Both the position numbers and the translations under genes were made by a program. A model generated the notes under the pieces. The model was not told the DNA's origin and searched no databases. It was given only the letters and a program-made list of their open reading frames with translations. A DNA stretch of 64,000 nt, taken from contig NZ_QJKC01000003.1 in assembly GCF_003202035.1 (NCBI RefSeq), positions 62,001 through 126,000 on the forward strand. The letters are read 5' to 3'. The DNA is from Aquitalea magnusonii (GTDB taxonomy: Bacteria > Pseudomonadota > Gammaproteobacteria > Burkholderiales > Chromobacteriaceae). This document shows, piece after piece, positions 1 through 64,000 of the stretch. Every line of letters starts with the position of its first letter. The stretch's first letter is position 1.

Positions 1-2
1 CC

Positions 3-56
3 AGCCTGCTGTCATTGCTGGCGCAGTCGGCGTCGCGCCGTGGCTTGCGACCTTAG
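3..56 (+). CDS. possible 3' end of a gene cut by the window edge
   Basis: An open frame enters from the left edge and ends with TAG at 54-56, reading SLLSLLAQSASRRGLRP before the stop. It converges on dgkA and overlaps its stop codon by two or three bases. Seventeen residues are too few to name a family, and this may be a chance open frame. Confidence 0.25.
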   Translation, partial: SLLSLLAQSASRRGLRP

Positions 57-439
57 CGCCCGAACAACACCAGCAGCCATACCGCGGCCAGATTGATCAG
101 GCCCAGCAGCTGGGCGGCGCTGCCCATGTCCTTGGCCCGCTTGGCCAGCGGGTGGCGTTCCAGCGAGGTGTGATCGACCGCGGCCTCGATGGCGGAATTG
201 AGCAATTCGATGATGAGCGTGGCCAGCGAGCTGGCCACCAGCATGGCGCGTGCCAGCGGGCTGGCCGGCACCAGGAACAGCGCACAGGGAATCAGGATGC
301 AGGCCAGCAAGGCCAGCTGGCGAAAGGCATCTTCATGGCGGTAGGCCGCCTTGATGCCGTCCAGCGAATAACCGAAGGCGTTGATCAGCCGGCGGACGCC
401 GGTCTTGCCCTTGAACGGGCTTTCCTCATGCTTGCTCAT
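53..439 (-). CDS. dgkA: diacylglycerol kinase DgkA
   Basis: Small integral inner-membrane kinase of 128 residues that phosphorylates diacylglycerol to phosphatidic acid, recycling the lipid left by membrane-derived oligosaccharide synthesis. The family signature ELLNSAIEAAVD (about residues 79-90) and RAKDMGSAAQ (101-110) are intact, with the catalytic Glu at about residue 85. Three hydrophobic segments follow an N-terminal amphipathic helix containing YRHEDAFRQE-like residues. The ATG at 439 is chosen because the frame extends upstream only into low-quality sequence. The length is close to the E. coli protein (about 122 residues). It is a single gene; the repeat at 594-699 lies between it and gshB. 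Confidence 0.93.
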   Translation of the reverse strand: MSKHEESPFKGKTGVRRLINAFGYSLDGIKAAYRHEDAFRQLALLACILIPCALFLVPASPLARAMLVASSLATLIIELLNSAIEAAVDHTSLERHPLAKRAKDMGSAAQLLGLINLAAVWLLVLFGR

Positions 440-593
440 GTCAGATCCAGTGATTGCGCGGATGGCGGGTGGCATTTGCCGGCCCGGCGAGCGGCATGTT
501 AAGCGCTGCCGGCCAGCCGGGCAAGCGAACCGGCCTTGCTGCCAGCGGCGATGTTGCCGCCGGCAGATGACAGGCTGATGGCAAGGCTTAGAG

Positions 594-699
594 CCGCTAA
601 CAAAACCTCGTAGAGTACCCGAGTCAAGGCGCGCCGACGCAGACAGTACAGTGAGTACGGCAAGTCGGCGCAACGCAGAATCGGGGGTTTTGTGAGCGG
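594..699. repeat. MITE-like palindromic repeat, copy 1
   Basis: About 106 bp bounded by near-identical inverted ends: CCGCTAACAAAACC at 594-607 and the complement of GGTTTTGTGAGCGG at 686-699, with one mismatch in 14. A second imperfect inverted pair, CGCCGAC and GTCGGCG, lies inside. It sits directly behind the gshB stop. The right two thirds reappear at 47886-47958. It has no coding capacity, so a non-autonomous element or REP-like sequence is likely; it may also end gshB transcription. Confidence 0.65.
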
Positions 700-702
700 G
701 TC

Positions 703-1659
703 TTAATGGGCGGTGGCGCGTTCCAGTGCGTCGATATACAGGCCGGCGACATTGATATCGGTCTGGTCCATGATTTCTCGGAAGCAGGTGGGACTGGTGA
801 CATTCACTTCGGTCAGGTAATTGCCGATGATGTCCAGCCCGGCCAGCAGGATGCCGCGCTTTTTCAGCTCCGGGCCGACCGCTTCGGCGATTTCCCGGTC
901 GCGGGCGCTGAGCGGGCGGGCTTCGCCACGGCCACCGGCAGCCAGATTGCCACGGGTTTCCCCCGCAGCCGGAATGCGCGCCAGGCAGTAGTCCACCGGC
1001 ACGCCGTCAATCACCAGCACGCGCTTGTCGCCATCACGGATTTCCGGAATATAGCGCTGGGCCATGATGGTGCGCTTGCCGCGCAGGGTGATGGTTTCCA
1101 GAATCACCGACAGGTTCGGGTCGTTCGGCGTCACCCGGAAAATGCTGTCCCCGCCCATGCTGTCCAGCGGCTTGAGGATCACGTCCAGATGCTGGCGGAT
1201 AAAGGCTTTCAGCCGTGGCGTTTCGCCGGTGATCATGGTGGGCGCGGTCAGCTCGGGGAAATTGAGGATGGCCAGCTTTTCGTTGAAGTCGCGCAGCGCC
1301 TGGCCGCTGGTGAAGACCTTGACGCCCTGCGCCTCGGCCAGGGTGAACAGCTGCGAGGCATACAGGTATTCCATGTCGAAGGGCGGGTCCTTGCGCATCA
1401 CCACCGCATTGAAGGCGGTCAGCGGCTGGCGATGGACATCGTCCAGCTTGTACCAGGCCGGGTGATCGCCCTTGCGTTCGTCGGTAACGGTGAGGCCACG
1501 GGCATCCACCAGCAGCCGCCCGCCCTCCACCGACAGCTGGCGCGCCTCGGCAAAGCTGATGGCGTGATTGCGTCGTGCCGCCTCTTCCATCATGGCAAAG
1601 GTGCTGTCCTTGTAGATCTTGAACTGTTCCAGCGGGTCGGCGATGAACAGGATACGCAT
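703..1659 (-). CDS. gshB: glutathione synthase
   Basis: ATP-grasp enzyme that joins glycine to gamma-glutamylcysteine, the second step of glutathione synthesis, in the cytosol. The protein of 318 residues matches the family length. It opens with [20 protein letters not shown], typical of proteobacterial GshB, and carries the ATP-grasp glycine loop [16 protein letters not shown] at about 171-186 and the C-terminal [11 protein letters not shown] substrate region. The ATG at 1659 is preferred over an upstream start because conservation begins there. It is the last gene of a gshA / XAC2610-like / gshB operon, 57 bp after the middle gene. Confidence 0.96.
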
Positions 1660-1716
1660 GGTGCTCTCCAGGGTTTCGCCAGCAGGCACTGGCGGGCCGG
1701 CAGACGGCCATCGGAT

Positions 1717-2649
1717 TCATTGATGATAGTAGGCATCCAGCGCATAGCGCCGGGTGGATCTCTTCCAGTGGCCGTTGACCAGGGTTTCGCGGGTTACGCG
1801 CACCTGTTTGCCGGCCGGGTCCTGCGCGTCTTCAATCAGCCGCTCCACCGCCTGCAGGCGGTGGTGGGCATCAAACTGGTAATCGGTGGTTTCGTGGTAA
1901 CAGCAGCCGCTCTTGGCCAGGGTGCGCAAGCGCTTGCGCTTGGCATCCACCTGGAACAGGCCCAGTGTTTCCCCGGTCAGCGTGGATAATTCATCGTTCA
2001 GCACAAACTGCTTGCTGGTGGTGTCGTACAGATAAACGCTGTAGGTGGGGCCGCCATAAGGACCGTCGTTGCCATTCTGCACGGCGAAATCGGCATGGCC
2101 GTCGAAGTCGAAATCGGCCACATTGATCACCCCCTGCACATCATACAGCCGCGCCGTATTGACCAGCGGCTTGCCATCATCGCCATGCGCCATATAGACA
2201 TTGTCCAGCCGCAGCTGCTGGATGCGGCGCTGACTGCGCTGGTCGATGATATTGATGATGGCCGGGCCGGCGGCTGCCCAGTCCTGCTCGCCCCAGTCGA
2301 GCAGCGCGATGTCAAAGCGATATGCCGGTGTGGCATTGTCGATGTGCTGGTGGATCAACTGCGCCCGCTGCAATTGCGCCAGCCGCTGCTGATAGACGTT
2401 TTGCAGGCAGCTGGCATCGGCCTTGCACTCGGCACGCGGACCAGCCAGCCACTGGCGCTGATTGTCCTGCAGCAGACCTTGCTGATTGTGCTGGCGGTAG
2501 GCGGCAGCCACTTGCTCGTCCAGCGCGGATAGCGCCGGCTGGCGGCAAATGGCCTGCTCGGTGGCGCTTGCCGCCTTGCTGCAATCAAAGCTGGCGGCTG
2601 TGGCCAGCATCGGCAACAGCAGTAGCAACAGGCCACACAGCGGCTTCAT
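1717..2649 (-). CDS. exported LprI-like / XAC2610-family protein
   Basis: A 310-residue exported protein. A signal peptide (MKPLCGLLLLLLPMLATAA) is followed by a Cys-rich LprI-like (DUF1311) segment, roughly residues 20-90, with the motif FDCSKAASATEQAICRQPALSALD split by the family's usual spacing. The C-terminal part contains an FG-GAP-like stretch, VADFDFDGHADFAVQNGNDG, and YGGPTYSVYLYD, which resembles XAC2610-type proteins. Such proteins are periplasmic; some LprI relatives inhibit lysozyme, but the role here is unknown. It starts four bases after the gshA stop, so it is co-transcribed with both glutathione genes. Its link to glutathione is only positional. Confidence 0.8.
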   Translation of the reverse strand: MKPLCGLLLLLLPMLATAASFDCSKAASATEQAICRQPALSALDEQVAAAYRQHNQQGLLQDNQRQWLAGPRAECKADASCLQNVYQQRLAQLQRAQLIHQHIDNATPAYRFDIALLDWGEQDWAAAGPAIINIIDQRSQRRIQQLRLDNVYMAHGDDGKPLVNTARLYDVQGVINVADFDFDGHADFAVQNGNDGPYGGPTYSVYLYDTTSKQFVLNDELSTLTGETLGLFQVDAKRKRLRTLAKSGCCYHETTDYQFDAHHRLQAVERLIEDAQDPAGKQVRVTRETLVNGHWKRSTRRYALDAYYHQ

Positions 2650-2653
2650 GGTT

Positions 2654-3937
2654 TCAGTCGCGCTCTGGGTCGGTGTTTTCCAGCTCCAGCGCGGCCGCCA
2701 GCAGCGCCAGACGGGCAATCACGCCATAGGCGTAGAAGCGGTTGGGCGCACAGTCCGGCGAGCCGTGCTTGTCCGGCAGGCAGGGGGTTTCAAACGACAG
2801 CGGTACAAACTGCATGCCCGGTGCGTTGAGGTTTTCGTCAATGCCACGGCCGGTATGCACGCGGTAGAAGCCACCGGTGACAAAGCGGTCCATCATGTAT
2901 ACCACCGGCTCGGCCACCGCGTCATCCACGGTTTCGAAGGTGTACACGCCTTCCTGCACGATGACTTCGGAGACTTCCAGCCCCTCCTTCACCACCGACA
3001 TCTTGTTGCGCGCCTTGCGGTTCAGACCGATGACTTCTTCCGGGCTCTTCACGCTCATCACGCCCATGCCGTAGGTGCCGGCGTCGGCCTTGACGATGAC
3101 GAAGGGGTCGTTCTTGATGCCGTATTCACGGTATTTGACGGCAATCTTGTCCAGCGTGCCGGCCACGGCTTCGGCCAGCGCATCCTCGCCCTGACGGGCA
3201 TGAAAATCCAGCCCGCTACAGTTGACGAAGTAGGGGTTGATCATCCACGGGTCGATGGAAATCAGCTGCGAGAACTGCTCGGCCACCTGATCGTAGGCGG
3301 TGAAGTGATTGCTCTTGCGCCGTACTGCCCAGCCGGCATGCAGCGGCGGCAGCAGGTTTTGTTCCAGATCCTTGAGGATGGCCGGGATGCCGCCGGACAG
3401 GTCATTGTTAAGCAGCACCACGCAGGGGTTGAAACCGTCGGCCAGCTTGAGGCGGTTACCCTGGCGCAGGATGGGTTCCAGCTTGACGATGTCGCCGCCG
3501 GCACTGGTCAGCTCGGTGACCTCGGTGATTTCCGGGTTCAGCGTACCCAGCCGCACCTTGAGGCCGGCCTGCTCGAAAATATGCACCAGCGTGGCCACAT
3601 TTTGCAGGTAGAAGGTGTTACGGGTGTGGTTTTCCGGAATCAGCAAGATACTGCGCGCTTCCGGACAGACTTTTTCCACCGCGGCCTGCGCCGCCTGGAT
3701 GGACAGGGGCAGGAAGTCCGGATTCAGGTTGTTATGCCCGCCAGGAAACAGATTCATGTCCACCGGAGCCAGTTTGAAACCGCTGTTGCGCAAGTCGACC
3801 GAGCCGTAAAACGGTGCGGCGTGGTTATGCCACTGACTGCGGAACCAGTGTTCGATATGCGGTTGGGCGGTAAGAATGCGACTTTCCAGCTCCAGCAGCG
3901 GGCCGGTCAGTGCAGTGGACAGATGTGGGACGGTCAT
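2654..3937 (-). CDS. gshA: glutamate-cysteine ligase, proteobacterial (TIGR02049) type
   Basis: Catalyses ATP-dependent joining of glutamate and cysteine, the first step of glutathione synthesis. The 427-residue protein does not resemble E. coli GshA; it has the features of the form first described in Acidithiobacillus: HWFRSQWHNHAAPFYGSVD near residue 30, APVDMNLFPGGHNNLNPDF near 57-75, and VIVKADAGTYGMGVMSV, an ATP-grasp-like loop, near 276-292. The start at 3937 is the only ATG near the conserved region. It is first in the glutathione operon; the 245 bp upstream is shared with the divergent tlpA-like gene and should hold both promoters. Confidence 0.93.
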   Translation of the reverse strand: MTVPHLSTALTGPLLELESRILTAQPHIEHWFRSQWHNHAAPFYGSVDLRNSGFKLAPVDMNLFPGGHNNLNPDFLPLSIQAAQAAVEKVCPEARSILLIPENHTRNTFYLQNVATLVHIFEQAGLKVRLGTLNPEITEVTELTSAGGDIVKLEPILRQGNRLKLADGFNPCVVLLNNDLSGGIPAILKDLEQNLLPPLHAGWAVRRKSNHFTAYDQVAEQFSQLISIDPWMINPYFVNCSGLDFHARQGEDALAEAVAGTLDKIAVKYREYGIKNDPFVIVKADAGTYGMGVMSVKSPEEVIGLNRKARNKMSVVKEGLEVSEVIVQEGVYTFETVDDAVAEPVVYMMDRFVTGGFYRVHTGRGIDENLNAPGMQFVPLSFETPCLPDKHGSPDCAPNRFYAYGVIARLALLAAALELENTDPERD

Positions 3938-4182
3938 GGGTTCCCCTAGACGGTGGATGACTTGCAGCGAATTGATCTATGGTGGGGGTTGCAGTCGGGG
4001 AATTCAAGCCTGCTGGATGAAGGAATGCTTCAGCGCATCCGGTTTGGCATCATGCGGCAGCGGCCAGGGCGGTACACCATATTTTGCCCTGCAGACAGGA
4101 AACTTGACCACAGGCTGCCACTCCAAAATCATCCGGGTAAAATTCCCCCTGGCGACTTGCCACTCATCATGACGGAGGCCAC

Positions 4183-4671
4183 ATGAGCCCGACTACCCTG
4201 CGCACCAGCCTGCTGGCCGCCCTGTTCTGCCTGCTGCCACTGGGCGCGCTGGCTGCCCCCACGCTGGCGCAAACCCGCTTCACCGACCAGGCCGGCAGCT
4301 CGGTCTCGCTGCGCGCCTATCAGGGCAAGGTGGTGCTGGTGAATTTCTGGGCCACCTGGTGTGGCCCCTGCCGCGAAGAAATGCCCATGCTCAATAGCCT
4401 GCGTGATCGTCTGGCGCCCAAAGGCGTGGAGGTGGTGGGCATTGCGCTGGACAACAAGGCAGAGACTTACAATTTCGCCCGCCAGTTGAGAATCGGCTAT
4501 CCCATCCTGCTGGGCGACAGCGATACCCTGAGCCTGCTGCGCACGCTGGGCAACCCGGCCGGTGCCCTGCCCTACAGCATCATTCTGGACCGCAACGGCA
4601 AACAGGTGGGCAGCCTGCTGGGGCGGCTGAACGAAAAGAATCTGGAAGATACGCTGCGCCACTTTCTGTAA
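4183..4671 (+). CDS. TlpA-family periplasmic thiol-disulfide oxidoreductase
   Basis: A 162-residue exported thioredoxin-fold protein. A signal peptide (about residues 1-25, ending LGALAAP) precedes an AhpC/TSA-Redoxin domain with active site WCGPC (Cys60 and Cys63) and cis-proline Pro130. Proteins of this type reduce disulfides in the periplasm, often for cytochrome c maturation or resistance to oxidants; no partner gene is beside it, so the substrate cannot be named. A GGAGG-like site (GACGGAGGCC) lies just before the ATG. It is divergent from gshA and is followed by a strong terminator, so it is probably monocistronic. Confidence 0.93.
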   Translation: MSPTTLRTSLLAALFCLLPLGALAAPTLAQTRFTDQAGSSVSLRAYQGKVVLVNFWATWCGPCREEMPMLNSLRDRLAPKGVEVVGIALDNKAETYNFARQLRIGYPILLGDSDTLSLLRTLGNPAGALPYSIILDRNGKQVGSLLGRLNEKNLEDTLRHFL

Positions 4672-4696
4672 GTGCGCTACAGCACCGCCAGCACCC

Positions 4697-4723
4697 TCCC
4701 CGCAGCACGCTGCGGGGATTTTT
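4697..4723 (+). terminator. rho-independent terminator of the tlpA-like gene
   Basis: Perfect 9-bp stem TCCCCGCAG / CTGCGGGGA with loop CACG (4706-4709), followed by TTTTT at 4719-4723, 26 bp after the stop codon. Confidence 0.9.
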
Positions 4724-4749
4724 CAGGGTGAAGACCGGGCACCGCCCGA

Positions 4750-6819
<2,070 letters not shown>

Positions 6820-6853
6820 TCAGCCGCCGGGCATTTGCCGGCATGACATGGAT

Positions 6854-6885
6854 TATTGTCGCTCGACAATACTTACTAGTAAGTA
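6854..6885. promoter_or_regulatory. two adjoining palindromic operators upstream of fadH
   Basis: TATTGTCGCTCGACAATA (6854-6871) is an 18-bp perfect inverted repeat, and TACTTACTAGTAAGTA (6870-6885) is a 16-bp perfect palindrome that starts before the first has ended. They lie 83-114 bp upstream of the fadH ATG, just where its promoter should be. The second resembles sites bound by TetR-family regulators; the identity of either regulator is inference. Confidence 0.6.
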
Positions 6886-6999
6886 AGTTGTCAACGCAAG
6901 CCATAGCCCGGATGTGCTCCTGCACCGCGCATGCGCGCTCACCCTGCTTGGCGTGTACAGGCAGCCTGCTTACACTGTGTCTTTTCTGCCGGATACCCC

Positions 7000-7368
7000 A
7001 TGTCCCTGCCGCGCCCGCTAGCCAATCTGCTTGCCCTGCCGCCCTTGCTGGCCGCCGGCAGCTTTGCCCTCACCGACAGCCTGTTCTGGCCGCTACTGCT
7101 GTATTTCGGCATGAGCGTGCTGACCTTTGCCCTCTACGGCTGGGACAAGCGCCAGGCCGTGCATCACGGGCGGCGCACACCGGAAAAACTGCTGCACTGG
7201 CTGGAGCTATTGGGCGGCTGGCCGGGCGGTTTGCTGGGCCAGTACTGGCTGCAGCACAAGTCGAGCAAGCGCAGCTACCAGCTGATGTTCTGGCTGATCG
7301 TGCTGGCCCACTGGCTGGCCTGGGGCGGCTGGATTGCCTGGCTGTGGCATGTCGCCCACCCCGTCTGA
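7000..7368 (+). CDS. DUF1294 small membrane protein
   Basis: A 122-residue protein with about four hydrophobic segments and the DUF1294 core LYGWDKRQAV..GRRTPEKLLHWLELLGGWPGGLLGQ (roughly residues 45-85), followed by SSKRSYQLMFWLIV. In many proteobacteria this domain is fused behind a cold-shock domain; here it stands alone. Function is unknown. The ATG at 7000 is chosen because the longer frame adds residues unlike the family. Its end lies ten bases from the end of the convergent lipase-like gene. Confidence 0.85.
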   Translation: MSLPRPLANLLALPPLLAAGSFALTDSLFWPLLLYFGMSVLTFALYGWDKRQAVHHGRRTPEKLLHWLELLGGWPGGLLGQYWLQHKSSKRSYQLMFWLIVLAHWLAWGGWIAWLWHVAHPV

Positions 7369-7378
7369 AGCGGCGGTG

Positions 7379-8305
7379 CTAGCGCTTGATCACCCTGTCC
7401 AGCCATGCCTGCATGTCCTGCAATACTTCGGCCCGATTGCTCTCGTTAAGCATTTCGTGACGCCCCCCGGGATAGACATGGCTGTGGATGTCGATCAGCC
7501 CGGCATCGCGGTAGCGGATCTCCAGCTGCCCCAGGGCCAGCCGGCCATGACTGACCGGATCGCGGCTGCCGGCCAGCAGATACACCGGGCAATGCCGAGG
7601 CAGGCGCCCGGCTGCGATGGCCTCGCCCTGCTCCAGCGCGATGATGCCGCCGAACAGATCGATCCACAGGCCGGGAGTGGGGTCAAAACCACACAGCGGA
7701 TCGGCAATATAGGCATCCACCTGGGCGCGGTCGCGTGACAGCCAGTCCATGCGGGTGCGTGCGGGAATAAAAGCCAGATTGAAGCTGCCAAACACCAGCC
7801 TGGCCATGAAGCGGCTGGGTGCATTCATGCCGCCCAGCCGCCCTGCCAGCCGGGCCACGGCGCGCAGTACATACGCCAGCGGACGCTGGCGATAGCCGGT
7901 GGCGGACAGCAGCAGGCCAGACAATTGCTCGCCGTATTGCAGGAAATAACTGCGCGCGATAAAGGAACCCATGCTGTGGCCAAACAGCAGCAGAGGCTGT
8001 TGTGGATGCTGTGCCGCGGCGTGCCGGCGCACACACTCCACGTCATCCACCACCTTGTCCCAGCCCTGTTCGGCAGCAAACCAACCCTGATGGGCCGCAT
8101 GCGGGCCATGGCCGCGATGGTCGTGGGCATAGACCGCGATGCCTTGCGCTGCCAGCTGCAGCGCCACCGGCTGATAGCGGGCGGCATATTCGCTCATGCC
8201 GTGGGCAATCAGCAGCACGGCACGCACGGCCTGCCCCTCGGGTGGCAACCAGCAACAACCATTAATACGGTGGCCATCGGCCGCCAGCAAATCGAAATGC
8301 TCCAT
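7379..8305 (-). CDS. alpha/beta hydrolase, monoacylglycerol-lipase / lysophospholipase type
   Basis: A 308-residue Hydrolase_4 family enzyme expected to hydrolyse mono-acyl lipids in the cytosol. The nucleophile elbow is FGHSMGS with Ser111; the oxyanion region is LIAHGMSEYAARY (about 32-44), followed by YAHDHRGHG (59-67). The acid is probably the Asp of LAGSRDPVSHG and the base the His of GGRHEMLNE, both in the C-terminal quarter. The ATG at 8305 has GAGGAAA close upstream. No signal peptide is seen. Its neighbours give no specific substrate. Confidence 0.88.
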   Translation of the reverse strand: MEHFDLLAADGHRINGCCWLPPEGQAVRAVLLIAHGMSEYAARYQPVALQLAAQGIAVYAHDHRGHGPHAAHQGWFAAEQGWDKVVDDVECVRRHAAAQHPQQPLLLFGHSMGSFIARSYFLQYGEQLSGLLLSATGYRQRPLAYVLRAVARLAGRLGGMNAPSRFMARLVFGSFNLAFIPARTRMDWLSRDRAQVDAYIADPLCGFDPTPGLWIDLFGGIIALEQGEAIAAGRLPRHCPVYLLAGSRDPVSHGRLALGQLEIRYRDAGLIDIHSHVYPGGRHEMLNESNRAEVLQDMQAWLDRVIKR

Positions 8306-8424
8306 GTTTTCCTCGTTGCGCTGTGCGCTCCGCTTGCCCAGACCTGGGGTGCGGTGCTGCATTGATGATGCAGCCATCATGCGTCCTTGCCGGCAGATGT
8401 CGCAAGCACAAATCCGCTCCGCAG

Positions 8425-9366
8425 CTACAGGGCGGGCAGCAAGGCAATGGTCATCACCAGGGTGGGAATCCCCAGCACGGTACTACACAGCAAGGTGGCG
8501 CCCGACAGCGCATAAGGCAGCCGCAGGCTCACCCCGAACAGGATGCCAAAAAAGCCGGAAGGGATGGCGGCCAGCAGCACCAGCGCCTGCGTCAGCTCGC
8601 GCGGTAATGCCAGCCATAGCGCCAGCCCGTATACCAAAGCCGGATGCAGGATGTTTTTCAGCAGCGCACCGAGCACGATATGCCAATCCAGCCGGAAGGG
8701 CTGGGCCGAAACCAGCAAGCCGGTCACAAACAGGGCGACACCGCCCACGGCCAGCCCCATCATCGAAAAAGCAGCACGCAGATAATCAGGCAAAGGCCAT
8801 TGCAGCACGGCCAGCAAGCTCCCCAGCAGCGGTGCCAATACCACTGGATTACGCAGGATGTTCAGCAGCGTCCGCAGCAGTGGCAGGTGATCAGACGCGG
8901 CGGCACTGGCCGGCTTGCCCTGTAATAAAAACAGGGTCAGCGGCGAAATGACCACGCTGCCGGCAATGATGGCTACCGCTACGGCCAGCGATTCTGCTGG
9001 CGACATCACCGTGGCCAGCAAGGGCAGGCCTACCGCTGCATAGTTGGGCAGTGCCACCGTACAGGCCTGCATGGCGGCCAATGGTGGCTTTTGCCGCCAC
9101 AGCAGCCGTTCCAGCGCGTAGCTGAGCCCAAACAGCAAGAGCATGGACAACACCAGCAAGACAAACAATGGCAGTTGCTGATGCAAGGAACCCAGCGAGG
9201 CATTCGCCGTGGTCAGGAACAAGGAACAGGGCAAGGCAAAGCGCATCAACAGGCTGTTGAGTGATTCGACATGCACATTGTCTACACGCTGCCGTTTGCC
9301 AGCATAAAAGCCCAGGCTCAGGACAAAGAACATGGGCGACAAAGATAGAAGGATGGTGTGCAGCAT
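8425..9366 (-). CDS. AEC-family (auxin efflux carrier type) transporter
   Basis: A 313-residue inner-membrane protein of about ten helices arranged as two five-helix halves, with the N-terminal LSLSPMFFVLSLGFYAGKR and the NYAAVGLPLL motif (near residue 107) of the AEC family, which includes bacterial malonate carriers. Substrate cannot be told from sequence; an organic acid is the usual guess for such proteins. The ATG at 9366 is selected because the longer frame upstream is hydrophilic and unlike the family. It is separated from the GNAT gene by about 190 bp and from the hydrolase by about 120 bp. Confidence 0.88.
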   Translation of the reverse strand: MLHTILLSLSPMFFVLSLGFYAGKRQRVDNVHVESLNSLLMRFALPCSLFLTTANASLGSLHQQLPLFVLLVLSMLLLFGLSYALERLLWRQKPPLAAMQACTVALPNYAAVGLPLLATVMSPAESLAVAVAIIAGSVVISPLTLFLLQGKPASAAASDHLPLLRTLLNILRNPVVLAPLLGSLLAVLQWPLPDYLRAAFSMMGLAVGGVALFVTGLLVSAQPFRLDWHIVLGALLKNILHPALVYGLALWLALPRELTQALVLLAAIPSGFFGILFGVSLRLPYALSGATLLCSTVLGIPTLVMTIALLPAL

Positions 9367-9556
9367 GATTTCCCCGGCTTCAGGATGAGGTTTGCCCCGC
9401 GGTGTCAGGGCAGCATGCGCATGGTGCATGGCAGGGCAAAGCCGGTCCAGCCGTGCCGGTCGCGCAGGAAGCGCTGGCAAACTGGCCAAAAATACTGGGG
9501 ACAAACAGGAGGGAAGGTGATTTGCAAAGCGTGCCGCAAGGCGCAGCACGACAGCA

Positions 9557-10138
9557 TCAGGCCAGCATCCGCGCCGGGTCAAACTGTGGATTGGTAAGCG
9601 AAGTCAGCACATGGTCGCGCCATGCGCCATTGATATACAGGTAGTCACGTGCCAGGCCTTCTTCAACAAAGCCCAGACGCTGCAACAAGGCGGCACTGCG
9701 CTGATTATGCGGCTGGTAATTGGCTTGCAGGCGATGCAGCCGCAGGTCGTCAAAGGCAAAGCGGATGATCTCGCTGACCGCCTCGTGCATCAGCCCCTGC
9801 CCTTGCAGGCTGTGGTCGATGCCGTAACCCAGATGCGCCGCCTGAAACACGCCGCGCACGATATTGCTGAGGCTGACCGTGCCGATGATCTGCCGCGGCT
9901 GCTCCGGCCGGGTAAGCAAAAAGCGCGCGCCCCGCCCCTGTTCCCAGCTCAGCGCCTGCTGGCGCAGCTGCATGGTCCAGTACAGCTCGGTAAAGAACAT
10001 GTCGCCCGGCTTGGGGTCCCAGGCGGCAAAATGCTGACGGTTGCGCACTTGATAATCCAGCATGGGACGCGCCAGGCCGATGTGCGCGGGCAACAGCTGC
10101 AGGCGTGGCGTGGCAAGGACGGGCTGGATGGTGGTCAT
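9557..10138 (-). CDS. GNAT acetyltransferase, RimJ/RimL type
   Basis: A 193-residue N-acetyltransferase. It has the RimJ-like order: TPRLQLLPAH near the start, FLLTRPEQPRQIIGTVSLSNI (beta 2-4), the acetyl-CoA binding loop around GYGIDHSLQGQGLMHEAV (about 113-130), then LHRLQANYQPHNQRSAALLQRLGF. Relatives acetylate ribosomal-protein N-termini or small amines; the substrate here is not determined. The ATG at 10138 is the first start before the conserved region. Single gene on the same strand as purC, which ends behind a terminator. Confidence 0.88.
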   Translation of the reverse strand: MTTIQPVLATPRLQLLPAHIGLARPMLDYQVRNRQHFAAWDPKPGDMFFTELYWTMQLRQQALSWEQGRGARFLLTRPEQPRQIIGTVSLSNIVRGVFQAAHLGYGIDHSLQGQGLMHEAVSEIIRFAFDDLRLHRLQANYQPHNQRSAALLQRLGFVEEGLARDYLYINGAWRDHVLTSLTNPQFDPARMLA

Positions 10139-10212
10139 GGCGGCGGCAGGCAAGAGAGGTTGGCCTGAGAGTGTAAGCGCAGCGCACCGGTGACTCAAGC
10201 CGCCTGCCAGAC

Positions 10213-10238
10213 GCAACAACGCCCGGACAAGCCGGGCG
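10213..10238 (-). terminator. probable terminator of the purine operon
   Basis: Stem CGCCCGG (10220-10226) with CCGGGCG (10232-10238), loop ACAAG. Read on the minus strand it lies about 30 bp after the purC stop and is followed by a short T-rich TTGTTG. The T tract is weak. Confidence 0.55.
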
Positions 10239-10267
10239 TCGGGTCTTGCTGCGTGGCGCGTGGCGGC

Positions 10268-11149
10268 CTAGTTGCCAGTCAGCCGTTCCAGCGCTTCGCG
10301 GTACTTGGCGGCGGTTTTTTCGCGCACCTCCAGCGGCACGGCCGGGGCCGGCGCCTGCTTGTTCCAGCCGGAGGCTTCCAGCCAGTCACGCACGAACTGC
10401 TTGTCGAAGGACGGCGGATTGCTACCGGCAGCATAGCTGTCGGCCGGCCAGAAACGGCTGGAGTCCGGGGTCAGCGCTTCGTCCATCAGCACCAGGGTGC
10501 CGTCTTCATCCAGACCAAATTCAAACTTGGTATCGCAGATGATGATGCCGCGCTTGGCCGCGAATTGGGCTGCGGTCTTGTACAGCAGGATGGCGGTGTC
10601 GCGCACCTTGGCGGCCAGTTCGGCACCGACAATGGTTTCGCACTGCTGGTAGCTGATGTTTTCGTCGTGATCGCCCACAGCCGCCTTGGTGGACGGAGTG
10701 AAGATGGGCTCGGGCAGCTGGCTGGATTCCTGCAGGCCGGCCGGCAGCGCAATGCCGCACACGGTGCCGGACTTCTGGTATTCCTTCCAGCCGGAACCGG
10801 CCAGATAACCGCGTACCACGGCCTCGATCGGCACCGCTTTCAGGCGCTTGGCCACCACGGCGCGGCCTTCCACTTGCGGCAGGTCTTCGGCCGACACCAC
10901 GTCTTCCGGCTTGTCACCGGTCAGGTGATTGGGCACCACGTCCTTCAGGGTTTCAAACCAGAAGTTGGAAATGGCGGTGAGGATCTGACCCTTGGCCGGA
11001 ATCGGATCATCCAGAATCACGTCGAAGGCGGACAGGCGGTCGGTGGCGATCATCAGCATGCGCTTGTCGTCGATCTCGTACAGATCGCGTACCTTGCCGG
11101 AGTAGATTTTCTTCAGGCTTTTCAGATTGGTGGTATTAAGTCCGGTCAT
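10268..11149 (-). CDS. purC: phosphoribosylaminoimidazole-succinocarboxamide synthase (SAICAR synthase)
   Basis: Joins aspartate to CAIR using ATP in step 8 of purine synthesis, in the cytosol. The 293-residue protein is the longer, eukaryote/beta-type SAICAR synthase: [19 protein letters not shown] (about 9-27), [19 protein letters not shown] (36-54), [13 protein letters not shown] (111-123) and [12 protein letters not shown] (204-215) are all recognisable. The ATG at 11149 begins the conserved [12 protein letters not shown]. It lies 64 bp behind fosA and belongs to the purE-purK-fosA-purC group. Confidence 0.96.
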
Positions 11150-11213
11150 GACACGTCTTTCATCAAATTGATCGTATTGATCCTGGTGCGGCACTGCTGT
11201 CAGGTGCTGCACC

Positions 11214-11627
11214 TCAGTCAAACCATTGCATGCCTTCATAAGGTTGCTGTCGACAGGCGGCCAAACGACTCTCTAGCGAACCGACATGCAACTCGAGAAG
11301 GTGACCGTCGGGATCGCGGAAGTAAAAGGAATCACCTTCGCTGCGATTCTCCTTGCTCGGCTTAATGCCCAAGGCAGTCAGCGCCGCTCTTGCCGCGGCA
11401 AAATGCTCAGCCGACACACTGAAAGCGACATGCGTGTAGCCCGCCTTTACTCCCTCTGTCACGGTTTCATCTAACGACAGACAGAGCCAGACATCGCCCC
11501 ACAGCAGATAGCCGCCCTGCAACCAGCGCGCCCGAGGCCGCACTCCGGGCAGCGCAGTATAAAACTGCCAGGAGCGTTCCAAATCGGCCACTGCCAGCGT
11601 CAGGTGATTCAATCCGCCAACTGGCAT
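11214..11627 (-). CDS. fosA: FosA-type fosfomycin glutathione transferase
   Basis: A 137-residue vicinal-oxygen-chelate metalloenzyme that, in this family, adds glutathione to the epoxide of fosfomycin. The metal ligands are present: His8 in LNHLTLAV, His66 in YTHVAFSV and Glu112 in LLELHVGS. The potassium-loop region [11 protein letters not shown] (93-103) and [10 protein letters not shown] with Arg121 also match plasmid and chromosomal FosA closely. It starts five bases after purK ends and precedes purC, so it is read with purine genes. Activity on fosfomycin is inferred from motifs; the native substrate could be another electrophile. Confidence 0.9.
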
Positions 11628-11631
11628 GAGC

Positions 11632-12762
11632 TTACAGCGTATCCTTCAGCGCTTCGGCCTGTTCCAGAGCCTCGTCGGCAGTGGCGGCCATCACGTTGAA
11701 GTGGCCCATCTTGCGCCCCGGCCGCGCCTGCTTCTTGCCGTACAGGTGCAGCTGGGCATTGGGGGCCTCGGCCAGCACGTCCCAGTTGGGTTCGCGGCCG
11801 TCTTCCTTCCAGACATCACCCAGCAGGTTCACCATCACCACCGGGCTGAGCAGGTCGGTGCGGCCCGGCAGCAGGCCGCACATGGCGCGCACTTGCTGCT
11901 GGAACTGGTCGGTCAGGCAGGCCGTCAGGGTGTAATGGCCGGAATTGTGCGGGCGCGGGGCGATTTCATTCACTACCAGGCTGTCGTCGTCCAGCACAAA
12001 GAATTCCACCGCCAGCACGCCCACATAGTCCAGCGCTTCGGCCAGGCTTTGCGCCATCTGCTGGGCCGATGCGGCCAGCGCCGGGGCAATGCGCGCCGGT
12101 ACGATGGACACATCCAGAATGCCGTTCTTGTGGCTGTTTTCCGCTACCGGGAACACCGCCATCTGCGCCGTGCTGACACGGGTGACAATGGCCGACACTT
12201 CCAGCTTGAGGTCCAGCATCTTTTCCAGCACGCAGGCCTGACCACCCAGATTGGCATAGGCGGCGCGGGCTTCGTCCTGGGTGCTGACCCGCACCTGGCC
12301 CTTGCCGTCGTAACCCAGACGGGCAGTCTTGAGGATACCCGGCAGGTAAGGCGTCAGGTCGACCTGGATGTCTTCCACGCTTTCAATGGCCAGATACGGC
12401 GCCGTCGGCAGGCCGGCCTTGTTGATCCACGACTTTTCGACAATGCGGTCCTGGGCGATGGCCACGCAATCACCAGACGGCGATACACGGGTGGTGCGGG
12501 CCAGTTCGCGCATGGCATCGGCGTTGACGTTTTCGAATTCGGTGGTGACCGCAGCGCAGGTCTGCGCCAGGGTCTTGAGGGCAGCAGCGTCATTGAAGGG
12601 CGCACACAGGTGCACATCGGCAAACTGGGCGGCCGGCGCATTGGCATCCGGGTCCAGCACCGTCACCCGGTAGCCCATGGTCTTGGCGGCCACGGCGAAC
12701 ATGCGGCCCAGCTGGCCGCCGCCGAGTATGCCCAGCATGGACGGCGGCAGGATGGCAGCCAT
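11632..12762 (-). CDS. purK: 5-(carboxyamino)imidazole ribonucleotide synthase
   Basis: ATP-grasp enzyme converting AIR and bicarbonate to N5-CAIR, followed by PurE. The 376-residue protein starts with the nucleotide-binding [19 protein letters not shown] and contains the ATP-grasp segment [16 protein letters not shown] and [14 protein letters not shown] of the PurK family. Its ATG follows the purE stop directly (TAAATG), so the two are translationally coupled. The C-terminus runs into fosA four bases later. Confidence 0.96.
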
Positions 12763-13251
12763 TTATTCGACCTCCGGCAGCGACATCGCCAGCACGGTTT
12801 CTTCCTGGCGCTTGCGGAAGGCGATCAGCTTTTCCGCCAGCTCCGGCACGGTATTGGCCAGCATGGCCACGGCAAACAGCGCGGCATTGGCGGCACCGGC
12901 TTCGCCGATGGCGAAGGTGGCCACCGGAATGCCCTTGGGCATTTGCACGATGGACAGCAGCGAATCTTCGCCGCGCAGGTATTTGGACGGCACCGGCACG
13001 CCCAGCACCGGCAGGTGGGTCTTGGCCGCCAGCATGCCCGGCAGGTGGGCAGCACCGCCAGCACCGGCGATGATGGCTTTCAGACCGCGCGCAGCAGCGG
13101 TTTCGGCGTAGTTGAACAGCAGGTCCGGGGTACGGTGGGCGGAGACGACGCGGGTTTCAAAAGCAACGCCGAAGTCCTTCAGTACGCGGGCGGCGTTCTG
13201 CATGACTTCCCAGTCGCTGTTGCTACCCATCACGATGCCGACTTCAATCAT
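12763..13251 (-). CDS. purE: N5-CAIR mutase, class I PurE
   Basis: Moves the carboxyl of N5-CAIR to give CAIR. A 162-residue protein with [14 protein letters not shown] (about 4-17), SAHRTP (37-42) and [12 protein letters not shown] (62-73), the class I substrate-binding loops. It is first in the purE-purK-fosA-purC operon, so the promoter must lie in the 120 bp up to the CPBP gene, where a TTGATATCAA palindrome is visible. Confidence 0.97.
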
Positions 13252-13325
13252 GGCGGTGCAGCTCGGGGAGGAATAAAGAGGTGATTTTACCTGAGAGCAG
13301 GGGTGGGCCGGAATGGTTTTTTATT

Positions 13326-13335
13326 TTGATATCAA
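13326..13335. promoter_or_regulatory. palindrome upstream of purE
   Basis: TTGATATCAA, a 10-bp perfect palindrome in an AT-rich patch 75-84 bp before the purE ATG, the AT-richest part of this intergenic region. It may lie in the promoter or be an operator; no specific regulator can be assigned. Confidence 0.3.
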
Positions 13336-13371
13336 GACATTTGTCGCACTGTGCGGCCAGGCCAGCCCGCC

Positions 13372-14193
13372 TCAGCCCGGCCGCGGATAAGTGAACAACA
13401 ACAGGTGGACAGTATTGAAGGCCAGATGCGCCAGTGCCGCCAGCGCTACCTGGCGGGTGGCGGCGTAGATCAGGCCATAACCCAGGCCGGCCAGGGTGGC
13501 CAGCCCCACCCAGCCCCAGCCGCCGGCAAGGTGGGCCGCGCCGAACAACAGCGAGGCGGCAATCAGCGCGGGCAGGGGTTCCACCCGGTTTTCCAGCCAG
13601 CGTTGCAGGCCGTGGCGGAACAGCGCCTCTTCCGGCAGGGCAGTGAGAAAGAAATTGGCAAACAGCCAGGGCAGCAACCAGGCCGGCAGTTTGGGGGCAT
13701 AGGCGATCATGCCGCTTTCCTTCGCCAGCGCCAGTACCAATAGCAGCAGCAACAGCCCGACTGCGGCCACGGTGCCACCCCAGGCGCGACCACGATGGGG
13801 CGCATCATGCAAGCCCAATAGCAGCAGCCAGCCGGCCACGCCCTTGTCGAAACTCCAGAACAGCCGGTAGATCTCGCTGCCGGGGGTGGCCCTGCCCTGC
13901 CACAGCAAGGGATTGTCAAAGCCGGGCAAGGCATGCAGGGCCAGCGCCAGCAACAGGGCTATCCACAGCACCTGCAGCTCGGCGCGGGGGCGCCGGTAAA
14001 CCAGATAGCTGAGAACGGCAGCCAGCAAGACGGCCAGCAAGCCCAGCGGCTGCAGCAAACCGCTGTACACGGCCAGCACAATGGCAGCGCCACCGGCCAG
14101 CACGGACGAGCGTGGCAGGCTGAGGCTTTGCAGCAGCAAGGCGGTGGCCAGCAGGCCGAAGCCGGCCAGTTCCAGGGGGGCGGGTAGCATCAT
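13372..14193 (-). CDS. CPBP-family intramembrane metalloprotease
   Basis: A 273-residue membrane protein of about eight helices. The three CPBP/ABI motifs are intact: EEALFR (Glu188, Glu189, Arg193), FGAAH (His221) and HLAFN (His256, Asn260), the expected metal-binding and catalytic residues buried in the membrane. In other bacteria such proteins act in bacteriocin immunity, prenyl-protein processing or membrane-protein quality control; nothing here selects among these. It sits between the purine operon and the tol cluster on the same strand, with 53 bp to cpoB. Confidence 0.87.
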   Translation of the reverse strand: MMLPAPLELAGFGLLATALLLQSLSLPRSSVLAGGAAIVLAVYSGLLQPLGLLAVLLAAVLSYLVYRRPRAELQVLWIALLLALALHALPGFDNPLLWQGRATPGSEIYRLFWSFDKGVAGWLLLLGLHDAPHRGRAWGGTVAAVGLLLLLLVLALAKESGMIAYAPKLPAWLLPWLFANFFLTALPEEALFRHGLQRWLENRVEPLPALIAASLLFGAAHLAGGWGWVGLATLAGLGYGLIYAATRQVALAALAHLAFNTVHLLLFTYPRPG

Positions 14194-14246
14194 GGGGTGG
14201 GCCCAGCCCGCCAGGCGGCGTCTGCCGTGTGGCGGGCTGTGGTGAC

Positions 14247-14999
14247 TTACATTTTGCTGAGTTGCTCGCGCGCCTTCTGCGCGGCGCTGCTGGCAGGGTA
14301 CAACTTGATCAGCCGCTTGAGCGTGGTCTTGGCACTGTCGGCCTGGCCCAGGTCGCGCTGGCAGTTGGCCACATTACGCAGCGCGTCCGGTGCTTTGGGA
14401 TTGTCAGGATATTGCTCGGCAAAGCGGCGGTGTATCTCGATGGCGGCATCGTACTGGCGCTGCGCGGTATGGGCGACGCCCAGCCAGTACAGGGCATCCA
14501 CCGCCTGTGGCGCACCGGGATTCTGCTGGATATACAGGCTGAGCGCAGCGGTGGCCTTGGGGAAATCACGGGCGCGCAGCAGGTTCAGTGCCTTGTCGTA
14601 GTCCGGGCTGGTCTGGGTATCGGCCGCGGCGGCGCTGTTGGCGGCGGGCTGGCTGGCGGCCTGCTGGGCCGCGGCTTCCTTGCCGGCGCTCTCCAGATGG
14701 CTCAGACGGCCATCCAGATCGTTATACAAATCGTTCTGCCGCTTCTGCGTGGTTTGCAGATTGTAATTGGCCACTTCCACCTCGCCGCGCAACTTGGCGA
14801 CTTCGGCCTTGAGGCTGTCTACCTGATTGACCATTTCCAGCAGCTTCTCATTGGACAGCTTGCTTTCCACTTCGGACAATCTGGCGTTGGCCTGGCGATT
14901 GACCTGATCGATCTGGTTGCGGGTTGCTTCGATGTCGCTGGTGGTGGCGCAGGCTGACAGGGTCAGCAGCAGCGCCGCGCTGAGGGCAAGCCGTTTCAT
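14247..14999 (-). CDS. cpoB: Tol-Pal coordinator CpoB (YbgF)
   Basis: A 250-residue exported protein that in E. coli links the Tol complex to septal peptidoglycan synthesis. The N-terminal signal region is followed by a trimer-forming coiled coil (about residues 25-100, IDQVNRQANARLSEVE..), a low-complexity Ala/Gln linker and TPR repeats (about 130-250: YDKALNLLRARDFPKA, DALYWLGVAH, APDALRNVANC). Unlike E. coli CpoB, the signal ends in LSAC, a lipobox with Cys17, so it may be lipid-anchored. Last in the tolR-tolA-tolB-pal-cpoB order, 133 bp after pal. Confidence 0.92.
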   Translation of the reverse strand: MKRLALSAALLLTLSACATTSDIEATRNQIDQVNRQANARLSEVESKLSNEKLLEMVNQVDSLKAEVAKLRGEVEVANYNLQTTQKRQNDLYNDLDGRLSHLESAGKEAAAQQAASQPAANSAAAADTQTSPDYDKALNLLRARDFPKATAALSLYIQQNPGAPQAVDALYWLGVAHTAQRQYDAAIEIHRRFAEQYPDNPKAPDALRNVANCQRDLGQADSAKTTLKRLIKLYPASSAAQKAREQLSKM

Positions 15000-15029
15000 G
15001 GGCAGTTCTCGGTCCGTTGAATACAGGTT

Positions 15030-15078
15030 GGCCGAACATCATAGCAGCCCGTGGATGTCCATGGACTGATGTTCGGCC
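15030..15078 (-). repeat. long inverted repeat between pal and cpoB
   Basis: Arms GGCCGAACATCA (15030-15041) and TGATGTTCGGCC (15067-15078) are exact complements over 12 bp; the loop contains the 10-bp palindrome GTCCATGGAC (15057-15066). No T tract follows. It may stabilise pal mRNA or attenuate reading into cpoB. Confidence 0.7.
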
Positions 15079-15132
15079 TGTTGCATGCGCGCCGGCGGCG
15101 GGCTGCCATGCTGGCAGCCGGTGTCGCCTGCC

Positions 15133-15663
15133 TTACTCGCCGTTGTACAGAATGTCGGCGCGGCGGTTTTCGGCGAAGTCAGCTTCGGTATTGCCGGTCG
15201 CCTTCGGCTTTTCCTTGCCCAGGCTGACGGCTTCCACCTGGCTTTCCTTCACGCCCAGCACTTCCAGCGAGCGCTTCACGCCCTCGGCACGGCGCTGACC
15301 CAGGCCCAGGTTGTACTCGCGGCTGCCACGCGAGTCGGTGTTGCCCTGGATGATGACCTTGCGATCGGCGTGATCTTTCAGATAGCCGGCATGGGCTTCC
15401 ACGGTGGGCTTGTCGCTGCTCTTGACGGTGGAGGAGTCAAAGTCGAAATACACGCTGCGCTTGGCCAGCGGGCTGTGCGGATCATGCAGCGGGTCTGCCG
15501 ACAGATTGCCTTGGTTGCTGCTGCCGGTATCTACCGGGGCAGTGGCCTGGCTGCTGGCTGCGCCATTATTGCCTGCCGGGGCCACCGGGGCCGGTTTGGT
15601 GCTGGCGCAGGCGGCCAGCAGGGTGACCGTGGCGGTGCCGAGTACGAGTTGCTTCCAGTTCAT
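15133..15663 (-). CDS. pal: peptidoglycan-associated lipoprotein
   Basis: Outer-membrane lipoprotein that binds peptidoglycan and TolB and keeps the envelope layers together during division. 176 residues: a signal with lipobox LLAAC, a Gly/Ser/Pro-rich linker to about residue 60, then the OmpA-like domain with VYFDFDSSTVK, IIQGNTDSRGSREYNLGLGQRRAEGV and ENRRADILY, the peptidoglycan-binding Asp and Arg being present. The ATG at 15663 begins the signal peptide; a longer frame upstream lacks one. It is 31 bp after tolB. Confidence 0.97.
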   Translation of the reverse strand: MNWKQLVLGTATVTLLAACASTKPAPVAPAGNNGAASSQATAPVDTGSSNQGNLSADPLHDPHSPLAKRSVYFDFDSSTVKSSDKPTVEAHAGYLKDHADRKVIIQGNTDSRGSREYNLGLGQRRAEGVKRSLEVLGVKESQVEAVSLGKEKPKATGNTEADFAENRRADILYNGE

Positions 15664-15694
15664 GCCTTCACTCCTTGGATTTGAATGCATTACA

Positions 15695-16996
15695 TCATTG
15701 CGGATTGTTGAAAGGGCCCCATGACGGGTCCTGCACTTCACCATTGATGACTGCCAGTTTCACCTTGCTGCTGCCATCCAGCGTGGTGGCATACAGCACG
15801 CTCTTGCCGCCGGTCTCGCTGGCATACAGCACCATGCGGCCATTGGGGGCGAAGCTGGGTCGTTCGTTATAACCATTGTCCGACAGCGCGCGCACATCAC
15901 CGGTGGTGAGATCCTGCGCCATCACCCGGAAACGGCCCGCCTCGCGCCGGATGAAGGTCAGGGTGCGGCCATCCGGTGAAACACGTGGCGAAACGTTATA
16001 GCTACCTTGCCAAGTAACGCGCTGGGCCTGCCCGCCGCTGACAGCCATGCGATAAATTTGTGGTCCGCCGGTACGGTCGGAGACAAAGTAGATCTGGCTG
16101 CCATCCGGGGTGAAGGCCGGCTCGGTATCAATCGCATCGCTATAGCTGAGGCGACGCGGCGCACCGCCCAGCGTGTTCACCAGATAAATCTGCGAGTTGC
16201 CGGTGGTGGTCAGCACCACCGCCAGCTTGCTGCCATCCGGACTCCAGGCCGGGGCGGAATTGCTGCCCTTGAAATTGGCCACGGCGCGGCGCTGGCCGGT
16301 GGCCAGGTCCTGCACCCATACCACGGGTTTCTTGCTCTCGAAGGAGACATAGGCCAGGTAGCGGCCATCCGGACTCCAGCTGGGCGAGATGATCGGCTCT
16401 TTCGAACGCAGGATGGTTTGCGCGCGGTTGCTGTCCACATCCGTGATCAGTCCCACCTGCAACATATAATTGCGGCCGTTTTTCAGCACATACACCACGC
16501 GGGTATTGAAAATGCCCTTCTGCCCGGTGATGGCCTCGTAAATCATGTCGGCAATGGTATGCGCCACTTCGCGGCCACGGTCCGGCGTCACGGTGAACTC
16601 GCCGGAAGTCAGCTGCTTTTTCTGTGCCACATCCAGCAAGCGGAAACTGATCTTGACCTGGCCGCCGGCCACTGGCTCGACCTTGCCGATGGCGATGGAC
16701 TGCGCGCCGGCAGCCTGCCACAGCGGGTAGCGGACATCCGCCGGCTCTACCGGCACATTGGCGACCGCCGTGCCATCCACCATGCGAAACACGCCGGACA
16801 ACTCCAGGTCGCTGCGAATGATGGGCGTGAGCGCTTCGCGCACGCGACTGCCTTCGTCCTTGAACGGCACCACGGCGATGGCATGCTTGCTGGCACCGCC
16901 GCCGACGATTTCAATGGTCATTTCAGCGCGGGCGGCGCCACTGACCAGCAAGGCAAACATTAGCAATGCCTTAAACAGAGTGCGAATGCGCGGCAT
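15695..16996 (-). CDS. tolB: Tol-Pal system beta-propeller protein
   Basis: Periplasmic protein that shuttles between TolA and Pal. 433 residues: a signal peptide ending AARAEM (about residue 25), an N-terminal anticodon-like domain (IAVVPFKDEGSRVREALTPIIRSDLELSGVFRMVD), then a six-bladed propeller made of repeated SPDG motifs such as SWSPDGRYLAYVSF, AWSPDGSKLAVVL, AFTPDGSQIYFVSDR and RVSPDGRTLTFIR. Length equals other TolB proteins. It follows tolA by 67 bp and precedes pal. Confidence 0.97.
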   Translation of the reverse strand: MPRIRTLFKALLMFALLVSGAARAEMTIEIVGGGASKHAIAVVPFKDEGSRVREALTPIIRSDLELSGVFRMVDGTAVANVPVEPADVRYPLWQAAGAQSIAIGKVEPVAGGQVKISFRLLDVAQKKQLTSGEFTVTPDRGREVAHTIADMIYEAITGQKGIFNTRVVYVLKNGRNYMLQVGLITDVDSNRAQTILRSKEPIISPSWSPDGRYLAYVSFESKKPVVWVQDLATGQRRAVANFKGSNSAPAWSPDGSKLAVVLTTTGNSQIYLVNTLGGAPRRLSYSDAIDTEPAFTPDGSQIYFVSDRTGGPQIYRMAVSGGQAQRVTWQGSYNVSPRVSPDGRTLTFIRREAGRFRVMAQDLTTGDVRALSDNGYNERPSFAPNGRMVLYASETGGKSVLYATTLDGSSKVKLAVINGEVQDPSWGPFNNPQ

Positions 16997-17063
16997 GAGT
17001 TCCCTCTACATACGAAATTTCGTAAAAAACCTGTGATTCTTCAGCCATTACCCACCTGCGCCC

Positions 17064-18029
17064 TCAGGAGCGGGGGCGGAATTCCATCTTGAACTGACGA
17101 TAGCCATCGTTGAAGTTGGCCCCGGCCGGCAGGCTGGGGAAGGTACGCGCCTCCCAGATGGCGCGCTGCACAGCTTCGTCATACGCCTTGTTGCCACTGG
17201 AGCTGATCTGCTGCACTTTGCTGACTTCCAGCGTCGGCAGCAGGGTCACCAGCAGCACCACCTTGGGATTGCCGCTCAGATCGGGGGGAATCTGCACCAG
17301 CGGAGTGATCTTGGCCTTGACCTTGTCGATCCACGCGCCCTTGGCCGCGGCCGAACCATTGACCGATCCACCGGCCATGCCAGTGGCGCTGCCCGCCTGC
17401 GTGCTGCGGGCATTGGCCTTGTGGCCGGTATTCGGGCTATCCAGCGTAGCCAGTGCGTCATCGACTTCGTTGCTATAGGTTTTGGACTGCTTGCTGCCCT
17501 TGCCCGGTACGGCTGGCGGCGGGGTCTTGGCTGTTTTCTTGTCGGCAACGGCCGGTGTGACCGGTTTGGCCTGCGGTTTTTCCACCGGCTTGTCCTGCTT
17601 TTTCGGCGGTTCCGGCTTTTTCTCCGTTTCCACTTTCTTTACCGACTGCGGCTTGGCTTTTTCTGGCAACAGCTTTTGTACCGGCGCCGGCTTGCTGACA
17701 TGCTCCGGTGGTGGTTTTACTTCGTGCTGCGGCTTGGGCTTGGGCTCGGGCTTTTTCTTCGCACCAAGATTGACCTCGGCCGGCGGTTCCGGCGGCGGGG
17801 CGGGCGGAGTCACCACGGGTGGCGCAGGCGCTGGTTTCACCACGGGGACCGGCTCGGCCACGGCGGGGGGTGGTGGCGGCGGGCTGCTCCATAGTTCCAG
17901 CGCCAGCGGCACTTCCTTGACTGGTTGCTGGCTGTGCAGGCCAGCCCATAGCAACAGGCCGCCCACCGCGGCGTGGAACAGCAGCGAGGCCAGCAATGAG
18001 CCGGAAAAGGAGGTGTCGGAGCGTTTCAT
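17064..18029 (-). CDS. tolA: Tol-Pal system trans-envelope protein TolA
   Basis: A 321-residue inner-membrane protein that reaches across the periplasm. One membrane segment (about 11-31, LASLLFHAAVGGLLLWAGL) is followed by a long Pro/Lys/Glu-rich domain (about 48-175), then a globular C-terminal domain (about 225-321) with AWIDKVKAKITP and ..FNDGYRQFKMEFRP, the part that contacts TolB and colicins in relatives. The middle domain is Pro-rich rather than the Ala/Lys/Glu helix of E. coli TolA and thus looks TonB-like. It begins three bases after tolR ends, so the pair is coupled. Confidence 0.92.
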   Translation of the reverse strand: MKRSDTSFSGSLLASLLFHAAVGGLLLWAGLHSQQPVKEVPLALELWSSPPPPPPAVAEPVPVVKPAPAPPVVTPPAPPPEPPAEVNLGAKKKPEPKPKPQHEVKPPPEHVSKPAPVQKLLPEKAKPQSVKKVETEKKPEPPKKQDKPVEKPQAKPVTPAVADKKTAKTPPPAVPGKGSKQSKTYSNEVDDALATLDSPNTGHKANARSTQAGSATGMAGGSVNGSAAAKGAWIDKVKAKITPLVQIPPDLSGNPKVVLLVTLLPTLEVSKVQQISSSGNKAYDEAVQRAIWEARTFPSLPAGANFNDGYRQFKMEFRPRS

Positions 18030-18032
18030 GCC

Positions 18033-18446
18033 TTACTGATGATTCTGCTGCTTGACGGTGAGGGCCACGCGCTTGATGCCGGCCTTGTGCAGGTCGTCGG
18101 CCACGGACACCACATCGGAATACTTGAGATCCTTGTCGGCAGAGATGGCGACCGGGCGGTCGGCACCGGCCAGCAAGGCGGCCACCTGGGATACCAGCGT
18201 GCTGCGCGATTCCACCGCAGTCACCTTGTCGCCGTCCTTGATTTGCAGCTTGTCACCGGCATCCAGCACCACCTCCAGTGGCGGCTGATCCAGCGCGGCG
18301 GCCTGCGATACGCTGGGCACCTGGATGACACCGGGCGTGAACATGGGCGCAGTCACCATGAAGATGACCAGCAACACCAGCATGACGTCGATGTAGGGCA
18401 CCACGTTCATCTGGTTCATTTGGCGGCGGGGGCGGCGATTCAGCAT
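18033..18446 (-). CDS. tolR: Tol-Pal system proton-channel protein TolR
   Basis: A 137-residue ExbD/TolR family protein. A short cytoplasmic tail (RRPRRQMNQMN) leads into a single membrane segment, VVPYIDVMLVLLVIFMVTAPM, with the essential proton-pathway Asp20, then a periplasmic domain. It works with TolQ to energise TolA. TolR is favoured over ExbD because tolA, tolB, pal and cpoB follow. No tolQ lies upstream: only 139 bp separate its start from the methyltransferase gene, where an extended -10 element gives it an apparent promoter of its own. Confidence 0.92.
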   Translation of the reverse strand: MLNRRPRRQMNQMNVVPYIDVMLVLLVIFMVTAPMFTPGVIQVPSVSQAAALDQPPLEVVLDAGDKLQIKDGDKVTAVESRSTLVSQVAALLAGADRPVAISADKDLKYSDVVSVADDLHKAGIKRVALTVKQQNHQ

Positions 18447-18474
18447 GGGGGTCCGGACGAAAGTTCAGTTCGCC

Positions 18475-18483
18475 ATCATAGCA
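18475..18483 (-). promoter_or_regulatory. extended -10 promoter element before tolR
   Basis: On the minus strand TGCTATGAT, an extended -10 (TG, one base, then TATGAT), lies 29-37 bp before the tolR ATG. No good -35 is found at 17 bp, as is common with extended -10 promoters. Confidence 0.5.
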
Positions 18484-18523
18484 CCGCACCCGAATGGGCC
18501 GGATGACAAACATCTTGCTTAAC

Positions 18524-18541
18524 AAAAAAGGGGTCTGACCC
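18524..18541 (-). terminator. possible terminator behind the O-methyltransferase gene
   Basis: On the minus strand, GGGTCAGACCC followed by CTTTTTT about 45 bp after the methyltransferase stop. The stem is only four to five bp with a tiny loop, so it is either a weak terminator or one half-palindrome of a dispersed repeat. Confidence 0.4.
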
Positions 18542-18585
18542 GGGGCATGCCGGGAAAGTTCGCAGCCGGCAGTCGCTCGCCCGGA

Positions 18586-19251
18586 TCAAAGCCGGGTGCA
18601 CAGCGTCAGGCCGTCGCCGATCGGCAGCACGCAGTGGCGGATGCGCGCATCCTGTTGCAGCCGGGCATTGAAATCGTGCATCAGCCGCACGCCGGGCGGG
18701 TCTTCGGGTCTTGGCGACACCACGCGGCCGGACAGGAAGATATTGTCGATGGCGATGACCCCACCGCGGCGTACCAGTTGCAGGCAGGTCTCGTAGTAGT
18801 CCTGGTAGGACGGTTTGTCGGCATCGATGAATACCAGGTCGAACTGGCCGGCGCGGCCTTCTGCCAGCAGCTGTTGCAGCGTCTGCAGCGCCGGCTGCAA
18901 GACCAGGCGGATGCGCGATTCCACCCCGGCCTTGCGCCAGTATTCGCGTGCGATGGTGGTGAATTCCGCGCTGACGTCACAGGCCACGGCCTCGCCATCG
19001 GCCGGCATGGCCAGCATGGCGGCCAGCATGCTGTAACCGGTGAATACGCCGATTTCCAGGTAACGGCGCACCCCCATCAGCTGTACCAGCCAGCCCATGA
19101 ACTGCCCCTGTTCCGGGGCGATCTGCATCTTGGCCATGCGATGGCCGGCGGTGAATTCACGCAGTTCGCGCATCACCGGATGCTCGGTCAGGCCAATGGC
19201 CATCAGGTAATCATGCAGTGGGCCGTCCAGCGGCACGGTACGACTGGTCAT
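18586..19251 (-). CDS. class I SAM-dependent O-methyltransferase (caffeoyl-CoA OMT type)
   Basis: A 221-residue protein of the OMT family 3. Motif I is YLEIGVFTGYSMLAAM (about 63-78, SAM-binding Gly-rich loop); FDLVFIDADKPSYQDYYE (about 131-148) supplies the metal-binding Asp pair; GGVIAIDNIFLSGRV follows (about 158-172). Related bacterial enzymes methylate catechol-type substrates with divalent metal; the true substrate is unknown. The ATG at 19251 begins conserved sequence. It stands between DUF3460 and tolR on the same strand, the place where tolQ would be expected. Confidence 0.9.
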   Translation of the reverse strand: MTSRTVPLDGPLHDYLMAIGLTEHPVMRELREFTAGHRMAKMQIAPEQGQFMGWLVQLMGVRRYLEIGVFTGYSMLAAMLAMPADGEAVACDVSAEFTTIAREYWRKAGVESRIRLVLQPALQTLQQLLAEGRAGQFDLVFIDADKPSYQDYYETCLQLVRRGGVIAIDNIFLSGRVVSPRPEDPPGVRLMHDFNARLQQDARIRHCVLPIGDGLTLCTRL

Positions 19252-19374
19252 GGATGTTCTCGGCAGAATGACAAAACGCCCGCTTGGTTTGCCAGTCCGG
19301 CACGGAGAGCGTGGGCGGGGGTGGCAGCAGGGGGCGTTCAGGGTGGACCCGGCATGGGCCGGGCCGGGGACGGC

Positions 19375-19554
19375 TTATTCGGGCTGATAGACGTAAGGCT
19401 TTTGCGGTACGCGCGATTCCTTCCAGCGGCGCTGGTCGTCCAGGCTAACCTTGCGGTCCCACAGAGTAAGGCGCAGCTCGCGGCGCTGCTGGTCTACTTC
19501 CGGATTCTTGTCCAGAAATTCGCTCATGAATTTGGTGAAGTCGGACTGGTACAT
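19375..19554 (-). CDS. DUF3460 small protein
   Basis: A 59-residue protein, MYQSDFTKFMSEFLDKNPEV followed by QRRELRLTLWDRK and ending SRVPQKPYVYQPE. This matches the short DUF3460 family known mainly from betaproteobacteria, function unknown. No signal or membrane segment. The ATG at 19554 has GGGGAAAA just upstream and starts the family's conserved YxSDFTxF motif. Confidence 0.85.
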   Translation of the reverse strand: MYQSDFTKFMSEFLDKNPEVDQQRRELRLTLWDRKVSLDDQRRWKESRVPQKPYVYQPE

Positions 19555-19660
19555 GGTTTTCCCCTGTCGTTGATCGGCGGATTTTAATCGATACGCCGGG
19601 CAGAGGCCATGGTATTGCCGGATATTTGCCGGCACGGCGGCACAAACACCACAGCGCGGC

Positions 19661-21166
19661 TCAGCTGCGCTCGATCTCCGGCTGCTTGTCGCCGTACATC
19701 TTGCGGTCGGCCACATCCAGCAATTCCTCGATCAGCATGCCGTCCTCGGGATAGTAGGCGATGCCGATGCTCACCCCCAGCCGGATGCTGTGGCCATCCA
19801 CTTCGTAGGGCTGCTGGATGGCATGCTTGAGCCGTTCCACCACCCGGTCGGCCTCGCGGTTGGACTCGACATCCTCCATCAGCAGGACAAACTCGTCCCC
19901 GCCCAGCCGCGCCACGGTGTCCTCGCTGCGCATGATGGCGAGGATGCGGGCCGCAATCAGCTGCAGGACCTTGTCCCCGGTGGCATGACCATAGCTGTCA
20001 TTGACCGGCTTGAAGCGGTCCATGTCCAGAAACAGCACCGCCAGCCGCTTGCCATTGCGGTTCAGCCGCGAAATGGCATGTTGCAGCCGGTCGTAAAACA
20101 GGTTGCGATTGGCCAGACCGGTCAGCCGGTCGTGATTGGCCAGATAGAACAGGTGGCTTTCCCGCCGCTGCTGCTTGGACAACAGGCCGCGGTAAAAGCG
20201 CAGGGCCACGGCCAGCAGCAGCAACAGCAGCAAGGACTGGCAGAAAATCACGCTGCGTTCGAAACCGCTGAGCAGAAACCAGCCCAGCTGCCAGTCCAGT
20301 CGCAAATCCAGCGTCTGTGCTTCGCTGCCCAGGGTCCGCTCCAGCTGCAGTCGCGGAAAACCCAGCGTACTCAGCCAGCCATGCGCCTGGCCGGGGATAT
20401 CGACATAAGCCGCCGCCGTTGGCGGCTGGCCGTGCTGGCGCAGGCTCAGCCGCATGCCGGCCGGCAGCGTGGTGTCGGCCGGGCGCAGATAATCGGAACG
20501 CAGCACCAGCGCGACAAACTGTTCCGGCGGGCGGCCCTGCAACAGCAGGGCATTGTCGTTCAGTGGTTGCAACAGCACATGGCCGCGATAGCCTTCACGC
20601 AGCAAGAAGGGGGCGGACATGCTGGCGCGACCGCTGCGCAGTGCCTGCTGCAAGGGCTGTTGCAGCTGGGGATCATGCTTGATGTCGGCACCCAGCAGGG
20701 GGCGCACGGCCTGCGTCAGGGGCTGGATGGACTCTATCGGGTAGTAGTCGGGCCAGGCCGGCAAGGGATAGCGGGGGGCCAGGCTGCCGGCGGCATAGGC
20801 ATGCAGGCGGAAATCGCTGCCCCAGCGCGCGGCCATCTGTTTGCTCCAGTCTGGCAATTGCTGCTGGCTGACGCGGCGGATGCGCTCCAGCGACACCATC
20901 TGCGGGTAACGCGCGGCCATCTGCCGCACGAAGAGCTGCTCTTGTTCGGCATGCTGATGGTCCAGCATGGCAAAGGCGGCATAGCTGTCGAGTATGGTGT
21001 CGTTGACCTGCAGCTTTTGCGTCAGCTGCTCGGACAGCCGTGTGGCGAGCAGATCGAACTCTTGCTCGGCGCTCAGCACCGCCCGGCTGAGGAAGGCCAT
21101 GGAGATCAAGGCACTCAACACGAACCAGAGCAGGGTACAAGCCAGGGTGGCGAGTTTGATCCGCAT
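19661..21166 (-). CDS. membrane diguanylate cyclase with periplasmic sensor
   Basis: A 501-residue protein that should make cyclic di-GMP. A first membrane helix (about 8-28), a periplasmic sensor of some 250 residues that is CHASE-like (LFVRQMAARYPQMVSLERIRRVS), a second membrane helix (about 300-320) and a C-terminal GGDEF domain with an intact active site GGDEF (422-426). The inhibitory I-site RSED (413-416) is at the correct five-residue spacing, so product inhibition is expected. No clear ribosome site precedes the ATG. It follows the LytTR gene by 170 bp on the same strand and could be read with it. Confidence 0.9.
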   Translation of the reverse strand: MRIKLATLACTLLWFVLSALISMAFLSRAVLSAEQEFDLLATRLSEQLTQKLQVNDTILDSYAAFAMLDHQHAEQEQLFVRQMAARYPQMVSLERIRRVSQQQLPDWSKQMAARWGSDFRLHAYAAGSLAPRYPLPAWPDYYPIESIQPLTQAVRPLLGADIKHDPQLQQPLQQALRSGRASMSAPFLLREGYRGHVLLQPLNDNALLLQGRPPEQFVALVLRSDYLRPADTTLPAGMRLSLRQHGQPPTAAAYVDIPGQAHGWLSTLGFPRLQLERTLGSEAQTLDLRLDWQLGWFLLSGFERSVIFCQSLLLLLLLAVALRFYRGLLSKQQRRESHLFYLANHDRLTGLANRNLFYDRLQHAISRLNRNGKRLAVLFLDMDRFKPVNDSYGHATGDKVLQLIAARILAIMRSEDTVARLGGDEFVLLMEDVESNREADRVVERLKHAIQQPYEVDGHSIRLGVSIGIAYYPEDGMLIEELLDVADRKMYGDKQPEIERS

Positions 21167-21310
21167 GGGCAGCTGCTGGAGGGGAGAAAAACAGTGATTC
21201 TATAGAAGGCGTGGCGGCCTGGGCGGCACAAACCGCCGCAAAGCGGCCTGTTAAGTAATTTCACTTAACCCAAATTGCCGCCAATGGCAAGGGATCGCGG
21301 CAGCTGTCTA

Positions 21311-21346
21311 AACCAGCTGCTTAACCAGCTGCTTAACTAGCTGCTT
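21311..21346. repeat. 12-bp tandem repeat, three units
   Basis: AACCAGCTGCTT occurs exactly at 21311-21322 and 21323-21334 and with one change (AACTAGCTGCTT) at 21335-21346. The last unit carries the TAG stop of the LytTR gene, so unit number changes would alter or keep its C-terminus in frame. Confidence 0.85.
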
Positions 21347-22071
21347 ATCTGGCGCAGGCTGGCGCGGATGGCGGGCAGCTGGCGGCGGCTGACTGCCAGT
21401 GGCTGGGTAATGCCGCGCAAGCGCACGGCCCAGAGTTCTTCATCGGCATTGCCGGTGCGCAGCAGTTCCTGCAGCGCATGGCGCATCACCAGACAATTGC
21501 GGTGGATGCGCAATACGCTGTCGCCCAGCCGCTGTTCCAGTGCCACCAGCGACTCATCCAGCAGGTATTCGCCGTCAGCGGTGACCAGGCTGACGTATTT
21601 CTGCTCGGCCTTGAGATAGCGCACTTCGCTGAAGGGGATGGTGAGCAGGCGGTCGCGGTGGCGCACGCTGAAATGGGCTTCGATGGCGGGCTTGCCGCCA
21701 CAGCGGCGTGCGGCCTTGTCCAGCGCCTGGCGCAGGCGCTCCAGCCTGACCGGCTTGAGCAGGTAGTCGGCGGCATCCAGTTCGAAGGCATCGACCGCAT
21801 AGTGTTCGTGAGCGGTGGTGAAGATCAGTTGCGGTGGCAGCGGGCGCTGGCGCAGGCGCCGCGCCAGCTCCACGCCATTGATGCCGGGCATGGAAATATC
21901 CAGCAGCAGCACATCGGCGGCATGCCGCTCCAGCCAGTCGCTGGCGGCTGCGGCATCACCCAGCGCGGCCACGGCGCTGCCACCGCACTGCGCCACCAGT
22001 GCCACCATGCGTTCGCGGGCCAGCGGCTCATCGTCCACCACCAGTACCCGCAGCCGCTCTACAGTACCCAT
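21337..22071 (-). CDS. LytTR-family response regulator (AlgR/LytT type)
   Basis: A 244-residue regulator: receiver domain (about 7-120) with acidic VVDDEP, phosphoacceptor Asp58 in LLLDISMPG and a conserved Lys in LLKPVRL, then a LytTR DNA-binding domain (about 140-240) with HFSVRHRDRLLTIPFSEVRYLKAEQKYVSL and the closing RQLPAIRASLRQI. Such proteins bind direct repeats and control extracellular functions. The start overlaps the end of the receiver-TPR gene by 13 bp, showing translational coupling. No histidine kinase is adjacent. Confidence 0.92.
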   Translation of the reverse strand: MGTVERLRVLVVDDEPLARERMVALVAQCGGSAVAALGDAAAASDWLERHAADVLLLDISMPGINGVELARRLRQRPLPPQLIFTTAHEHYAVDAFELDAADYLLKPVRLERLRQALDKAARRCGGKPAIEAHFSVRHRDRLLTIPFSEVRYLKAEQKYVSLVTADGEYLLDESLVALEQRLGDSVLRIHRNCLVMRHALQELLRTGNADEELWAVRLRGITQPLAVSRRQLPAIRASLRQISS

Positions 22072-23771
22072 TGCGGTTTGCCCAGCTTTTCCACCAGCTG
22101 CCGCCAGGCGCGGAGGATTTTCTGAAACTTGTTGTTGGCCGGGGCCAGCGTGCGCACTTGCACCAGCATGTCGTAGGCCCGCCGCATATGGCTTTCATGC
22201 CAGCCATGGCCATGCACATAGGCCATGGTGGCATTGGCCAGGTTAAGCATGACCTGCACATTGTGCGGCATTTCCTCGTGCGCCTTGACGAAGCGCTCGA
22301 TGGCCTGGTCGAAGCGGCCGGCCTGGGCTTCGCGCACCGCCTGGTTGTTCAGCTCCAGCACCGACTGCACATTTTCGGCAATCAGCTGGCGGCCCATTTC
22401 CCCCAGCCCCATTTCGTCGAACAGGCCGCCGATGGAGGACAGCAGTTCTTCGTTGTCGTGGTTGTTGCGCACCAGGTCGCGCATGGCGGCATTGCCACTG
22501 TCCTGCCTGCCCTGGGCAAAACAGGCACGGGCGAACTCCATTTGCGCATCGGCCGGCAGGTTTTCGCTCAGCTTCTGGTAGCCGGCCTCGGCCTCGGCCA
22601 GCAGCGCGCGGGCCTTGTCACGATTGCCCAGCTTGCCTTGCAACTGGCTGTCGATGACGGTACACATCCATTCGCCGGCTTCGTTGTAGCGGTAGTCACG
22701 GCGCAGATTGCCCAGGGTGCGGGCGGCGGTGCCGGTTTCCCCCCGCGCCATCTGCACCCGCGCCAGCATGGCGTAATGGGTGGGGCTGCGGTGCCAGGTG
22801 TACTTGGCGATATTGAGGGTTTCTTCGCTGGCGGCCTCGGCGGTTTCCAGATCCTTGTTCAGCAGTGCCACCTCGGCCAGCTGCTTTTGTCGCCGCAACA
22901 CCACCGGCGACAGGGTGGTGGCTTTTTCCAGGGTGTTTTGCGCGCCCGGCAGGTTGTGGTGAATGCGATGCAGCTTGGCCAGCCAGTCGTAGGCTTCCAT
23001 CACCCTTTCGTTGTCGGTGAGCACTTCCTCGAACAGCAGGCGCGCCTCGTCATAGGATTTCAGCCCGGTGAGCGACTTGGCCAGCCCCAGCTTGGCCCAG
23101 GCCAGCGGCTTGAGACGCAGCACTTCCATATACAGGTTGCGCGCGGTGTCGAAGTCGCCGATTTTTTGCGCCAGCGAGCCTTTGAGCTTCATGAAATCGA
23201 GGGTGAATTCGCCACGCTGGCTGATCTTGCGGCTACAGGCATCGATGGCAGCCAGGTACTCGTGGCGCATGATGGCTTCGTCCACCACGCGGAAAGCCTC
23301 GCGCCGGCGCATGGCTTTTTCCAGGCGCTGGCTGAGCACTTCGCCGGTAAAGGGCTTGAGCAGATAGTCGTCCGGCGCCAGCTCGGCGGCGGAAATCACC
23401 CTCTGCGAGCGGCGCTCGCCGGTGACGATCATGAACACGCAGGACTGCTTGATCAGATTGCGTTCCTTCACCTCTTCAAACAGGTAGAGGCCATCGTAAC
23501 CATTGCCCAGGTCGTAGTCGCACAGCACCACGTCGAACTCGAACTTGGCCATCTTGGCCAGCGCATCGCCGGCCTTGCTGGCGTATTCGACCTTGTCGGC
23601 CCCAAACGAGGCCAGGGTCATGGCCAGTGCGCGCTGCATCTCCGGCAGGCTGTCGATGATCAGGAACAGGCGGCTGGCGTACGGGTCCTCGTAGGGCTTG
23701 CGTCCCGATTCGGCATCCCCCTGCCCTGCGGTCAGGCTCTGGTAGCTGGTGGAAGGGTACATATCATTCAT
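22059..23771 (-). CDS. receiver-domain protein with TPR repeats
   Basis: A 570-residue protein: an N-terminal CheY-like receiver (about 30-150; LFLIIDSLPEMQRAL, phosphoacceptor Asp in VVLCDYDLGNGYDG, Lys in YLLKPFTGE) followed by a long all-helical TPR region to the C-terminus (for example FDTARNLYMEVLRLKPLAWAKLGLAK and SYDEARLLFEEVL). No output DNA-binding or enzyme domain is seen; it should work by protein contact. The usual two adjacent acidic residues are reduced to one (IID-S). I use ATG 23771; an in-frame TTG at 23789 is possible. It lies 31 bp behind uvrD and overlaps the LytTR gene. Confidence 0.85.
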   Translation of the reverse strand: MNDMYPSTSYQSLTAGQGDAESGRKPYEDPYASRLFLIIDSLPEMQRALAMTLASFGADKVEYASKAGDALAKMAKFEFDVVLCDYDLGNGYDGLYLFEEVKERNLIKQSCVFMIVTGERRSQRVISAAELAPDDYLLKPFTGEVLSQRLEKAMRRREAFRVVDEAIMRHEYLAAIDACSRKISQRGEFTLDFMKLKGSLAQKIGDFDTARNLYMEVLRLKPLAWAKLGLAKSLTGLKSYDEARLLFEEVLTDNERVMEAYDWLAKLHRIHHNLPGAQNTLEKATTLSPVVLRRQKQLAEVALLNKDLETAEAASEETLNIAKYTWHRSPTHYAMLARVQMARGETGTAARTLGNLRRDYRYNEAGEWMCTVIDSQLQGKLGNRDKARALLAEAEAGYQKLSENLPADAQMEFARACFAQGRQDSGNAAMRDLVRNNHDNEELLSSIGGLFDEMGLGEMGRQLIAENVQSVLELNNQAVREAQAGRFDQAIERFVKAHEEMPHNVQVMLNLANATMAYVHGHGWHESHMRRAYDMLVQVRTLAPANNKFQKILRAWRQLVEKLGKPQWVL

Positions 23772-23802
23772 GGCGTCATCATCGGCCAACCCGGATGGAA
23801 TG

Positions 23803-25959
23803 TCATTGTTCGGCGGTCAGCTTGGCATAACGCAAATCCAGCCACTTCAGCCCGTGCTCGGCAAAATTGATCTGCAAGCGCAAATCGCTGCCGCTGCCCT
23901 CGGCATTGATCACCACGCCGGAACCGAACTTGGCGTGACTGACGCTCTGACCGATGCGGTAACCCGGCAATGGGGCCGCCGGTGCCGCCGGCACAGCCAC
24001 CTCGTCCAGCCAGGGAGCGCGGCGATGGGTGTTTTGCGGCACAGGTTTCACTGTAGCAGACAGTACGCGGACCAGCTCGGCCGGAATTTCCTCGACAAAG
24101 CGCGAGCGGATCGGGTAGCGGCTCTGGCCATGCAGCATGCGGCTCTGGGCGCAGGACAGATACAGGCGCTTGCGGGCGCGGGTGACCGCCACATACATCA
24201 GCCGGCGCTCTTCTTCCAGACCCTTGCTGTCGTTCATGCTGTTTTCGTGCGGGAACAGGCCCTCTTCCAGCCCGGAGACAAACACCGCGTCGAACTCCAG
24301 ACCCTTGGCCGCATGCACGGTCATCAGTTGCAGCGCGTCCTCGCCGGCTTCGGCCTGATGCTCGCCGGCTTCCAGGCTGGCGGCGCTGAGGAATTCGACA
24401 ATGGCCTGCTCGGCGGCATCCGGGAAGAAACCGGCGGCGGCATTGATCAGTTCGTCCAGGTTGGCCAGCCGTTCCTCGCCCTCTTTCTTGTCCTGCTCAT
24501 ACATGGCACGCAGGCCGGAATGATCGATGATCAGGCTGACGGTTTCCGCCAGCGTCATGCCCTCGGCCTTGGCGCGCAAGGCTTCGATCAGCAGCACGAA
24601 TTCGCCCAGCTTGGCCGCGCTACGGCCGCCGCCGGCAGCGCAGCAGGCCTGCCACAGGGTGACGCCCTGCTCGCGGCTGATGGCTTGCAGGTTTTCCACG
24701 GTACGGGCGCCGATGCCGCGCGCCGGTACATTGATGACGCGCAAGAGGGCATTGTCGTCGTCCGGATTGCTGACCAGGCGCAGATAGGCCAGCGCATGCT
24801 TGACTTCCAGTCTTTCGAAAAAGCGCAGGCCGCCGTAAATGCGGTAGGGCAGCTGGGCATTGACCAGCACATGTTCCAGCACCCGCGACTGGGCATTGGA
24901 GCGATAGAGGATGGCCATGTCGGACAGATTCATGCCTTCGCGCTGCAGGCTCTTGACCTCGTCGATGATGAACTGCGCCTCATCGCCATCGGAATAGGCT
25001 TCGTACAGGCGGATCTGCTCGCCCTCGCCGGCATCGGTCCACAGATTCTTGCCCAGGCGGCCGTCATTGCGCTCGATCAGGGCATTGGCCGCGTTCAGGA
25101 TGGTGCCGACCGAGCGGTAGTTCTGTTCCAGCCGCACCGGCTCGGCCACCTGGAAGTCGGTCAGCAGCGCACGCATATTGCCCACTTCCGCACCGCGGAA
25201 GGCGTAGATGGACTGGTCGTCGTCGCCCACGGCAAACAGCACATTGTGCTCGCCGGACAACAGCTTGAGCCAGGCGTATTGCAGGCGGTTGGTATCCTGG
25301 AACTCGTCCACCAGGATATGGCGGAAGCGGCCCTGGTAGTGGGCGCGCAAGGCGGCATTGGCCTGCAGCAGCTCGTAGCTGCGCAACAGCAGTTCGGCGA
25401 AATCCACCACGCCTTCGCGGCGGCACTGGGCGTCGTAGGCGGCATACAGCTCGTGCAGCTTGGCTTCGTAGGGTGTCAGCGGTGGCGGCAGGCGCTCGGC
25501 ACGCACGCCGGCTTCCTTGCTGCCATTGATAAAGCTCTGTACCGCCCGCGGCGGGTATTTTTCGTCCGACAGCTCCATGCTTTTCAGCAGGCGCTTGATG
25601 GCAGCCTGCTGGTCGGCCGAATCGAGAATCTGGAAAGTCTGCGGCAGGCCGGCATCGCGGTAATGGGCGCGCAGAAAGCGGTTGCACAGGCCATGGAAGG
25701 TGCCGATCCACATGGTGCGCACATTCACCGGCACCATGGAGCCCAGGCGGGTGTGCATTTCGCGGGCGGCCTTGTTGGTGAAAGTCACCGCCAGCACGCC
25801 AGCCGGATTCACCTGCCCGGTGGCAATCAGCCAGGCGATGCGGGTGGTCAGCACCCGTGTCTTGCCACTGCCGGCTCCGGCCAGCACCAGCGCACTCTTG
25901 GCAGGCCAGGTGACGGCTCGCAGTTGTTCGTTGTTCAGTCCGGCTAACAGCTCACTCAT
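23803..25959 (-). CDS. uvrD: DNA helicase II UvrD
   Basis: A 718-residue superfamily 1A 3'-5' helicase for nucleotide-excision and mismatch repair. Motifs in order: Walker A GAGSGKT (28-34), VTFTNKAAREM (Ia), VDEFQDTN (II), GDDDQSIYAFRGA (III), LEQNYRS (IV), MTVHAAKGLEFDAVFVSGLEEGLFPH (V) and VAVTRARKRLYL (VI). The C-terminal Tudor-like SVSHAKFGSGVVINAEG favours UvrD over Rep. The ATG at 25959 begins the conserved MSELLAGLNNEQ. It heads a run of minus-strand genes with two response regulators close behind. Confidence 0.96.
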   Translation of the reverse strand: MSELLAGLNNEQLRAVTWPAKSALVLAGAGSGKTRVLTTRIAWLIATGQVNPAGVLAVTFTNKAAREMHTRLGSMVPVNVRTMWIGTFHGLCNRFLRAHYRDAGLPQTFQILDSADQQAAIKRLLKSMELSDEKYPPRAVQSFINGSKEAGVRAERLPPPLTPYEAKLHELYAAYDAQCRREGVVDFAELLLRSYELLQANAALRAHYQGRFRHILVDEFQDTNRLQYAWLKLLSGEHNVLFAVGDDDQSIYAFRGAEVGNMRALLTDFQVAEPVRLEQNYRSVGTILNAANALIERNDGRLGKNLWTDAGEGEQIRLYEAYSDGDEAQFIIDEVKSLQREGMNLSDMAILYRSNAQSRVLEHVLVNAQLPYRIYGGLRFFERLEVKHALAYLRLVSNPDDDNALLRVINVPARGIGARTVENLQAISREQGVTLWQACCAAGGGRSAAKLGEFVLLIEALRAKAEGMTLAETVSLIIDHSGLRAMYEQDKKEGEERLANLDELINAAAGFFPDAAEQAIVEFLSAASLEAGEHQAEAGEDALQLMTVHAAKGLEFDAVFVSGLEEGLFPHENSMNDSKGLEEERRLMYVAVTRARKRLYLSCAQSRMLHGQSRYPIRSRFVEEIPAELVRVLSATVKPVPQNTHRRAPWLDEVAVPAAPAAPLPGYRIGQSVSHAKFGSGVVINAEGSGSDLRLQINFAEHGLKWLDLRYAKLTAEQ

Positions 25960-26133
25960 GGCAGGCGTTTCTTCAAGGCTTGATCGAAGGGGCCATTTTA
26001 CACCAGCTGGGCACGCCGCCGGGGCTGTCACACGATTGTCGCGGCGGCCTGCTGCAATGGGCGGGCAGATGCCAGCCCTTGCCCGTCTGTTAAGCTGACG
26101 ATAAATTCTGTTAAAAAAATCTTTAGACTGCCC

Positions 26134-26910
26134 ATGTGCTCACGCCTGCTGTTGCTGTTTGTACTCCTGTGCGGCCATCCGGCCATGGCCAGCACATTGC
26201 TCGCCTATACCGAGGAATTGCCACCGCTGAACTTTCTGCAGCATGACAAGGTCAGCGGTTTTTCCAGCGAGTTGTTGCAGGCCATGGCCGACAAGGCCGC
26301 CATCCCGCTCAGCCTGCAGCTGCTGCCCTGGGCGCGCGCTTATGCCATGACACAGTCCACCCCCGGCAGCTTGCTGTTCAGCACGGTACGTACGCCGGAG
26401 CGGGAAAACCTGTTCCGCTGGGTAGGCCCGATCAGCCCGCGGCGCATCTATCTGTACCGGCTGGCAGGGCGCAGGGACATTCAGTTGCACAGCATCGAAC
26501 AGCTGCGACAGCTGCGCACCAGCACCCTGTTCGAGTCCGCCACGCAAAAGCGGCTGCTGGAACTGGGTTTGCGCATCGGCCAGGAACAGGACAGCGGCCG
26601 CAGCGATGCGGTGAATCTGGGCAAGCTGCAGCTGGGGCGCGTCGATCTGGTGGCCATGCTGGACTGGGCCATGGCCTGGCAACTGCAGCAGGCTGGGCTG
26701 GATGCCCATCTGGTGCAGCCCGTGGCCCTGCTGGATGACGCGCGCCAGTACTGGTATGCCTTGAACCGGCAAACCCCGGACGACACGGTCAGGCGCTTGC
26801 AGGCCGCGCTGGATGCGCTGGAGCAAAGTGGCTACACCGAACGCCTGCGCCAGAAATACATGGGCCGGGACAAGGTCCCGGCCCATATTGCCGATTTCAC
26901 CGTGCACTGA
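26134..26910 (+). CDS. periplasmic transporter-substrate-binding-domain protein
   Basis: A 258-residue exported protein (signal about 1-19, ending HPAMA) of the SBP_bac_3 fold: YTEELPPLNFLQHDKVSGFSSELLQAMADKA, SLQLLPWARAYAMTQSTPGSLLFSTVRTPERENLFRWVGP and a C-terminal RRLQAALDALEQSGYTERLRQKY. Members bind amino acids or small acids for ABC importers, or act as sensors. No permease or ATPase gene is near, so it may supply a remote transporter or do something else. ATG at 26134; upstream 170 bp to uvrD, divergent. Confidence 0.85.
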   Translation: MCSRLLLLFVLLCGHPAMASTLLAYTEELPPLNFLQHDKVSGFSSELLQAMADKAAIPLSLQLLPWARAYAMTQSTPGSLLFSTVRTPERENLFRWVGPISPRRIYLYRLAGRRDIQLHSIEQLRQLRTSTLFESATQKRLLELGLRIGQEQDSGRSDAVNLGKLQLGRVDLVAMLDWAMAWQLQQAGLDAHLVQPVALLDDARQYWYALNRQTPDDTVRRLQAALDALEQSGYTERLRQKYMGRDKVPAHIADFTVH

Positions 26911-26951
26911 AGCAGCAGCCAGACCTGCCTGGCACAGGCCGCTGCGCCGGC

Positions 26952-27179
26952 CTAGACATAGGTATTGATGGTATGGCCAAGCGTGCTGAGGCTGTCGCCA
27001 ACCGCGCTCAGTCCATTCCCCAGCGCCGAGCCGGTGGCACTGCTGCCGGCCAGCAGACCATGGCCGATTGCCGTGGCCACACCTGCCACATCGCCGACCA
27101 CGGCCTGTACATCACGTCGCAACACCCCGTAGGCAGACAAGGGGGGTGTCGATGCGGCTACGCCATTGATTGTGCTCAT
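26952..27179 (-). CDS. 75-residue Gly/Ala/Ser-rich protein of unknown function
   Basis: Starts MSTINGVAASTPPLS and continues with a near-unbroken run of small residues and spaced hydrophobics (DVAGVATAIGHGLLAG, LGNGLSAVGDSLSTLG). I do not recognise a family. The ribosome site GGGGAGAAGGAC directly before the ATG is very strong, which argues for a real gene. No Cys, no clear signal peptide, few charges: the pattern suggests an amphipathic or membrane-active peptide, or a phasin-like or bacteriocin-like protein, but this is guesswork. Convergent with the binding-protein gene, 41 bp apart. Confidence 0.65.
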   Translation of the reverse strand: MSTINGVAASTPPLSAYGVLRRDVQAVVGDVAGVATAIGHGLLAGSSATGSALGNGLSAVGDSLSTLGHTINTYV

Positions 27180-27372
27180 GTCCTTCTCCCCATCGCGTTT
27201 TTTTACATGTTCTGATGCCAGACCGGCCGGCATGTAAATTTACGTTATGCCGCGTTAAGGATAACGGCCATGCGCTTTACATTTTCTTACCTTACTTTCT
27301 GCTCGCTAACCGCAATTAACCATTCAGCCCAATAGAATCAGAGGAGTCATACCAACCATAGAGAGGGCCAAA

Positions 27373-28062
27373 GTGAAAACCATGTTTATTCATGTCCGGG
27401 CTTATCTTTTATTGACAGGATTGATCAGCGGCTGTGCTTCATCACCGCAAAATCTGGTCACGGCACCAGTACATATCCGGCCGCAATATACCCCGGTGGC
27501 GCTGGAAGACAGCCCCGGCTCGATTTACCAGCCAAACAGGGCCATGTTGCTATTTGAAGAGCCGATTGCCAGCCATGTGGGCGATGCTCTGAAAATCAAT
27601 ATCGCCGAGAATCTTTCCTCCAGCAATAATGCCAACACCACCACCAACCGGACCTCTTCCATTTCCGAATCCGGTCCTGGCGCGCTCTCTTCCATGGGGG
27701 GCTTGCTCAAGGAAATATTTGATTACAACGGCAAGGCCAGTGGCAGCAACAGCCTGAAAGGCATTGGCCAGGTCAGCAATAGCAACCAGATCAGTGGCAG
27801 CCTGATGGTGTCGGTCACCGATGTATTACCCAATGGCTATATGGCCATTGCCGGGGAAAAAGCCGTGGCCGCCAGTGGCAATACCACGATATTGCGTTTC
27901 TCCGGCGTGGTGAACAAACGCGATATCAAGGTGGGCAATGTGGTGTCATCGTCTGATGTGGGTGATGCACGCATCGAGCAGGTGGTGAACGGGGTGGCCA
28001 GCGATGTGGCTTCGCGCACCGATGCCCAGCGCTTTTTCGCCGGACTGATCAATTTCTGGTAG
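27373..28062 (+). CDS. FlgH-like flagellar L-ring lipoprotein, isolated
   Basis: A 229-residue lipoprotein of FlgH family length. Signal with lipobox ISGC (Cys21); then PQYTPVALEDSPGSIYQPNRAMLLFEEPIASHVGDALKINIAENLSSS, the L-ring signature of SLF and VGD-TI.IxE elements, and a C-terminal region LRFSGVVNKRDIKVGNVVSSSDVGDARIE and FFAGLINFW, also FlgH-like. Normally flgH sits between flgG and flgI; none are here. It starts with GTG (27373) after GAGAGGG six bases upstream; ATG at 27382 is the alternative. GC content is visibly lower than in neighbours. The gene is intact, so it is either a moved flgH or a second copy with a new role. Confidence 0.82.
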   Translation: MKTMFIHVRAYLLLTGLISGCASSPQNLVTAPVHIRPQYTPVALEDSPGSIYQPNRAMLLFEEPIASHVGDALKINIAENLSSSNNANTTTNRTSSISESGPGALSSMGGLLKEIFDYNGKASGSNSLKGIGQVSNSNQISGSLMVSVTDVLPNGYMAIAGEKAVAASGNTTILRFSGVVNKRDIKVGNVVSSSDVGDARIEQVVNGVASDVASRTDAQRFFAGLINFW

Positions 28063-28669
28063 CCGCAGCGGCGCGCTTCGCTACATCTTGTTCAAAGTGG
28101 CTGGCCTCGTCGCCACCGCTTGCAGCATTCTGCCACTGCGCCATGCTATCGCTGGCAAACATCTTCAGCAGCAGCGGCGACAGCTTGTGGCCGGTACTGC
28201 TCCACTTGTCATAGGCCATGCCGTCCAGCCGGTAGGCGGCATTGGCCAATACCTTGCCGTTTTTCTTCAGCAGCAAATTGATGTCAGTGATATAGGGACG
28301 CAATTCATCGCTGAACAGTGGTGAACCCCATTGCGTCAATACCGTGTAATAGAGCGTTGCCTCACAAGCCGACGGTATATTACCTGGCGCATAAATACGG
28401 CTTTCTATTTCCCGCCCCCGTAACTGCTTTTGCAATTCCGGAATGAAATCCGCAACAATCACATTGGCATTCAATTCGATACAGATATCGTGCAACTCCT
28501 CATGCGGGTGCACCATGCCATTGGTGCTGGTATTGGGTGCCATATTGGCCACCGATGTGACGGCAGTGCTGGCCAATTGCACACCCGCCACCAGCGGTGA
28601 GGTAATCAGGCTGCATGCGCTCAAAGACAGTGCAGCAGATGCCATAAGATAGCGCCACAGATCATTCAC
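28049..28669 (-). CDS. lipoprotein, Sbal_3080-like
   Basis: A 206-residue lipoprotein with lipobox LSAC (Cys19) after a short signal. The body contains EELHDICIELNANVIVADFIPELQKQLRGREIESRIY and YYTVLTQWGSPLFSDELRPYITDINLLLKKNG, resembling the poorly known Sbal_3080 family. It starts with GTG at 28669; an ATG eight codons later is possible but would shorten the signal. Its 3' end overlaps the convergent flgH-like gene by 14 bp. The family name is from memory of motifs and should be treated as tentative. Confidence 0.7.
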   Translation of the reverse strand: MNDLWRYLMASAALSLSACSLITSPLVAGVQLASTAVTSVANMAPNTSTNGMVHPHEELHDICIELNANVIVADFIPELQKQLRGREIESRIYAPGNIPSACEATLYYTVLTQWGSPLFSDELRPYITDINLLLKKNGKVLANAAYRLDGMAYDKWSSTGHKLSPLLLKMFASDSMAQWQNAASGGDEASHFEQDVAKRAAAATRN

Positions 28670-28711
28670 CTTATTACTCGCCAGACGATAAAAACAAGGC
28701 CAACCCTAGCA

Positions 28712-28739
28712 GCAAAAAAAAATGCCCCGAAGGGCATTT
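28712..28739 (-). terminator. terminator of the 2OG-Fe(II) oxygenase gene
   Basis: Eight-bp stem AAATGCCC (28720-28727) and GGGCATTT (28732-28739), loop CGAA. Read on the minus strand it is followed by a run of about nine T, 47 bp behind the oxygenase stop. Confidence 0.88.
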
Positions 28740-28785
28740 ACAGTCATTTACAATCCATTAATTTAATTAACCGGCCATGGGCGAT

Positions 28786-29628
28786 TCATTTTTTCACGCC
28801 CAGTTCACGCAATCTTTCATCCAGATAGCTGCCCGCGGTATGCCGCTCCGACAGCACCACTTCTGGCCGCGGATGCAGGAACAAGGGCAGTGATACCCGA
28901 CTGCTCCGCGCAGCCTCCCCTTGGGGATTCACCACCCGATGCTGGGTGGACGGATAGTAGCCGCGCGAGGCCTCTTGCAGCATGTCGCCGATATTGATGA
29001 TGAGCATGCCGAAATCACAGGGCACATCCACCCAGCTGCCCTGCTTGTCCTGCACTTGCAGGCCGGGTTCATTGGCAGCAGGCAGGAGAGTCAGCAGATT
29101 GATATCGCCATGGGCGGCCGCGCGCAGCGAACCGGCCGGCTCCTGGCCGGTCAGCGGTGGATAACGCAGCACCCGCAGCAAGGTTTGCTGGCTGTCGGCA
29201 ATCATCCCGGACAAGGGTTCGCTGTAGTGGGCGGCAATATCAGCCGGGGTGTATTGCTCCACCCAGCCCAGCAGTTCGCGCGCCAGCGCATTGGCACTGG
29301 CATAGTAGCGCTGGATGTCATCGGCCAGCGCCGGCGGTACCCGGCCCCAGGGATAGCAATGGAAATATTCCTTGATGTCCTTGTGGCTGGCGCCTTTGGC
29401 GGTTTCCGAAATGGCGGTGGAAAAATAGCCATCCTGCCGCTGCGGGTCGAAGGCAAAGTCGTGCTTGGCCGGGCTGTCAAAGAAGGCCAGCCAGTCGGCA
29501 TAGATTTTTTCCACCAGCGCTTGCTGCAGCGGATGGTTGACCAGCACACCAAAGCCGGTTTCGTGCAGGGAGCGGGTGAATTGGGCAGCGGCATCGGCTG
29601 CGCGGTAATCGACAACGCGGACGTTCAT
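28786..29628 (-). CDS. 2-oxoglutarate/Fe(II)-dependent oxygenase, isopenicillin-N-synthase type
   Basis: A 280-residue cytosolic oxygenase of the plant-like 2OG family. The iron ligands are His173 and Asp175 (AAHGDINLLTLL) and His230 (STQHRVVNP); Arg244 in SSRVSLPLFLHP binds the 2-oxoglutarate carboxylate. The N-terminal part matches the DIOX_N domain (VVDYRAADAAAQFTRSLHETGFGVLVNHPL). Bacterial homologues hydroxylate amino acids, gibberellin-like or antibiotic intermediates; substrate unknown. The ATG at 29628 is where conservation begins. Likely a single-gene unit ended by a strong terminator. Confidence 0.88.
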   Translation of the reverse strand: MNVRVVDYRAADAAAQFTRSLHETGFGVLVNHPLQQALVEKIYADWLAFFDSPAKHDFAFDPQRQDGYFSTAISETAKGASHKDIKEYFHCYPWGRVPPALADDIQRYYASANALARELLGWVEQYTPADIAAHYSEPLSGMIADSQQTLLRVLRYPPLTGQEPAGSLRAAAHGDINLLTLLPAANEPGLQVQDKQGSWVDVPCDFGMLIINIGDMLQEASRGYYPSTQHRVVNPQGEAARSSRVSLPLFLHPRPEVVLSERHTAGSYLDERLRELGVKK

Positions 29629-29702
29629 CGCATGGTTTCCTCGCAAGGAATGGCCGTCAGGCAAGATCGGGACGGACCACGGCGGCGGATTCTACCCGCC
29701 TG

Positions 29703-29725
29703 CCGCCTGCCTGCAAAGCAGGCGG
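29703..29725. repeat. stem-loop between DUF1835 gene and oxygenase gene
   Basis: CCGCCTGC (29703-29710) pairs with GCAGGCGG (29718-29725), loop CTGCAAA. It lies seven bases behind the DUF1835 stop on the minus strand but has no T tract, so termination is uncertain. Confidence 0.5.
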
Positions 29726-29732
29726 TCCCGCC

Positions 29733-30524
29733 TTACAGCGGCAGCACCCGCGGCGGGCCGTCCGGCTGTGGCTCCAGCAGCAGCCGACCTGACTCGGCCA
29801 AGTCCGCCAGGCGCCAGAACAGATAGCTGTCGCCCACCAATTCCGCTATCGGCTGCGCCATCAGCTGCCCCATCAGCAGGCCGACCAGCCGGGCAGCAGG
29901 CTGCGCGCCCTCTTGTCGCAGCAAGGCCAGCAGGCGGGCATCGAAATGATCGGCCGGATAGTCGTGCAGCTGGCCATTCATCAGGCCACGCCAGCCCTGG
30001 GCATGCTGCTGCCAATGGCTCCAGGTCGCCGCCAGCCGGGCACGTTCTGCTGCGGGCAGCAGGCGGGCGCTCAGCGGCTGCAGCTCGGCGGCATGACACA
30101 TGGCCACGGCGTAGCAGCCGTTGTGACACGATGTCACTTGCCCGGCCAGCTCCTGCACCATCAGTAGCTGATCGGCATGGGCATTGGCCGCCAGCATGGC
30201 CAGCATCAGTTGGTCGTGTACGGTATTGCCCAGCCAGATGCACAAGGGCTGCCGCTCGGACAGCGCGCGGAACAGGCGCTTGCGGCATTGCCACCAGGCC
30301 AGCTGGAATTGCTGGTCGATGTCCGGCCACCAGGGCTGTGACCACCAGATGCGGTTCCACCAGGCCATGCGCAGCTGCGGGTCCATGGTATCGGCATCGG
30401 CCAGCGGGCCGTGGCTGAAGTCTTCGGCAAAGGTCAGTACCTCGCCTGCCAGCGCCAGCTGGCGCAGCAATGCGGCGGCGGCGTCGCCCTGCACCACATG
30501 CAAAGCCTGGCCGCTGCTCGTCAC
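29733..30524 (-). CDS. DUF1835 protein
   Basis: A 263-residue protein whose N-terminus, LHVVQGDAAAALLRQLALAGEVLTFAEDFSHGPL (about 8-41), is the DUF1835 motif. The rest includes many Trp and Gln residues (AWWNRIWWSQPWW) and GDSYLFWRLADL near the end. Function unknown; no signal or membrane segment. It starts with GTG inside GTGA, whose TGA ends cysE, so the two are translationally coupled. That coupling is the only hint of a role. Confidence 0.82.
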   Translation of the reverse strand: MTSSGQALHVVQGDAAAALLRQLALAGEVLTFAEDFSHGPLADADTMDPQLRMAWWNRIWWSQPWWPDIDQQFQLAWWQCRKRLFRALSERQPLCIWLGNTVHDQLMLAMLAANAHADQLLMVQELAGQVTSCHNGCYAVAMCHAAELQPLSARLLPAAERARLAATWSHWQQHAQGWRGLMNGQLHDYPADHFDARLLALLRQEGAQPAARLVGLLMGQLMAQPIAELVGDSYLFWRLADLAESGRLLLEPQPDGPPRVLPL

Positions 30525-31303
30525 ACCCGCTGGTCCATGTCCAGCGAAGGCATGCCTTCATTCACCTGGGCCACGATGCGCGCCGGCACGCCGGCCACCG
30601 TGGTATGCGGCGGCACGTCCTCCAGCACCACGCTGCCGGCCCCAACCTTGGCACAGTCGCCGACGCGGATATTGCCCAGCACGGCGGCGCCGGCACCCAG
30701 CATCACGCCGTCGCCGATCTTGGGGTGACGGTCGCCACGGTCCTTGCCGGAGCCACCCAGCGTCACGCCATGCAAAATGGACACATTATTGCCGATGACG
30801 GCCGTTTCGCCGACGACCAGTCCGGTGCCGTGATCCAGCATCACGCCCTGGCCGATGCGCGCCGCCGGATGGATGTCGGCGCCAGTCACTTCGGAGATGC
30901 GGTTTTGCAGGAACAAGGCCAGCGTCTTGCGCTGCTGCTGCCACAGCCAGTGGGTGATGCGCTGGCTTTGCAGGGCATGAAAGCCCTTGAAATACAGCAA
31001 GGGGGTGGAATAGCTGTCACAGGCCGGGTCGCGCTCGAAACAGGCGCGGATATCGGCGCGGGCCGAGGCGCTGATGCCGGGATCGGAGGCCAGGGCCTCG
31101 CGGAACAGCTCCATCAGCGCGCGCGCATCCATCACCGGGCTGGCCAGTTTGCTGGACAGGTGAAAGGCCAGCACGTCTTCCAGCGTGCCATGGCGCAATA
31201 CCGTCATGTGCAGGAAGCTGGCCAGCATGGGCTCGTCGCGCGCCGCCTGTTCGGCTTCCTGCAGGATGGCGAGCCACAGGGCATCGCCGGAATCTTGCTT
31301 CAT
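30521..31303 (-). CDS. cysE: serine O-acetyltransferase
   Basis: Makes O-acetylserine, the carbon skeleton for cysteine. A 260-residue trimer-forming enzyme: N-terminal helical SATase_N domain (about 10-140), then a left-handed beta-helix of hexapeptide repeats from IHPAARIGQGVMLDHGTGLVVGETAVIGNNVSI (about 160-192), with the catalytic His of LDHGTG, and GDRHPKIGDGVMLGAGAAVLGNI. Length and order match E. coli CysE. It precedes the DUF1835 gene, and its cysteine would supply the glutathione genes at the start of the window. Confidence 0.96.
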   Translation of the reverse strand: MKQDSGDALWLAILQEAEQAARDEPMLASFLHMTVLRHGTLEDVLAFHLSSKLASPVMDARALMELFREALASDPGISASARADIRACFERDPACDSYSTPLLYFKGFHALQSQRITHWLWQQQRKTLALFLQNRISEVTGADIHPAARIGQGVMLDHGTGLVVGETAVIGNNVSILHGVTLGGSGKDRGDRHPKIGDGVMLGAGAAVLGNIRVGDCAKVGAGSVVLEDVPPHTTVAGVPARIVAQVNEGMPSLDMDQRV

Positions 31304-31348
31304 GCTTGCTACTCCGTTCTCACATCGTCCGGCATGGCGGGGCGATGG

Positions 31349-32845
31349 TTACAACAGGACCACGTCAAACTGTTCCTGGGTATAGGTGCTTTCCACCGAC
31401 AGCGAAATCGGCTTGCCGATGAAGTCCACCAGCATGGCCAGGCTTTGCGATTCTTCGTCGAGGAACATGTCGATCACCGGCTGGGCCGCCAGGATGCGAT
31501 AGCCCTTGGCATCGAACTGGCGTGCCTCGCGCACGATTTCGCGCTGGATCTCGTAACACACGGTCTGGGCAGTCTTGATCTCGCCACGGCCCTGGCAGGT
31601 GGGGCAGGGTTCGCACAGGACATGGGCCAGGCTTTCGCGGGTGCGCTTGCGGGTGACTTCCACCAGGCCCAGGCTGGTAAAGCCGTTGAGGGTGACGCGG
31701 GTGCGGTCGCGCGCCAGGGCCTTGGCCAGCTCGGTCAGTACCGCGGTCTGGTGTTCTTCATTGTCCATGTCGATGAAATCGACAATGATGATGCCGCCCA
31801 GATTGCGCAGCCGCAGCTGGCGGGCAATGGCCTGGGTGGCTTCCAGATTGGTCTTGAAGATGGTTTCGTCAAAATTGCGGTTGCCGACAAAGCCGCCGGT
31901 ATTGACGTCGATGGTGGTCATCGCCTCGGTCTGGTCGATGATCAGGTAGCCGCCAAACTTCAGGTTCACCCGCCGCGACAGCGCCTTGTCGATTTCCGCT
32001 TCGATGGAAAACAGCTCGAACAGCGGGCGCTCGCCCGAATAACGCTCGATCTTGCGCACGGCGGACTGCACGTATTGCTCGGCAAATTCCACCATGCGGC
32101 TGTAGTTTTCGGTGGAGTCGACAATCACATGCTCGGTGGTGTCGCTCACCATGTCGCGCAGCACGCGCACCGCCAGCGGCAGGTCTTCGTACAGCAGGCT
32201 TTGCGCCGGCAGGTGTTGTGACTTGTGGCGGATGTCGGCCCACAGCTTGGACAGATATTCGATATCGGCCTGCAGCTCGGTATCGGTGGCGGTTTCCGCG
32301 CTGGTGCGGATGATGTAGCCACGCGGGGTATTGGGTGGCAGCAGTTTTTCCAGCCGTGCTTTCAGGCTGTGGCGCTCGGACTCGCTTTCGATCTTTTGCG
32401 AGATGCCGATGTGTTCTTCCTGCGGCAGATGCACCAGGAAACGGCCGGCCAGCGACATTTGCGTGGACAGCCGGGCGCCCTTGGTGCCGATGGGGTCCTT
32501 GATCACCTGCACCAGCACGGTCTGGCCTTCAAACAGCATTTTTTCGATGCGCTGCGGCTCGGTGGGGTGCTGGCGCTGCTCCAGCACATCGGCGATATGC
32601 AGGAAGGCGGCACGCTCCAGGCCGATTTCGATAAAGGCGCTCTGCATGCCGGGCAGCACGCGCTTGACCTGGCCCAGATAGATGTTGCCGACAATGCCGC
32701 GGCTGGCGGCGCGTTCCACGTGCAGTTCCTGCACGATGGAATCCTCCAGCACCGCCACGCGGGTTTCCTGCGGGGTGATGTTGACGAGGATTTGTTCCTT
32801 GGGGCGCTGGATATCGCGCGGCAGAGGAATGGACTGATGCAACAT
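31349..32845 (-). CDS. rng: ribonuclease G
   Basis: A 498-residue endoribonuclease that trims the 5' end of 16S rRNA. It has an N-terminal S1 domain (about 38-120, SRGIVGNIYLGQVKRVLPGMQSAFIEIGLERAAFLH), the RNase E/G catalytic core with TTIDVNTGGFVG and GIIIVDFIDM (metal-binding Asp residues), and the Zn-link CEPCPTCQGRG near 405. No long C-terminal scaffold is present, so RNase G rather than RNase E. A strong ribosome site AAGGAGGAAAG lies before the ATG at 32845. It follows maf by 12 bp, the usual partner. Confidence 0.96.
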   Translation of the reverse strand: MLHQSIPLPRDIQRPKEQILVNITPQETRVAVLEDSIVQELHVERAASRGIVGNIYLGQVKRVLPGMQSAFIEIGLERAAFLHIADVLEQRQHPTEPQRIEKMLFEGQTVLVQVIKDPIGTKGARLSTQMSLAGRFLVHLPQEEHIGISQKIESESERHSLKARLEKLLPPNTPRGYIIRTSAETATDTELQADIEYLSKLWADIRHKSQHLPAQSLLYEDLPLAVRVLRDMVSDTTEHVIVDSTENYSRMVEFAEQYVQSAVRKIERYSGERPLFELFSIEAEIDKALSRRVNLKFGGYLIIDQTEAMTTIDVNTGGFVGNRNFDETIFKTNLEATQAIARQLRLRNLGGIIIVDFIDMDNEEHQTAVLTELAKALARDRTRVTLNGFTSLGLVEVTRKRTRESLAHVLCEPCPTCQGRGEIKTAQTVCYEIQREIVREARQFDAKGYRILAAQPVIDMFLDEESQSLAMLVDFIGKPISLSVESTYTQEQFDVVLL

Positions 32846-32857
32846 GGTCTTTCCTCC

Positions 32858-33454
32858 TTAGGGGAATGAGTGTCCGAACAGGCCCAGCAGTTCGGCAGTT
32901 TCAAACACCGGCAGCCCCATCACCCCGGTATAGCTGCCGGCGATATGGTCGATGAACACCGCCGCCAGGCCCTGGATGCCATAGGCTCCGGCCTTGTCAA
33001 ACGGCTCACCACTGTCGATATAGCGCTGGATATCGGTTTCGCTCAGTACACGGAAATGCACCTCGGTGATGCTGGTACGCAGTTCTACCCGCTCATCCTG
33101 ACGCACGGCCACACTGGTGACTACCTGATGACTGCGACCGGAAAAGGCCCGCAGCATACGCGCGGCATCGGCAGCATCGGCCGGTTTGCCATAGATTTCG
33201 CCATCCAGCACCACGGTGGTATCGGCCGACAGCAAGGGGCGCGACGGCAGGCCGCAGTTTTGCACCACGGCCCAGCCGGCGGCGGCTTTTTCGCGCGCCA
33301 GGCGTTCGGTATAGGCCACGGCCGCTTCGCCAGGCAGCACGGCTTCGTCGATGTCGGCGTGGATGCGTTCCAGGTGTACGCCCAGTTGTTCCAGCAACTC
33401 GCGCCGGCGTGGGCTGCCGGATGCCAGGTAAATACGGGTATCGCTCGGGGTCAT
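32858..33454 (-). CDS. maf: Maf-family nucleotide pyrophosphatase
   Basis: A 198-residue house-cleaning enzyme that hydrolyses non-canonical or excess nucleotides (dTTP/UTP type). Motifs: IYLASGSPRRRELLEQLG (about 8-25), LLSADTTVVLDGEIYGKP (about 75-92) and GEPFDKAGAYGIQGLAAVFI (about 148-168). Length is normal. It is directly upstream of rng (12 bp), an arrangement common in proteobacteria, and is separated from secA by a terminator. ATG at 33454. Confidence 0.93.
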   Translation of the reverse strand: MTPSDTRIYLASGSPRRRELLEQLGVHLERIHADIDEAVLPGEAAVAYTERLAREKAAAGWAVVQNCGLPSRPLLSADTTVVLDGEIYGKPADAADAARMLRAFSGRSHQVVTSVAVRQDERVELRTSITEVHFRVLSETDIQRYIDSGEPFDKAGAYGIQGLAAVFIDHIAGSYTGVMGLPVFETAELLGLFGHSFP

Positions 33455-33567
33455 GATGTTGTCGCTGCCAGTGTTATCGATTTATTAGCTGCAAGGGTAG
33501 CAGAGCGGCCGGTGGCCGACCATCTGCTGCACTGCAAAAGCGCCCCGCCTCGTAATAGCACCTACGC

Positions 33568-33596
33568 AAAACGCCCTGCGGCAAGGCAGGGCGTTT
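33568..33596 (-). terminator. secA terminator
   Basis: Eleven-bp perfect stem AAACGCCCTGC (33569-33579) with GCAGGGCGTTT (33586-33596) and six-base loop. On the minus strand it ends in TTTT and lies 34 bp behind the secA stop. Confidence 0.85.
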
Positions 33597-33630
33597 GGTC
33601 GGTCATGGCAGGGTCAGACGGTAGTCAGAC

Positions 33631-36348
33631 TCAGGCCAGGCGGCCGTGGCACTGCTTGTACTTTTTACCGCTGCCGCAGGGACAAGGGTCGTTGCGGCCC
33701 ACGCGCAGGCCTTGTTCGGACAGGGCTTCCGGCGACAGCGGATTGTCTTCGCCATCGTCCGCACCCAGCGAGGAACCCGGCTCGGCATGCTGCATCTCGT
33801 ACTCGCCATGCTGATGCGGTTCGACCGCGTCCACGTCTTCCTGACCGCGAATCTGCACCGTCATCAATACATTCACCACGCTGCGCTTGATGCGTTCCAG
33901 CATGTCGGCAAACAGCTCGAATGCCTCGCGCTTGTATTCCTGCTTGGGGTTCTTCTGCGCATAGCCGCGCAGGTGAATGCCCTGACGCAGGTGGTCCATG
34001 GCGGCCAGATGTTCGCGCCAGTGGGTGTCCAGCATCTGCAGCACCAGGCTGCGCTCGAACTGGCGCATCACCTGCTCGCCAGCCAGCTCGACCTTGGCCT
34101 GATACACCTCGGCGGCCAGGGTGAGGATGCGTTGCTTGATGTCCGGAATATCCAGGGTGGACTCGGCCTTGATCCACTCGGCCACCGGTGCGACCAGCTG
34201 GAATTCGGCTTCCAGGGTCTTTTCCAGCCCCACCAGGTCCCACTGCTCTTCCATGGATTCCGGCGGCAGGTGCAGGTCGACCAGGTCGGACAGCACGCCT
34301 TCGCGCATATTGACCACCACTTCGCTGACATCCTCGTCCTGCAGGATGTCATTGCGCTGCTGGTAGATCACCTTGCGCTGGTCGTTGGCCACGTCATCGT
34401 ATTCCAGCAATTGCTTGCGGATGTCGAAGTTGCGGCCTTCCACCTTGCGCTGGGCATTTTCGATGGAGCGCGATACCCAGGGGTGTTCGATGGCTTCGCC
34501 GTCCGGCATTTTCAGACGGTCCATGATGGCGGCCACGCGGTCGGAGGCGAAAATGCGCAGCAGCGGATCTTCCAGGCTCAGGTAGAAGCGGGAGGAACCC
34601 GGATCGCCCTGACGGCCGGAACGACCGCGCAGCTGGTTGTCGATACGGCGCGATTCGTGGCGTTCGGTACCGATGATGTGCAGGCCGCCGGCGGCCAGCA
34701 CCGCGTCGTGGCGCAGCTTCCATTCGGCACGGATGGCTTCGATACGGGCATTCTTCTCATCGTCGGACAGGCTGTCATCCTTCTGGATGGCCTTGATTTC
34801 CGGTTCCGGATTACCACCCAGCACGATGTCGGTACCACGGCCGGCCATATTGGTGGCGACGGTGATCACGCCGGGGCGGCCGGCCTGCACCACGATGTCG
34901 GCTTCACGCGCATGTTCCTTGGCGTTCAGCACATTGTGCGGCAGCTTGGCTTTTTGCAGCAGGTCGGCAATCAGCTCGGAGTTTTCGATGCTGGTGGTGC
35001 CCACCAGTACCGGCTGGCCGCGCTCGTGGCAGTCCTTGATGTCGGCCAGGATGGCTTCGTATTTTTCGCGGGCGGAACGATACACCTTGTCCTGCGAGTC
35101 GATACGCACCATCGGGCGGTTGGTCGGGATCACCACGGTTTCCAGGCCGTAGATGCTCTGGAATTCGTAAGCCTCGGTATCGGCCGTACCGGTCATGCCG
35201 GCCAGCTTGCCGTACAGGCGGAAGTAGTTCTGGAAGGTGATGGAGGCCAGGGTCTGGTTTTCGCGGTTGATCTCCACGCCTTCCTTGGCTTCCACCGCCT
35301 GGTGCAGGCCTTCCGACCAGCGGCGGCCGGCCATCAGGCGGCCGGTGAATTCGTCCACGATCACCACTTCGTCATCCTGCACCACATAGTGCTGGTCCAG
35401 ATGGAAGAGCGAATGGGCGCGCAACGCGGCCATCAGGTGATGCATCAGGGTGATGTTGGTGGCCGAGTACAGGCTGTCGCCTTCCTTCAGCATGCCCAGA
35501 TTGACCAGGATTTCTTCGCAATGCTCGTGGCCGGCTTCGGACAGCAGCACGCTGTGGGCCTTCTCATCCACCCAGTAGTCGCCCTCGCCCTCTTCGGTTT
35601 CCTGGCGCTTGAGCAGCGGCGGCACCGCGTTCATGCGCTGGTACATGTCGATATTGTCTTCGGCCGGGCCGGAGATGATCAGCGGGGTACGTGCTTCGTC
35701 GATCAGGATGGAGTCCACTTCGTCGACCACGGCAAAGGCCAGCTTGCGCTGCACCTTCTCGCCGGTGGTGAACACCATGTTGTCACGCAGGTAGTCGAAG
35801 CCGAATTCGTTATTGGTGCCGTAGGTGATGTCGCAGGCGTAAGCGGCCTGCTTGTCGTCATGCGCCATCTGCGACAGGTTCACCCCCACGGTCAGGCCGA
35901 GGAAGTTGTACAGGCGGCCCATGATGCCGGCGTCGCGGCTGGCCAGGTAGTCGTTGACGGTGATGACATGCACGCCGTTGCCGGTGAGTGCATTGAGGTA
36001 GACCGGCAGGGTGCCGACCAGGGTCTTGCCTTCGCCGGTACGCATTTCGGCAATCTTGCCGTTATGCAGCACCATGCCGCCAATCAGCTGCACGTCGAAG
36101 TGGCGCATGCCCAGCACGCGGCGCGAAGCTTCGCGGCACACGGCAAAGGCCTCGGGCAGGATACTGTCCAGCGTGGCGCCATCGACGATGCGCTTTTTGA
36201 ACTCGGCGGTCTTTCCCGCCAAAGCCTCGTCGGACAGCGCTTTCATGCCTTCTTCCAGGGCATTGATGCGCGCCACTTCCTGACGATACTGCTTCAGCAG
36301 GCGGTCATTGCGGCTGCCAAATACTTTCTTGAGTAGCGAGGAAATCAT
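33631..36348 (-). CDS. secA: preprotein translocase ATPase SecA
   Basis: Motor of the Sec export pathway, peripheral to the inner membrane. The 905-residue protein has [16 protein letters not shown] at the start, Walker [10 protein letters not shown] near residue 103, [20 protein letters not shown] (Walker B region), [16 protein letters not shown] and [12 protein letters not shown] from the second nucleotide-binding fold, and the C-terminal zinc finger [14 protein letters not shown]. The ATG at 36348 matches family starts; a longer frame upstream is not conserved. An extended -10 lies 50-58 bp before it. Monocistronic by its terminator. Confidence 0.98.
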
Positions 36349-36836
36349 GTATTCCAATCCAGAGGCCCGGACGGGCCGACAAAACAAAATAGGCGAAAGT
36401 GTAGCACATCCCGTGCACAAGTTTATGGGGGCGAGCTTGCGCTGAATCAAGCCCGCACCGTCAAACTTGTCGCCACGGCGGCGGGCGCGTGGCAGGCTGC
36501 CTGTCCTGCCCACGCCCCGCACGCTGCGGGGAGGACGGGGCAGCCAGTGGCTGATTCTGAAAATGCCACTGGCCAATATAAAGGCTGTGAAAAACGCGGC
36601 CGAAAGCTATTTTTCAACAGAATTGTGTCGTTACATAATCCATACAAAAAATTGTCAATTTTCATCAAAATTTTATGTTCGCCTTGCTATTATTCTTGCG
36701 CGTTTGCAGAGCCAGTTTTATGTTTGCCCACGGCCAGCCAGCCGTGTCCTGACAAAAGATGGTGCTCATCTGATGAAGAAGCGGAACAGGGCCTGCACTG
36801 TTCTGCCAGGTTAACCACACCAATCGGAGAGGCCTG
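36349..36836. other. 488-bp intergenic region between secA and the ABC importer
   Basis: Divergent promoters are expected here. It holds the secA extended -10 (36398-36406), a GC-rich hairpin CCCCGCA-CGC-TGCGGGG at 36515-36531, and then an AT-rich stretch of about 130 bp (36600-36730) with the palindrome AAAATTGTCAATTTT (36648-36662). A ribosome site CGGAGAGG precedes the permease ATG. I see no gene in it. Confidence 0.6.
36398..36406 (-). promoter_or_regulatory. extended -10 promoter element of secA
   Basis: Minus strand TGCTACACT, an extended -10 of the form TG-N-TACACT, lies 50-58 bp upstream of the secA ATG. No clean -35 is at 17 bp. Confidence 0.45.
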
Positions 36837-38576
36837 ATGACTACCGTTATCCGTCCGTTTATTCCTGCCACAGCCAAACGGCTGCTTCCCAACCGCTGGG
36901 ACCTGATCGCCTTTCCCCTGATCCTGGGTTTTTTACTATTCGCCACCACCGGCATCCAGGGTACCTGGGCGCCGATCAGTGCCTTGCAGACCGAGCCCAT
37001 TTCGCTGGACGCGGCCAATCTGCCCGAGTATGCACTGCGCACCACGCTGCGCATGCTGGCAGCCATGGTCGCTTCCATCGTATTCACGCTGATCTACGGC
37101 ACGCTGGCGGCCAAGAGCCGCCGTGCCGGCCAGTTGCTGGTGCCCATCCTGGACATCCTGCAATCGGTGCCGGTGCTCGGTTATATCTCGTTTACCGTGA
37201 CCTTTTTCCTGGCGCTGTTCCCCGGCCGGGTGCTGGGCGCTGAATTCGCGGCCATTTTTGCGATTTTCACCTCGCAGGCATGGAATATGACTTTCAGCTT
37301 TTATCAGTCGCTGCGCACGGTGCCCAACGACCTGAAAGAAGTGTCGCAAAACCTGCGCCTGTCCGGCTGGCAGAAGTTCTGGAAGCTGGAAGTGCCCTTT
37401 TCCATGCCGGGCATGATCTGGAACATGATGATGTCCATGTCCGGCGGCTGGTTCTTCGTGGTGGCCTCCGAAGCCATCACCGTGGGCGACAAGACGGTCA
37501 CCCTGCCCGGCGTGGGTTCCTATCTGGCCATGGCCATCAGCCAAAAGGACCTGACGGCCGTGGGCTGGGTCATCCTCACCATGACGGTGGTCATCGTCAT
37601 CTACGACCAGTTCCTGTTCCGTCCGCTGGTGGCCTGGGCCGACAAGTTCCGCCTGGAAGACACCATGTCGCAGGCGGCACCGGAATCCTGGGTGCTGAAC
37701 CTGATCCAGCGCACCCGCATCATCCAGCAGCTGCTGCGCCCCTTTGGCAAGCTGCTGAAAAAGCTGGCGCGCATGCGCTTGAACATTGCCCTGCCGCGTG
37801 CCATCCACTCCGAATCCCATTCCAGCGTGTCACGCGGACTGGATATCGCCTGGGGTGGTTTCATGGTGCTGCTGTGCGGCTACGTCAGCTGGAAGCTGTA
37901 CAGCTTCATCAGCAGTGAAGTTGGGCTGGGCGAAACCATCCGGGTTGTCGGCCTGGGCTTCATCACCCTGGTGCGCGTCACCGTGCTGATTGCGCTGGCC
38001 TCCCTCGTCTGGGTGCCGCTGGGCGTGCTGATCGGCCTGCGCCCGCGCCTGGCCGAGACGATCCAGCCGATCGCGCAATTCCTGGCAGCCTTCCCGGCCA
38101 ACCTGCTGTTCCCGGTGTTTGTGGTGTTCATCGTGCACTTCAAGCTGAACCCGGACATCTGGCTGTCCCCGCTGATCGTGCTGGGCACGCAGTGGTACAT
38201 CCTGTTCAACGTGGTGGCCGGGGCCAGTGCCTTCCCCAATGACTTCCGCGAGGCGGCCACCAACTTCCACATCAAGGGCTGGCAATGGTGGAAGCAGGTC
38301 ATGCTGCCGGGCATCTTTCCTTATTACATCACCGGTGCCATCACCGCGTCGGGCGGTGCCTGGAATGCCAGCATCGTGTCGGAAATGGTGTCCTGGGGCG
38401 ATGACAAACTGGCCGCACACGGTCTGGGTGCCTATATCGCCCAAACCACGGCCGCCGGCGATTTCCCCAAGATTCTGCTGGGCATCTGCGTGATGTCGCT
38501 GTTTGTCGTACTGTTCAACCGTTTGCTGTGGCGCCCGCTGTACGCCATTGCCGAAAACAAACTCCGTCTCAACTAA
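36837..38576 (+). CDS. ABC importer permease, two fused NtrB/SsuC-type halves
   Basis: A 579-residue inner-membrane protein containing two permease domains in tandem. Half one (about 60-270) has LLVPILDILQSVPVLGY and LKEVSQNLRLSGWQKFWKLEVPFSMPGM (the EAA loop contacting the ATPase). Half two (about 340-570) repeats LIGLRPRLAETIQPIAQFLAAFPANLLFP and FREAATNFHIKGWQWWKQVMLPGIFPYY. Such proteins belong to the nitrate/sulfonate/taurine/bicarbonate importer group. It precedes the ATPase by 13 bp. No substrate-binding protein is coded nearby, so the substrate is unknown. The ATG at 36837 has GAGAGG upstream. Confidence 0.88.
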   Translation: MTTVIRPFIPATAKRLLPNRWDLIAFPLILGFLLFATTGIQGTWAPISALQTEPISLDAANLPEYALRTTLRMLAAMVASIVFTLIYGTLAAKSRRAGQLLVPILDILQSVPVLGYISFTVTFFLALFPGRVLGAEFAAIFAIFTSQAWNMTFSFYQSLRTVPNDLKEVSQNLRLSGWQKFWKLEVPFSMPGMIWNMMMSMSGGWFFVVASEAITVGDKTVTLPGVGSYLAMAISQKDLTAVGWVILTMTVVIVIYDQFLFRPLVAWADKFRLEDTMSQAAPESWVLNLIQRTRIIQQLLRPFGKLLKKLARMRLNIALPRAIHSESHSSVSRGLDIAWGGFMVLLCGYVSWKLYSFISSEVGLGETIRVVGLGFITLVRVTVLIALASLVWVPLGVLIGLRPRLAETIQPIAQFLAAFPANLLFPVFVVFIVHFKLNPDIWLSPLIVLGTQWYILFNVVAGASAFPNDFREAATNFHIKGWQWWKQVMLPGIFPYYITGAITASGGAWNASIVSEMVSWGDDKLAAHGLGAYIAQTTAAGDFPKILLGICVMSLFVVLFNRLLWRPLYAIAENKLRLN

Positions 38577-38589
38577 AAGGGGGAAACTC

Positions 38590-39906
38590 ATGCCACAAGA
38601 AACCGCAACCCTGAGACAGGAAATCTTCTCCCTCAAGCATGTCGACAAGGGCTATCACAAGGGGGGGGAAGAAGACATCCAGGTACTGGACGACGTCAAC
38701 CTCACCCTGCACGAAGGTGAAATCGTCGGCCTGCTCGGCCGCTCCGGCTCCGGCAAATCCACCCTGCTGCGCATCATTGCCGGCCTGATCCAGGCCAGCG
38801 CCGGCGAGGTCAACTACTGCGGCCAGCCGCTGAACGGCCCGGCCGAAGGCGTGGCCATGGTGTTCCAGACCTTTGCCCTGTTCCCCTGGCTGACCGTGCT
38901 GCAAAACGTGGAAGCCGGCCTGGAAGCACTGGGGGTGGAACCCAAGGAACGCCGCCGCCGCGCACTGGCCGCCATCGACCTGATCGGTCTGGACGGCTTT
39001 GAAAACGCCTATCCGCGCGAATTGTCCGGTGGCATGCGTCAACGCGTGGGCTTCGCCCGCGGCCTGGTGGTCAACCCCACCCTGCTGCTGATGGACGAAC
39101 CGTTCTCCGCGCTGGACGTGCTGACTGCCGAAACCCTGCGTACCGACCTGCTCGACCTGTGGAACCAGAAGCAGCTGCCGATCAAGTCCATCCTGATCGT
39201 CACCCACAACATCGAGGAAGCGGTGTTCATGTGCGACCGCATCATGGTGCTGTCGTCCAATCCGGGCCGCGTGGTGGCCGAGATCAAGGTGCCGTTTGCC
39301 CATCCGCGCAACCGCCTGGATCCGGCCTTCCGCAAGATGGTGGATGACATCTACGCCCTGATGACCCAGCGCCGCAGCGCCGACACCCTGCACAAGGTAC
39401 AACTGGAAATCGGCAGCCCGCTGACCGAAGTGTCCACCAACCTGATGGCCGGTCTGATGGAAGCGCTGGCCGCCGCGCCGTACAACGGCCGCGCCGACCT
39501 GCCGGAAATCGGCAGCAAGCTGCTGCTGGAGGTGGATGACCTGTTCCCGGTGACCGAAACCCTGGAGCACCTGGGCTTTGTCGAACTGCGCGACGGTGAC
39601 ATCGAGCTGACCGCTGCCGGCAAACTGTTTGCCGACTACGGCACGCAGGAGCGCAAGGTATTGTTTGCCGAGCACCTGCTGCGCCATATCCCGCTGGCGG
39701 CACGTATCCGCCGCGTGTTGCAGGAACGCCCGGGCCAGCGCGCACCACGCCTGCGCTTCGAACAGGAACTGGAAGACTCGCTCAGCGACAGCGCCGCCGA
39801 GGAAACACTGGATACGGTGATCAGCTGGGGGCGTTACGCGGAAATCTTCTCCTACAACGACCACACCGAAACCTTCAGTATGGAAGACGTGGAAGGCGGG
39901 CAGTAA
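38590..39906 (+). CDS. ABC importer ATPase with C-terminal AAA-associated domain
   Basis: A 438-residue ATPase. The N-terminal half is a NtrD/SsuB-type nucleotide-binding domain: Walker A GRSGSGKST (50-58), VFQTFALFPWLTVLQNV (Q-loop), signature ELSGGMRQRV (144-153), Walker B TLLLMDEP (164-171), and switch HN after LIVTH. About residues 290-430 form the AAA-associated C-terminal domain known only in this transporter subfamily, function unknown but probably regulatory. Ribosome site AAGGGGGA precedes the ATG. A strong terminator follows. Confidence 0.9.
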   Translation: MPQETATLRQEIFSLKHVDKGYHKGGEEDIQVLDDVNLTLHEGEIVGLLGRSGSGKSTLLRIIAGLIQASAGEVNYCGQPLNGPAEGVAMVFQTFALFPWLTVLQNVEAGLEALGVEPKERRRRALAAIDLIGLDGFENAYPRELSGGMRQRVGFARGLVVNPTLLLMDEPFSALDVLTAETLRTDLLDLWNQKQLPIKSILIVTHNIEEAVFMCDRIMVLSSNPGRVVAEIKVPFAHPRNRLDPAFRKMVDDIYALMTQRRSADTLHKVQLEIGSPLTEVSTNLMAGLMEALAAAPYNGRADLPEIGSKLLLEVDDLFPVTETLEHLGFVELRDGDIELTAAGKLFADYGTQERKVLFAEHLLRHIPLAARIRRVLQERPGQRAPRLRFEQELEDSLSDSAAEETLDTVISWGRYAEIFSYNDHTETFSMEDVEGGQ

Positions 39907-39942
39907 GCACCACGCTCCATACCGGCACGATGGTGCCGAATC

Positions 39943-39983
39943 AACACGGGCCGCACCTTGCAAAGGGTGCGGCCCGTGTTTTT
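39943..39983 (+). terminator. strong terminator of the ABC importer operon
   Basis: Fifteen-bp perfect stem from AACACGGGCCGCACC (39943-39957) to its complement at 39966-39980, loop of eight, then TTTTT ending at 39983. Confidence 0.95.
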
Positions 39984-40441
39984 AGGAATTTTCCTGTCTA
40001 AATTCAGCCTTATTTGCCGGTTGACAATTTTATAATCCGAATTCACCAAGGCTGTTTCACCCTCCCCCGCCCTCACTGCCACCCTGACTGCTCGCCAGCA
40101 TCATGTCCGGGCAAGGCCACGCTATCGCGCAGGGATAGCACCTGGCGCGGCGCGCATCAGCTGCTGTTGGCACGGCAGGCAAAAGCCAGACAGCCACAGC
40201 AGCTTGCCCAAGCTGAGTAGGCCAGACGCTCAGGCCATGCAGGGCCAGTGTCGCGACAGGGCAATACCTGCCTGCATATGCCAGGTGACGATCCGGAAAT
40301 CGCTCTCTAAAAATAGGTAAGAGCTGGCTGCTGTGTCTGACTGCGCGGGGATGATGCCGCATCGCCTTAGCGGGGAAACCATGCTCTGGATGATGACCGC
40401 CTCGGACAAGACCGATATCTTACTGAAAGCATGACTCAAGC
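39984..40441. other. 458-bp region without a gene before the adhesin
   Basis: Lower GC than the flanks at its left end. TTGACA (40021-40026) and TATAAT (40031-40036) are perfect promoter hexamers but only four bp apart, so they cannot act as one promoter; they may belong to two overlapping ones. No convincing coding frame and no ribosome site. The start of the adhesin (ATG 40442) has no strong Shine-Dalgarno; AAGCATGACTCAAGC precedes it. Confidence 0.5.
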
Positions 40442-41500
40442 ATGAAAAAGCCCCTTATACAATTTATTCACTTTTGCCTGGGCCTGCTCATTTTACTGCT
40501 AAGCCATGTTGCGCTGGCCGGTTGCAATAATTATGGCTGGACCGCCAGCCAACTGCCGATGACCACCATTCCAAGCACACTGGCGCTGACGGCAGCGCAA
40601 AGCGCCGCACCGAATAACACCCCGATCAGTGATTGGTATAGCCTGAGTAGCCAGAACCTGGTTTATTGCCCAACAGGCGGTAATTTCATCCCCGTATTCA
40701 CCACCCTGTCACACAGCCAGGTCACCAATTTGACCTCGGGCACTTATAACGAAGGGGGGTTGAGCTTTACGGTTTACAACACAACGGTTCCCGGCATTGG
40801 CTACATTATCAAGACCAGCGGCAATGCTGCAGGAACGTCAATCAGCCCCACCGCGCTAAGCGGCTACAACGCCCAAACGCTTGCATCGGGTTATGTCACC
40901 GCGAATGTCACCATCAACCTCACGGTCAGTGTCCGCTTCATCAAAACCGCCAGTCTCACCGCAGCCAGCTATACCCTGCCCAAGACCACACTGGTTTTTT
41001 TCTCGATTGTAACGCCCACCAACACCGCCGTTGGCTATGTCTATATGAATGGCAGTTCGGTGACCGTGCCCATTGCCACCTGCACGGTCAGCACGCAAAG
41101 CATTCCGGTATCCTTGCCCAGTATCAATACCGCGGTATTACCCTCGCTCAATGCCACGGCGGGCAGCACGCCGTTTAATGTCACCCTGAATTGTCCGGCC
41201 AGCAGAAACGTCTACATGACCCTGACCGACAACAGCAATCCCGGCCGCACGACTTCCATCATCGGCCTGGCCGGCAGTGGCAGCACGGCCAGCGGTATCG
41301 GCATCCAGGTTTTGCGCAACGGCAATCCGGTCCTGCTGGGGCCAGACTCCAGTGCAGCGGGCAATACCAATCAGTTTTTAATTGGCACCAACCTGCTTGG
41401 CAATGTCACCATTCCGTTCACTGCCCGATACATCCGTACTGGCGCGGTGCAAGGTGGCACGGTGAAGGCGGTGGCAACATTCACCCTGTCCTACCAGTAG
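40442..41500 (+). CDS. fimbrial tip-adhesin-like protein, orphan
   Basis: A 352-residue exported protein. After a signal (about 1-26, ending HVALA) comes an N-terminal domain of some 190 residues rich in Thr, Ser, Asn and Gly with isolated Cys, then a FimA/FimH-like pilin domain starting ATCTVSTQSIPVSLPSI (about 216-232), with PFNVTLNCPASRNVYMTLTDN and ending VKAVATFTLSYQ, the typical pilin C-terminal strand. This is the layout of chaperone-usher tip adhesins. No chaperone, usher or main pilin is nearby. Codon use is AT-richer than neighbours, suggesting acquisition. Ligand unknown. Confidence 0.78.
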   Translation: MKKPLIQFIHFCLGLLILLLSHVALAGCNNYGWTASQLPMTTIPSTLALTAAQSAAPNNTPISDWYSLSSQNLVYCPTGGNFIPVFTTLSHSQVTNLTSGTYNEGGLSFTVYNTTVPGIGYIIKTSGNAAGTSISPTALSGYNAQTLASGYVTANVTINLTVSVRFIKTASLTAASYTLPKTTLVFFSIVTPTNTAVGYVYMNGSSVTVPIATCTVSTQSIPVSLPSINTAVLPSLNATAGSTPFNVTLNCPASRNVYMTLTDNSNPGRTTSIIGLAGSGSTASGIGIQVLRNGNPVLLGPDSSAAGNTNQFLIGTNLLGNVTIPFTARYIRTGAVQGGTVKAVATFTLSYQ

Positions 41501-41561
41501 CCCGGACAGCGCGGGCGCCACCTGATGTGGCTGGCCGCCCGACCAGAACAAGGCAACAGCA

Positions 41562-41590
41562 CTGTCACGCATGCCCCCTTGGGCTACAAT
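41562..41590 (+). promoter_or_regulatory. likely sigma-70 promoter of the DciA-like gene
   Basis: -35-like CTGTCA (41562-41567), 17-bp spacer, -10 TACAAT (41585-41590), 29 bp before the ATG at 41619. Confidence 0.55.
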
Positions 41591-41618
41591 GGCCCCCTGC
41601 CCTTACCGCCAATACCCC

Positions 41619-42050
41619 ATGTCAGAACGTCAATTTCAGGATATCGCCCGCGGCGACAGCACGCTGCGCCAGCTGACGCGCGAAGCCAATGCGCTGATGG
41701 CGCTGGACCAGGCATTTCGCAGCCAGCTGCCGCCGCAGCTGGCCGAGGCCTGCCGCGCGGTGCGCATTCGCGATGGCGAGCTGGTGGTGTTTGCCCATAA
41801 CGGCATCGTGGCCGCCCGGCTGCGCATGATGGGCAACAGCCTGCTGGCCCCGCTGGAGTCGCGCGGCTACAGCGCCAGCAAGATCCGCATCAAGGTGGAC
41901 ATTCATCTGAACCCGCCACCGCCAGCGCCCAAGCGCATCGGCATCAGCCAGCAGGCGCTGGAAGAAATCGAGGCCGGCGCACAACAGGTGAGCAACCCGC
42001 TGGTGAGCGCGGCGCTGGCACGGCTGATCGCCCACCACCGCCAGCGCTGA
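41619..42050 (+). CDS. DciA-like (DUF721) replicative-helicase loader candidate
   Basis: A 143-residue protein with a KH-like DUF721 domain: LTREANALMALDQAFRSQLPPQLAEACRAVRIRDGELVVFAHNGIVAARLRMM (about 14-66) and GYSASKIRIKVDIH, then a Pro-rich linker and a C-terminal helix. DciA proteins help load DnaB where DnaC is absent. In many betaproteobacteria this gene lies near secA, and here secA is 5 kb away. The ATG at 41619 starts conserved sequence. Single gene with its own promoter. Confidence 0.75.
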   Translation: MSERQFQDIARGDSTLRQLTREANALMALDQAFRSQLPPQLAEACRAVRIRDGELVVFAHNGIVAARLRMMGNSLLAPLESRGYSASKIRIKVDIHLNPPPPAPKRIGISQQALEEIEAGAQQVSNPLVSAALARLIAHHRQR

Positions 42051-42186
42051 GCACTGCGGCCAGGACGCCACAGTCTGGCGGGGCCGCAGCGCCGCCGGAG
42101 CGGGCTTGCATGTTAAATTTTGTTTCAAATCAATCAACAAGGGCTTACTGTCACCACCTTGCAATCTGTCTGGCGTATTAATGCTT

Positions 42187-42205
42187 CTTGAATATTTTCA
42201 AGGAG
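42187..42205 (+). promoter_or_regulatory. hairpin overlapping the ribosome site of the Pit gene
   Basis: CTTGAA (42187-42192) pairs with TTCAAG (42197-42202), loop TATT. The 3' arm includes the first bases of the ribosome site AAGGAG (42200-42205), so folding would partly hide it. Confidence 0.45.
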
Positions 42206-42210
42206 CTTTC

Positions 42211-43821
42211 ATGGACCAGTCTTCCGAGGTGGCGCTCAGCCGCAGCACCGCCGCAACGGCAGTGCACCGCCCCACCAGCAGCAGCACCGTTTTATTGTTT
42301 GTGGCCTTGCTGATCGGTGGCCTGCTGTTTGCCGGACTCAACCTGTTTCACGATGTCAATGACACCATGTCCCGCCATGGCAGCTGGATTGCCATCCTGC
42401 TGCTGATCCTGGCCCTGCTGATCGCCCTGGGTTTCGAATTCGTCAATGGCTTCCATGACACGGCCAATGCCGTGGCCACGGTGATTTACACCCATTCGCT
42501 GCCACCGCATGTGGCCGTGGTGTGGTCCGGCCTGTTCAATTTCCTCGGGGTACTCACCTCCAGCGGCGCGGTGGCCTTTGGCATCATCTCGCTGCTGCCG
42601 GTGGAGCTGATCCTGCAAGTGGGCTCCAGCGCCGGCTTCGCCATGGTGTTTGCCCTGCTGATTTCCGCCATCCTGTGGAATCTGGGTACCTGGTGGCTGG
42701 GCCTGCCGGCCTCCTCCTCGCATACGCTGATCGGCTCCATCATCGGCGTCGGCATTGCCAATGCGCTGATGCATGGTCGCGACGGCACCAGCGGTGTGGA
42801 CTGGGCCCAGGTGAGCAAGGTGGGCTATTCGCTGCTGCTGTCGCCGCTGGTGGGCTTTTTCTGCGCCGCCCTGCTGCTGGTGCTGCTCAAGCGGGTGGTC
42901 AAGCAAGCCCAGCTGTTTGATGCCCCCAAGAACAAAGAAGCACCGCCGTGGTGGATTCGCAGCCTGCTGGTACTCACCTGTTCCGGGGTATCGTTTGCCC
43001 ACGGTTCCAACGATGGCCAGAAGGGCATGGGCCTGATCATGCTGATCCTGGTCGGCACCGTACCGCTGTCCTATGGCCTGAACCGCGCCTTGCCGGCCAG
43101 CGAAATGGGCAAGTTCGCACTGGTGGCGCAGGCCACCCAGCAGTCGCTGCAACAGGCGGTGCCGGCAGCGGCGCCGGAGCAGCCGCGCGCCGTGCTGACC
43201 CATTATATCCGCGGCCAGCACTGGCAGCCGGATGTGGTGCCGGCGCTGGCAGCAGTGACCGGCCAGATCGGCCAGCAGATCGCAGCCTATGGCAGCCTGG
43301 CGTCGGTACCGGAGGCGTCGGTGGGCAATGTGCGCAATGACATGTATCTGGCCTCCGAATCCATCCGCCTGCTGCAGCAAAGCAAGGAGGCACATCTGGA
43401 TCAGGCCACGCTGGCCAATCTGAAAACCTTCAAGGGCGAGCTGGATGCCTCGACCAAATTCATTCCGACCTGGGTGAAAGTGACGGTAGCCATCGCGCTG
43501 GGGCTGGGCACCATGGTGGGCTGGCGCCGCATCGTGGTGACCGTGGGCGAGAAAATCGGCAAAACCCATCTGACCTATGCCCAGGGCGCATCGGCCGAAC
43601 TGGTGGCCATGGCCACCATTGGCGCGGCCGATGCCTTCGGCCTGCCGGTGTCCACCACCCATGTGCTGTCGTCCGGCGTGGCCGGCACCATGGCGGCCAA
43701 CCGTTCCGGCCTGCAAATCGACACCATCCGCAATCTGCTGATGGCCTGGGTGCTGACCCTGCCGGTGGCCATTGCGCTGTCGGCCAGCCTGTACTGGGTA
43801 TTCAGCAAGCTGTTTGTCTGA
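42211..43821 (+). CDS. Pit-family inorganic phosphate transporter
   Basis: A 536-residue inner-membrane symporter for inorganic phosphate (as metal phosphate with protons). The two inverted PD001131 signature repeats are visible: GFEFVNGFHDTANAVATVIYT (about 73-93) and, in the second half, GASAELVAMATIGAADAFGLPVSTTHVLSSGVAG. GVSFAHGSNDGQKGMG (about 263-278) is the second conserved NDG site. A long hydrophilic loop (about 300-430) separates the halves. The ATG at 42211 is preceded by AAGGAG. It is a low-affinity system by homology; no PhoU-like partner is adjacent. Confidence 0.93.
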   Translation: MDQSSEVALSRSTAATAVHRPTSSSTVLLFVALLIGGLLFAGLNLFHDVNDTMSRHGSWIAILLLILALLIALGFEFVNGFHDTANAVATVIYTHSLPPHVAVVWSGLFNFLGVLTSSGAVAFGIISLLPVELILQVGSSAGFAMVFALLISAILWNLGTWWLGLPASSSHTLIGSIIGVGIANALMHGRDGTSGVDWAQVSKVGYSLLLSPLVGFFCAALLLVLLKRVVKQAQLFDAPKNKEAPPWWIRSLLVLTCSGVSFAHGSNDGQKGMGLIMLILVGTVPLSYGLNRALPASEMGKFALVAQATQQSLQQAVPAAAPEQPRAVLTHYIRGQHWQPDVVPALAAVTGQIGQQIAAYGSLASVPEASVGNVRNDMYLASESIRLLQQSKEAHLDQATLANLKTFKGELDASTKFIPTWVKVTVAIALGLGTMVGWRRIVVTVGEKIGKTHLTYAQGASAELVAMATIGAADAFGLPVSTTHVLSSGVAGTMAANRSGLQIDTIRNLLMAWVLTLPVAIALSASLYWVFSKLFV

Positions 43822-43873
43822 AGCTGAGCCGCAAGCCCTGCCGCCCAGCGCATGCTGAGCGGCAGCCAAACAG

Positions 43874-43897
43874 CAAAGCCGCCCACGGGCGGCTTTG
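43874..43897. terminator. bidirectional terminator between the Pit gene and cysA
   Basis: CAAAGCCGCCC (43874-43884) pairs with GGGCGGCTTTG (43887-43897). It lies between convergent genes, 52 bp behind the Pit stop and 21 bp behind the cysA stop. T tracts are short on both sides. Confidence 0.7.
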
Positions 43898-43918
43898 TCA
43901 TGCGCAGCGCGGACGGAA

Positions 43919-45001
43919 TCAGATCACGTAATCCTGCTGTCCGGCATCCTCTTGCAGAAAGACGGCCAGCTTGCGCGGGGTGACGTAGACGGTGTCGCCC
44001 GGCACGATGCCCAGTGCGCGGAAGCGCTCCTTGCTGACCGCTGCCTCGATGGTCTGGCCATCCGCCTGTTGCAGCTCCACCCGCACCACCGGCCCGACGG
44101 CATGGATATGCTCGACCCGGCCCTGTGCCAAAGCACCAGCGGCTTGCAGGGTGAGGTCCAGATCGTGCGGGCGCACATAGGCCACGGCGGCATCGCCGTC
44201 AGCATCCTGATGCTGGCCCAGCGCCTGTTCATAACTGCCGATGGTCAGCTGACCGGCATCCACCCGGCCGTGGAACAGGTTCACATCGCCCAGGAACTGG
44301 GTGACAAAGGGGGTGGCCGGATGTTCGTAGATATCATCCGGGCGGCCCACTTGTTCGATATGGCCGTGATCCATCACCACCACGCGGTCGGACACTTCCA
44401 GCGCCTCTTCCTGATCGTGGGTCACAAACACGCTGGTGATATGCATGTCGTTGTGCAGTTCGCGCAGCCAGCGGCGCAAGTCCTTGCGCACCTTGGCATC
44501 CAGCGCGCCAAAGGGTTCATCCAGCAGCAGCACCTTGGGCTCCACCGCCAGCGAACGCGCCAGGGCGATACGCTGGCGCTGGCCGCCGGACAACTGGCCG
44601 GGATAGGCATCGGCCAGCCAGTCCAGTTGCACCATTTTCAGCAGCTTCATCACCCGCTCGCGGATTTCCTCTTGCGAGGGGCGTTCGCGGCGCGGTTTCA
44701 CCGACAGGCCAAAGGCCACGTTGTCGAATACCGTCATGTGACGGAACAGCGCGTAATGCTGGAACACAAAGCCCACCTGACGCTCGGCCACATGGGTGTG
44801 GGTGGCGTCGGCACCACCAAACAGCACCTGGCCGGCATCCGGCTTTTCCAGCCCGGCAATGATGCGCAGCAAGGTGGTCTTGCCGCAGCCGGATGGCCCC
44901 AGCAAGGCCAGCAACTCGCCGGCAGCGATATCAAGGCTGACATTGTCCAGCGCGGTGAACTGGCCAAACTGTTTGCGGATATTGCGGATTTCAATGCTCA
45001 T
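43919..45001 (-). CDS. cysA: sulfate/thiosulfate ABC importer ATPase
   Basis: A 360-residue ATPase of the sulfate importer. Walker [11 protein letters not shown] (about 32-41), Q-loop [18 protein letters not shown], signature [16 protein letters not shown] (about 135-150), Walker [23 protein letters not shown], then a C-terminal TOBE-like domain (about 240-350). The start [21 protein letters not shown] is typical of CysA. It ends the sbp-cysT-cysW-cysA operon, 47 bp behind cysW; expression is expected to depend on CysB and sulfur supply. Confidence 0.96.
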
Positions 45002-45048
45002 CGTGGTTCTCCGGCCGCCGCCCCTGGCAGCGGTTCACATCATTCGGT

Positions 45049-45927
45049 TCAGGGTTGTGCTGCCTGGGCTTGCAGGCGGGCTGCGGCAGTGCGCAGGGTG
45101 GAAGCCTGTTGCTGGCGGTGCAGCCGCCATTCCACCAGCGATTTCACCAGCAGGGTCACCAGCGCCAGCAAGGCCAGCAGCGAGGCGCAGGCAAAGGCGC
45201 CAACAAAGTTGTATTCGTTGTACAGAATTTCCACATGCAGCGGGATGGTGTTGGTTTCGCCCCGGATATGGCCGGACACCACGCTGACCGCGCCAAATTC
45301 GCCCATGGCGCGGGCATTGGTGAGAATCACCCCGTACAGCAGGCCCCATTTGATATTGGGCAGGGTCACCTTGCGGAAGGTCTGCCAGCCGCTGGCGCCC
45401 AGCACGATGGCGGCCTGTTCCTCGTCCGCACCTTGCGACTGCATCAGCGGGATCAGCTCACGCGCGACAAAGGGGAAGGTGACGAATACCGTGGCCAGCA
45501 CAATGCCCGGCACGGCAAAGATCACCTGCAGGCCGTGGTCTTGCAGCCAGCCCCCCACCACGGTATTGGCCCCGAACAGCAGGATGAACATCAGCCCGGC
45601 CACCACCGGCGACACCGCGAACGGCAGGTCGATCAGCGTGGTCAGCAGGCTTTTGCCACGAAAATCAAAGCGCGCAATCGCCCAGGCTGCCGCCACGCCA
45701 AACACCAGATTCAGCGGCACGGCAATGCCAGCGGCAATCAGTGTCAGCCGGATGGCGGACAGTGCCTCCGGCTCCACCAGCGCGGCCAGGTAGAGCTGCC
45801 AGCCCTTGTGCAGCGCCTCCCAGAACACCCCGATCAAGGGCAGCAGCAGGAACAGGAACAAAAACACCAGGGCCACGGCAGTCAGGGCATAGCGTACCGG
45901 GCGGCTTTCAGTGGTCAGAGTGGCCAT
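45049..45927 (-). CDS. cysW: sulfate ABC importer permease CysW
   Basis: A 292-residue inner-membrane permease of six helices. EAA loop near [44 protein letters not shown] and [37 protein letters not shown] are typical CysW segments. It begins nine bases behind cysT, and its Ala/Gln-rich C-terminus is followed by cysA. Confidence 0.95.
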
Positions 45928-45936
45928 GTTTACCCC

Positions 45937-46776
45937 TTAGCGCGCACCGTGGCGGCGTGCGGCCCACCACTGGATCAGGTTGATCAACAACAGGAAGACA
46001 AAGGAAATGCCCAGCATCACCAGCGCCACCGCGGTGGCGCCTTGCTGGTCGAACTGGTCCAGCTTGGAGACGATGATCAGCGGCGCGATTTCCGACACCA
46101 TGGGGATGTTGCCGGCAATGAAGATGACCGAGCCATATTCGCCGGTGGCACGAGCAAAGGCCATGGTGCCGCCGGTAATCAGCGAGGGCAGCGTGGCCGG
46201 GAAAATCACCCGGCGGAAAATGTCCCAGCGGCTGGCCCCCAGGCAGGTGGCGGCCTCTTCCAGCTCCTTTTCCAGGTCTTCCAGCACCGGCTGCACCGTG
46301 CGCACCACAAAGGGCAGGCCGATAAAGGTGAGCGCCACGATGATGCCCAGCGGGGTAAACGACACCTTGATGCCCAGCGGCGCCAGATACTGGCCGATCC
46401 AGCCATTGGGCGCATACAGCGTGGTCAGCGCGATGCCGGCCACCGCGGTGGGCAGGGCAAACGGCAGGTCGACCAGCGCATCCACCAGCCGCTTGCCGGG
46501 GAAGGGGTAGCGCACCAACACCCAGGCCACCAGAAAGCCGAATACCAGATTGATGAGGGCGGACAGGCCGGCCGTGAAGAACGACAGCCGGATGGCGGCG
46601 ATCACCCGCGGGCTGCCTACCGCAGCGGCAAAACCGTCCCAGCCCATGCCGACGGTGGAATACACCAGGGCAGCAAAGGGCAGCAGCACGATCAGCGCCA
46701 GCCAGAACAGGGTAATGCCAAAGCTGAGCCGGAAACCGGGCAGCACGCTATGGCGCAGATTGAGGATATTGCTCAC
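45937..46776 (-). CDS. cysT: sulfate ABC importer permease CysT
   Basis: A 279-residue permease, partner of CysW. It opens SNILNLRHSVLPGFRLSFGITLFWLALIVLLPF and contains ALVDLPFALPTAVAGIALTTLY and LGASRWDIFRRVIFPATLPSLITGGTMAFARATGEYGSVIFIAGN, the EAA loop. It starts with GTG (46776) preceded by GGAG six bases upstream; no ATG lies at a fitting place. Eleven bases separate it from the binding-protein gene. Confidence 0.95.
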   Translation of the reverse strand: MSNILNLRHSVLPGFRLSFGITLFWLALIVLLPFAALVYSTVGMGWDGFAAAVGSPRVIAAIRLSFFTAGLSALINLVFGFLVAWVLVRYPFPGKRLVDALVDLPFALPTAVAGIALTTLYAPNGWIGQYLAPLGIKVSFTPLGIIVALTFIGLPFVVRTVQPVLEDLEKELEEAATCLGASRWDIFRRVIFPATLPSLITGGTMAFARATGEYGSVIFIAGNIPMVSEIAPLIIVSKLDQFDQQGATAVALVMLGISFVFLLLINLIQWWAARRHGAR

Positions 46777-46787
46777 GCTGGCTCCGC

Positions 46788-47780
46788 TTAATGCTTGCTG
46801 TAAATCTGGTCAAACACGCCGCCATCGGCAAAGTGCTTTTTATTGACCGCCGCCCACGAACCGAACACGCTTTGCACGGTAAAGGTTTTCACATAGGGAA
46901 ACTGGGCATCGAATTTCTGCGCCACCGCCTTGTCCTGCGGACGCAGATAGTTTTGTGCGGCAATGGTCTGGCCTTCGGTACTCCACAGGAAGCGCAGATA
47001 GTCTTCCGCCTGCTTGCGTGTACCTTTCTTGTCCACCACCTTGTCGACAATGGCCACCGGGTTTTCCGCCAGCACCGACAGCGGCGGGTAGACGATTTCA
47101 AAGCTGCCACGGCCAAACTCGCGGGCGATCAGCTCGGCCTCGTTTTCGAAGGTCACCAGCACATCGCCGATCTGGCGCTGCATGAAGGTGGTGGTGGCGG
47201 CGCGGCCACCACCATCCAGCACCGGTACGTTCTTGAAGATGCCGGCCACCAGCGCACGCGCCTTGGCTTCGCTGCCACCCGGCTGTTTCAGGCCGTAACC
47301 CCAGGCGGCCAGATAGCTGTAGCGGCCATTGCCCGAGGTTTTCGGATTGGGAATGATCACCTGCACACCCGGCTTGGCCAGGTCGTTCCAGTCACGCAGC
47401 TTGTGCGGATTACCCTTGCGCACCAGGAACACCGTGGGGGAAGTGAACGGTACCGAGGCATTGGGCAGGCGGCTGGCCCAGTTGGCCGGAATCAGCCCGC
47501 GCGTGGCCAGCAGGTCGATATCCGACGCCTGGTTCATGGTGATCACGTCTGCTGCCAGGCCATTGGCCACCGACAGCGCCTGCTTGCTGGAGCCGCCATG
47601 CGACTGCTGGATGCTGACGGTTTCGCCGGTCTTGGCCTTGTAGGCTTTCTGGAAGGCCGGGTTGTAGTCTTTGTAGAAATCGCGCATCACATCGTAAGAA
47701 ACATTCAGCAAAGTGACATCTGCCAGCGCATGGGCGGACAGCACGGCGGCCACCAGGCCGAACAAAGCGCGCAATTTCAT
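46788..47780 (-). CDS. sbp: sulfate-binding periplasmic protein
   Basis: A 330-residue exported binding protein (signal about 1-20, ending AHALAD) of the Sbp/CysP family: LLNVSYDVMRDFYKDYNPAFQKAY, IQQSHGGSSKQALSVANGLAADVITMNQASDID (about 58-90) and NPKTSGNGRYSYLAAWGY (about 148-165), which bind the sulfate oxygens. Sbp rather than CysP is a likely but not certain choice. It heads the sulfate importer operon; the upstream 100 bp is AT-rich and should contain the promoter and CysB site. Confidence 0.93.
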   Translation of the reverse strand: MKLRALFGLVAAVLSAHALADVTLLNVSYDVMRDFYKDYNPAFQKAYKAKTGETVSIQQSHGGSSKQALSVANGLAADVITMNQASDIDLLATRGLIPANWASRLPNASVPFTSPTVFLVRKGNPHKLRDWNDLAKPGVQVIIPNPKTSGNGRYSYLAAWGYGLKQPGGSEAKARALVAGIFKNVPVLDGGGRAATTTFMQRQIGDVLVTFENEAELIAREFGRGSFEIVYPPLSVLAENPVAIVDKVVDKKGTRKQAEDYLRFLWSTEGQTIAAQNYLRPQDKAVAQKFDAQFPYVKTFTVQSVFGSWAAVNKKHFADGGVFDQIYSKH

Positions 47781-48199
47781 GACGGACTCCGGGAAGATTG
47801 AACTGACATCATGCTAACCCAGCTGCCATATTCCCATTAATAATATTGTGAGATACATTTATATCGAAAAATACTATTCAACCAGGGCGCGCCGCTACAG
47901 CCGCGACCAATCGGCATGGCAAGGAGGCGCAACGCAGCAGCAGGTTTTTTGTTAGCGGCGCTTAGCAGCGCTGACAAGCGGCTTTCCACTAGCGGCAGGC
48001 TGCTTCAGCCAGCGCGGGCCGCAAACAGGCGGCCTGCCACAGCTGAATGGTGTTCAGCCAGTCCGGCACGGACTGGCGCGCTAATTGCATGGTGTGGCCA
48101 AAGGCGTATCGGGTATGCTGGTGCGCTCGAGCGGTTTGAGTCCTGGCGGGTCCGGCGGCCTCCCCAGCACTGAAACCGTTTACCTTTCAGGACCCACCG
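47781..48199. other. 419-bp intergenic region between sbp and the DUF3422 gene
   Basis: Divergent promoters. The part next to sbp (47800-47880) is AT-rich and fits a CysB-controlled promoter, though I cannot place a consensus site exactly. The repeat copy 2 lies at 47886-47958. The remainder (47960-48190) has no convincing coding frame; GGACCCACCG precedes the DUF3422 start. Confidence 0.5.
47886..47958. repeat. MITE-like repeat, copy 2 (left end missing)
   Basis: Shares GGCGCGCCG at its left, GGCGCAACGCAG (47925-47936 region) in the middle and GGTTTTTTGTTAGCGG (47943-47958) at the right with the 594-699 element, in the same order and spacing, but lacks the left CCGCTAACAAAACC end. Confidence 0.6.
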
Positions 48200-49525
48200 A
48201 TGACGACACTCACCCCGCACCACCTGCGCCGTGAACTGAACGAGGAAGCCCATGCGCGGCCCTATGCCGCCATTCCCTCCCCGGCCCGGCTGACCTCGCT
48301 CAGCCTGTATTACGATTTCGACGACGCACCGCAACGCGCCGCGCTGGCCGACCTGGCCGAGCGCATCGGCCTGCCGGCGCCGCTGGCGGAACAGGCGTAT
48401 TACTCGGCCAGTGCCGGCGACCTGACGGTGCGCTGGTCGCTGCATACCGAATTTGCCCGCTACACCTTCATCGTTGGCGGCGATTGCGCCGATCCATTCG
48501 AACGCACGGCACTGGACCGCATTCCCGCCGCCTGGTTGCTCGAGCTGCCCGGCGTGGTGCTGGTGGCACTGCATGCCGTGCTGCTGCCCGCCGAGCGCGA
48601 AACCGAGCTGGCCGACATGTCCAGCCGCTGGTTTGGCGGACGCGACCTGATCGGCGCGGAAATCGGCGATGGCAACGGCGCGGCCTATACCGATTTGCGC
48701 CTGCACCCCGACGCCCGGCTGGCCGAAGGTTTTTCCCGTTATGTGGTGGTGGACCGCGCCATGGGCGCCAGCCAGTCCGGCCGCATGCTGCAGCGGCTGT
48801 TCGAACTGGAAACCTATCGCATGCTCACCCTGCTGGCGCTGCCGATTGCCAAGAAGCAGATGCGCGATCTGGACAATCTGGGGATCGCCCTGCGCGCCAT
48901 CACCGAACGCATGGCGGCACCGGATGGCAATGGCTCGGACGCCCAGCTGCTGTCGGAGCTGACCGGGCTGGCCACCCGGGTGGAGCAGCTGATTGCGGAA
49001 AGCCAGTACCGTTTTTCGGCGGCTCACGCCTATTACCGGCTGGTGGAAGCGCGCATCAGCGAATTGCGCGAACAACGCATCTCCGGCATGCAGCCCTTCC
49101 GCGAGTTCATGGAACGCCGGCTGTCCCCGGCCATGAATACCTGCGAAACCGTGGCACGCCGCCAGGACCGCATCACCGCCCGCCTGCAACGCACCACCGC
49201 CCTGCTGCGCACCCGGGTCGAAGTCCTGCATGAAGAACAGAACCGTGCCTTGCTGGCCAGCATGGACCGCCGCGCCGCCTTGCAACTGCGGCTGCAGGAA
49301 ACCGTGGAAGGCTTGTCGGTTGGTGTGCTGACCTACTATATGGTCAGCCTCTTGCACCATCTGCTGGCAGCGGTGGAAGCGGCCGGCCTGCATCTGAATG
49401 TGGAACTGCTGACCGGCCTGGCCATTCCGCTGGTGGCTCTGACCGTATGGCTGAGCATGCGCCGGCTGAAAGCATCGCTGAACAAGGGACAGGACGCCCA
49501 TCAGGATAGCGAGCTATTGCGCTAA
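48200..49525 (+). CDS. DUF3422 membrane-anchored protein
   Basis: A 441-residue protein of the DUF3422 family. The N-terminal motif LRRELNEEAHARPYAAIPSPARLTSL (about 9-34), a central FGGRDLIGAEIGDGNGAAYTDLRLHPD and a long helical region (about 280-380) lead to two C-terminal membrane segments (about 375-395 and 405-425). The coiled central region with paired C-terminal helices suggests a membrane-anchored cytosolic domain. No function is known. It is transcribed alone; hairpin at 49591-49625 follows. Confidence 0.88.
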   Translation: MTTLTPHHLRRELNEEAHARPYAAIPSPARLTSLSLYYDFDDAPQRAALADLAERIGLPAPLAEQAYYSASAGDLTVRWSLHTEFARYTFIVGGDCADPFERTALDRIPAAWLLELPGVVLVALHAVLLPAERETELADMSSRWFGGRDLIGAEIGDGNGAAYTDLRLHPDARLAEGFSRYVVVDRAMGASQSGRMLQRLFELETYRMLTLLALPIAKKQMRDLDNLGIALRAITERMAAPDGNGSDAQLLSELTGLATRVEQLIAESQYRFSAAHAYYRLVEARISELREQRISGMQPFREFMERRLSPAMNTCETVARRQDRITARLQRTTALLRTRVEVLHEEQNRALLASMDRRAALQLRLQETVEGLSVGVLTYYMVSLLHHLLAAVEAAGLHLNVELLTGLAIPLVALTVWLSMRRLKASLNKGQDAHQDSELLR

Positions 49526-49590
49526 ACCTGCTGCACATTCCCCGCGCGGCGGCAGCCCATGCTGCTGCAATATGGCCGGCTGCCGGCCTG

Positions 49591-49625
49591 GCGTGGCCCG
49601 TATCCGTCACGGATACGGGCCACGC
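49591..49625. repeat. 35-bp perfect hairpin behind the DUF3422 gene
   Basis: Sixteen-bp perfect arms: GCGTGGCCCGTATCCG (49591-49606) and its exact complement (49610-49625), loop TCA. No T tract on either side. The stem is long enough to stop or stabilise transcripts, or to extrude as a cruciform. Confidence 0.8.
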
Positions 49626-49731
49626 AGTCCATCCAGCGCAGCGATTCCCCATGCTGATTGCTTGTTTTTCAACTCCTTAACGAAAATAGCCGGTGCATTT
49701 GATGTAGGCCATAAAAACAAAAACAATTCTT

Positions 49732-49744
49732 ATTGTCAGACAAT
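49732..49744. promoter_or_regulatory. palindrome upstream of the chemoreceptor gene
   Basis: ATTGTCAGACAAT, a perfect inverted repeat of six around a single A, in an AT-rich patch 150-165 bp before the ATG. Possible operator; regulator not assigned. The half-site resembles that of the first palindrome upstream of fadH (ATTGTC). Confidence 0.4.
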
Positions 49745-49895
49745 TTTGTTTCCGCCAAAATCAACCCTGACCGTCGCGGGGTTGCCATCCGGCAAGGCCC
49801 GCCACGGCAAGACGGATCCGCAGCAGCCTGGACAATCTGAATAACACATACGGTGCCATTACCGCCTGGCCACCCTACCAACAGCAAGTGAACCC

Positions 49896-51521
49896 ATGCC
49901 CAGAAAAACACAAAAACTCAAGCCCATCCTGGTCGGTTTCATTGCCATTGTCGTTGCCCTGCTGCTGACGCTTGGACTGGTCACCCTGTTCAGCCTGCAG
50001 CGTATCGACGAAACCACCCACTACGAACAGGATGTCACCAACAGCCTGGTGCAGAACATGACCGATGTGCGCTACCACGTGGTGCAGATCCAGCAGTTCC
50101 TCACCGATGTCAGCGCCACCGGTGATGCCGATGGCTACAAGGATGCCGAGGAACACTACCAGGCACTGCAAAAGAATCTGCCCGCCATCAGCCGGCTCGA
50201 CCCGTCGCTGGCGGGCAAGGTCAACGCCATGCAGCAGGCCGTGGAGCAGTTCTACAGCGTGGGCAAGCGCATGGCCAAGGCTTATGTCGAAGGTGGCCGC
50301 GAAGCCGGCAATGTACTGATGAAGGAAAAGGGCAGTGGCTTTGACGACCGTGCGGAAGAACTGACCAAGCAGGTGGAAGCGCTGAACGAGCATATCAACA
50401 AGGCCGATGATGCCGCCTACGCCGCCATGAACCAGACCACCACCCATCTGCGGGACATGATTCTGGGCCTGGCCGCCGTGCTGGTGATCGTGGTCGTCCT
50501 GGGCGGCGTGCTGCTGTACCGCCGGGTGTTCGGCGTGCTGGGCGGCGAACCGGCTGTGGCCATGGAAGTGGCCAACCGCATTGCCAGCGGCGACCTGAGC
50601 CAGCGCATCGTGCTGCCGGCAGATAGCGAAGGCAGCCTGCTGCACAGCCTGGCCGACATGCAGGGCCAGCTGCGCACCATCACCAGCAATATCCGCAACC
50701 TGTCCGGCGAACTGGACAGCAGCGCCGACAGCATGAGCGGCGCGGCGCACCAGCTGCAGAAATCCAGCGCGGTACAGAGCGAATCGACCCGTTCCATGAG
50801 CGTGTCGGTGGAAGAAGTGCTGCAAAGCATCCAGCAACTGGGCAGCCAGAGTCAGGATGTGGGCGGCGAGGCGCAAGGTGCCGGACAGATGGTCAGCGAT
50901 TGCGAGCAGCTGATCCATGCGACTGCCAGCGATATCAGCCATATCGCCGAGCGCATCGGCAATGCCGCCAACGCCATCGACGACCTGAACAAGCAGACCG
51001 ACGCCATTGCCTCCATCACCCGCACCATTCACGACATCGCCGACCAGACCAATCTCCTGGCGCTCAATGCCGCCATCGAGGCCGCGCGCGCCGGGGAAAT
51101 GGGCCGCGGCTTTGCCGTGGTGGCCGATGAAGTGCGCAAGCTGGCCGAGCGCACGGGCGTGGCCACGGTAGAGATTTCCGGGCAGATCGAAACCATCCGC
51201 CAGGGCATGACCGGGGTGGTCGGCGTCATGCAAAGCAGCGTGGATGCCTCCAACCACGGGGTGGAGCAGACCCACAAGGCACGCGAGGCCATCAGCGGCA
51301 TCCGCCAGAATACCGACCAGATCGTCGAGCACATCCAGGGCATCAGCCTGGCGCTGCGCGAGCAGCAAAGCGCCATGGGCGACATGGCGCAGCGCATCGA
51401 GGTGATTGCCAGCATGACCGAAGCCAATCAGGTCACGGTGGAGGCTTCCGCCTCCGCCTCCGACCAGCTGAACAGCCATGCCAAGGCGCTCAATGCGGCG
51501 GTCAGCGTCTTCCGCAGCTAA
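49896..51521 (+). CDS. methyl-accepting chemotaxis protein
   Basis: A 541-residue receptor. One membrane helix (about 10-30), a short periplasmic helical sensor (about 31-185, [41 protein letters not shown], looks like a 4-helix type), a second helix (188-208), a HAMP (about 210-265, [16 protein letters not shown]), and a signalling domain with the conserved tip [21 protein letters not shown] at about 381-401. Gln/Glu pairs suited to methylation are present. The ligand is not known. The ATG at 49896 has no strong ribosome site. Convergent with prpE. Confidence 0.93.
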
Positions 51522-51542
51522 GCCGGACAAGCAGACGGACGC

Positions 51543-51573
51543 AAAAATGCCGCATCCCATGACAGGATGCGGC
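51543..51573 (-). terminator. prpE terminator
   Basis: Nine-bp stem GCCGCATCC (51549-51557) with GGATGCGGC (51565-51573). On the minus strand it is followed by ATTTTTG and lies 54 bp behind the prpE stop. Confidence 0.8.
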
Positions 51574-51626
51574 TGAATCCACAGCCGGCAACTGACCCGT
51601 GCCGGCCGTGTCCACCCACCTTCAGT

Positions 51627-53525
51627 TCAAGACTGCACGGCCTCGCGTACCTGTTCCAGGCCGGTCGGATCATCCAGCGTGGTCAGGTCGCCCGGATCAC
51701 GCCCCTCGGCCAGCGCCTGTATCGAACGGCGCAGCACCTTGCCGGAGCGGGTCTTGGGCAGCTGATTGACAAAATACACCCGTGCCGGATTGGCAATGGC
51801 CCCCAGCTGTGACGCCACCTTGGCAATCACCTCTTTTTCCAGCGCGGCCTTCTTTTCCGGGTCCTTGAGCACCGAGGGATCGCGCAGCACGGCAAACGCC
51901 TGCGGCACCTGGCCTTTCAGTGTGTCATGCACCCCCACCACCGCCACTTCGGCAATGGCAGCGTGTCCGGACACCGCCTCTTCGATTTCCCGCGTGCCCA
52001 GCCGGTGGCCGGCGACATTGATCACATCATCGGTACGGCCAAGAATGGTGAAATAGCCGTCGGCATCGCGCACCCCCCAGTCAAACGAGGAATACACCTT
52101 GCGGTCCTGGAACAGGCTGAAATAGGTATTCACAAAGCGTTCGTCCTGCCGCCACACCGTGCTCATGCAGCCGGGCGGCAGCGGCGGAATCACCGCAATC
52201 ACCCCCTTCTCGCCCACCGGCACTTCCGCACCGGTCGCCTCGTCCAGCAGCTTGACGTTATAGCCATACACCGGCAGGCCGGGGCTGCCCAGCTTGGTGG
52301 GCAGCGGCTGTACGCCATTGCACACGGTCAGCATCGGCCAGCCGGTTTCGGTCTGCCAGTAATTGTCCAGCACCGGAATCTTCAGCTCGTCGGCAATCCA
52401 GCTGGCCGTCGGCTCGTCCAGCGGCTCGCCGGCCAGGAACAGGGCACGCAGGCTGGACAGATCGTATTTGTGCAGCCATGCCGGGTCCTGCTTTTTCAGC
52501 ACGCGTAAGGCAGTGGGAGCCGAGAACATCACCGTGGCGCGGTATTTCTCCACCAGCTGCCACCAGATGCCCGGATCGGGGCGGACGGGCAGACCTTCAT
52601 ACACCAGCGTGGCCATGCCGCAAATCAGCGGGGCATACACGATGTAGGAGTGCCCCACCACCCAGCCGATGTCCGAGGTGGAAAAATAGGTTTCGCCCGG
52701 CTTGCCGCCATAGATGTAGTCCATGGTGGAGGCCAGCGCCACGGCATAGCCGCCGGTATCGCGCTGCACGCCCTTGGGTTTGCCGGTGGTGCCGGAGGTA
52801 TACAGGATGTAGCTGGGATGGTTGGACTCCACCCACTCCACTTCGGCCCGGTCATGCCAGTGCTGCTCACGCAGGGTGGCGTAATCCAGGTCGCGCCCCG
52901 GCTTCATCATCGGCGCTTCGGCCAGACCGCGATTGACCAGGATCACCTTGTCCGCGGCCGCGCTGCCGGCCAGCTCCATCGCCTCATCCACCAGTGGCTT
53001 GTAGGCAATCACCTTGCCGCCACGCATGCCGGCATCGGCAGTGACCAGCAGCTTGGGGGCGGCGTCCTCGATGCGGGTGGCCAGGCTGGCCGAAGCAAAA
53101 CCACCAAACACCACCGAATGAATCGCCCCCAGCCGTACCGTGGCCAGCATGGCAAACAGCGCCTCCGGAATCATCGGCATGTAAATCAATACCCGGTCGC
53201 CCTTGCCCACGCCCTGCGCCTGCATGATGGCGGCAAAGCGGCTGACTTCCTCATGCAGCTGGCGGTAGGTGTAGGTGAGTTCGGCACCGGTTTCGCTGGA
53301 AACATGAATCAGCGCGGCCTGGTCGGGCCGGGTTTCCAGATGGCGGTCTACCGCGTTGTAGCAGAGATTGGTTTCGCCGCCGGCAAACCACTGGCGAAAG
53401 GGGGGATTGTCGTACTGCAATACCTGGGTATAGGGCTTGTGCCAGTAAATGCGCGCGGCCTCGGCACCCCAGAATGCTTCTGGCTGCTCGATGGAACGGC
53501 GATGGAATTCTTGATAGTCGCTCAT
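51627..53525 (-). CDS. prpE: propionyl-CoA synthetase
   Basis: A 632-residue AMP-forming acyl-CoA synthetase that activates propionate (and acetate). Motifs: YILYTSGTTGKPKGVQRD (about 236-253, P-loop), YWQTETGWPML (about 393-403, A5), DWGVRDADGYFTILGRTDDVINVAGHRLGTREIE (about 510-540) and a conserved C-terminal Lys in KTRSGKVLRR. PrpE is preferred to Acs by the N-terminus MSDYQEFHRRSIEQPEAFWG and by length. No prpBCD operon is in the window. A TetR-like palindrome lies upstream. Confidence 0.9.
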   Translation of the reverse strand: MSDYQEFHRRSIEQPEAFWGAEAARIYWHKPYTQVLQYDNPPFRQWFAGGETNLCYNAVDRHLETRPDQAALIHVSSETGAELTYTYRQLHEEVSRFAAIMQAQGVGKGDRVLIYMPMIPEALFAMLATVRLGAIHSVVFGGFASASLATRIEDAAPKLLVTADAGMRGGKVIAYKPLVDEAMELAGSAAADKVILVNRGLAEAPMMKPGRDLDYATLREQHWHDRAEVEWVESNHPSYILYTSGTTGKPKGVQRDTGGYAVALASTMDYIYGGKPGETYFSTSDIGWVVGHSYIVYAPLICGMATLVYEGLPVRPDPGIWWQLVEKYRATVMFSAPTALRVLKKQDPAWLHKYDLSSLRALFLAGEPLDEPTASWIADELKIPVLDNYWQTETGWPMLTVCNGVQPLPTKLGSPGLPVYGYNVKLLDEATGAEVPVGEKGVIAVIPPLPPGCMSTVWRQDERFVNTYFSLFQDRKVYSSFDWGVRDADGYFTILGRTDDVINVAGHRLGTREIEEAVSGHAAIAEVAVVGVHDTLKGQVPQAFAVLRDPSVLKDPEKKAALEKEVIAKVASQLGAIANPARVYFVNQLPKTRSGKVLRRSIQALAEGRDPGDLTTLDDPTGLEQVREAVQS

Positions 53526-53831
53526 GCATTCTCCCGAGGATGGTAGCTAGATCTTTGTTTTATTTATCAACCAAGCGGTTGCTAGACAAGCAAAATAAGC
53601 CCTTTATCCCACAGGGTCAAGCAGCATCGCCATCTCGGGCAGGCCGGCGCCAATAGCCGTCGGGGCGAAACAACAGGCCATGGATCTGCCAGCTTGTATT
53701 CATTCAATAATCAAAACATCTAATAAATAACACCAAGTTTAGTTAGCAATAAAACAAAATTCATCTTGTAGTAACCGAATCATCATCCGGCAAAACTAGA
53801 CTGCGGCCACGTCAATTCCGCCGAGAACATC
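53526..53831. other. 306-bp intergenic region between prpE and the Sia-type operon
   Basis: AT-rich in its right half (53695-53775, GC low) and expected to hold promoters in both directions. It includes the palindrome AACCAAGCGGTT at 53569-53580. No gene seen. A weak GAGAA precedes the phosphatase ATG. Confidence 0.5.
53569..53580. promoter_or_regulatory. possible TetR-type operator before prpE
   Basis: AACC-AAGC-GGTT, an inverted repeat of four with a partly symmetrical centre, 44-55 bp before the prpE start. Consistent with a repressor site for a fatty-acid or propionate regulator, but short; assignment is inference. Confidence 0.35.
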
Positions 53832-55073
53832 ATGCCGCTAGATAGCACCCCCCACGCCGCTCGCTCGCAATCCATGGCGGGACATCTGCTGCAAACGCCG
53901 CCGACTGTCAGCCCCAATGACAACAACTACCACGTGCTGGAACTGTTCACCCAGGATGAAGGGCTGAGCAATATCCCGGTGGTGGAGCAGCAGCGCGCAA
54001 TCGGCATCATCAACCGCAATACCTTCATGAGCACGCTGGCCCGCCCCTTCCACCGCGAAATCTTCGGCCGCAAGCCCTGCACCGCCTTCATGAATGCCAG
54101 CCCGCTGATCGTCGACTATCTGACGCCGATTACCGAGCTGTCCTTCATGGCGCTGGAAGCGGACAAGAAAGTGCTGTCGGACGGCTTCATCATCAATCTG
54201 GACAATGCCTATGCCGGCATGGGACTGGGCGTGTCGCTGATGCAGGCACTGGCCGACCAGCAGGCGGAAAAACACCGCCAGATGATGGAGAGCATCAATT
54301 ACGCCAGCGTGATCCAGCAATCCTTCCTGCAAAGCTCGCGCCGCGACATGGCGGCCGCACTGGACGATTACTTCATGGTATGGGCCCCGCGTGACATCGT
54401 CGGCGGCGACTACTACTACTTTGTCAAACGGCCGGATGGTTTCTTTGTCGCGGTCATCGACTGCACCGGCCACGGCGTGCCGGGCGCCTTCATGACGCTG
54501 ATCATGGCCTCCACGCTCAAGCAGGTGCTGACCAGCCACGACCTGCACAACCCGGCAGCCCTGCTGCAGGCGATCAACCAGCAGGTCAAGCAGTCGCTGG
54601 GCCAGCTTACCCCGGAAGAAGCCGGCCTCGCCGACCACCCGGAGCTGAACTCCGACGACGGCATGGACGGTGCCTTCTGCTGGTTCGACTATGCCAGCCG
54701 CACCCTCACCTATGCCTCGGCCAAGACCCCGCTGTTCGTACTGGAGCCGGGCGCGGACGAAGTCCACACCCTGGATGCCAACAAGAAGGGCGTGGGCTAT
54801 GTCGGCACGCCGCTGGACTACCAGTGGGACAACCACGCCGTGCAGCTGCCGCCGGGCAGCCGCCTGTATATCAGCACCGACGGCATCATCGACCAGATCG
54901 GCGGCCCCAAGCGCATCTGCTTTGGCAAGAAGCGCCTGAAGGAAAACATCCTCAAACATGCCGACAAGCCGATGCAGCAACAACAGAAGCAGCTGATCGA
55001 CGCCTTCCTCAAATGGCAGGGTGACAACAGCCGCCGCGATGACGTCAGCCTGTTTGGCGTCCACCTGCTCTGA
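53832..55073 (+). CDS. SiaA-type PP2C phosphatase with N-terminal CBS-like domain
   Basis: A 413-residue protein whose C-terminal half is a SpoIIE/PP2C phosphatase: WAPRDIVGGDYYYF (about 184-197), IDCTGHGVPGAFMTLI (about 212-227) and a metal-binding end RRDDVSLFGVHLL. The N-terminal 150 residues, with LSNIPVVEQQRAIGIINRNTFMSTLARPF, resemble the CBS-like input found on some GGDEF proteins; P. aeruginosa SiaA instead has a membrane and HAMP module there. No transmembrane segment is seen. It is followed by siaB and siaC homologues, so it should dephosphorylate the SiaC-type protein. Confidence 0.88.
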   Translation: MPLDSTPHAARSQSMAGHLLQTPPTVSPNDNNYHVLELFTQDEGLSNIPVVEQQRAIGIINRNTFMSTLARPFHREIFGRKPCTAFMNASPLIVDYLTPITELSFMALEADKKVLSDGFIINLDNAYAGMGLGVSLMQALADQQAEKHRQMMESINYASVIQQSFLQSSRRDMAAALDDYFMVWAPRDIVGGDYYYFVKRPDGFFVAVIDCTGHGVPGAFMTLIMASTLKQVLTSHDLHNPAALLQAINQQVKQSLGQLTPEEAGLADHPELNSDDGMDGAFCWFDYASRTLTYASAKTPLFVLEPGADEVHTLDANKKGVGYVGTPLDYQWDNHAVQLPPGSRLYISTDGIIDQIGGPKRICFGKKRLKENILKHADKPMQQQQKQLIDAFLKWQGDNSRRDDVSLFGVHLL

Positions 55074-55105
55074 TTCCAGCGACCACCCATCAAGAAAGAA
55101 CGCAC

Positions 55106-55666
55106 ATGAGCCTGACCGATTTCCACCGCTTCAAGGAACTGGCCCGCCAGGAAAACGTGGTGTTCTATTACACCGGCTATTTCTCGCAAAGCATCGTCAC
55201 CGCCATGGGTGACTCGCTGCGCCTGCGCCTGTCCAGCCTGGACGCCAGCCAGACCGCCCGCCGCAAGCTGTTTTCCGTATTCGTGGAAATGGCGCAAAAC
55301 GTGGTGCATTACTCGGCTGATCACCTGACCGCCACCGATGAATCCGACCATGAAATCCGCATGGGTTCGCTGTGGGTGGGCGAGGCCGACGGCCACTACT
55401 ACGTGGTATGCGCCAATCCCATCAGCAGCGAAGGGGCCGCGCATATCCGCGCCAAGCTGGAACCGCTGCGCACCATGACCAATGACGAAATCAAGGCCCT
55501 GTACAAGGAAAAGCTGCGCGCCGAAGGCGAAGCCGGCAGCAAGGGCGCCGGCCTGGGCTTCCTCACCGTGGCCCGCGACTCCAGCAATCCCATCGAATTT
55601 GATTTCGTCGATGAAACCGGCACAGCCGGCCCGTTCACCACCTTTTATCTCAAAGCCACCATTTAA
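55106..55666 (+). CDS. SiaB-family protein kinase
   Basis: A 186-residue SiaB-like (DUF6272) protein of the GHKL fold. Features: YTGYFSQSIVTAMGDSLRLRL (about 22-42), SVFVEMAQNVVHYSADH (about 57-73, N-box-like with E and N), and KGAGLGFLTVARDSSNPIEFDF (about 145-166, G-box-like). In P. aeruginosa SiaB phosphorylates SiaC. It is 32 bp behind the phosphatase and 11 bp before the SiaC-like gene. Confidence 0.88.
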   Translation: MSLTDFHRFKELARQENVVFYYTGYFSQSIVTAMGDSLRLRLSSLDASQTARRKLFSVFVEMAQNVVHYSADHLTATDESDHEIRMGSLWVGEADGHYYVVCANPISSEGAAHIRAKLEPLRTMTNDEIKALYKEKLRAEGEAGSKGAGLGFLTVARDSSNPIEFDFVDETGTAGPFTTFYLKATI

Positions 55667-55677
55667 AGCACCGAGCC

Positions 55678-56064
55678 ATGCAAAACCTGTATATCGCCCC
55701 GACTTCGTCCACGCCGGAAGTGAACTTCCAGTTCGACCAGCACCAGCTGAGTCTGCGCGGAGAAAGCTACCCGGAAAACGCGCAAGCCTTTTTCGGCCCC
55801 ATCATGCAGGCGGTGCAAAACTACCTGCCCAGCCTGCAATCCACCCAGGTCACGGTGGACGTGCAGCTGGCCTACTTCAACAGTTCCAGCACCAAGGTGC
55901 TGCTGGAGTTGTTCAGCCTGTTCAATGACGCAGCAGTGGCAGGCAATTACGTCACCCTCAACTGGCACTACATCGAGGACGACGAAACCATTCTGGAATT
56001 CGGCCAGGAAGTGGCGGATGACTTCACCGCGCTGGATTTCCACCCCTGCGCACTGGTGGAATAA
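55678..56064 (+). CDS. SiaC-family regulatory phosphoprotein
   Basis: A 128-residue DUF1987 (SiaC) protein. The region AYFNSSSTKVLLELF (about 65-79) includes Thr72, matching the phosphothreonine site of P. aeruginosa SiaC. The family acts as a switch bound either by the kinase or by the diguanylate cyclase SiaD. Here no cyclase gene follows; proA comes next after 104 bp. Last gene of the three-gene operon. Confidence 0.9.
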   Translation: MQNLYIAPTSSTPEVNFQFDQHQLSLRGESYPENAQAFFGPIMQAVQNYLPSLQSTQVTVDVQLAYFNSSSTKVLLELFSLFNDAAVAGNYVTLNWHYIEDDETILEFGQEVADDFTALDFHPCALVE

Positions 56065-56168
56065 GCCACTGTCCGACAATATCCACCTGGCGGCTGACTG
56101 GATACGGCAGCAGGTTTTGGGGTAATCTGGCTGACTACCCCGACAAGATCTGATTCAGGACATCCGCC

Positions 56169-57428
56169 ATGAATGTGAAGGACTACATGCAGCGCGTCGG
56201 CCAGGCGGCGCGCAAAGCCAGCCGCGCCATTGCCAAGGCCGATACCCGCCAGAAAAACCAGGCACTCAATGCCATGGCCGATGCCATCGTGCGTGACAGC
56301 GCCAAACTGTTGGCCGCCAACCGGCAAGACCTGGACGCTGCGCGCGCCGCCGGGCTGGACGCCGCCTTCATCGACCGTCTGGCCTTGTCCGAGGCCACCG
56401 TGGCCGGCATGGCCGAAGGCCTGCGCCAGATCGCCAGCCTGCCCGATCCGGTGGGCGAGATGGACGATTTCTGCTACCGCCCCTCCGGCATCCAGCTGGG
56501 CAAGATGCGCGTGCCGCTGGGTGTGGTGGGCATCATTTATGAAGCCCGCCCCAATGTCACCGCCGATGCCGCCGGCCTGTGCCTGAAATCCGGCAACGCC
56601 ACCATCCTGCGCGGTGGCTCGGAAGCCTTCCACAGCAATCAGGCCATTGCCGCCTGCGTGCACGAAGGCCTGCGCCTGGCCGGCCTGCCGGCCGAAGTGG
56701 TGCAAGTGGTGGAAACCACCGACCGCGCCGCCGTGGGCGAGCTGATCACCATGCAGGAATACGTGGATGTGATCGTGCCGCGTGGCGGCAAGAGCCTGAT
56801 CGCCCGCATCAGTGCCGAAGCACGGGTACCGGTCATCAAGCATCTGGATGGCAACTGTCATGTCTATATCGACGACACGGCCAATCCGGAAAAAGCCTTC
56901 AATATCGCCATCAACGCCAAAACCCAGCGCTATGCGCCGTGCAACACCATGGAAACCCTGCTGGTGCACACCGCCTTTGCCGAATTCATCCTGCCGCGCC
57001 TGGCGGAAGCCTATTGGGAAAAAGGCGTGGAGCTGCGCGGCTGCGAGCGCACACGGGTGATTCTGGGCGAGAAGATCGTGCCGGCCACCCAGGACGACTG
57101 GTATACCGAGTACTCGGCACCCATCCTCGCCATCAAGGTGGTCAAGGACCTGGACGAAGCCATCGAGCACATCAACCACTACGGCAGCCATCACACCGAT
57201 GCCATCATCAGCGAGGATTACGGCCGTACCCGCCGCTTCCTGCGCGAGGTGGACTCCTCCAGCGTGATGGTGAATGCCAGCACCCGCTTTGCCGATGGCT
57301 TCGAATATGGCCTGGGCGCGGAAATCGGCATTTCCACCGACAAGATCCATGCCCGTGGCCCGGTCGGCCTGGAAGGCCTCACCAGCCAGAAATGGATCGT
57401 GCTGGGCGATGGCCAGGTACGCGGCTGA
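56169..57428 (+). CDS. proA: gamma-glutamyl phosphate reductase
   Basis: NADPH-dependent enzyme making glutamate semialdehyde for proline. A 419-residue aldehyde dehydrogenase-fold protein; [43 protein letters not shown] (about 117-159) is typical, and the catalytic Cys is in [13 protein letters not shown] (about 254-266). No proB is adjacent, so glutamate 5-kinase must be elsewhere. The ATG at 56169 is preceded by a weak AGGA. A strong terminator follows. Confidence 0.97.
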
Positions 57429-57447
57429 CCCCCGTTGCGGTGCCATG

Positions 57448-57471
57448 AAACCGGCTGCGGCCGGTTTTTTT
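57448..57471 (+). terminator. proA terminator
   Basis: AAACCGGC (57448-57455) with GCCGGTTT (57460-57467), loop TGCG, followed by a run of T to 57471. Confidence 0.92.
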
Positions 57472-57595
57472 GCGCCTGCCGCCGGCGGACAAATGTCACA
57501 GCCGCCGCCAGCATGACAGGCAAATACCGCTGAATGCTTGCCAGCAGCAGCCGGCTTCACTAGTGTAGTCAGACTTGGCTGGCCGGGGGGTCATC

Positions 57596-58048
57596 ATGCT
57601 GCAATGGCTGTTTGCCACGCTACATCTGCTGGCCCTGGGCTGCGGCCTGGGCGCGCTGGCGGCGCGAGCCCGCAATCTGGCTCCGCCACTGGATGCTGCC
57701 GCCCTGACACGCTGCCTGCGCGCCGACAACTGGTGGCGGCTCAGCCTGCTGCTGTGGCTGTGCAGCGGTGCCGGGCTGGCGTATTACCATGCCGCCATGC
57801 TGTGGCAACAAGGGCGGCCGGTCCCGCTTGCCATGGCCAAGCTGCTGGGCATGCTCCTGCTGCTACTGCTGGAATGGCGCATCCGCCCGCTGCTCAGCCA
57901 GTGCCGACAGCGGCTGGAGCGTGGCCGCCTGCCTGCAGAAGAGCTGTGCAGCCAGCTGGCAGGCCAGAGCCGGCGGCAATTGCTGCTGTTATTGCTGTTG
58001 CTCATGCTGTCCAGCGCCTGGCAAAGCGGCGCGTTCAACACTCCTTAA
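57596..58048 (+). CDS. DUF2214-like membrane protein
   Basis: A 150-residue very hydrophobic protein of about four helices. LQWLFATLHLLALGCGLGALAARARNLAPPLDAAALTRCLRADNWWRLSLLLWLCSGAGLAYY recalls the DUF2214 pattern with a conserved His in helix one and an RADNWW-type motif. No function known. Starts at ATG 57596; a TTG seven codons upstream is possible. A short low-complexity Leu run (QLLLLLLLLMLSSAW) closes the last helix. Confidence 0.65.
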   Translation: MLQWLFATLHLLALGCGLGALAARARNLAPPLDAAALTRCLRADNWWRLSLLLWLCSGAGLAYYHAAMLWQQGRPVPLAMAKLLGMLLLLLLEWRIRPLLSQCRQRLERGRLPAEELCSQLAGQSRRQLLLLLLLLMLSSAWQSGAFNTP

Positions 58049-58127
58049 CATCTGTTGGCACAGCCTGGCGGAACCAGCAGGCGCAATCGGGCCTCCATCC
58101 GCATATCACTTGCCAGAGCAGAACCTC

Positions 58128-58502
58128 ATGCCAACACCCCCATTCTTTACGGCCTTGTGCCAAGCTTTTCGCCGTGCACACCTGTTTGCCGTCCTGCTGC
58201 TCATCCCGCTCACCGCCCTTGCCGACAGCAGCTTGCAGCTGTCATCCGACAAAAAACCCGCAGAGGTGGCGGACTGCCTGAAACAGGGCATCCGCCAGCT
58301 GAAGATTCCCGATGACTATGTACGGCGCGACAGCAAGGCCGATGGTACGGAAACCATCAGGCTGCTCAACCCGGTCAGCGGCAACACCAGCCTGCAAGTG
58401 GATGTACAGCCCGATGGCGAGCACAGCCGGCTGCAGGTCGACCAGAACGGCATCCCGCTGACCCCGCCCTGGTTGCGCCTGATCAAGCGCTGCGCCAGCT
58501 GA
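58128..58502 (+). CDS. small exported protein of unknown function
   Basis: A 124-residue protein: signal peptide (about 1-32, ending PLTALADS), then a short domain with two Cys (ADCLKQGIRQL and LIKRCAS at the end), which could form a disulfide. No family recognised. It follows the DUF2214 gene by 79 bp and may be read with it. The ATG at 58128 is preceded by AGCAGAACC with no clear ribosome site. Its stop is directly followed by the DnaA-box-like array. Confidence 0.7.
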   Translation: MPTPPFFTALCQAFRRAHLFAVLLLIPLTALADSSLQLSSDKKPAEVADCLKQGIRQLKIPDDYVRRDSKADGTETIRLLNPVSGNTSLQVDVQPDGEHSRLQVDQNGIPLTPPWLRLIKRCAS

Positions 58503-58918
58503 CGCCAGCTGTGGACAAGTCCACCAGCAGCGTCTGCGCTGTGGATGAGCGGGATAAAACCTGAACAAGCTGTGCATAAGACATGCGCAACCTGCCCGCA
58601 ATGCGTGACAATGCCCCGCACATGGCGCCGCCGCCGCTGTGCATATTTTTCCAGATGGCCATTCTGCTGTGGATATTGTGCACAGCCTGTGCATGAATCT
58701 GTGGATAAAATCGGCATGACCCTCACCCGCCCCCGGCTTCAGACGGCGCCTTCCACCCATCCCGCAGCGGCCCGGCACGAGCGCCAGCAATTGCTGCACT
58801 GCCTGCTGCAAGACTAGCCACCGTGCTGTCCGTGACAGCAAATGACATCCCATCATCAATTTTTCATGTCTGCGGGATTACACTGTGCTGAATTGTCATC
58901 TACAGCCAGTTAACTGCC
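58503..58918. other. 416-bp region without a gene, with a DnaA-box-like array
   Basis: No credible coding frame. The first 206 bp carry the array described next; the remainder (58710-58918) is ordinary sequence with a probable DUF2252 promoter in AATTTTTCATGTCTGCGGGA.. and no further boxes. Confidence 0.6.
58510..58708 (+). repeat. array of DnaA-box-like 9-mers, all one orientation
   Basis: TGTGGACAA 58510, TGTGGATGA 58540, TGTGCATAA 58571, TGTGCATAT 58638, TGTGGATAT 58668, TGTGCACAG 58677, TGTGCATGA 58688 and TGTGGATAA 58700. The last is a perfect DnaA box (TTATCCACA reversed); others differ by one to three bases. Start-to-start steps 30, 31, 67, 30 and 32 (main boxes) keep them near three helical turns apart. 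All lie on the same strand. Binding by DnaA is inference from sequence. Confidence 0.65.
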
Positions 58919-60301
58919 ATGCCCACTCCCGCACATCTGCAATATGAAAAACGCCTGGCCGCCGGCAAGGCGCGCCGTGAAAGCTGCTCCCGCACCCTGC
59001 AGGCGCAATGCCTGCTCAGCCCGCAACGCGACGTGGTGGACATGCTGCGCCAGACCTCCGCTGGCCGGGTCCCTTCGCTGATTCCCCTGCGCTACAGCCG
59101 CATGCAGGCTTCGCCCTTTGCCTTCTTCCGCGGCATGGCCATGATCCAGGCCGCCGATCTGGCCGCCACCCCCAATAGCGGCATCACCCTGCAAACCTGC
59201 GGCGATGCCCACCTGATGAACTACGGCTTCTTCGCCTCGCCGGAACGCCAGCTGATGTTCGACATCAACGACTTCGACGAAACGCACCAGGCGCCGTGGG
59301 AATGGGACATCAAGCGCCTGGCGGTCAGCGTGGTGCTGGCGGCGCGCAATCGCGGCTTCAGCAATGCGGCAGCACGCCAGGCGGTGTGCCAGCTGGTGGG
59401 AACCTACCGCAAGCGCATGCAGGAATATGCCCAGATGAGCCAGCTGGAGCTGTGGTACTGCAAGGTGGGCTTCGAACAATTACTGCAGCGGGCCAATAGC
59501 GACAGCATCCGCCAGCAGCTGCTGAAGCTGGCGGACAAGGCGCGCGGCCAGACCCAGGAAAAACTGCTGCCAAAGATGACGGTACTGGAAGACGGCAGCC
59601 TGCGGCTGCGCGACAACCCGCCGGTGATCTTCCACATGCAGCAGCAAGACCAGGTCTGGGGCAATGATGAGCACTGGCTGGGCGATGGCAGCTCACACGA
59701 CTTGCTGCACACCATGCTGGCCGAGTACAGCGCCACGCTGAAAGAAGACCGCCGCACCCTGCTCAGCCGCTTCCGGCTGGTGGATGCCGCCTTCAAGGTG
59801 GTGGGGGTGGGCAGCGTCGGCACCCGTTGCTTGGTGATGCTGCTGCAGGATGAATACGACCAGCCGCTGTTCCTGCAATTGAAAGAAGCGCGCAACTCGG
59901 TGCTGGAGCCCTACACCCAGCCCTGCGTGCACGGCCACCAGGGCAAGCGTGTGGTGTTTGGCCAGCGGCTGATGCAGGCTGCCAGTGACCTGTTCCTGGG
60001 CTGGACGACCGGGCCGGGCGACCGTCATTTCTATGTACGCCAGCTGCGCGACATGAAGGCAGCACCGGCACTGGAATCATTCGACTCGGCGGAAAGCCTG
60101 GCGGCATTCGGCCAGGCCTGTGCCTGGGCACTGGCACGCGCCCATGCCAAATCCGGTGGCCGTGCTGCGGAAATGGCCGGCTATATCGGCCAGTCGGACA
60201 AATTCGACCAGGCCATCGCCAGCTATGCCATGAGCTATGCCGATCAGGTGGAGCTGGATTTTGCTGTTTTTACTGCCGCTTTGGCCGAACACAAGCTATA
60301 A
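58919..60301 (+). CDS. DUF2252 protein
   Basis: A 460-residue protein of the DUF2252 family, which has a kinase-like fold: RYSRMQASPFAFFRGMAMIQAADLA (about 58-82), TCGDAHLMNYGFFASPERQLMFDINDFDETHQAPWEWDIKRL (about 98-139, with a GDxHxxN catalytic-loop-like site and a DFDE-like metal site), and GWTTGPGDRHFYVRQLRD later. No substrate is known for the family. Its 5' region carries the DnaA-box-like array. ATG 58919; the hairpin at 60383-60406 follows. Confidence 0.9.
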   Translation: MPTPAHLQYEKRLAAGKARRESCSRTLQAQCLLSPQRDVVDMLRQTSAGRVPSLIPLRYSRMQASPFAFFRGMAMIQAADLAATPNSGITLQTCGDAHLMNYGFFASPERQLMFDINDFDETHQAPWEWDIKRLAVSVVLAARNRGFSNAAARQAVCQLVGTYRKRMQEYAQMSQLELWYCKVGFEQLLQRANSDSIRQQLLKLADKARGQTQEKLLPKMTVLEDGSLRLRDNPPVIFHMQQQDQVWGNDEHWLGDGSSHDLLHTMLAEYSATLKEDRRTLLSRFRLVDAAFKVVGVGSVGTRCLVMLLQDEYDQPLFLQLKEARNSVLEPYTQPCVHGHQGKRVVFGQRLMQAASDLFLGWTTGPGDRHFYVRQLRDMKAAPALESFDSAESLAAFGQACAWALARAHAKSGGRAAEMAGYIGQSDKFDQAIASYAMSYADQVELDFAVFTAALAEHKL

Positions 60302-60382
60302 GTGAATCATCCGCCGCCAATAAAGAGCGACTAGGGGTTTTCAGCAGTTATTCCGGCCTGACCCTGCGTTTAGTATTAACAA

Positions 60383-60406
60383 TGCCCCGGTATATTTACC
60401 GGGGCA
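60383..60406. repeat. hairpin between the DUF2252 and chemoreceptor genes
   Basis: TGCCCCGGTA (60383-60392) with TACCGGGGCA (60397-60406), loop TATT; ten perfect bp but no T tract. May act as terminator or mRNA-end structure. Confidence 0.6.
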
Positions 60407-60459
60407 ACTTACAGAAGATGCCATCTTAAAGAACTCACTCCACGCCAAGGACTGCCATC

Positions 60460-62070
60460 GTGCGCGTCAATACCCGTCTGCTCATCATCATTGCTGCCAG
60501 CCTGATCGCGCTGATCGCCCTGGCAGCCACTTCGCTGTACATCACCCGCAGCACGCTGCAGAGCGAAAAGCGCGAGCAGATCACCCTGTTGCTGCGCATG
60601 GCGGAGAACACGCTCGACTACTACGCCAAACAGGAAGCCAGCGGCAAACTGAGCCGGCCACAGGCACAGGACATGGCACGCAAGGCGCTGAAGGCACTGA
60701 AGGTGGACGACATCTACTTCTTTGCCCGCGACAGCGACAACCGGCTGGTGCTGCATCCCAAGGCTGACCGTGAAGGCAAGGTGGACATGGGCAGCACCGT
60801 GCCCGATGGCCGCACCACGGTAGCCGTGTACAACGAAGCACTGCAAAAAGACCATTACGGCATCGTCACCATCCTGACCTCGCGCGGGGCAGGCAAGGAG
60901 CAGCTGCCCAAGCTCAACGGCGTGGTGCGCTTCGACCCCTGGGGCTGGACGGTGGGCACCGGCTTTTTCATTGACGATATCGACGCCCTGTTCTGGCGTC
61001 AGGGCACCATCCTGCTGCTCATCAGCGGCCTGTCGGTGCTGGCGCTGGTCGTGCTGGGCAGCGCCATGTCGCGCAGCATCGTGCGCTCGCTGGGCGGTGA
61101 GCCCGGCTACGCCGCCCAAGTGGTGCGCCAGATTGCCCAGGGCGACCTGACCGAACAAATCCGGGTCAACGGCCCGCCGCACAGCCTGCTGGCCGCCATG
61201 CACGACATGCAGCAGAAGCTGCGCGAAATGATCAACCAGATCCGTCAGTCCACCGACAATATCGGCCAGGCCGGCCAGCAGCTGTCGGCACAGATGAACA
61301 AGGTGGACGAAGTGTCCGGCATTGCCAGCAACTCCACCGCCTCTGCCGCCGCCTCCATCGAGCAGCTGTCGGTCAGCATCGATCATGTCAAGGACAATGC
61401 CGGCGGCTCGGAAGAAGGCGCCCGTCGCTCCAGCCAGCTGGCACGCGAGGGTGAGCTGGTGGCCAAGGAAGCCGCCAGCGGCATCGAATCCATCGCCACC
61501 CAGGTGGGCGATGTCAGCGATCTGGTCGGCAGCCTGGCCGAACGCACCCGCAACATCAGCGGCATTGCCGAAACCATTCGCGACATCGCCAACCAGACCA
61601 ATCTGCTGGCGCTGAATGCCGCCATCGAGGCCGCCCGTGCCGGTGAGATGGGCCGCGGCTTTGCCGTGGTGGCCGACGAAGTACGCAAGCTGGCCGAGCG
61701 CACCGCCAGCGCCACCAATGAAATCACCAGCATCGTCCAGGCCGTGGTGGATGAAACAGGCAGCGTGGCCGGACGCATGCAGGAAATCCGCCCCGCGGTG
61801 CAGTTGGGCGTGGGCAAGGCCAATGAGGCCGCCCAGACGCTGGATACCATCAGCCGCCAGGCACACAGTGCGCTGGAAAGCCTGCATTCGGTGGTGAGCG
61901 CCATGACCGAGCAAAGCCAGGCCGGTGCCAATATCGCCGTCAGCGTGGAACAGGTGGCTGGCGTGGTGGAGGAAACCCAGAGTTCGGTCAAGCTGGCGGT
62001 CCAGGCCATGCAGAATATCGACCAGCACGCCCGCCAGTTGCAGCAGTCGGTAGCACGCTTCCGGCTGTAA
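60460..62070 (+). CDS. methyl-accepting chemotaxis protein with Cache domain
   Basis: A 536-residue receptor. Helix one (about 7-27), then a single Cache_2-like periplasmic sensor (about 30-185; [48 protein letters not shown]), helix two (about 187-207), HAMP with [13 protein letters not shown], and a signalling domain with tip [20 protein letters not shown]. It starts with GTG at 60460 preceded by AAGGA. Cache sensors of this type bind small acids; ligand unknown. A strong terminator follows. Confidence 0.93.
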
Positions 62071-62092
62071 GCGCTTTTCCCTGCCTGTGATC

Positions 62093-62127
62093 AAACCGGT
62101 CCTGCCTGCAAGCAGGGCCGGTTTTTT
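62093..62127 (+). terminator. terminator of the Cache chemoreceptor gene
   Basis: Thirteen-bp stem AAACCGGTCCTGC (62093-62105) with GCAGGGCCGGTTT (62112-62124), one G-T pair, six-base loop, then TTTTTT to 62127. Confidence 0.9.
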
Positions 62128-62282
62128 CATGTGCCATGGCCGGCCGCAGCGATATCGCGCTTGCCCTCCCCCCTGCCGGTGGCATAATGCCCACAGGGCT
62201 CAGCCCGCAAAATCAAAAAAATGCAGCACCGACAGACAGGCAGATAGATGAAACAATCGAGAACACTCCAGGGGAGACCTGC

Positions 62283-63635
62283 ATGTCCCAACACTCCATC
62301 GCGGCTGCTCAAGCCGAATGGTTGATTCAGCAAAACGTCCGTGACGTTGAGCTGGCCTTTGCCGATGTCAGCGGCTTTGCCCGCGGCAAAACCCTGCCCG
62401 CCAAGGCCCTGATCAAAGGCCAGGAATTGCGCATTGCCCGTGCCGTCGCCATCCAGACCTGCGTGGGCGAATTTCCCGACTACCGTTTCTATGGCGAAAA
62501 CGACCCCGATGTCGTGCTGCGCCCGGATTTCGCTACCCTGCGCCCGGTACCCTGGGCCAAGACCCCGCGCGCCATGGTGGTGTGCGACAACATTGATCAC
62601 GATGGCAGCCTGTCGCCGCTGGCACCGCGCTCGGCGCTGAAAAACATTCTGGCGCGTTACCAGGCCCGTGGCTGGACCCCGGTGGTGGCACCGGAGCTGG
62701 AGTTTTACATCTTCGATGCCCACGCCAATCCGGAGCAGCCCTTCCAGGCACCGGCCCTGCGCACCGGCCGCCGTGAAACCGGCTTCGACGCCTTCAGCTT
62801 TTCCACGCTCAACGATCTGGAAGGCTTTTTCGACGACCTGTACCGCGCCTGTGAGCAACTGGGCATCCAGACCGACACCTATGTGCACGAAATGGGCCCC
62901 AGCCAGTTCGAGATCAACCTCAAGCATGGCAATGCGCTGGAGCTGGCCGACCAGACCTTCCTATTCAAGTACGCGCTGAAGGAAATCGGCTACCAGCACG
63001 GCCTGACCGTGGTCTGCATGGCCAAGCCGCTGCCCGGCCAGCCCGGCAGTTCGATGCACCTGCACCAGAGCGTGGTGGATGGCCAGGGCAATAATGTGTT
63101 CAGCCAGGCCAATGGCGAGGCCAGCGCCGAATTCTTCCATTACATCGGCGGCCTGCAACAGTATCTGCCGCACCTGATGCCGCTGTTCTGCCCCAGCCCC
63201 AACTCCTTCCGCCGCTTCGTCAAGGGTCTGGCCGCACCGGTGAATGTCAGCTGGGGCGTGGACAACCGCTCGGTAGGCATCCGCGTGCCGGTATCCGGCC
63301 CGGAAGCCCGCCGCGTGGAAAACCGCCTGCCAGGCTGCGATGCCAATGCCTACCTGTCGCTGGCGGCCAGCCTGGGCGCCGGCCTGCTCGGCGTGGAAGA
63401 AAAATGCAGCCCGAGCGAGCCGGCTGTCGGCAATGTCTTCAACAATGCCGATGCCGCCACCCTGCCCAATACCCTGGACGCCGCCTGCGCGCTGATGGCT
63501 GCCCATGACACGGCCGAACGCCTGTTCGGCAGCGAATTCAACGCCGCCTATCTGGCCGTCAAGGAAGTGGAACTCAGCCATTTCCACAACCAGATCACGC
63601 CATGGGAGCGCCAGTACCTGGCCACCCTGTCCTGA
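62283..63635 (+). CDS. glutamine-synthetase-family gamma-glutamyl-amine ligase
   Basis: A 450-residue class I glutamine synthetase-fold enzyme of the PuuA / gamma-glutamylputrescine synthetase type rather than GlnA. Seen: N-terminal beta-grasp with VELAFADVSGFARGKTLPA (about 22-40), metal site APELEFYIFD (about 138-147), PLPGQPGSSMHLHQSV (about 247-262) and NRSVGIRVPVSGPEARRVENRLPGCDANAYLSLAA (about 329-363). It lacks the adenylylation Tyr motif of GlnA. It likely attaches glutamate to a polyamine or other amine. The ATG at 62283 is preceded by GGGGAG. A gamma-glutamyltransferase gene follows, which could release or use the same product. Confidence 0.85.
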   Translation: MSQHSIAAAQAEWLIQQNVRDVELAFADVSGFARGKTLPAKALIKGQELRIARAVAIQTCVGEFPDYRFYGENDPDVVLRPDFATLRPVPWAKTPRAMVVCDNIDHDGSLSPLAPRSALKNILARYQARGWTPVVAPELEFYIFDAHANPEQPFQAPALRTGRRETGFDAFSFSTLNDLEGFFDDLYRACEQLGIQTDTYVHEMGPSQFEINLKHGNALELADQTFLFKYALKEIGYQHGLTVVCMAKPLPGQPGSSMHLHQSVVDGQGNNVFSQANGEASAEFFHYIGGLQQYLPHLMPLFCPSPNSFRRFVKGLAAPVNVSWGVDNRSVGIRVPVSGPEARRVENRLPGCDANAYLSLAASLGAGLLGVEEKCSPSEPAVGNVFNNADAATLPNTLDAACALMAAHDTAERLFGSEFNAAYLAVKEVELSHFHNQITPWERQYLATLS

Positions 63636-63656
63636 TCCGGCAGCCCTGGCAGGGAC

Positions 63657-63688
63657 AACGGCCTGACGCCTATACGCGCCAGGCCGTT
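63657..63688 (+). terminator. possible hairpin terminator behind the ligase gene
   Basis: AACGGCCTG (63657-63665) pairs with CAGGCCGTT (63680-63688), loop of 14. No T tract, so read-through into the next gene is likely. Confidence 0.4.
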
Positions 63689-63823
63689 CTGCATGGGGCC
63701 GACCGCGCAGGATTGACCCTCTCCCGCCCCTGTCGCACCATTGCCCCTGTGCTTTTCACACCGCCCGCGCGCGCTGCGGGAGGCCACCGCTGATCCAGCC
63801 CATCGCCAACGAGGTCCGAATTC

Positions 63824-64000
63824 ATGTTGTTACGCAGTCTGCTGCTCTTGCTGTGCGCCCTGCCAGCCCTGGCGGAAACCGCAGCGCCTGAAGCCGCCAG
63901 CGGCTTTAGCCCCCGCCCCGCCGTCAGCGCACGCAACAGCATGGTAGCGACCGCCAATCCCTACGCCAGCAAGGCTGCGCTGGAAATCCTGCAACGCGGT
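63824..64000 (+). CDS. ggt: gamma-glutamyltransferase, 5' part, cut by the window edge
   Basis: The 59 codons visible code for a signal peptide (about 1-18, LLLLLCALPALAE) and a start that matches periplasmic gamma-glutamyltranspeptidase: SARNSMVATANPYASKAALEILQRG, the N-terminal segment of the large subunit. The enzyme moves gamma-glutamyl groups from glutathione to water or amines. Ribosome site GAGG lies nine bases before the ATG. Position behind the gamma-glutamyl ligase fits a shared gamma-glutamyl role. Confidence 0.85.
   Translation, partial: MLLRSLLLLLCALPALAETAAPEAASGFSPRPAVSARNSMVATANPYASKAALEILQRG

Follow-up and report, generated by a model that had tools for sequence, protein, structure and literature searches.

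The stretch of DNA analyzed here, referred to as the window, comprises 64,000 nucleotides of the Aquitalea magnusonii genome (G000:C3:62001-126000). Genomes used for comparison carry similar designations and were grouped by genus (g1, Aquitalea; g2, Chromobacterium; g5, Crenobacter; g10, Vogesella; other genera are given by number). Within the window, a non-coding cluster of putative DnaA boxes lies in the following context.

58128..58502, plus strand: small, exported-looking open reading frame (ORF) of 124 amino acids, with no Pfam family
58510..58708, boxes on the minus strand: DnaA-box array, non-coding, between the 124-amino-acid ORF and the DUF2252 gene
58510..58579, minus strand: first triad, boxes at 58510, 58540, and 58571, with steps of 30 and 31 bp
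58551..58570, no strand: conserved spacer block, GGGATAA...GAACAAGC, directly before the third box
58604..58611, no strand: conserved CGTGACAA-type linker motif, about three helical turns past the first triad
58638..58708, minus strand: second triad, boxes at 58638, 58668, and 58700 (the last a perfect TTATCCACA), with steps of 30 and 32 bp
58668..58708, minus strand: dense end, boxes at 58668, 58677, 58688, and 58700, with gaps of 0, 2, and 3 bp
58716..58817, plus strand: short ORF resembling an alpha/beta-hydrolase gene reduced to its start and its end by an apparent internal loss
58919..60301, plus strand: gene for a DUF2252 protein (PF10009), the next full gene downstream of the array

A scan of the window placed the starts of eight TGTG-type 9-mers at 58510, 58540, 58571, 58638, 58668, 58677, 58688, and 58700. 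The original prediction described eight 9-mers of the form TGTGNATNA on one strand within 199 bp, one of them a perfect DnaA box. The count, the span, and the start distances of 30, 31, 67, 30, and 32 bp (the last from 58668 to 58700) were correct. However, the literal motif matched only four of the eight boxes. With one mismatch to TGTGNATAA allowed, seven match on the same strand; the box at 58677 has two mismatches on that strand and is overlapped by an opposite-strand, one-mismatch box at 58676. The box at 58700 is an exact TTATCCACA, and the box at 58571 is an exact TTATNCACA.

The boxes are much denser than expected by chance, as judged from shuffles of the window and from sampled stretches of the congener G002. 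Dinucleotide shuffling of the window (200 replicates) gave at most 3 boxes per 199 bp, and no more than 2 per 200 bp were found in G002, in which twenty 20-kb stretches (400 kb) contained 128 boxes. In the A. magnusonii genome, of 4.4 Mb, the pattern TGTGSATN{20,25}TGTGSATN had six matches, three of which are in the array, and the reversed control had none.

The array was present in all 10 Aquitalea genomes, in 18 of 19 Chromobacterium genomes, in one of six g7 genomes (G043), and in the only g8 genome (G044). The resulting 30 arrays come from related species and are not independent. In one Chromobacterium genome (G023), neither the query region nor the small ORF had a match. The same was true of the other five g7 genomes, in which the array was checked by the triad pattern alone. 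When this pattern was searched for in 61 genomes of the family, it gave 11 matches, 10 at the array and one in G044, and none in the control; it detects 11 of the 30 known arrays, and its silence elsewhere does not prove absence. In g3, g4, g5, and g9, no box cluster accompanied the small ORF in any of the 10 genomes that have this ORF. Thus, the family does not need the array in general.

Among relatives that have the array, its spacing is conserved, as the original prediction required. Across the 10 Aquitalea genomes the boxes lie at offsets of 0, 30, 61, 126 to 128, 156 to 158, 165 to 167, 176 to 178, and 188 to 190, each within 2 bp, and the mean pairwise identity of these arrays was 0.84 in box columns versus 0.50 in spacer columns. 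Single arrays consist of five to eight boxes under a one-mismatch rule; the seventh position is without a box in G009, and several boxes are degenerate in other species. The linker between the triads is about 65 to 67 bp in Aquitalea, about 41 bp in several Chromobacterium arrays, and 55 bp in G044. Sequence other than the boxes is also conserved. As in the spacer block of the window, a GAACAAG-type sequence precedes a box in several Chromobacterium arrays, and GAACAAA or GAACAAG does so in G044. The CGTGACAA-type motif in the linker may be a degenerate box or a site for another protein.

A triad of boxes stepped by approximately 30 and then 31 bp (range, 29 to 32 bp) was found in all 30 arrays, with 0 to 3 mismatches to TGTGNATAA summed over the three boxes. 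A second triad had no more than 3 mismatches in 22 arrays and 4 mismatches in a further six; in the remaining two arrays it had 5 and is doubtful. In G044 the triads lie at 0/30/61 and 116/146/177. For comparison, the best triad in the twenty 20-kb stretches of G002 had 6 mismatches, and the best triads in Escherichia coli datA, in DARS2, and in the organism's own oriC had 6 to 9 per strand. When boxes were randomly re-placed within each array (100 shuffles each, G044 excluded), the phasing gave P values of ≤0.05 in 24 of 29 arrays and 0.06 to 0.08 in the other five.

The genes surrounding the array are less constant. The stop codon of the 124-amino-acid ORF lies 7 bp from the start of the array in the window and 3 to 8 bp from it in six other Aquitalea loci. 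In G001, G002, and G005, a full-length alpha/beta-hydrolase gene occupies the place of the short ORF at 58716..58817 (family assigned by Pfam on the G002 protein only). The next gene picked at that place in G003, G004, and G008 is not an alpha/beta hydrolase. Both neighbors differ in G044, in which, as read from the ORFs, the array has an aldo/keto-reductase-like gene on one side and a glutamine-synthetase-like gene on the other; a relative of the latter is found in the window at 62136.

One possible function of such an array is that of a DnaA-responsive operator, at which bound DnaA would repress or activate the following gene (the alpha/beta hydrolase or DUF2252 gene) and so couple its expression to the replication cycle. 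The neighbors in the window are co-oriented, the start codon of the hydrolase gene is about 10 bp past the last box in G002 and G005, and the start picked for the DUF2252-type gene is 69 to 103 bp past the last box in 8 of 18 Chromobacterium loci. However, the array stays while the downstream gene varies from a hydrolase gene to its remnant, a DUF2252 gene, or, in G044, the glutamine-synthetase-like gene, which speaks against a simple operator, and eight boxes in two triads are presumably more than one operator needs. We therefore consider the operator unlikely, although a promoter role of some kind is possible, because many arrays end close upstream of a gene start.

The location of the array in the chromosome was compared with those of dnaA and oriC. 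As the original prediction stated, dnaA is not close; in the A. magnusonii genome it is outside the window, on the same contig, approximately 145 kb from the array. The array-dnaA distance was 115 to 153 kb in eight of nine mapped genomes and 366 kb in G022. There is a second, shorter DnaA homologue, which is Hda-like by length and score. In G002, a complete genome, sampled stretches show a turn in cumulative GC skew at approximately 1155 kb, at a cluster of boxes beside waaC-like genes that is larger and more AT-rich than the array. The array, at 1432 kb, is 276 kb from this oriC, and dnaA is 132 kb from it. The corresponding cluster of perfect boxes in the A. magnusonii genome is at C9:54 kb, beside heptosyltransferase-like (waaC-like) genes (gene names read from ORFs); its region had matches in all 16 genomes searched, and the box layout recurs in the stretches that were read.

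These results bear out the earlier view that the array is not oriC. An origin would be expected at the GC-skew minimum with an AT-rich unwinding region, and the array has neither; its GC content is 0.548, compared with 0.435 for oriC, consistent with the earlier remark that the sequence is not very AT-rich. An accessory or former replication origin was considered as well because the number of boxes is similar to that of oriC. The GC content of 55%, the lack of a skew switch in the stretches around the array, and the coincidence of the G002 skew minimum with the waaC-like cluster argue against it, and such an origin is extremely improbable. Skew and AT content, together with the waaC-like cluster elsewhere, led to the rejection of oriC and of a former origin as candidates.

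In the nine mapped genomes, in each of which the chromosome is a single contig, the array lies 242 to 527 kb from oriC, or 0.107 to 0.198 of the replichore (oriC coordinates are approximate). It is thus an oriC-proximal DnaA-box cluster outside oriC. The boxes of the skew-defined oriC are the same words as those of the array, which makes DnaA the natural reader of the array, and there is a strong case, from the box sequences, that DnaA binds it.

Several well-studied loci of this broad kind are available for comparison. According to passages in two reviews, E. coli datA is an early-duplicated locus that binds several DnaA molecules and lowers the level of free or ATP-DnaA (PMC5295017, PMC8682772). 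Like datA, the array is a non-coding, origin-proximal, early-replicated cluster of five or more boxes. It exceeds the approximately five boxes of a datA-type cluster outside oriC (eight in 199 bp, with datA scanned in the same way), and its distance from oriC is conserved within the range given above for the nine mapped genomes with approximate oriC coordinates. Unlike the array, datA has no 30/31 triad, and the gene context differs. A further difference concerns integration host factor (IHF), as datA activity requires boxes 2 and 3 and an IHF site, according to a portion of PMC4585315. The scan that found an exact IHF consensus in datA found none within one mismatch in the window at 58400 to 58950, and among 28 arrays, one-mismatch matches were present in five, four of these only over box-type sequence. 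Canonical datA, which has its IHF site between essential boxes, was therefore rejected. Of the original prediction, a real, non-random, conserved array that has meaningful phasing and is not oriC is supported, whereas titration or reactivation of DnaA by it is a proposal, and membership in datA fails on the IHF site. The missing IHF consensus also counts against a datA-like function more generally.

Reactivation of DnaA would be the function of a DARS-like site, at which the array would promote the release of ADP from DnaA and stimulate initiation. In the three-box DARS core, box I is oriented opposite to box II, and DARS2 has IHF and Fis sites in addition (PMC8682772 and PMC4585315, in the sections available). 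Like DARS1 and DARS2, the array is an intergenic locus with multiple boxes. The opposed box at 58676 is followed by co-oriented boxes 12 and 24 bp on, a partial similarity to DARS2, in which our scan gave 14 and 26 bp (steps of 12 plus 12 versus 14 plus 12 bp; the assignment of the core is our own reading), and opposed boxes 15 bp apart occurred in 12 cases in 28 arrays. However, a box opposed at the place of 58676 is kept in only 1 of 10 Aquitalea arrays, seven of the eight window boxes (≤1 mismatch) share one orientation, the scan for IHF sites gave nothing in the window array, and E. coli DARS2 is without a 30/31 triad. Membership of the array in the DARS class is thus unsupported by its sequence, and a DARS-like function appears quite unlikely.

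In Bacillus subtilis, several box clusters are located outside oriC, and removal of all six leads to early initiation (PMC5295017, citing Okumura 2012). Because early initiation follows this removal, the clusters can be read as DnaA-lowering, and like the array they are origin-proximal; the same review states, however, that no cluster with a significant role has been identified in B. subtilis. The loci are unrelated to the array, and phasing of triads at approximately 30 bp is not described for them in that part of the review (PMC5295017). A gap of 2 to 3 bp between boxes is preferred by E. coli DnaA in vivo, as a section of PMC11317965 reports. The dense end of the array has gaps of 2 and 3 bp like these double DnaA boxes, but the array and the dispersed pairs described below step mainly by 29 to 32 bp.

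The 61 genomes of the family were also searched for perfect boxes (TGTGGATAA) in tandem, separated by 0 to 30 bp. Among the 150 pairs listed, the gap was 20 bp in 97, 21 bp in 48, 5 bp in four, and 3 bp in one, so that 145 of 150 were at 20 to 21 bp. Gaps of 31 to 61 bp accounted for only 10 pairs in total. In a sample of 399 genomes from across the order, searched for gaps of 10 to 30 bp, all 14 of the family pairs listed had gaps of 20 to 21 bp, compared with 5 of 38 outside the family; one reversed control also matched (G369). G059 and G060 each had a pair in the search from 0 to 30 bp and none in the search from 10 to 30 bp, so their gaps are below 10 bp. Phasing of approximately 30 bp is thus a trait of the family that recurs outside the array. 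One listed pair (G018:C28) sits inside an array, which links the array to the dispersed pairs. No third box approximately 30 bp away was recurrent among 22 pairs in 20 stretches, although one dispersed pair had a perfect box 59 bp upstream, and the dispersed elements are therefore pairs, not triads. An origin of the spacing in a repeat family was rejected because the inner sequences differ between sites by eye.

In eight genomes with one-contig chromosomes, all 37 mapped pairs were within 0.353 of the replichore from oriC, and 31 of the 37 were co-directional with the replication fork; many of these pairs are orthologous, and the species are related and not independent, so that P values calculated for these distributions are too favorable.

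Some places recur among the pairs. Four perfect boxes surround the end of a thiC-like gene approximately 16 kb from oriC in A. magnusonii (G000:C9:69927-70160), and include one tandem pair with a gap of 20 bp. A perfect tandem pair was listed in 9 of 10 Aquitalea genomes (not G002), and at least those of G000, G001, G003, and G004 occupy this thiC-like site. In six Chromobacterium genomes (G016, G017, G021, G022, G024, and G028), phased pairs recur approximately 9 to 13 and 25 to 35 kb from oriC, at positions that seem conserved. Crenobacter genomes G036 (C13, C14, and C17) and G035 had at least 12 and at least 8 perfect tandem pairs, of which 11 and 7, respectively, among those listed were at gaps of 20 to 21 bp; by eye, their inner sequences have a loose common pattern, unlike those in Chromobacterium. 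In another family of the order, f44 (G103, G257, G286, G315, G344, G372, G398, and G424), the gap was 14 bp in six of the eight pairs listed and 23 bp in two. Thus, preferred box spacing may differ by family.

The spacing and position of the pairs raise the alternative that another, family-specific protein or a partner of DnaA reads the phasing of approximately 30 bp, with the boxes as half-sites, and that these loci organize or mark origin-proximal DNA rather than govern the supply of DnaA. The difference in gaps between family and other pairs in the order-wide sample, the preference of mapped pairs for running with the fork, and the conservation of the non-box motifs GAACAAGC and CGTGACAA are consistent with such a reader. 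However, oriC in the same genomes has the same words, and DnaA should recognize them. Another reader seems very unlikely.

Of the roles considered, a datA-like one appears the most likely, by analogy with the known loci. We think it somewhat probable, from the sequence comparisons, that the array is a stand-alone, non-coding, oriC-proximal DnaA-binding control locus of the Chromobacteriaceae that lowers free or ATP-DnaA and delays re-initiation. The two triads, with steps of 30 and 31 to 32 bp, or about three helical turns, would display DnaA on a single face of the DNA, a geometry in which we have moderate confidence. The extra boxes at one end, 0, 2, and 3 bp apart, could nucleate a cooperative DnaA complex. 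At 11 to 20% of the replichore from oriC, the array would be copied within minutes of initiation, and the doubled array would then bind or inactivate surplus DnaA, delaying the next initiation. That the array lowers free or ATP-DnaA is, by analogy with datA, a moderately supported proposal.

A rule of approximately 30-bp spacing was not found described in the literature searched (queries for datA are weakened by hits to the ordinary word data), and a search for DnaA boxes in Chromobacterium or Neisseriales gave only a Laribacter genome paper that mentions a predicted oriC. It is quite possible, and we suggest it tentatively, that the Chromobacteriaceae have an architecture of DnaA control that is new to this literature, built from rungs spaced at three helical turns, with two-triad arrays at one locus and dispersed, mostly fork-co-directional perfect-box pairs in the origin-proximal third of the replichore. 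Such an architecture would operate without IHF, perhaps relying on a partner or a trait of DnaA that is specific to the family and reads the phasing. How bacteria limit re-initiation is largely an open question outside a few species such as E. coli and B. subtilis. A small, conserved cis element and phased pairs, the spacing of which can be broken with 5-bp insertions, would make it possible to distinguish titration of DnaA from its inactivation, and to determine which spacing DnaA reads, in a little-studied group.
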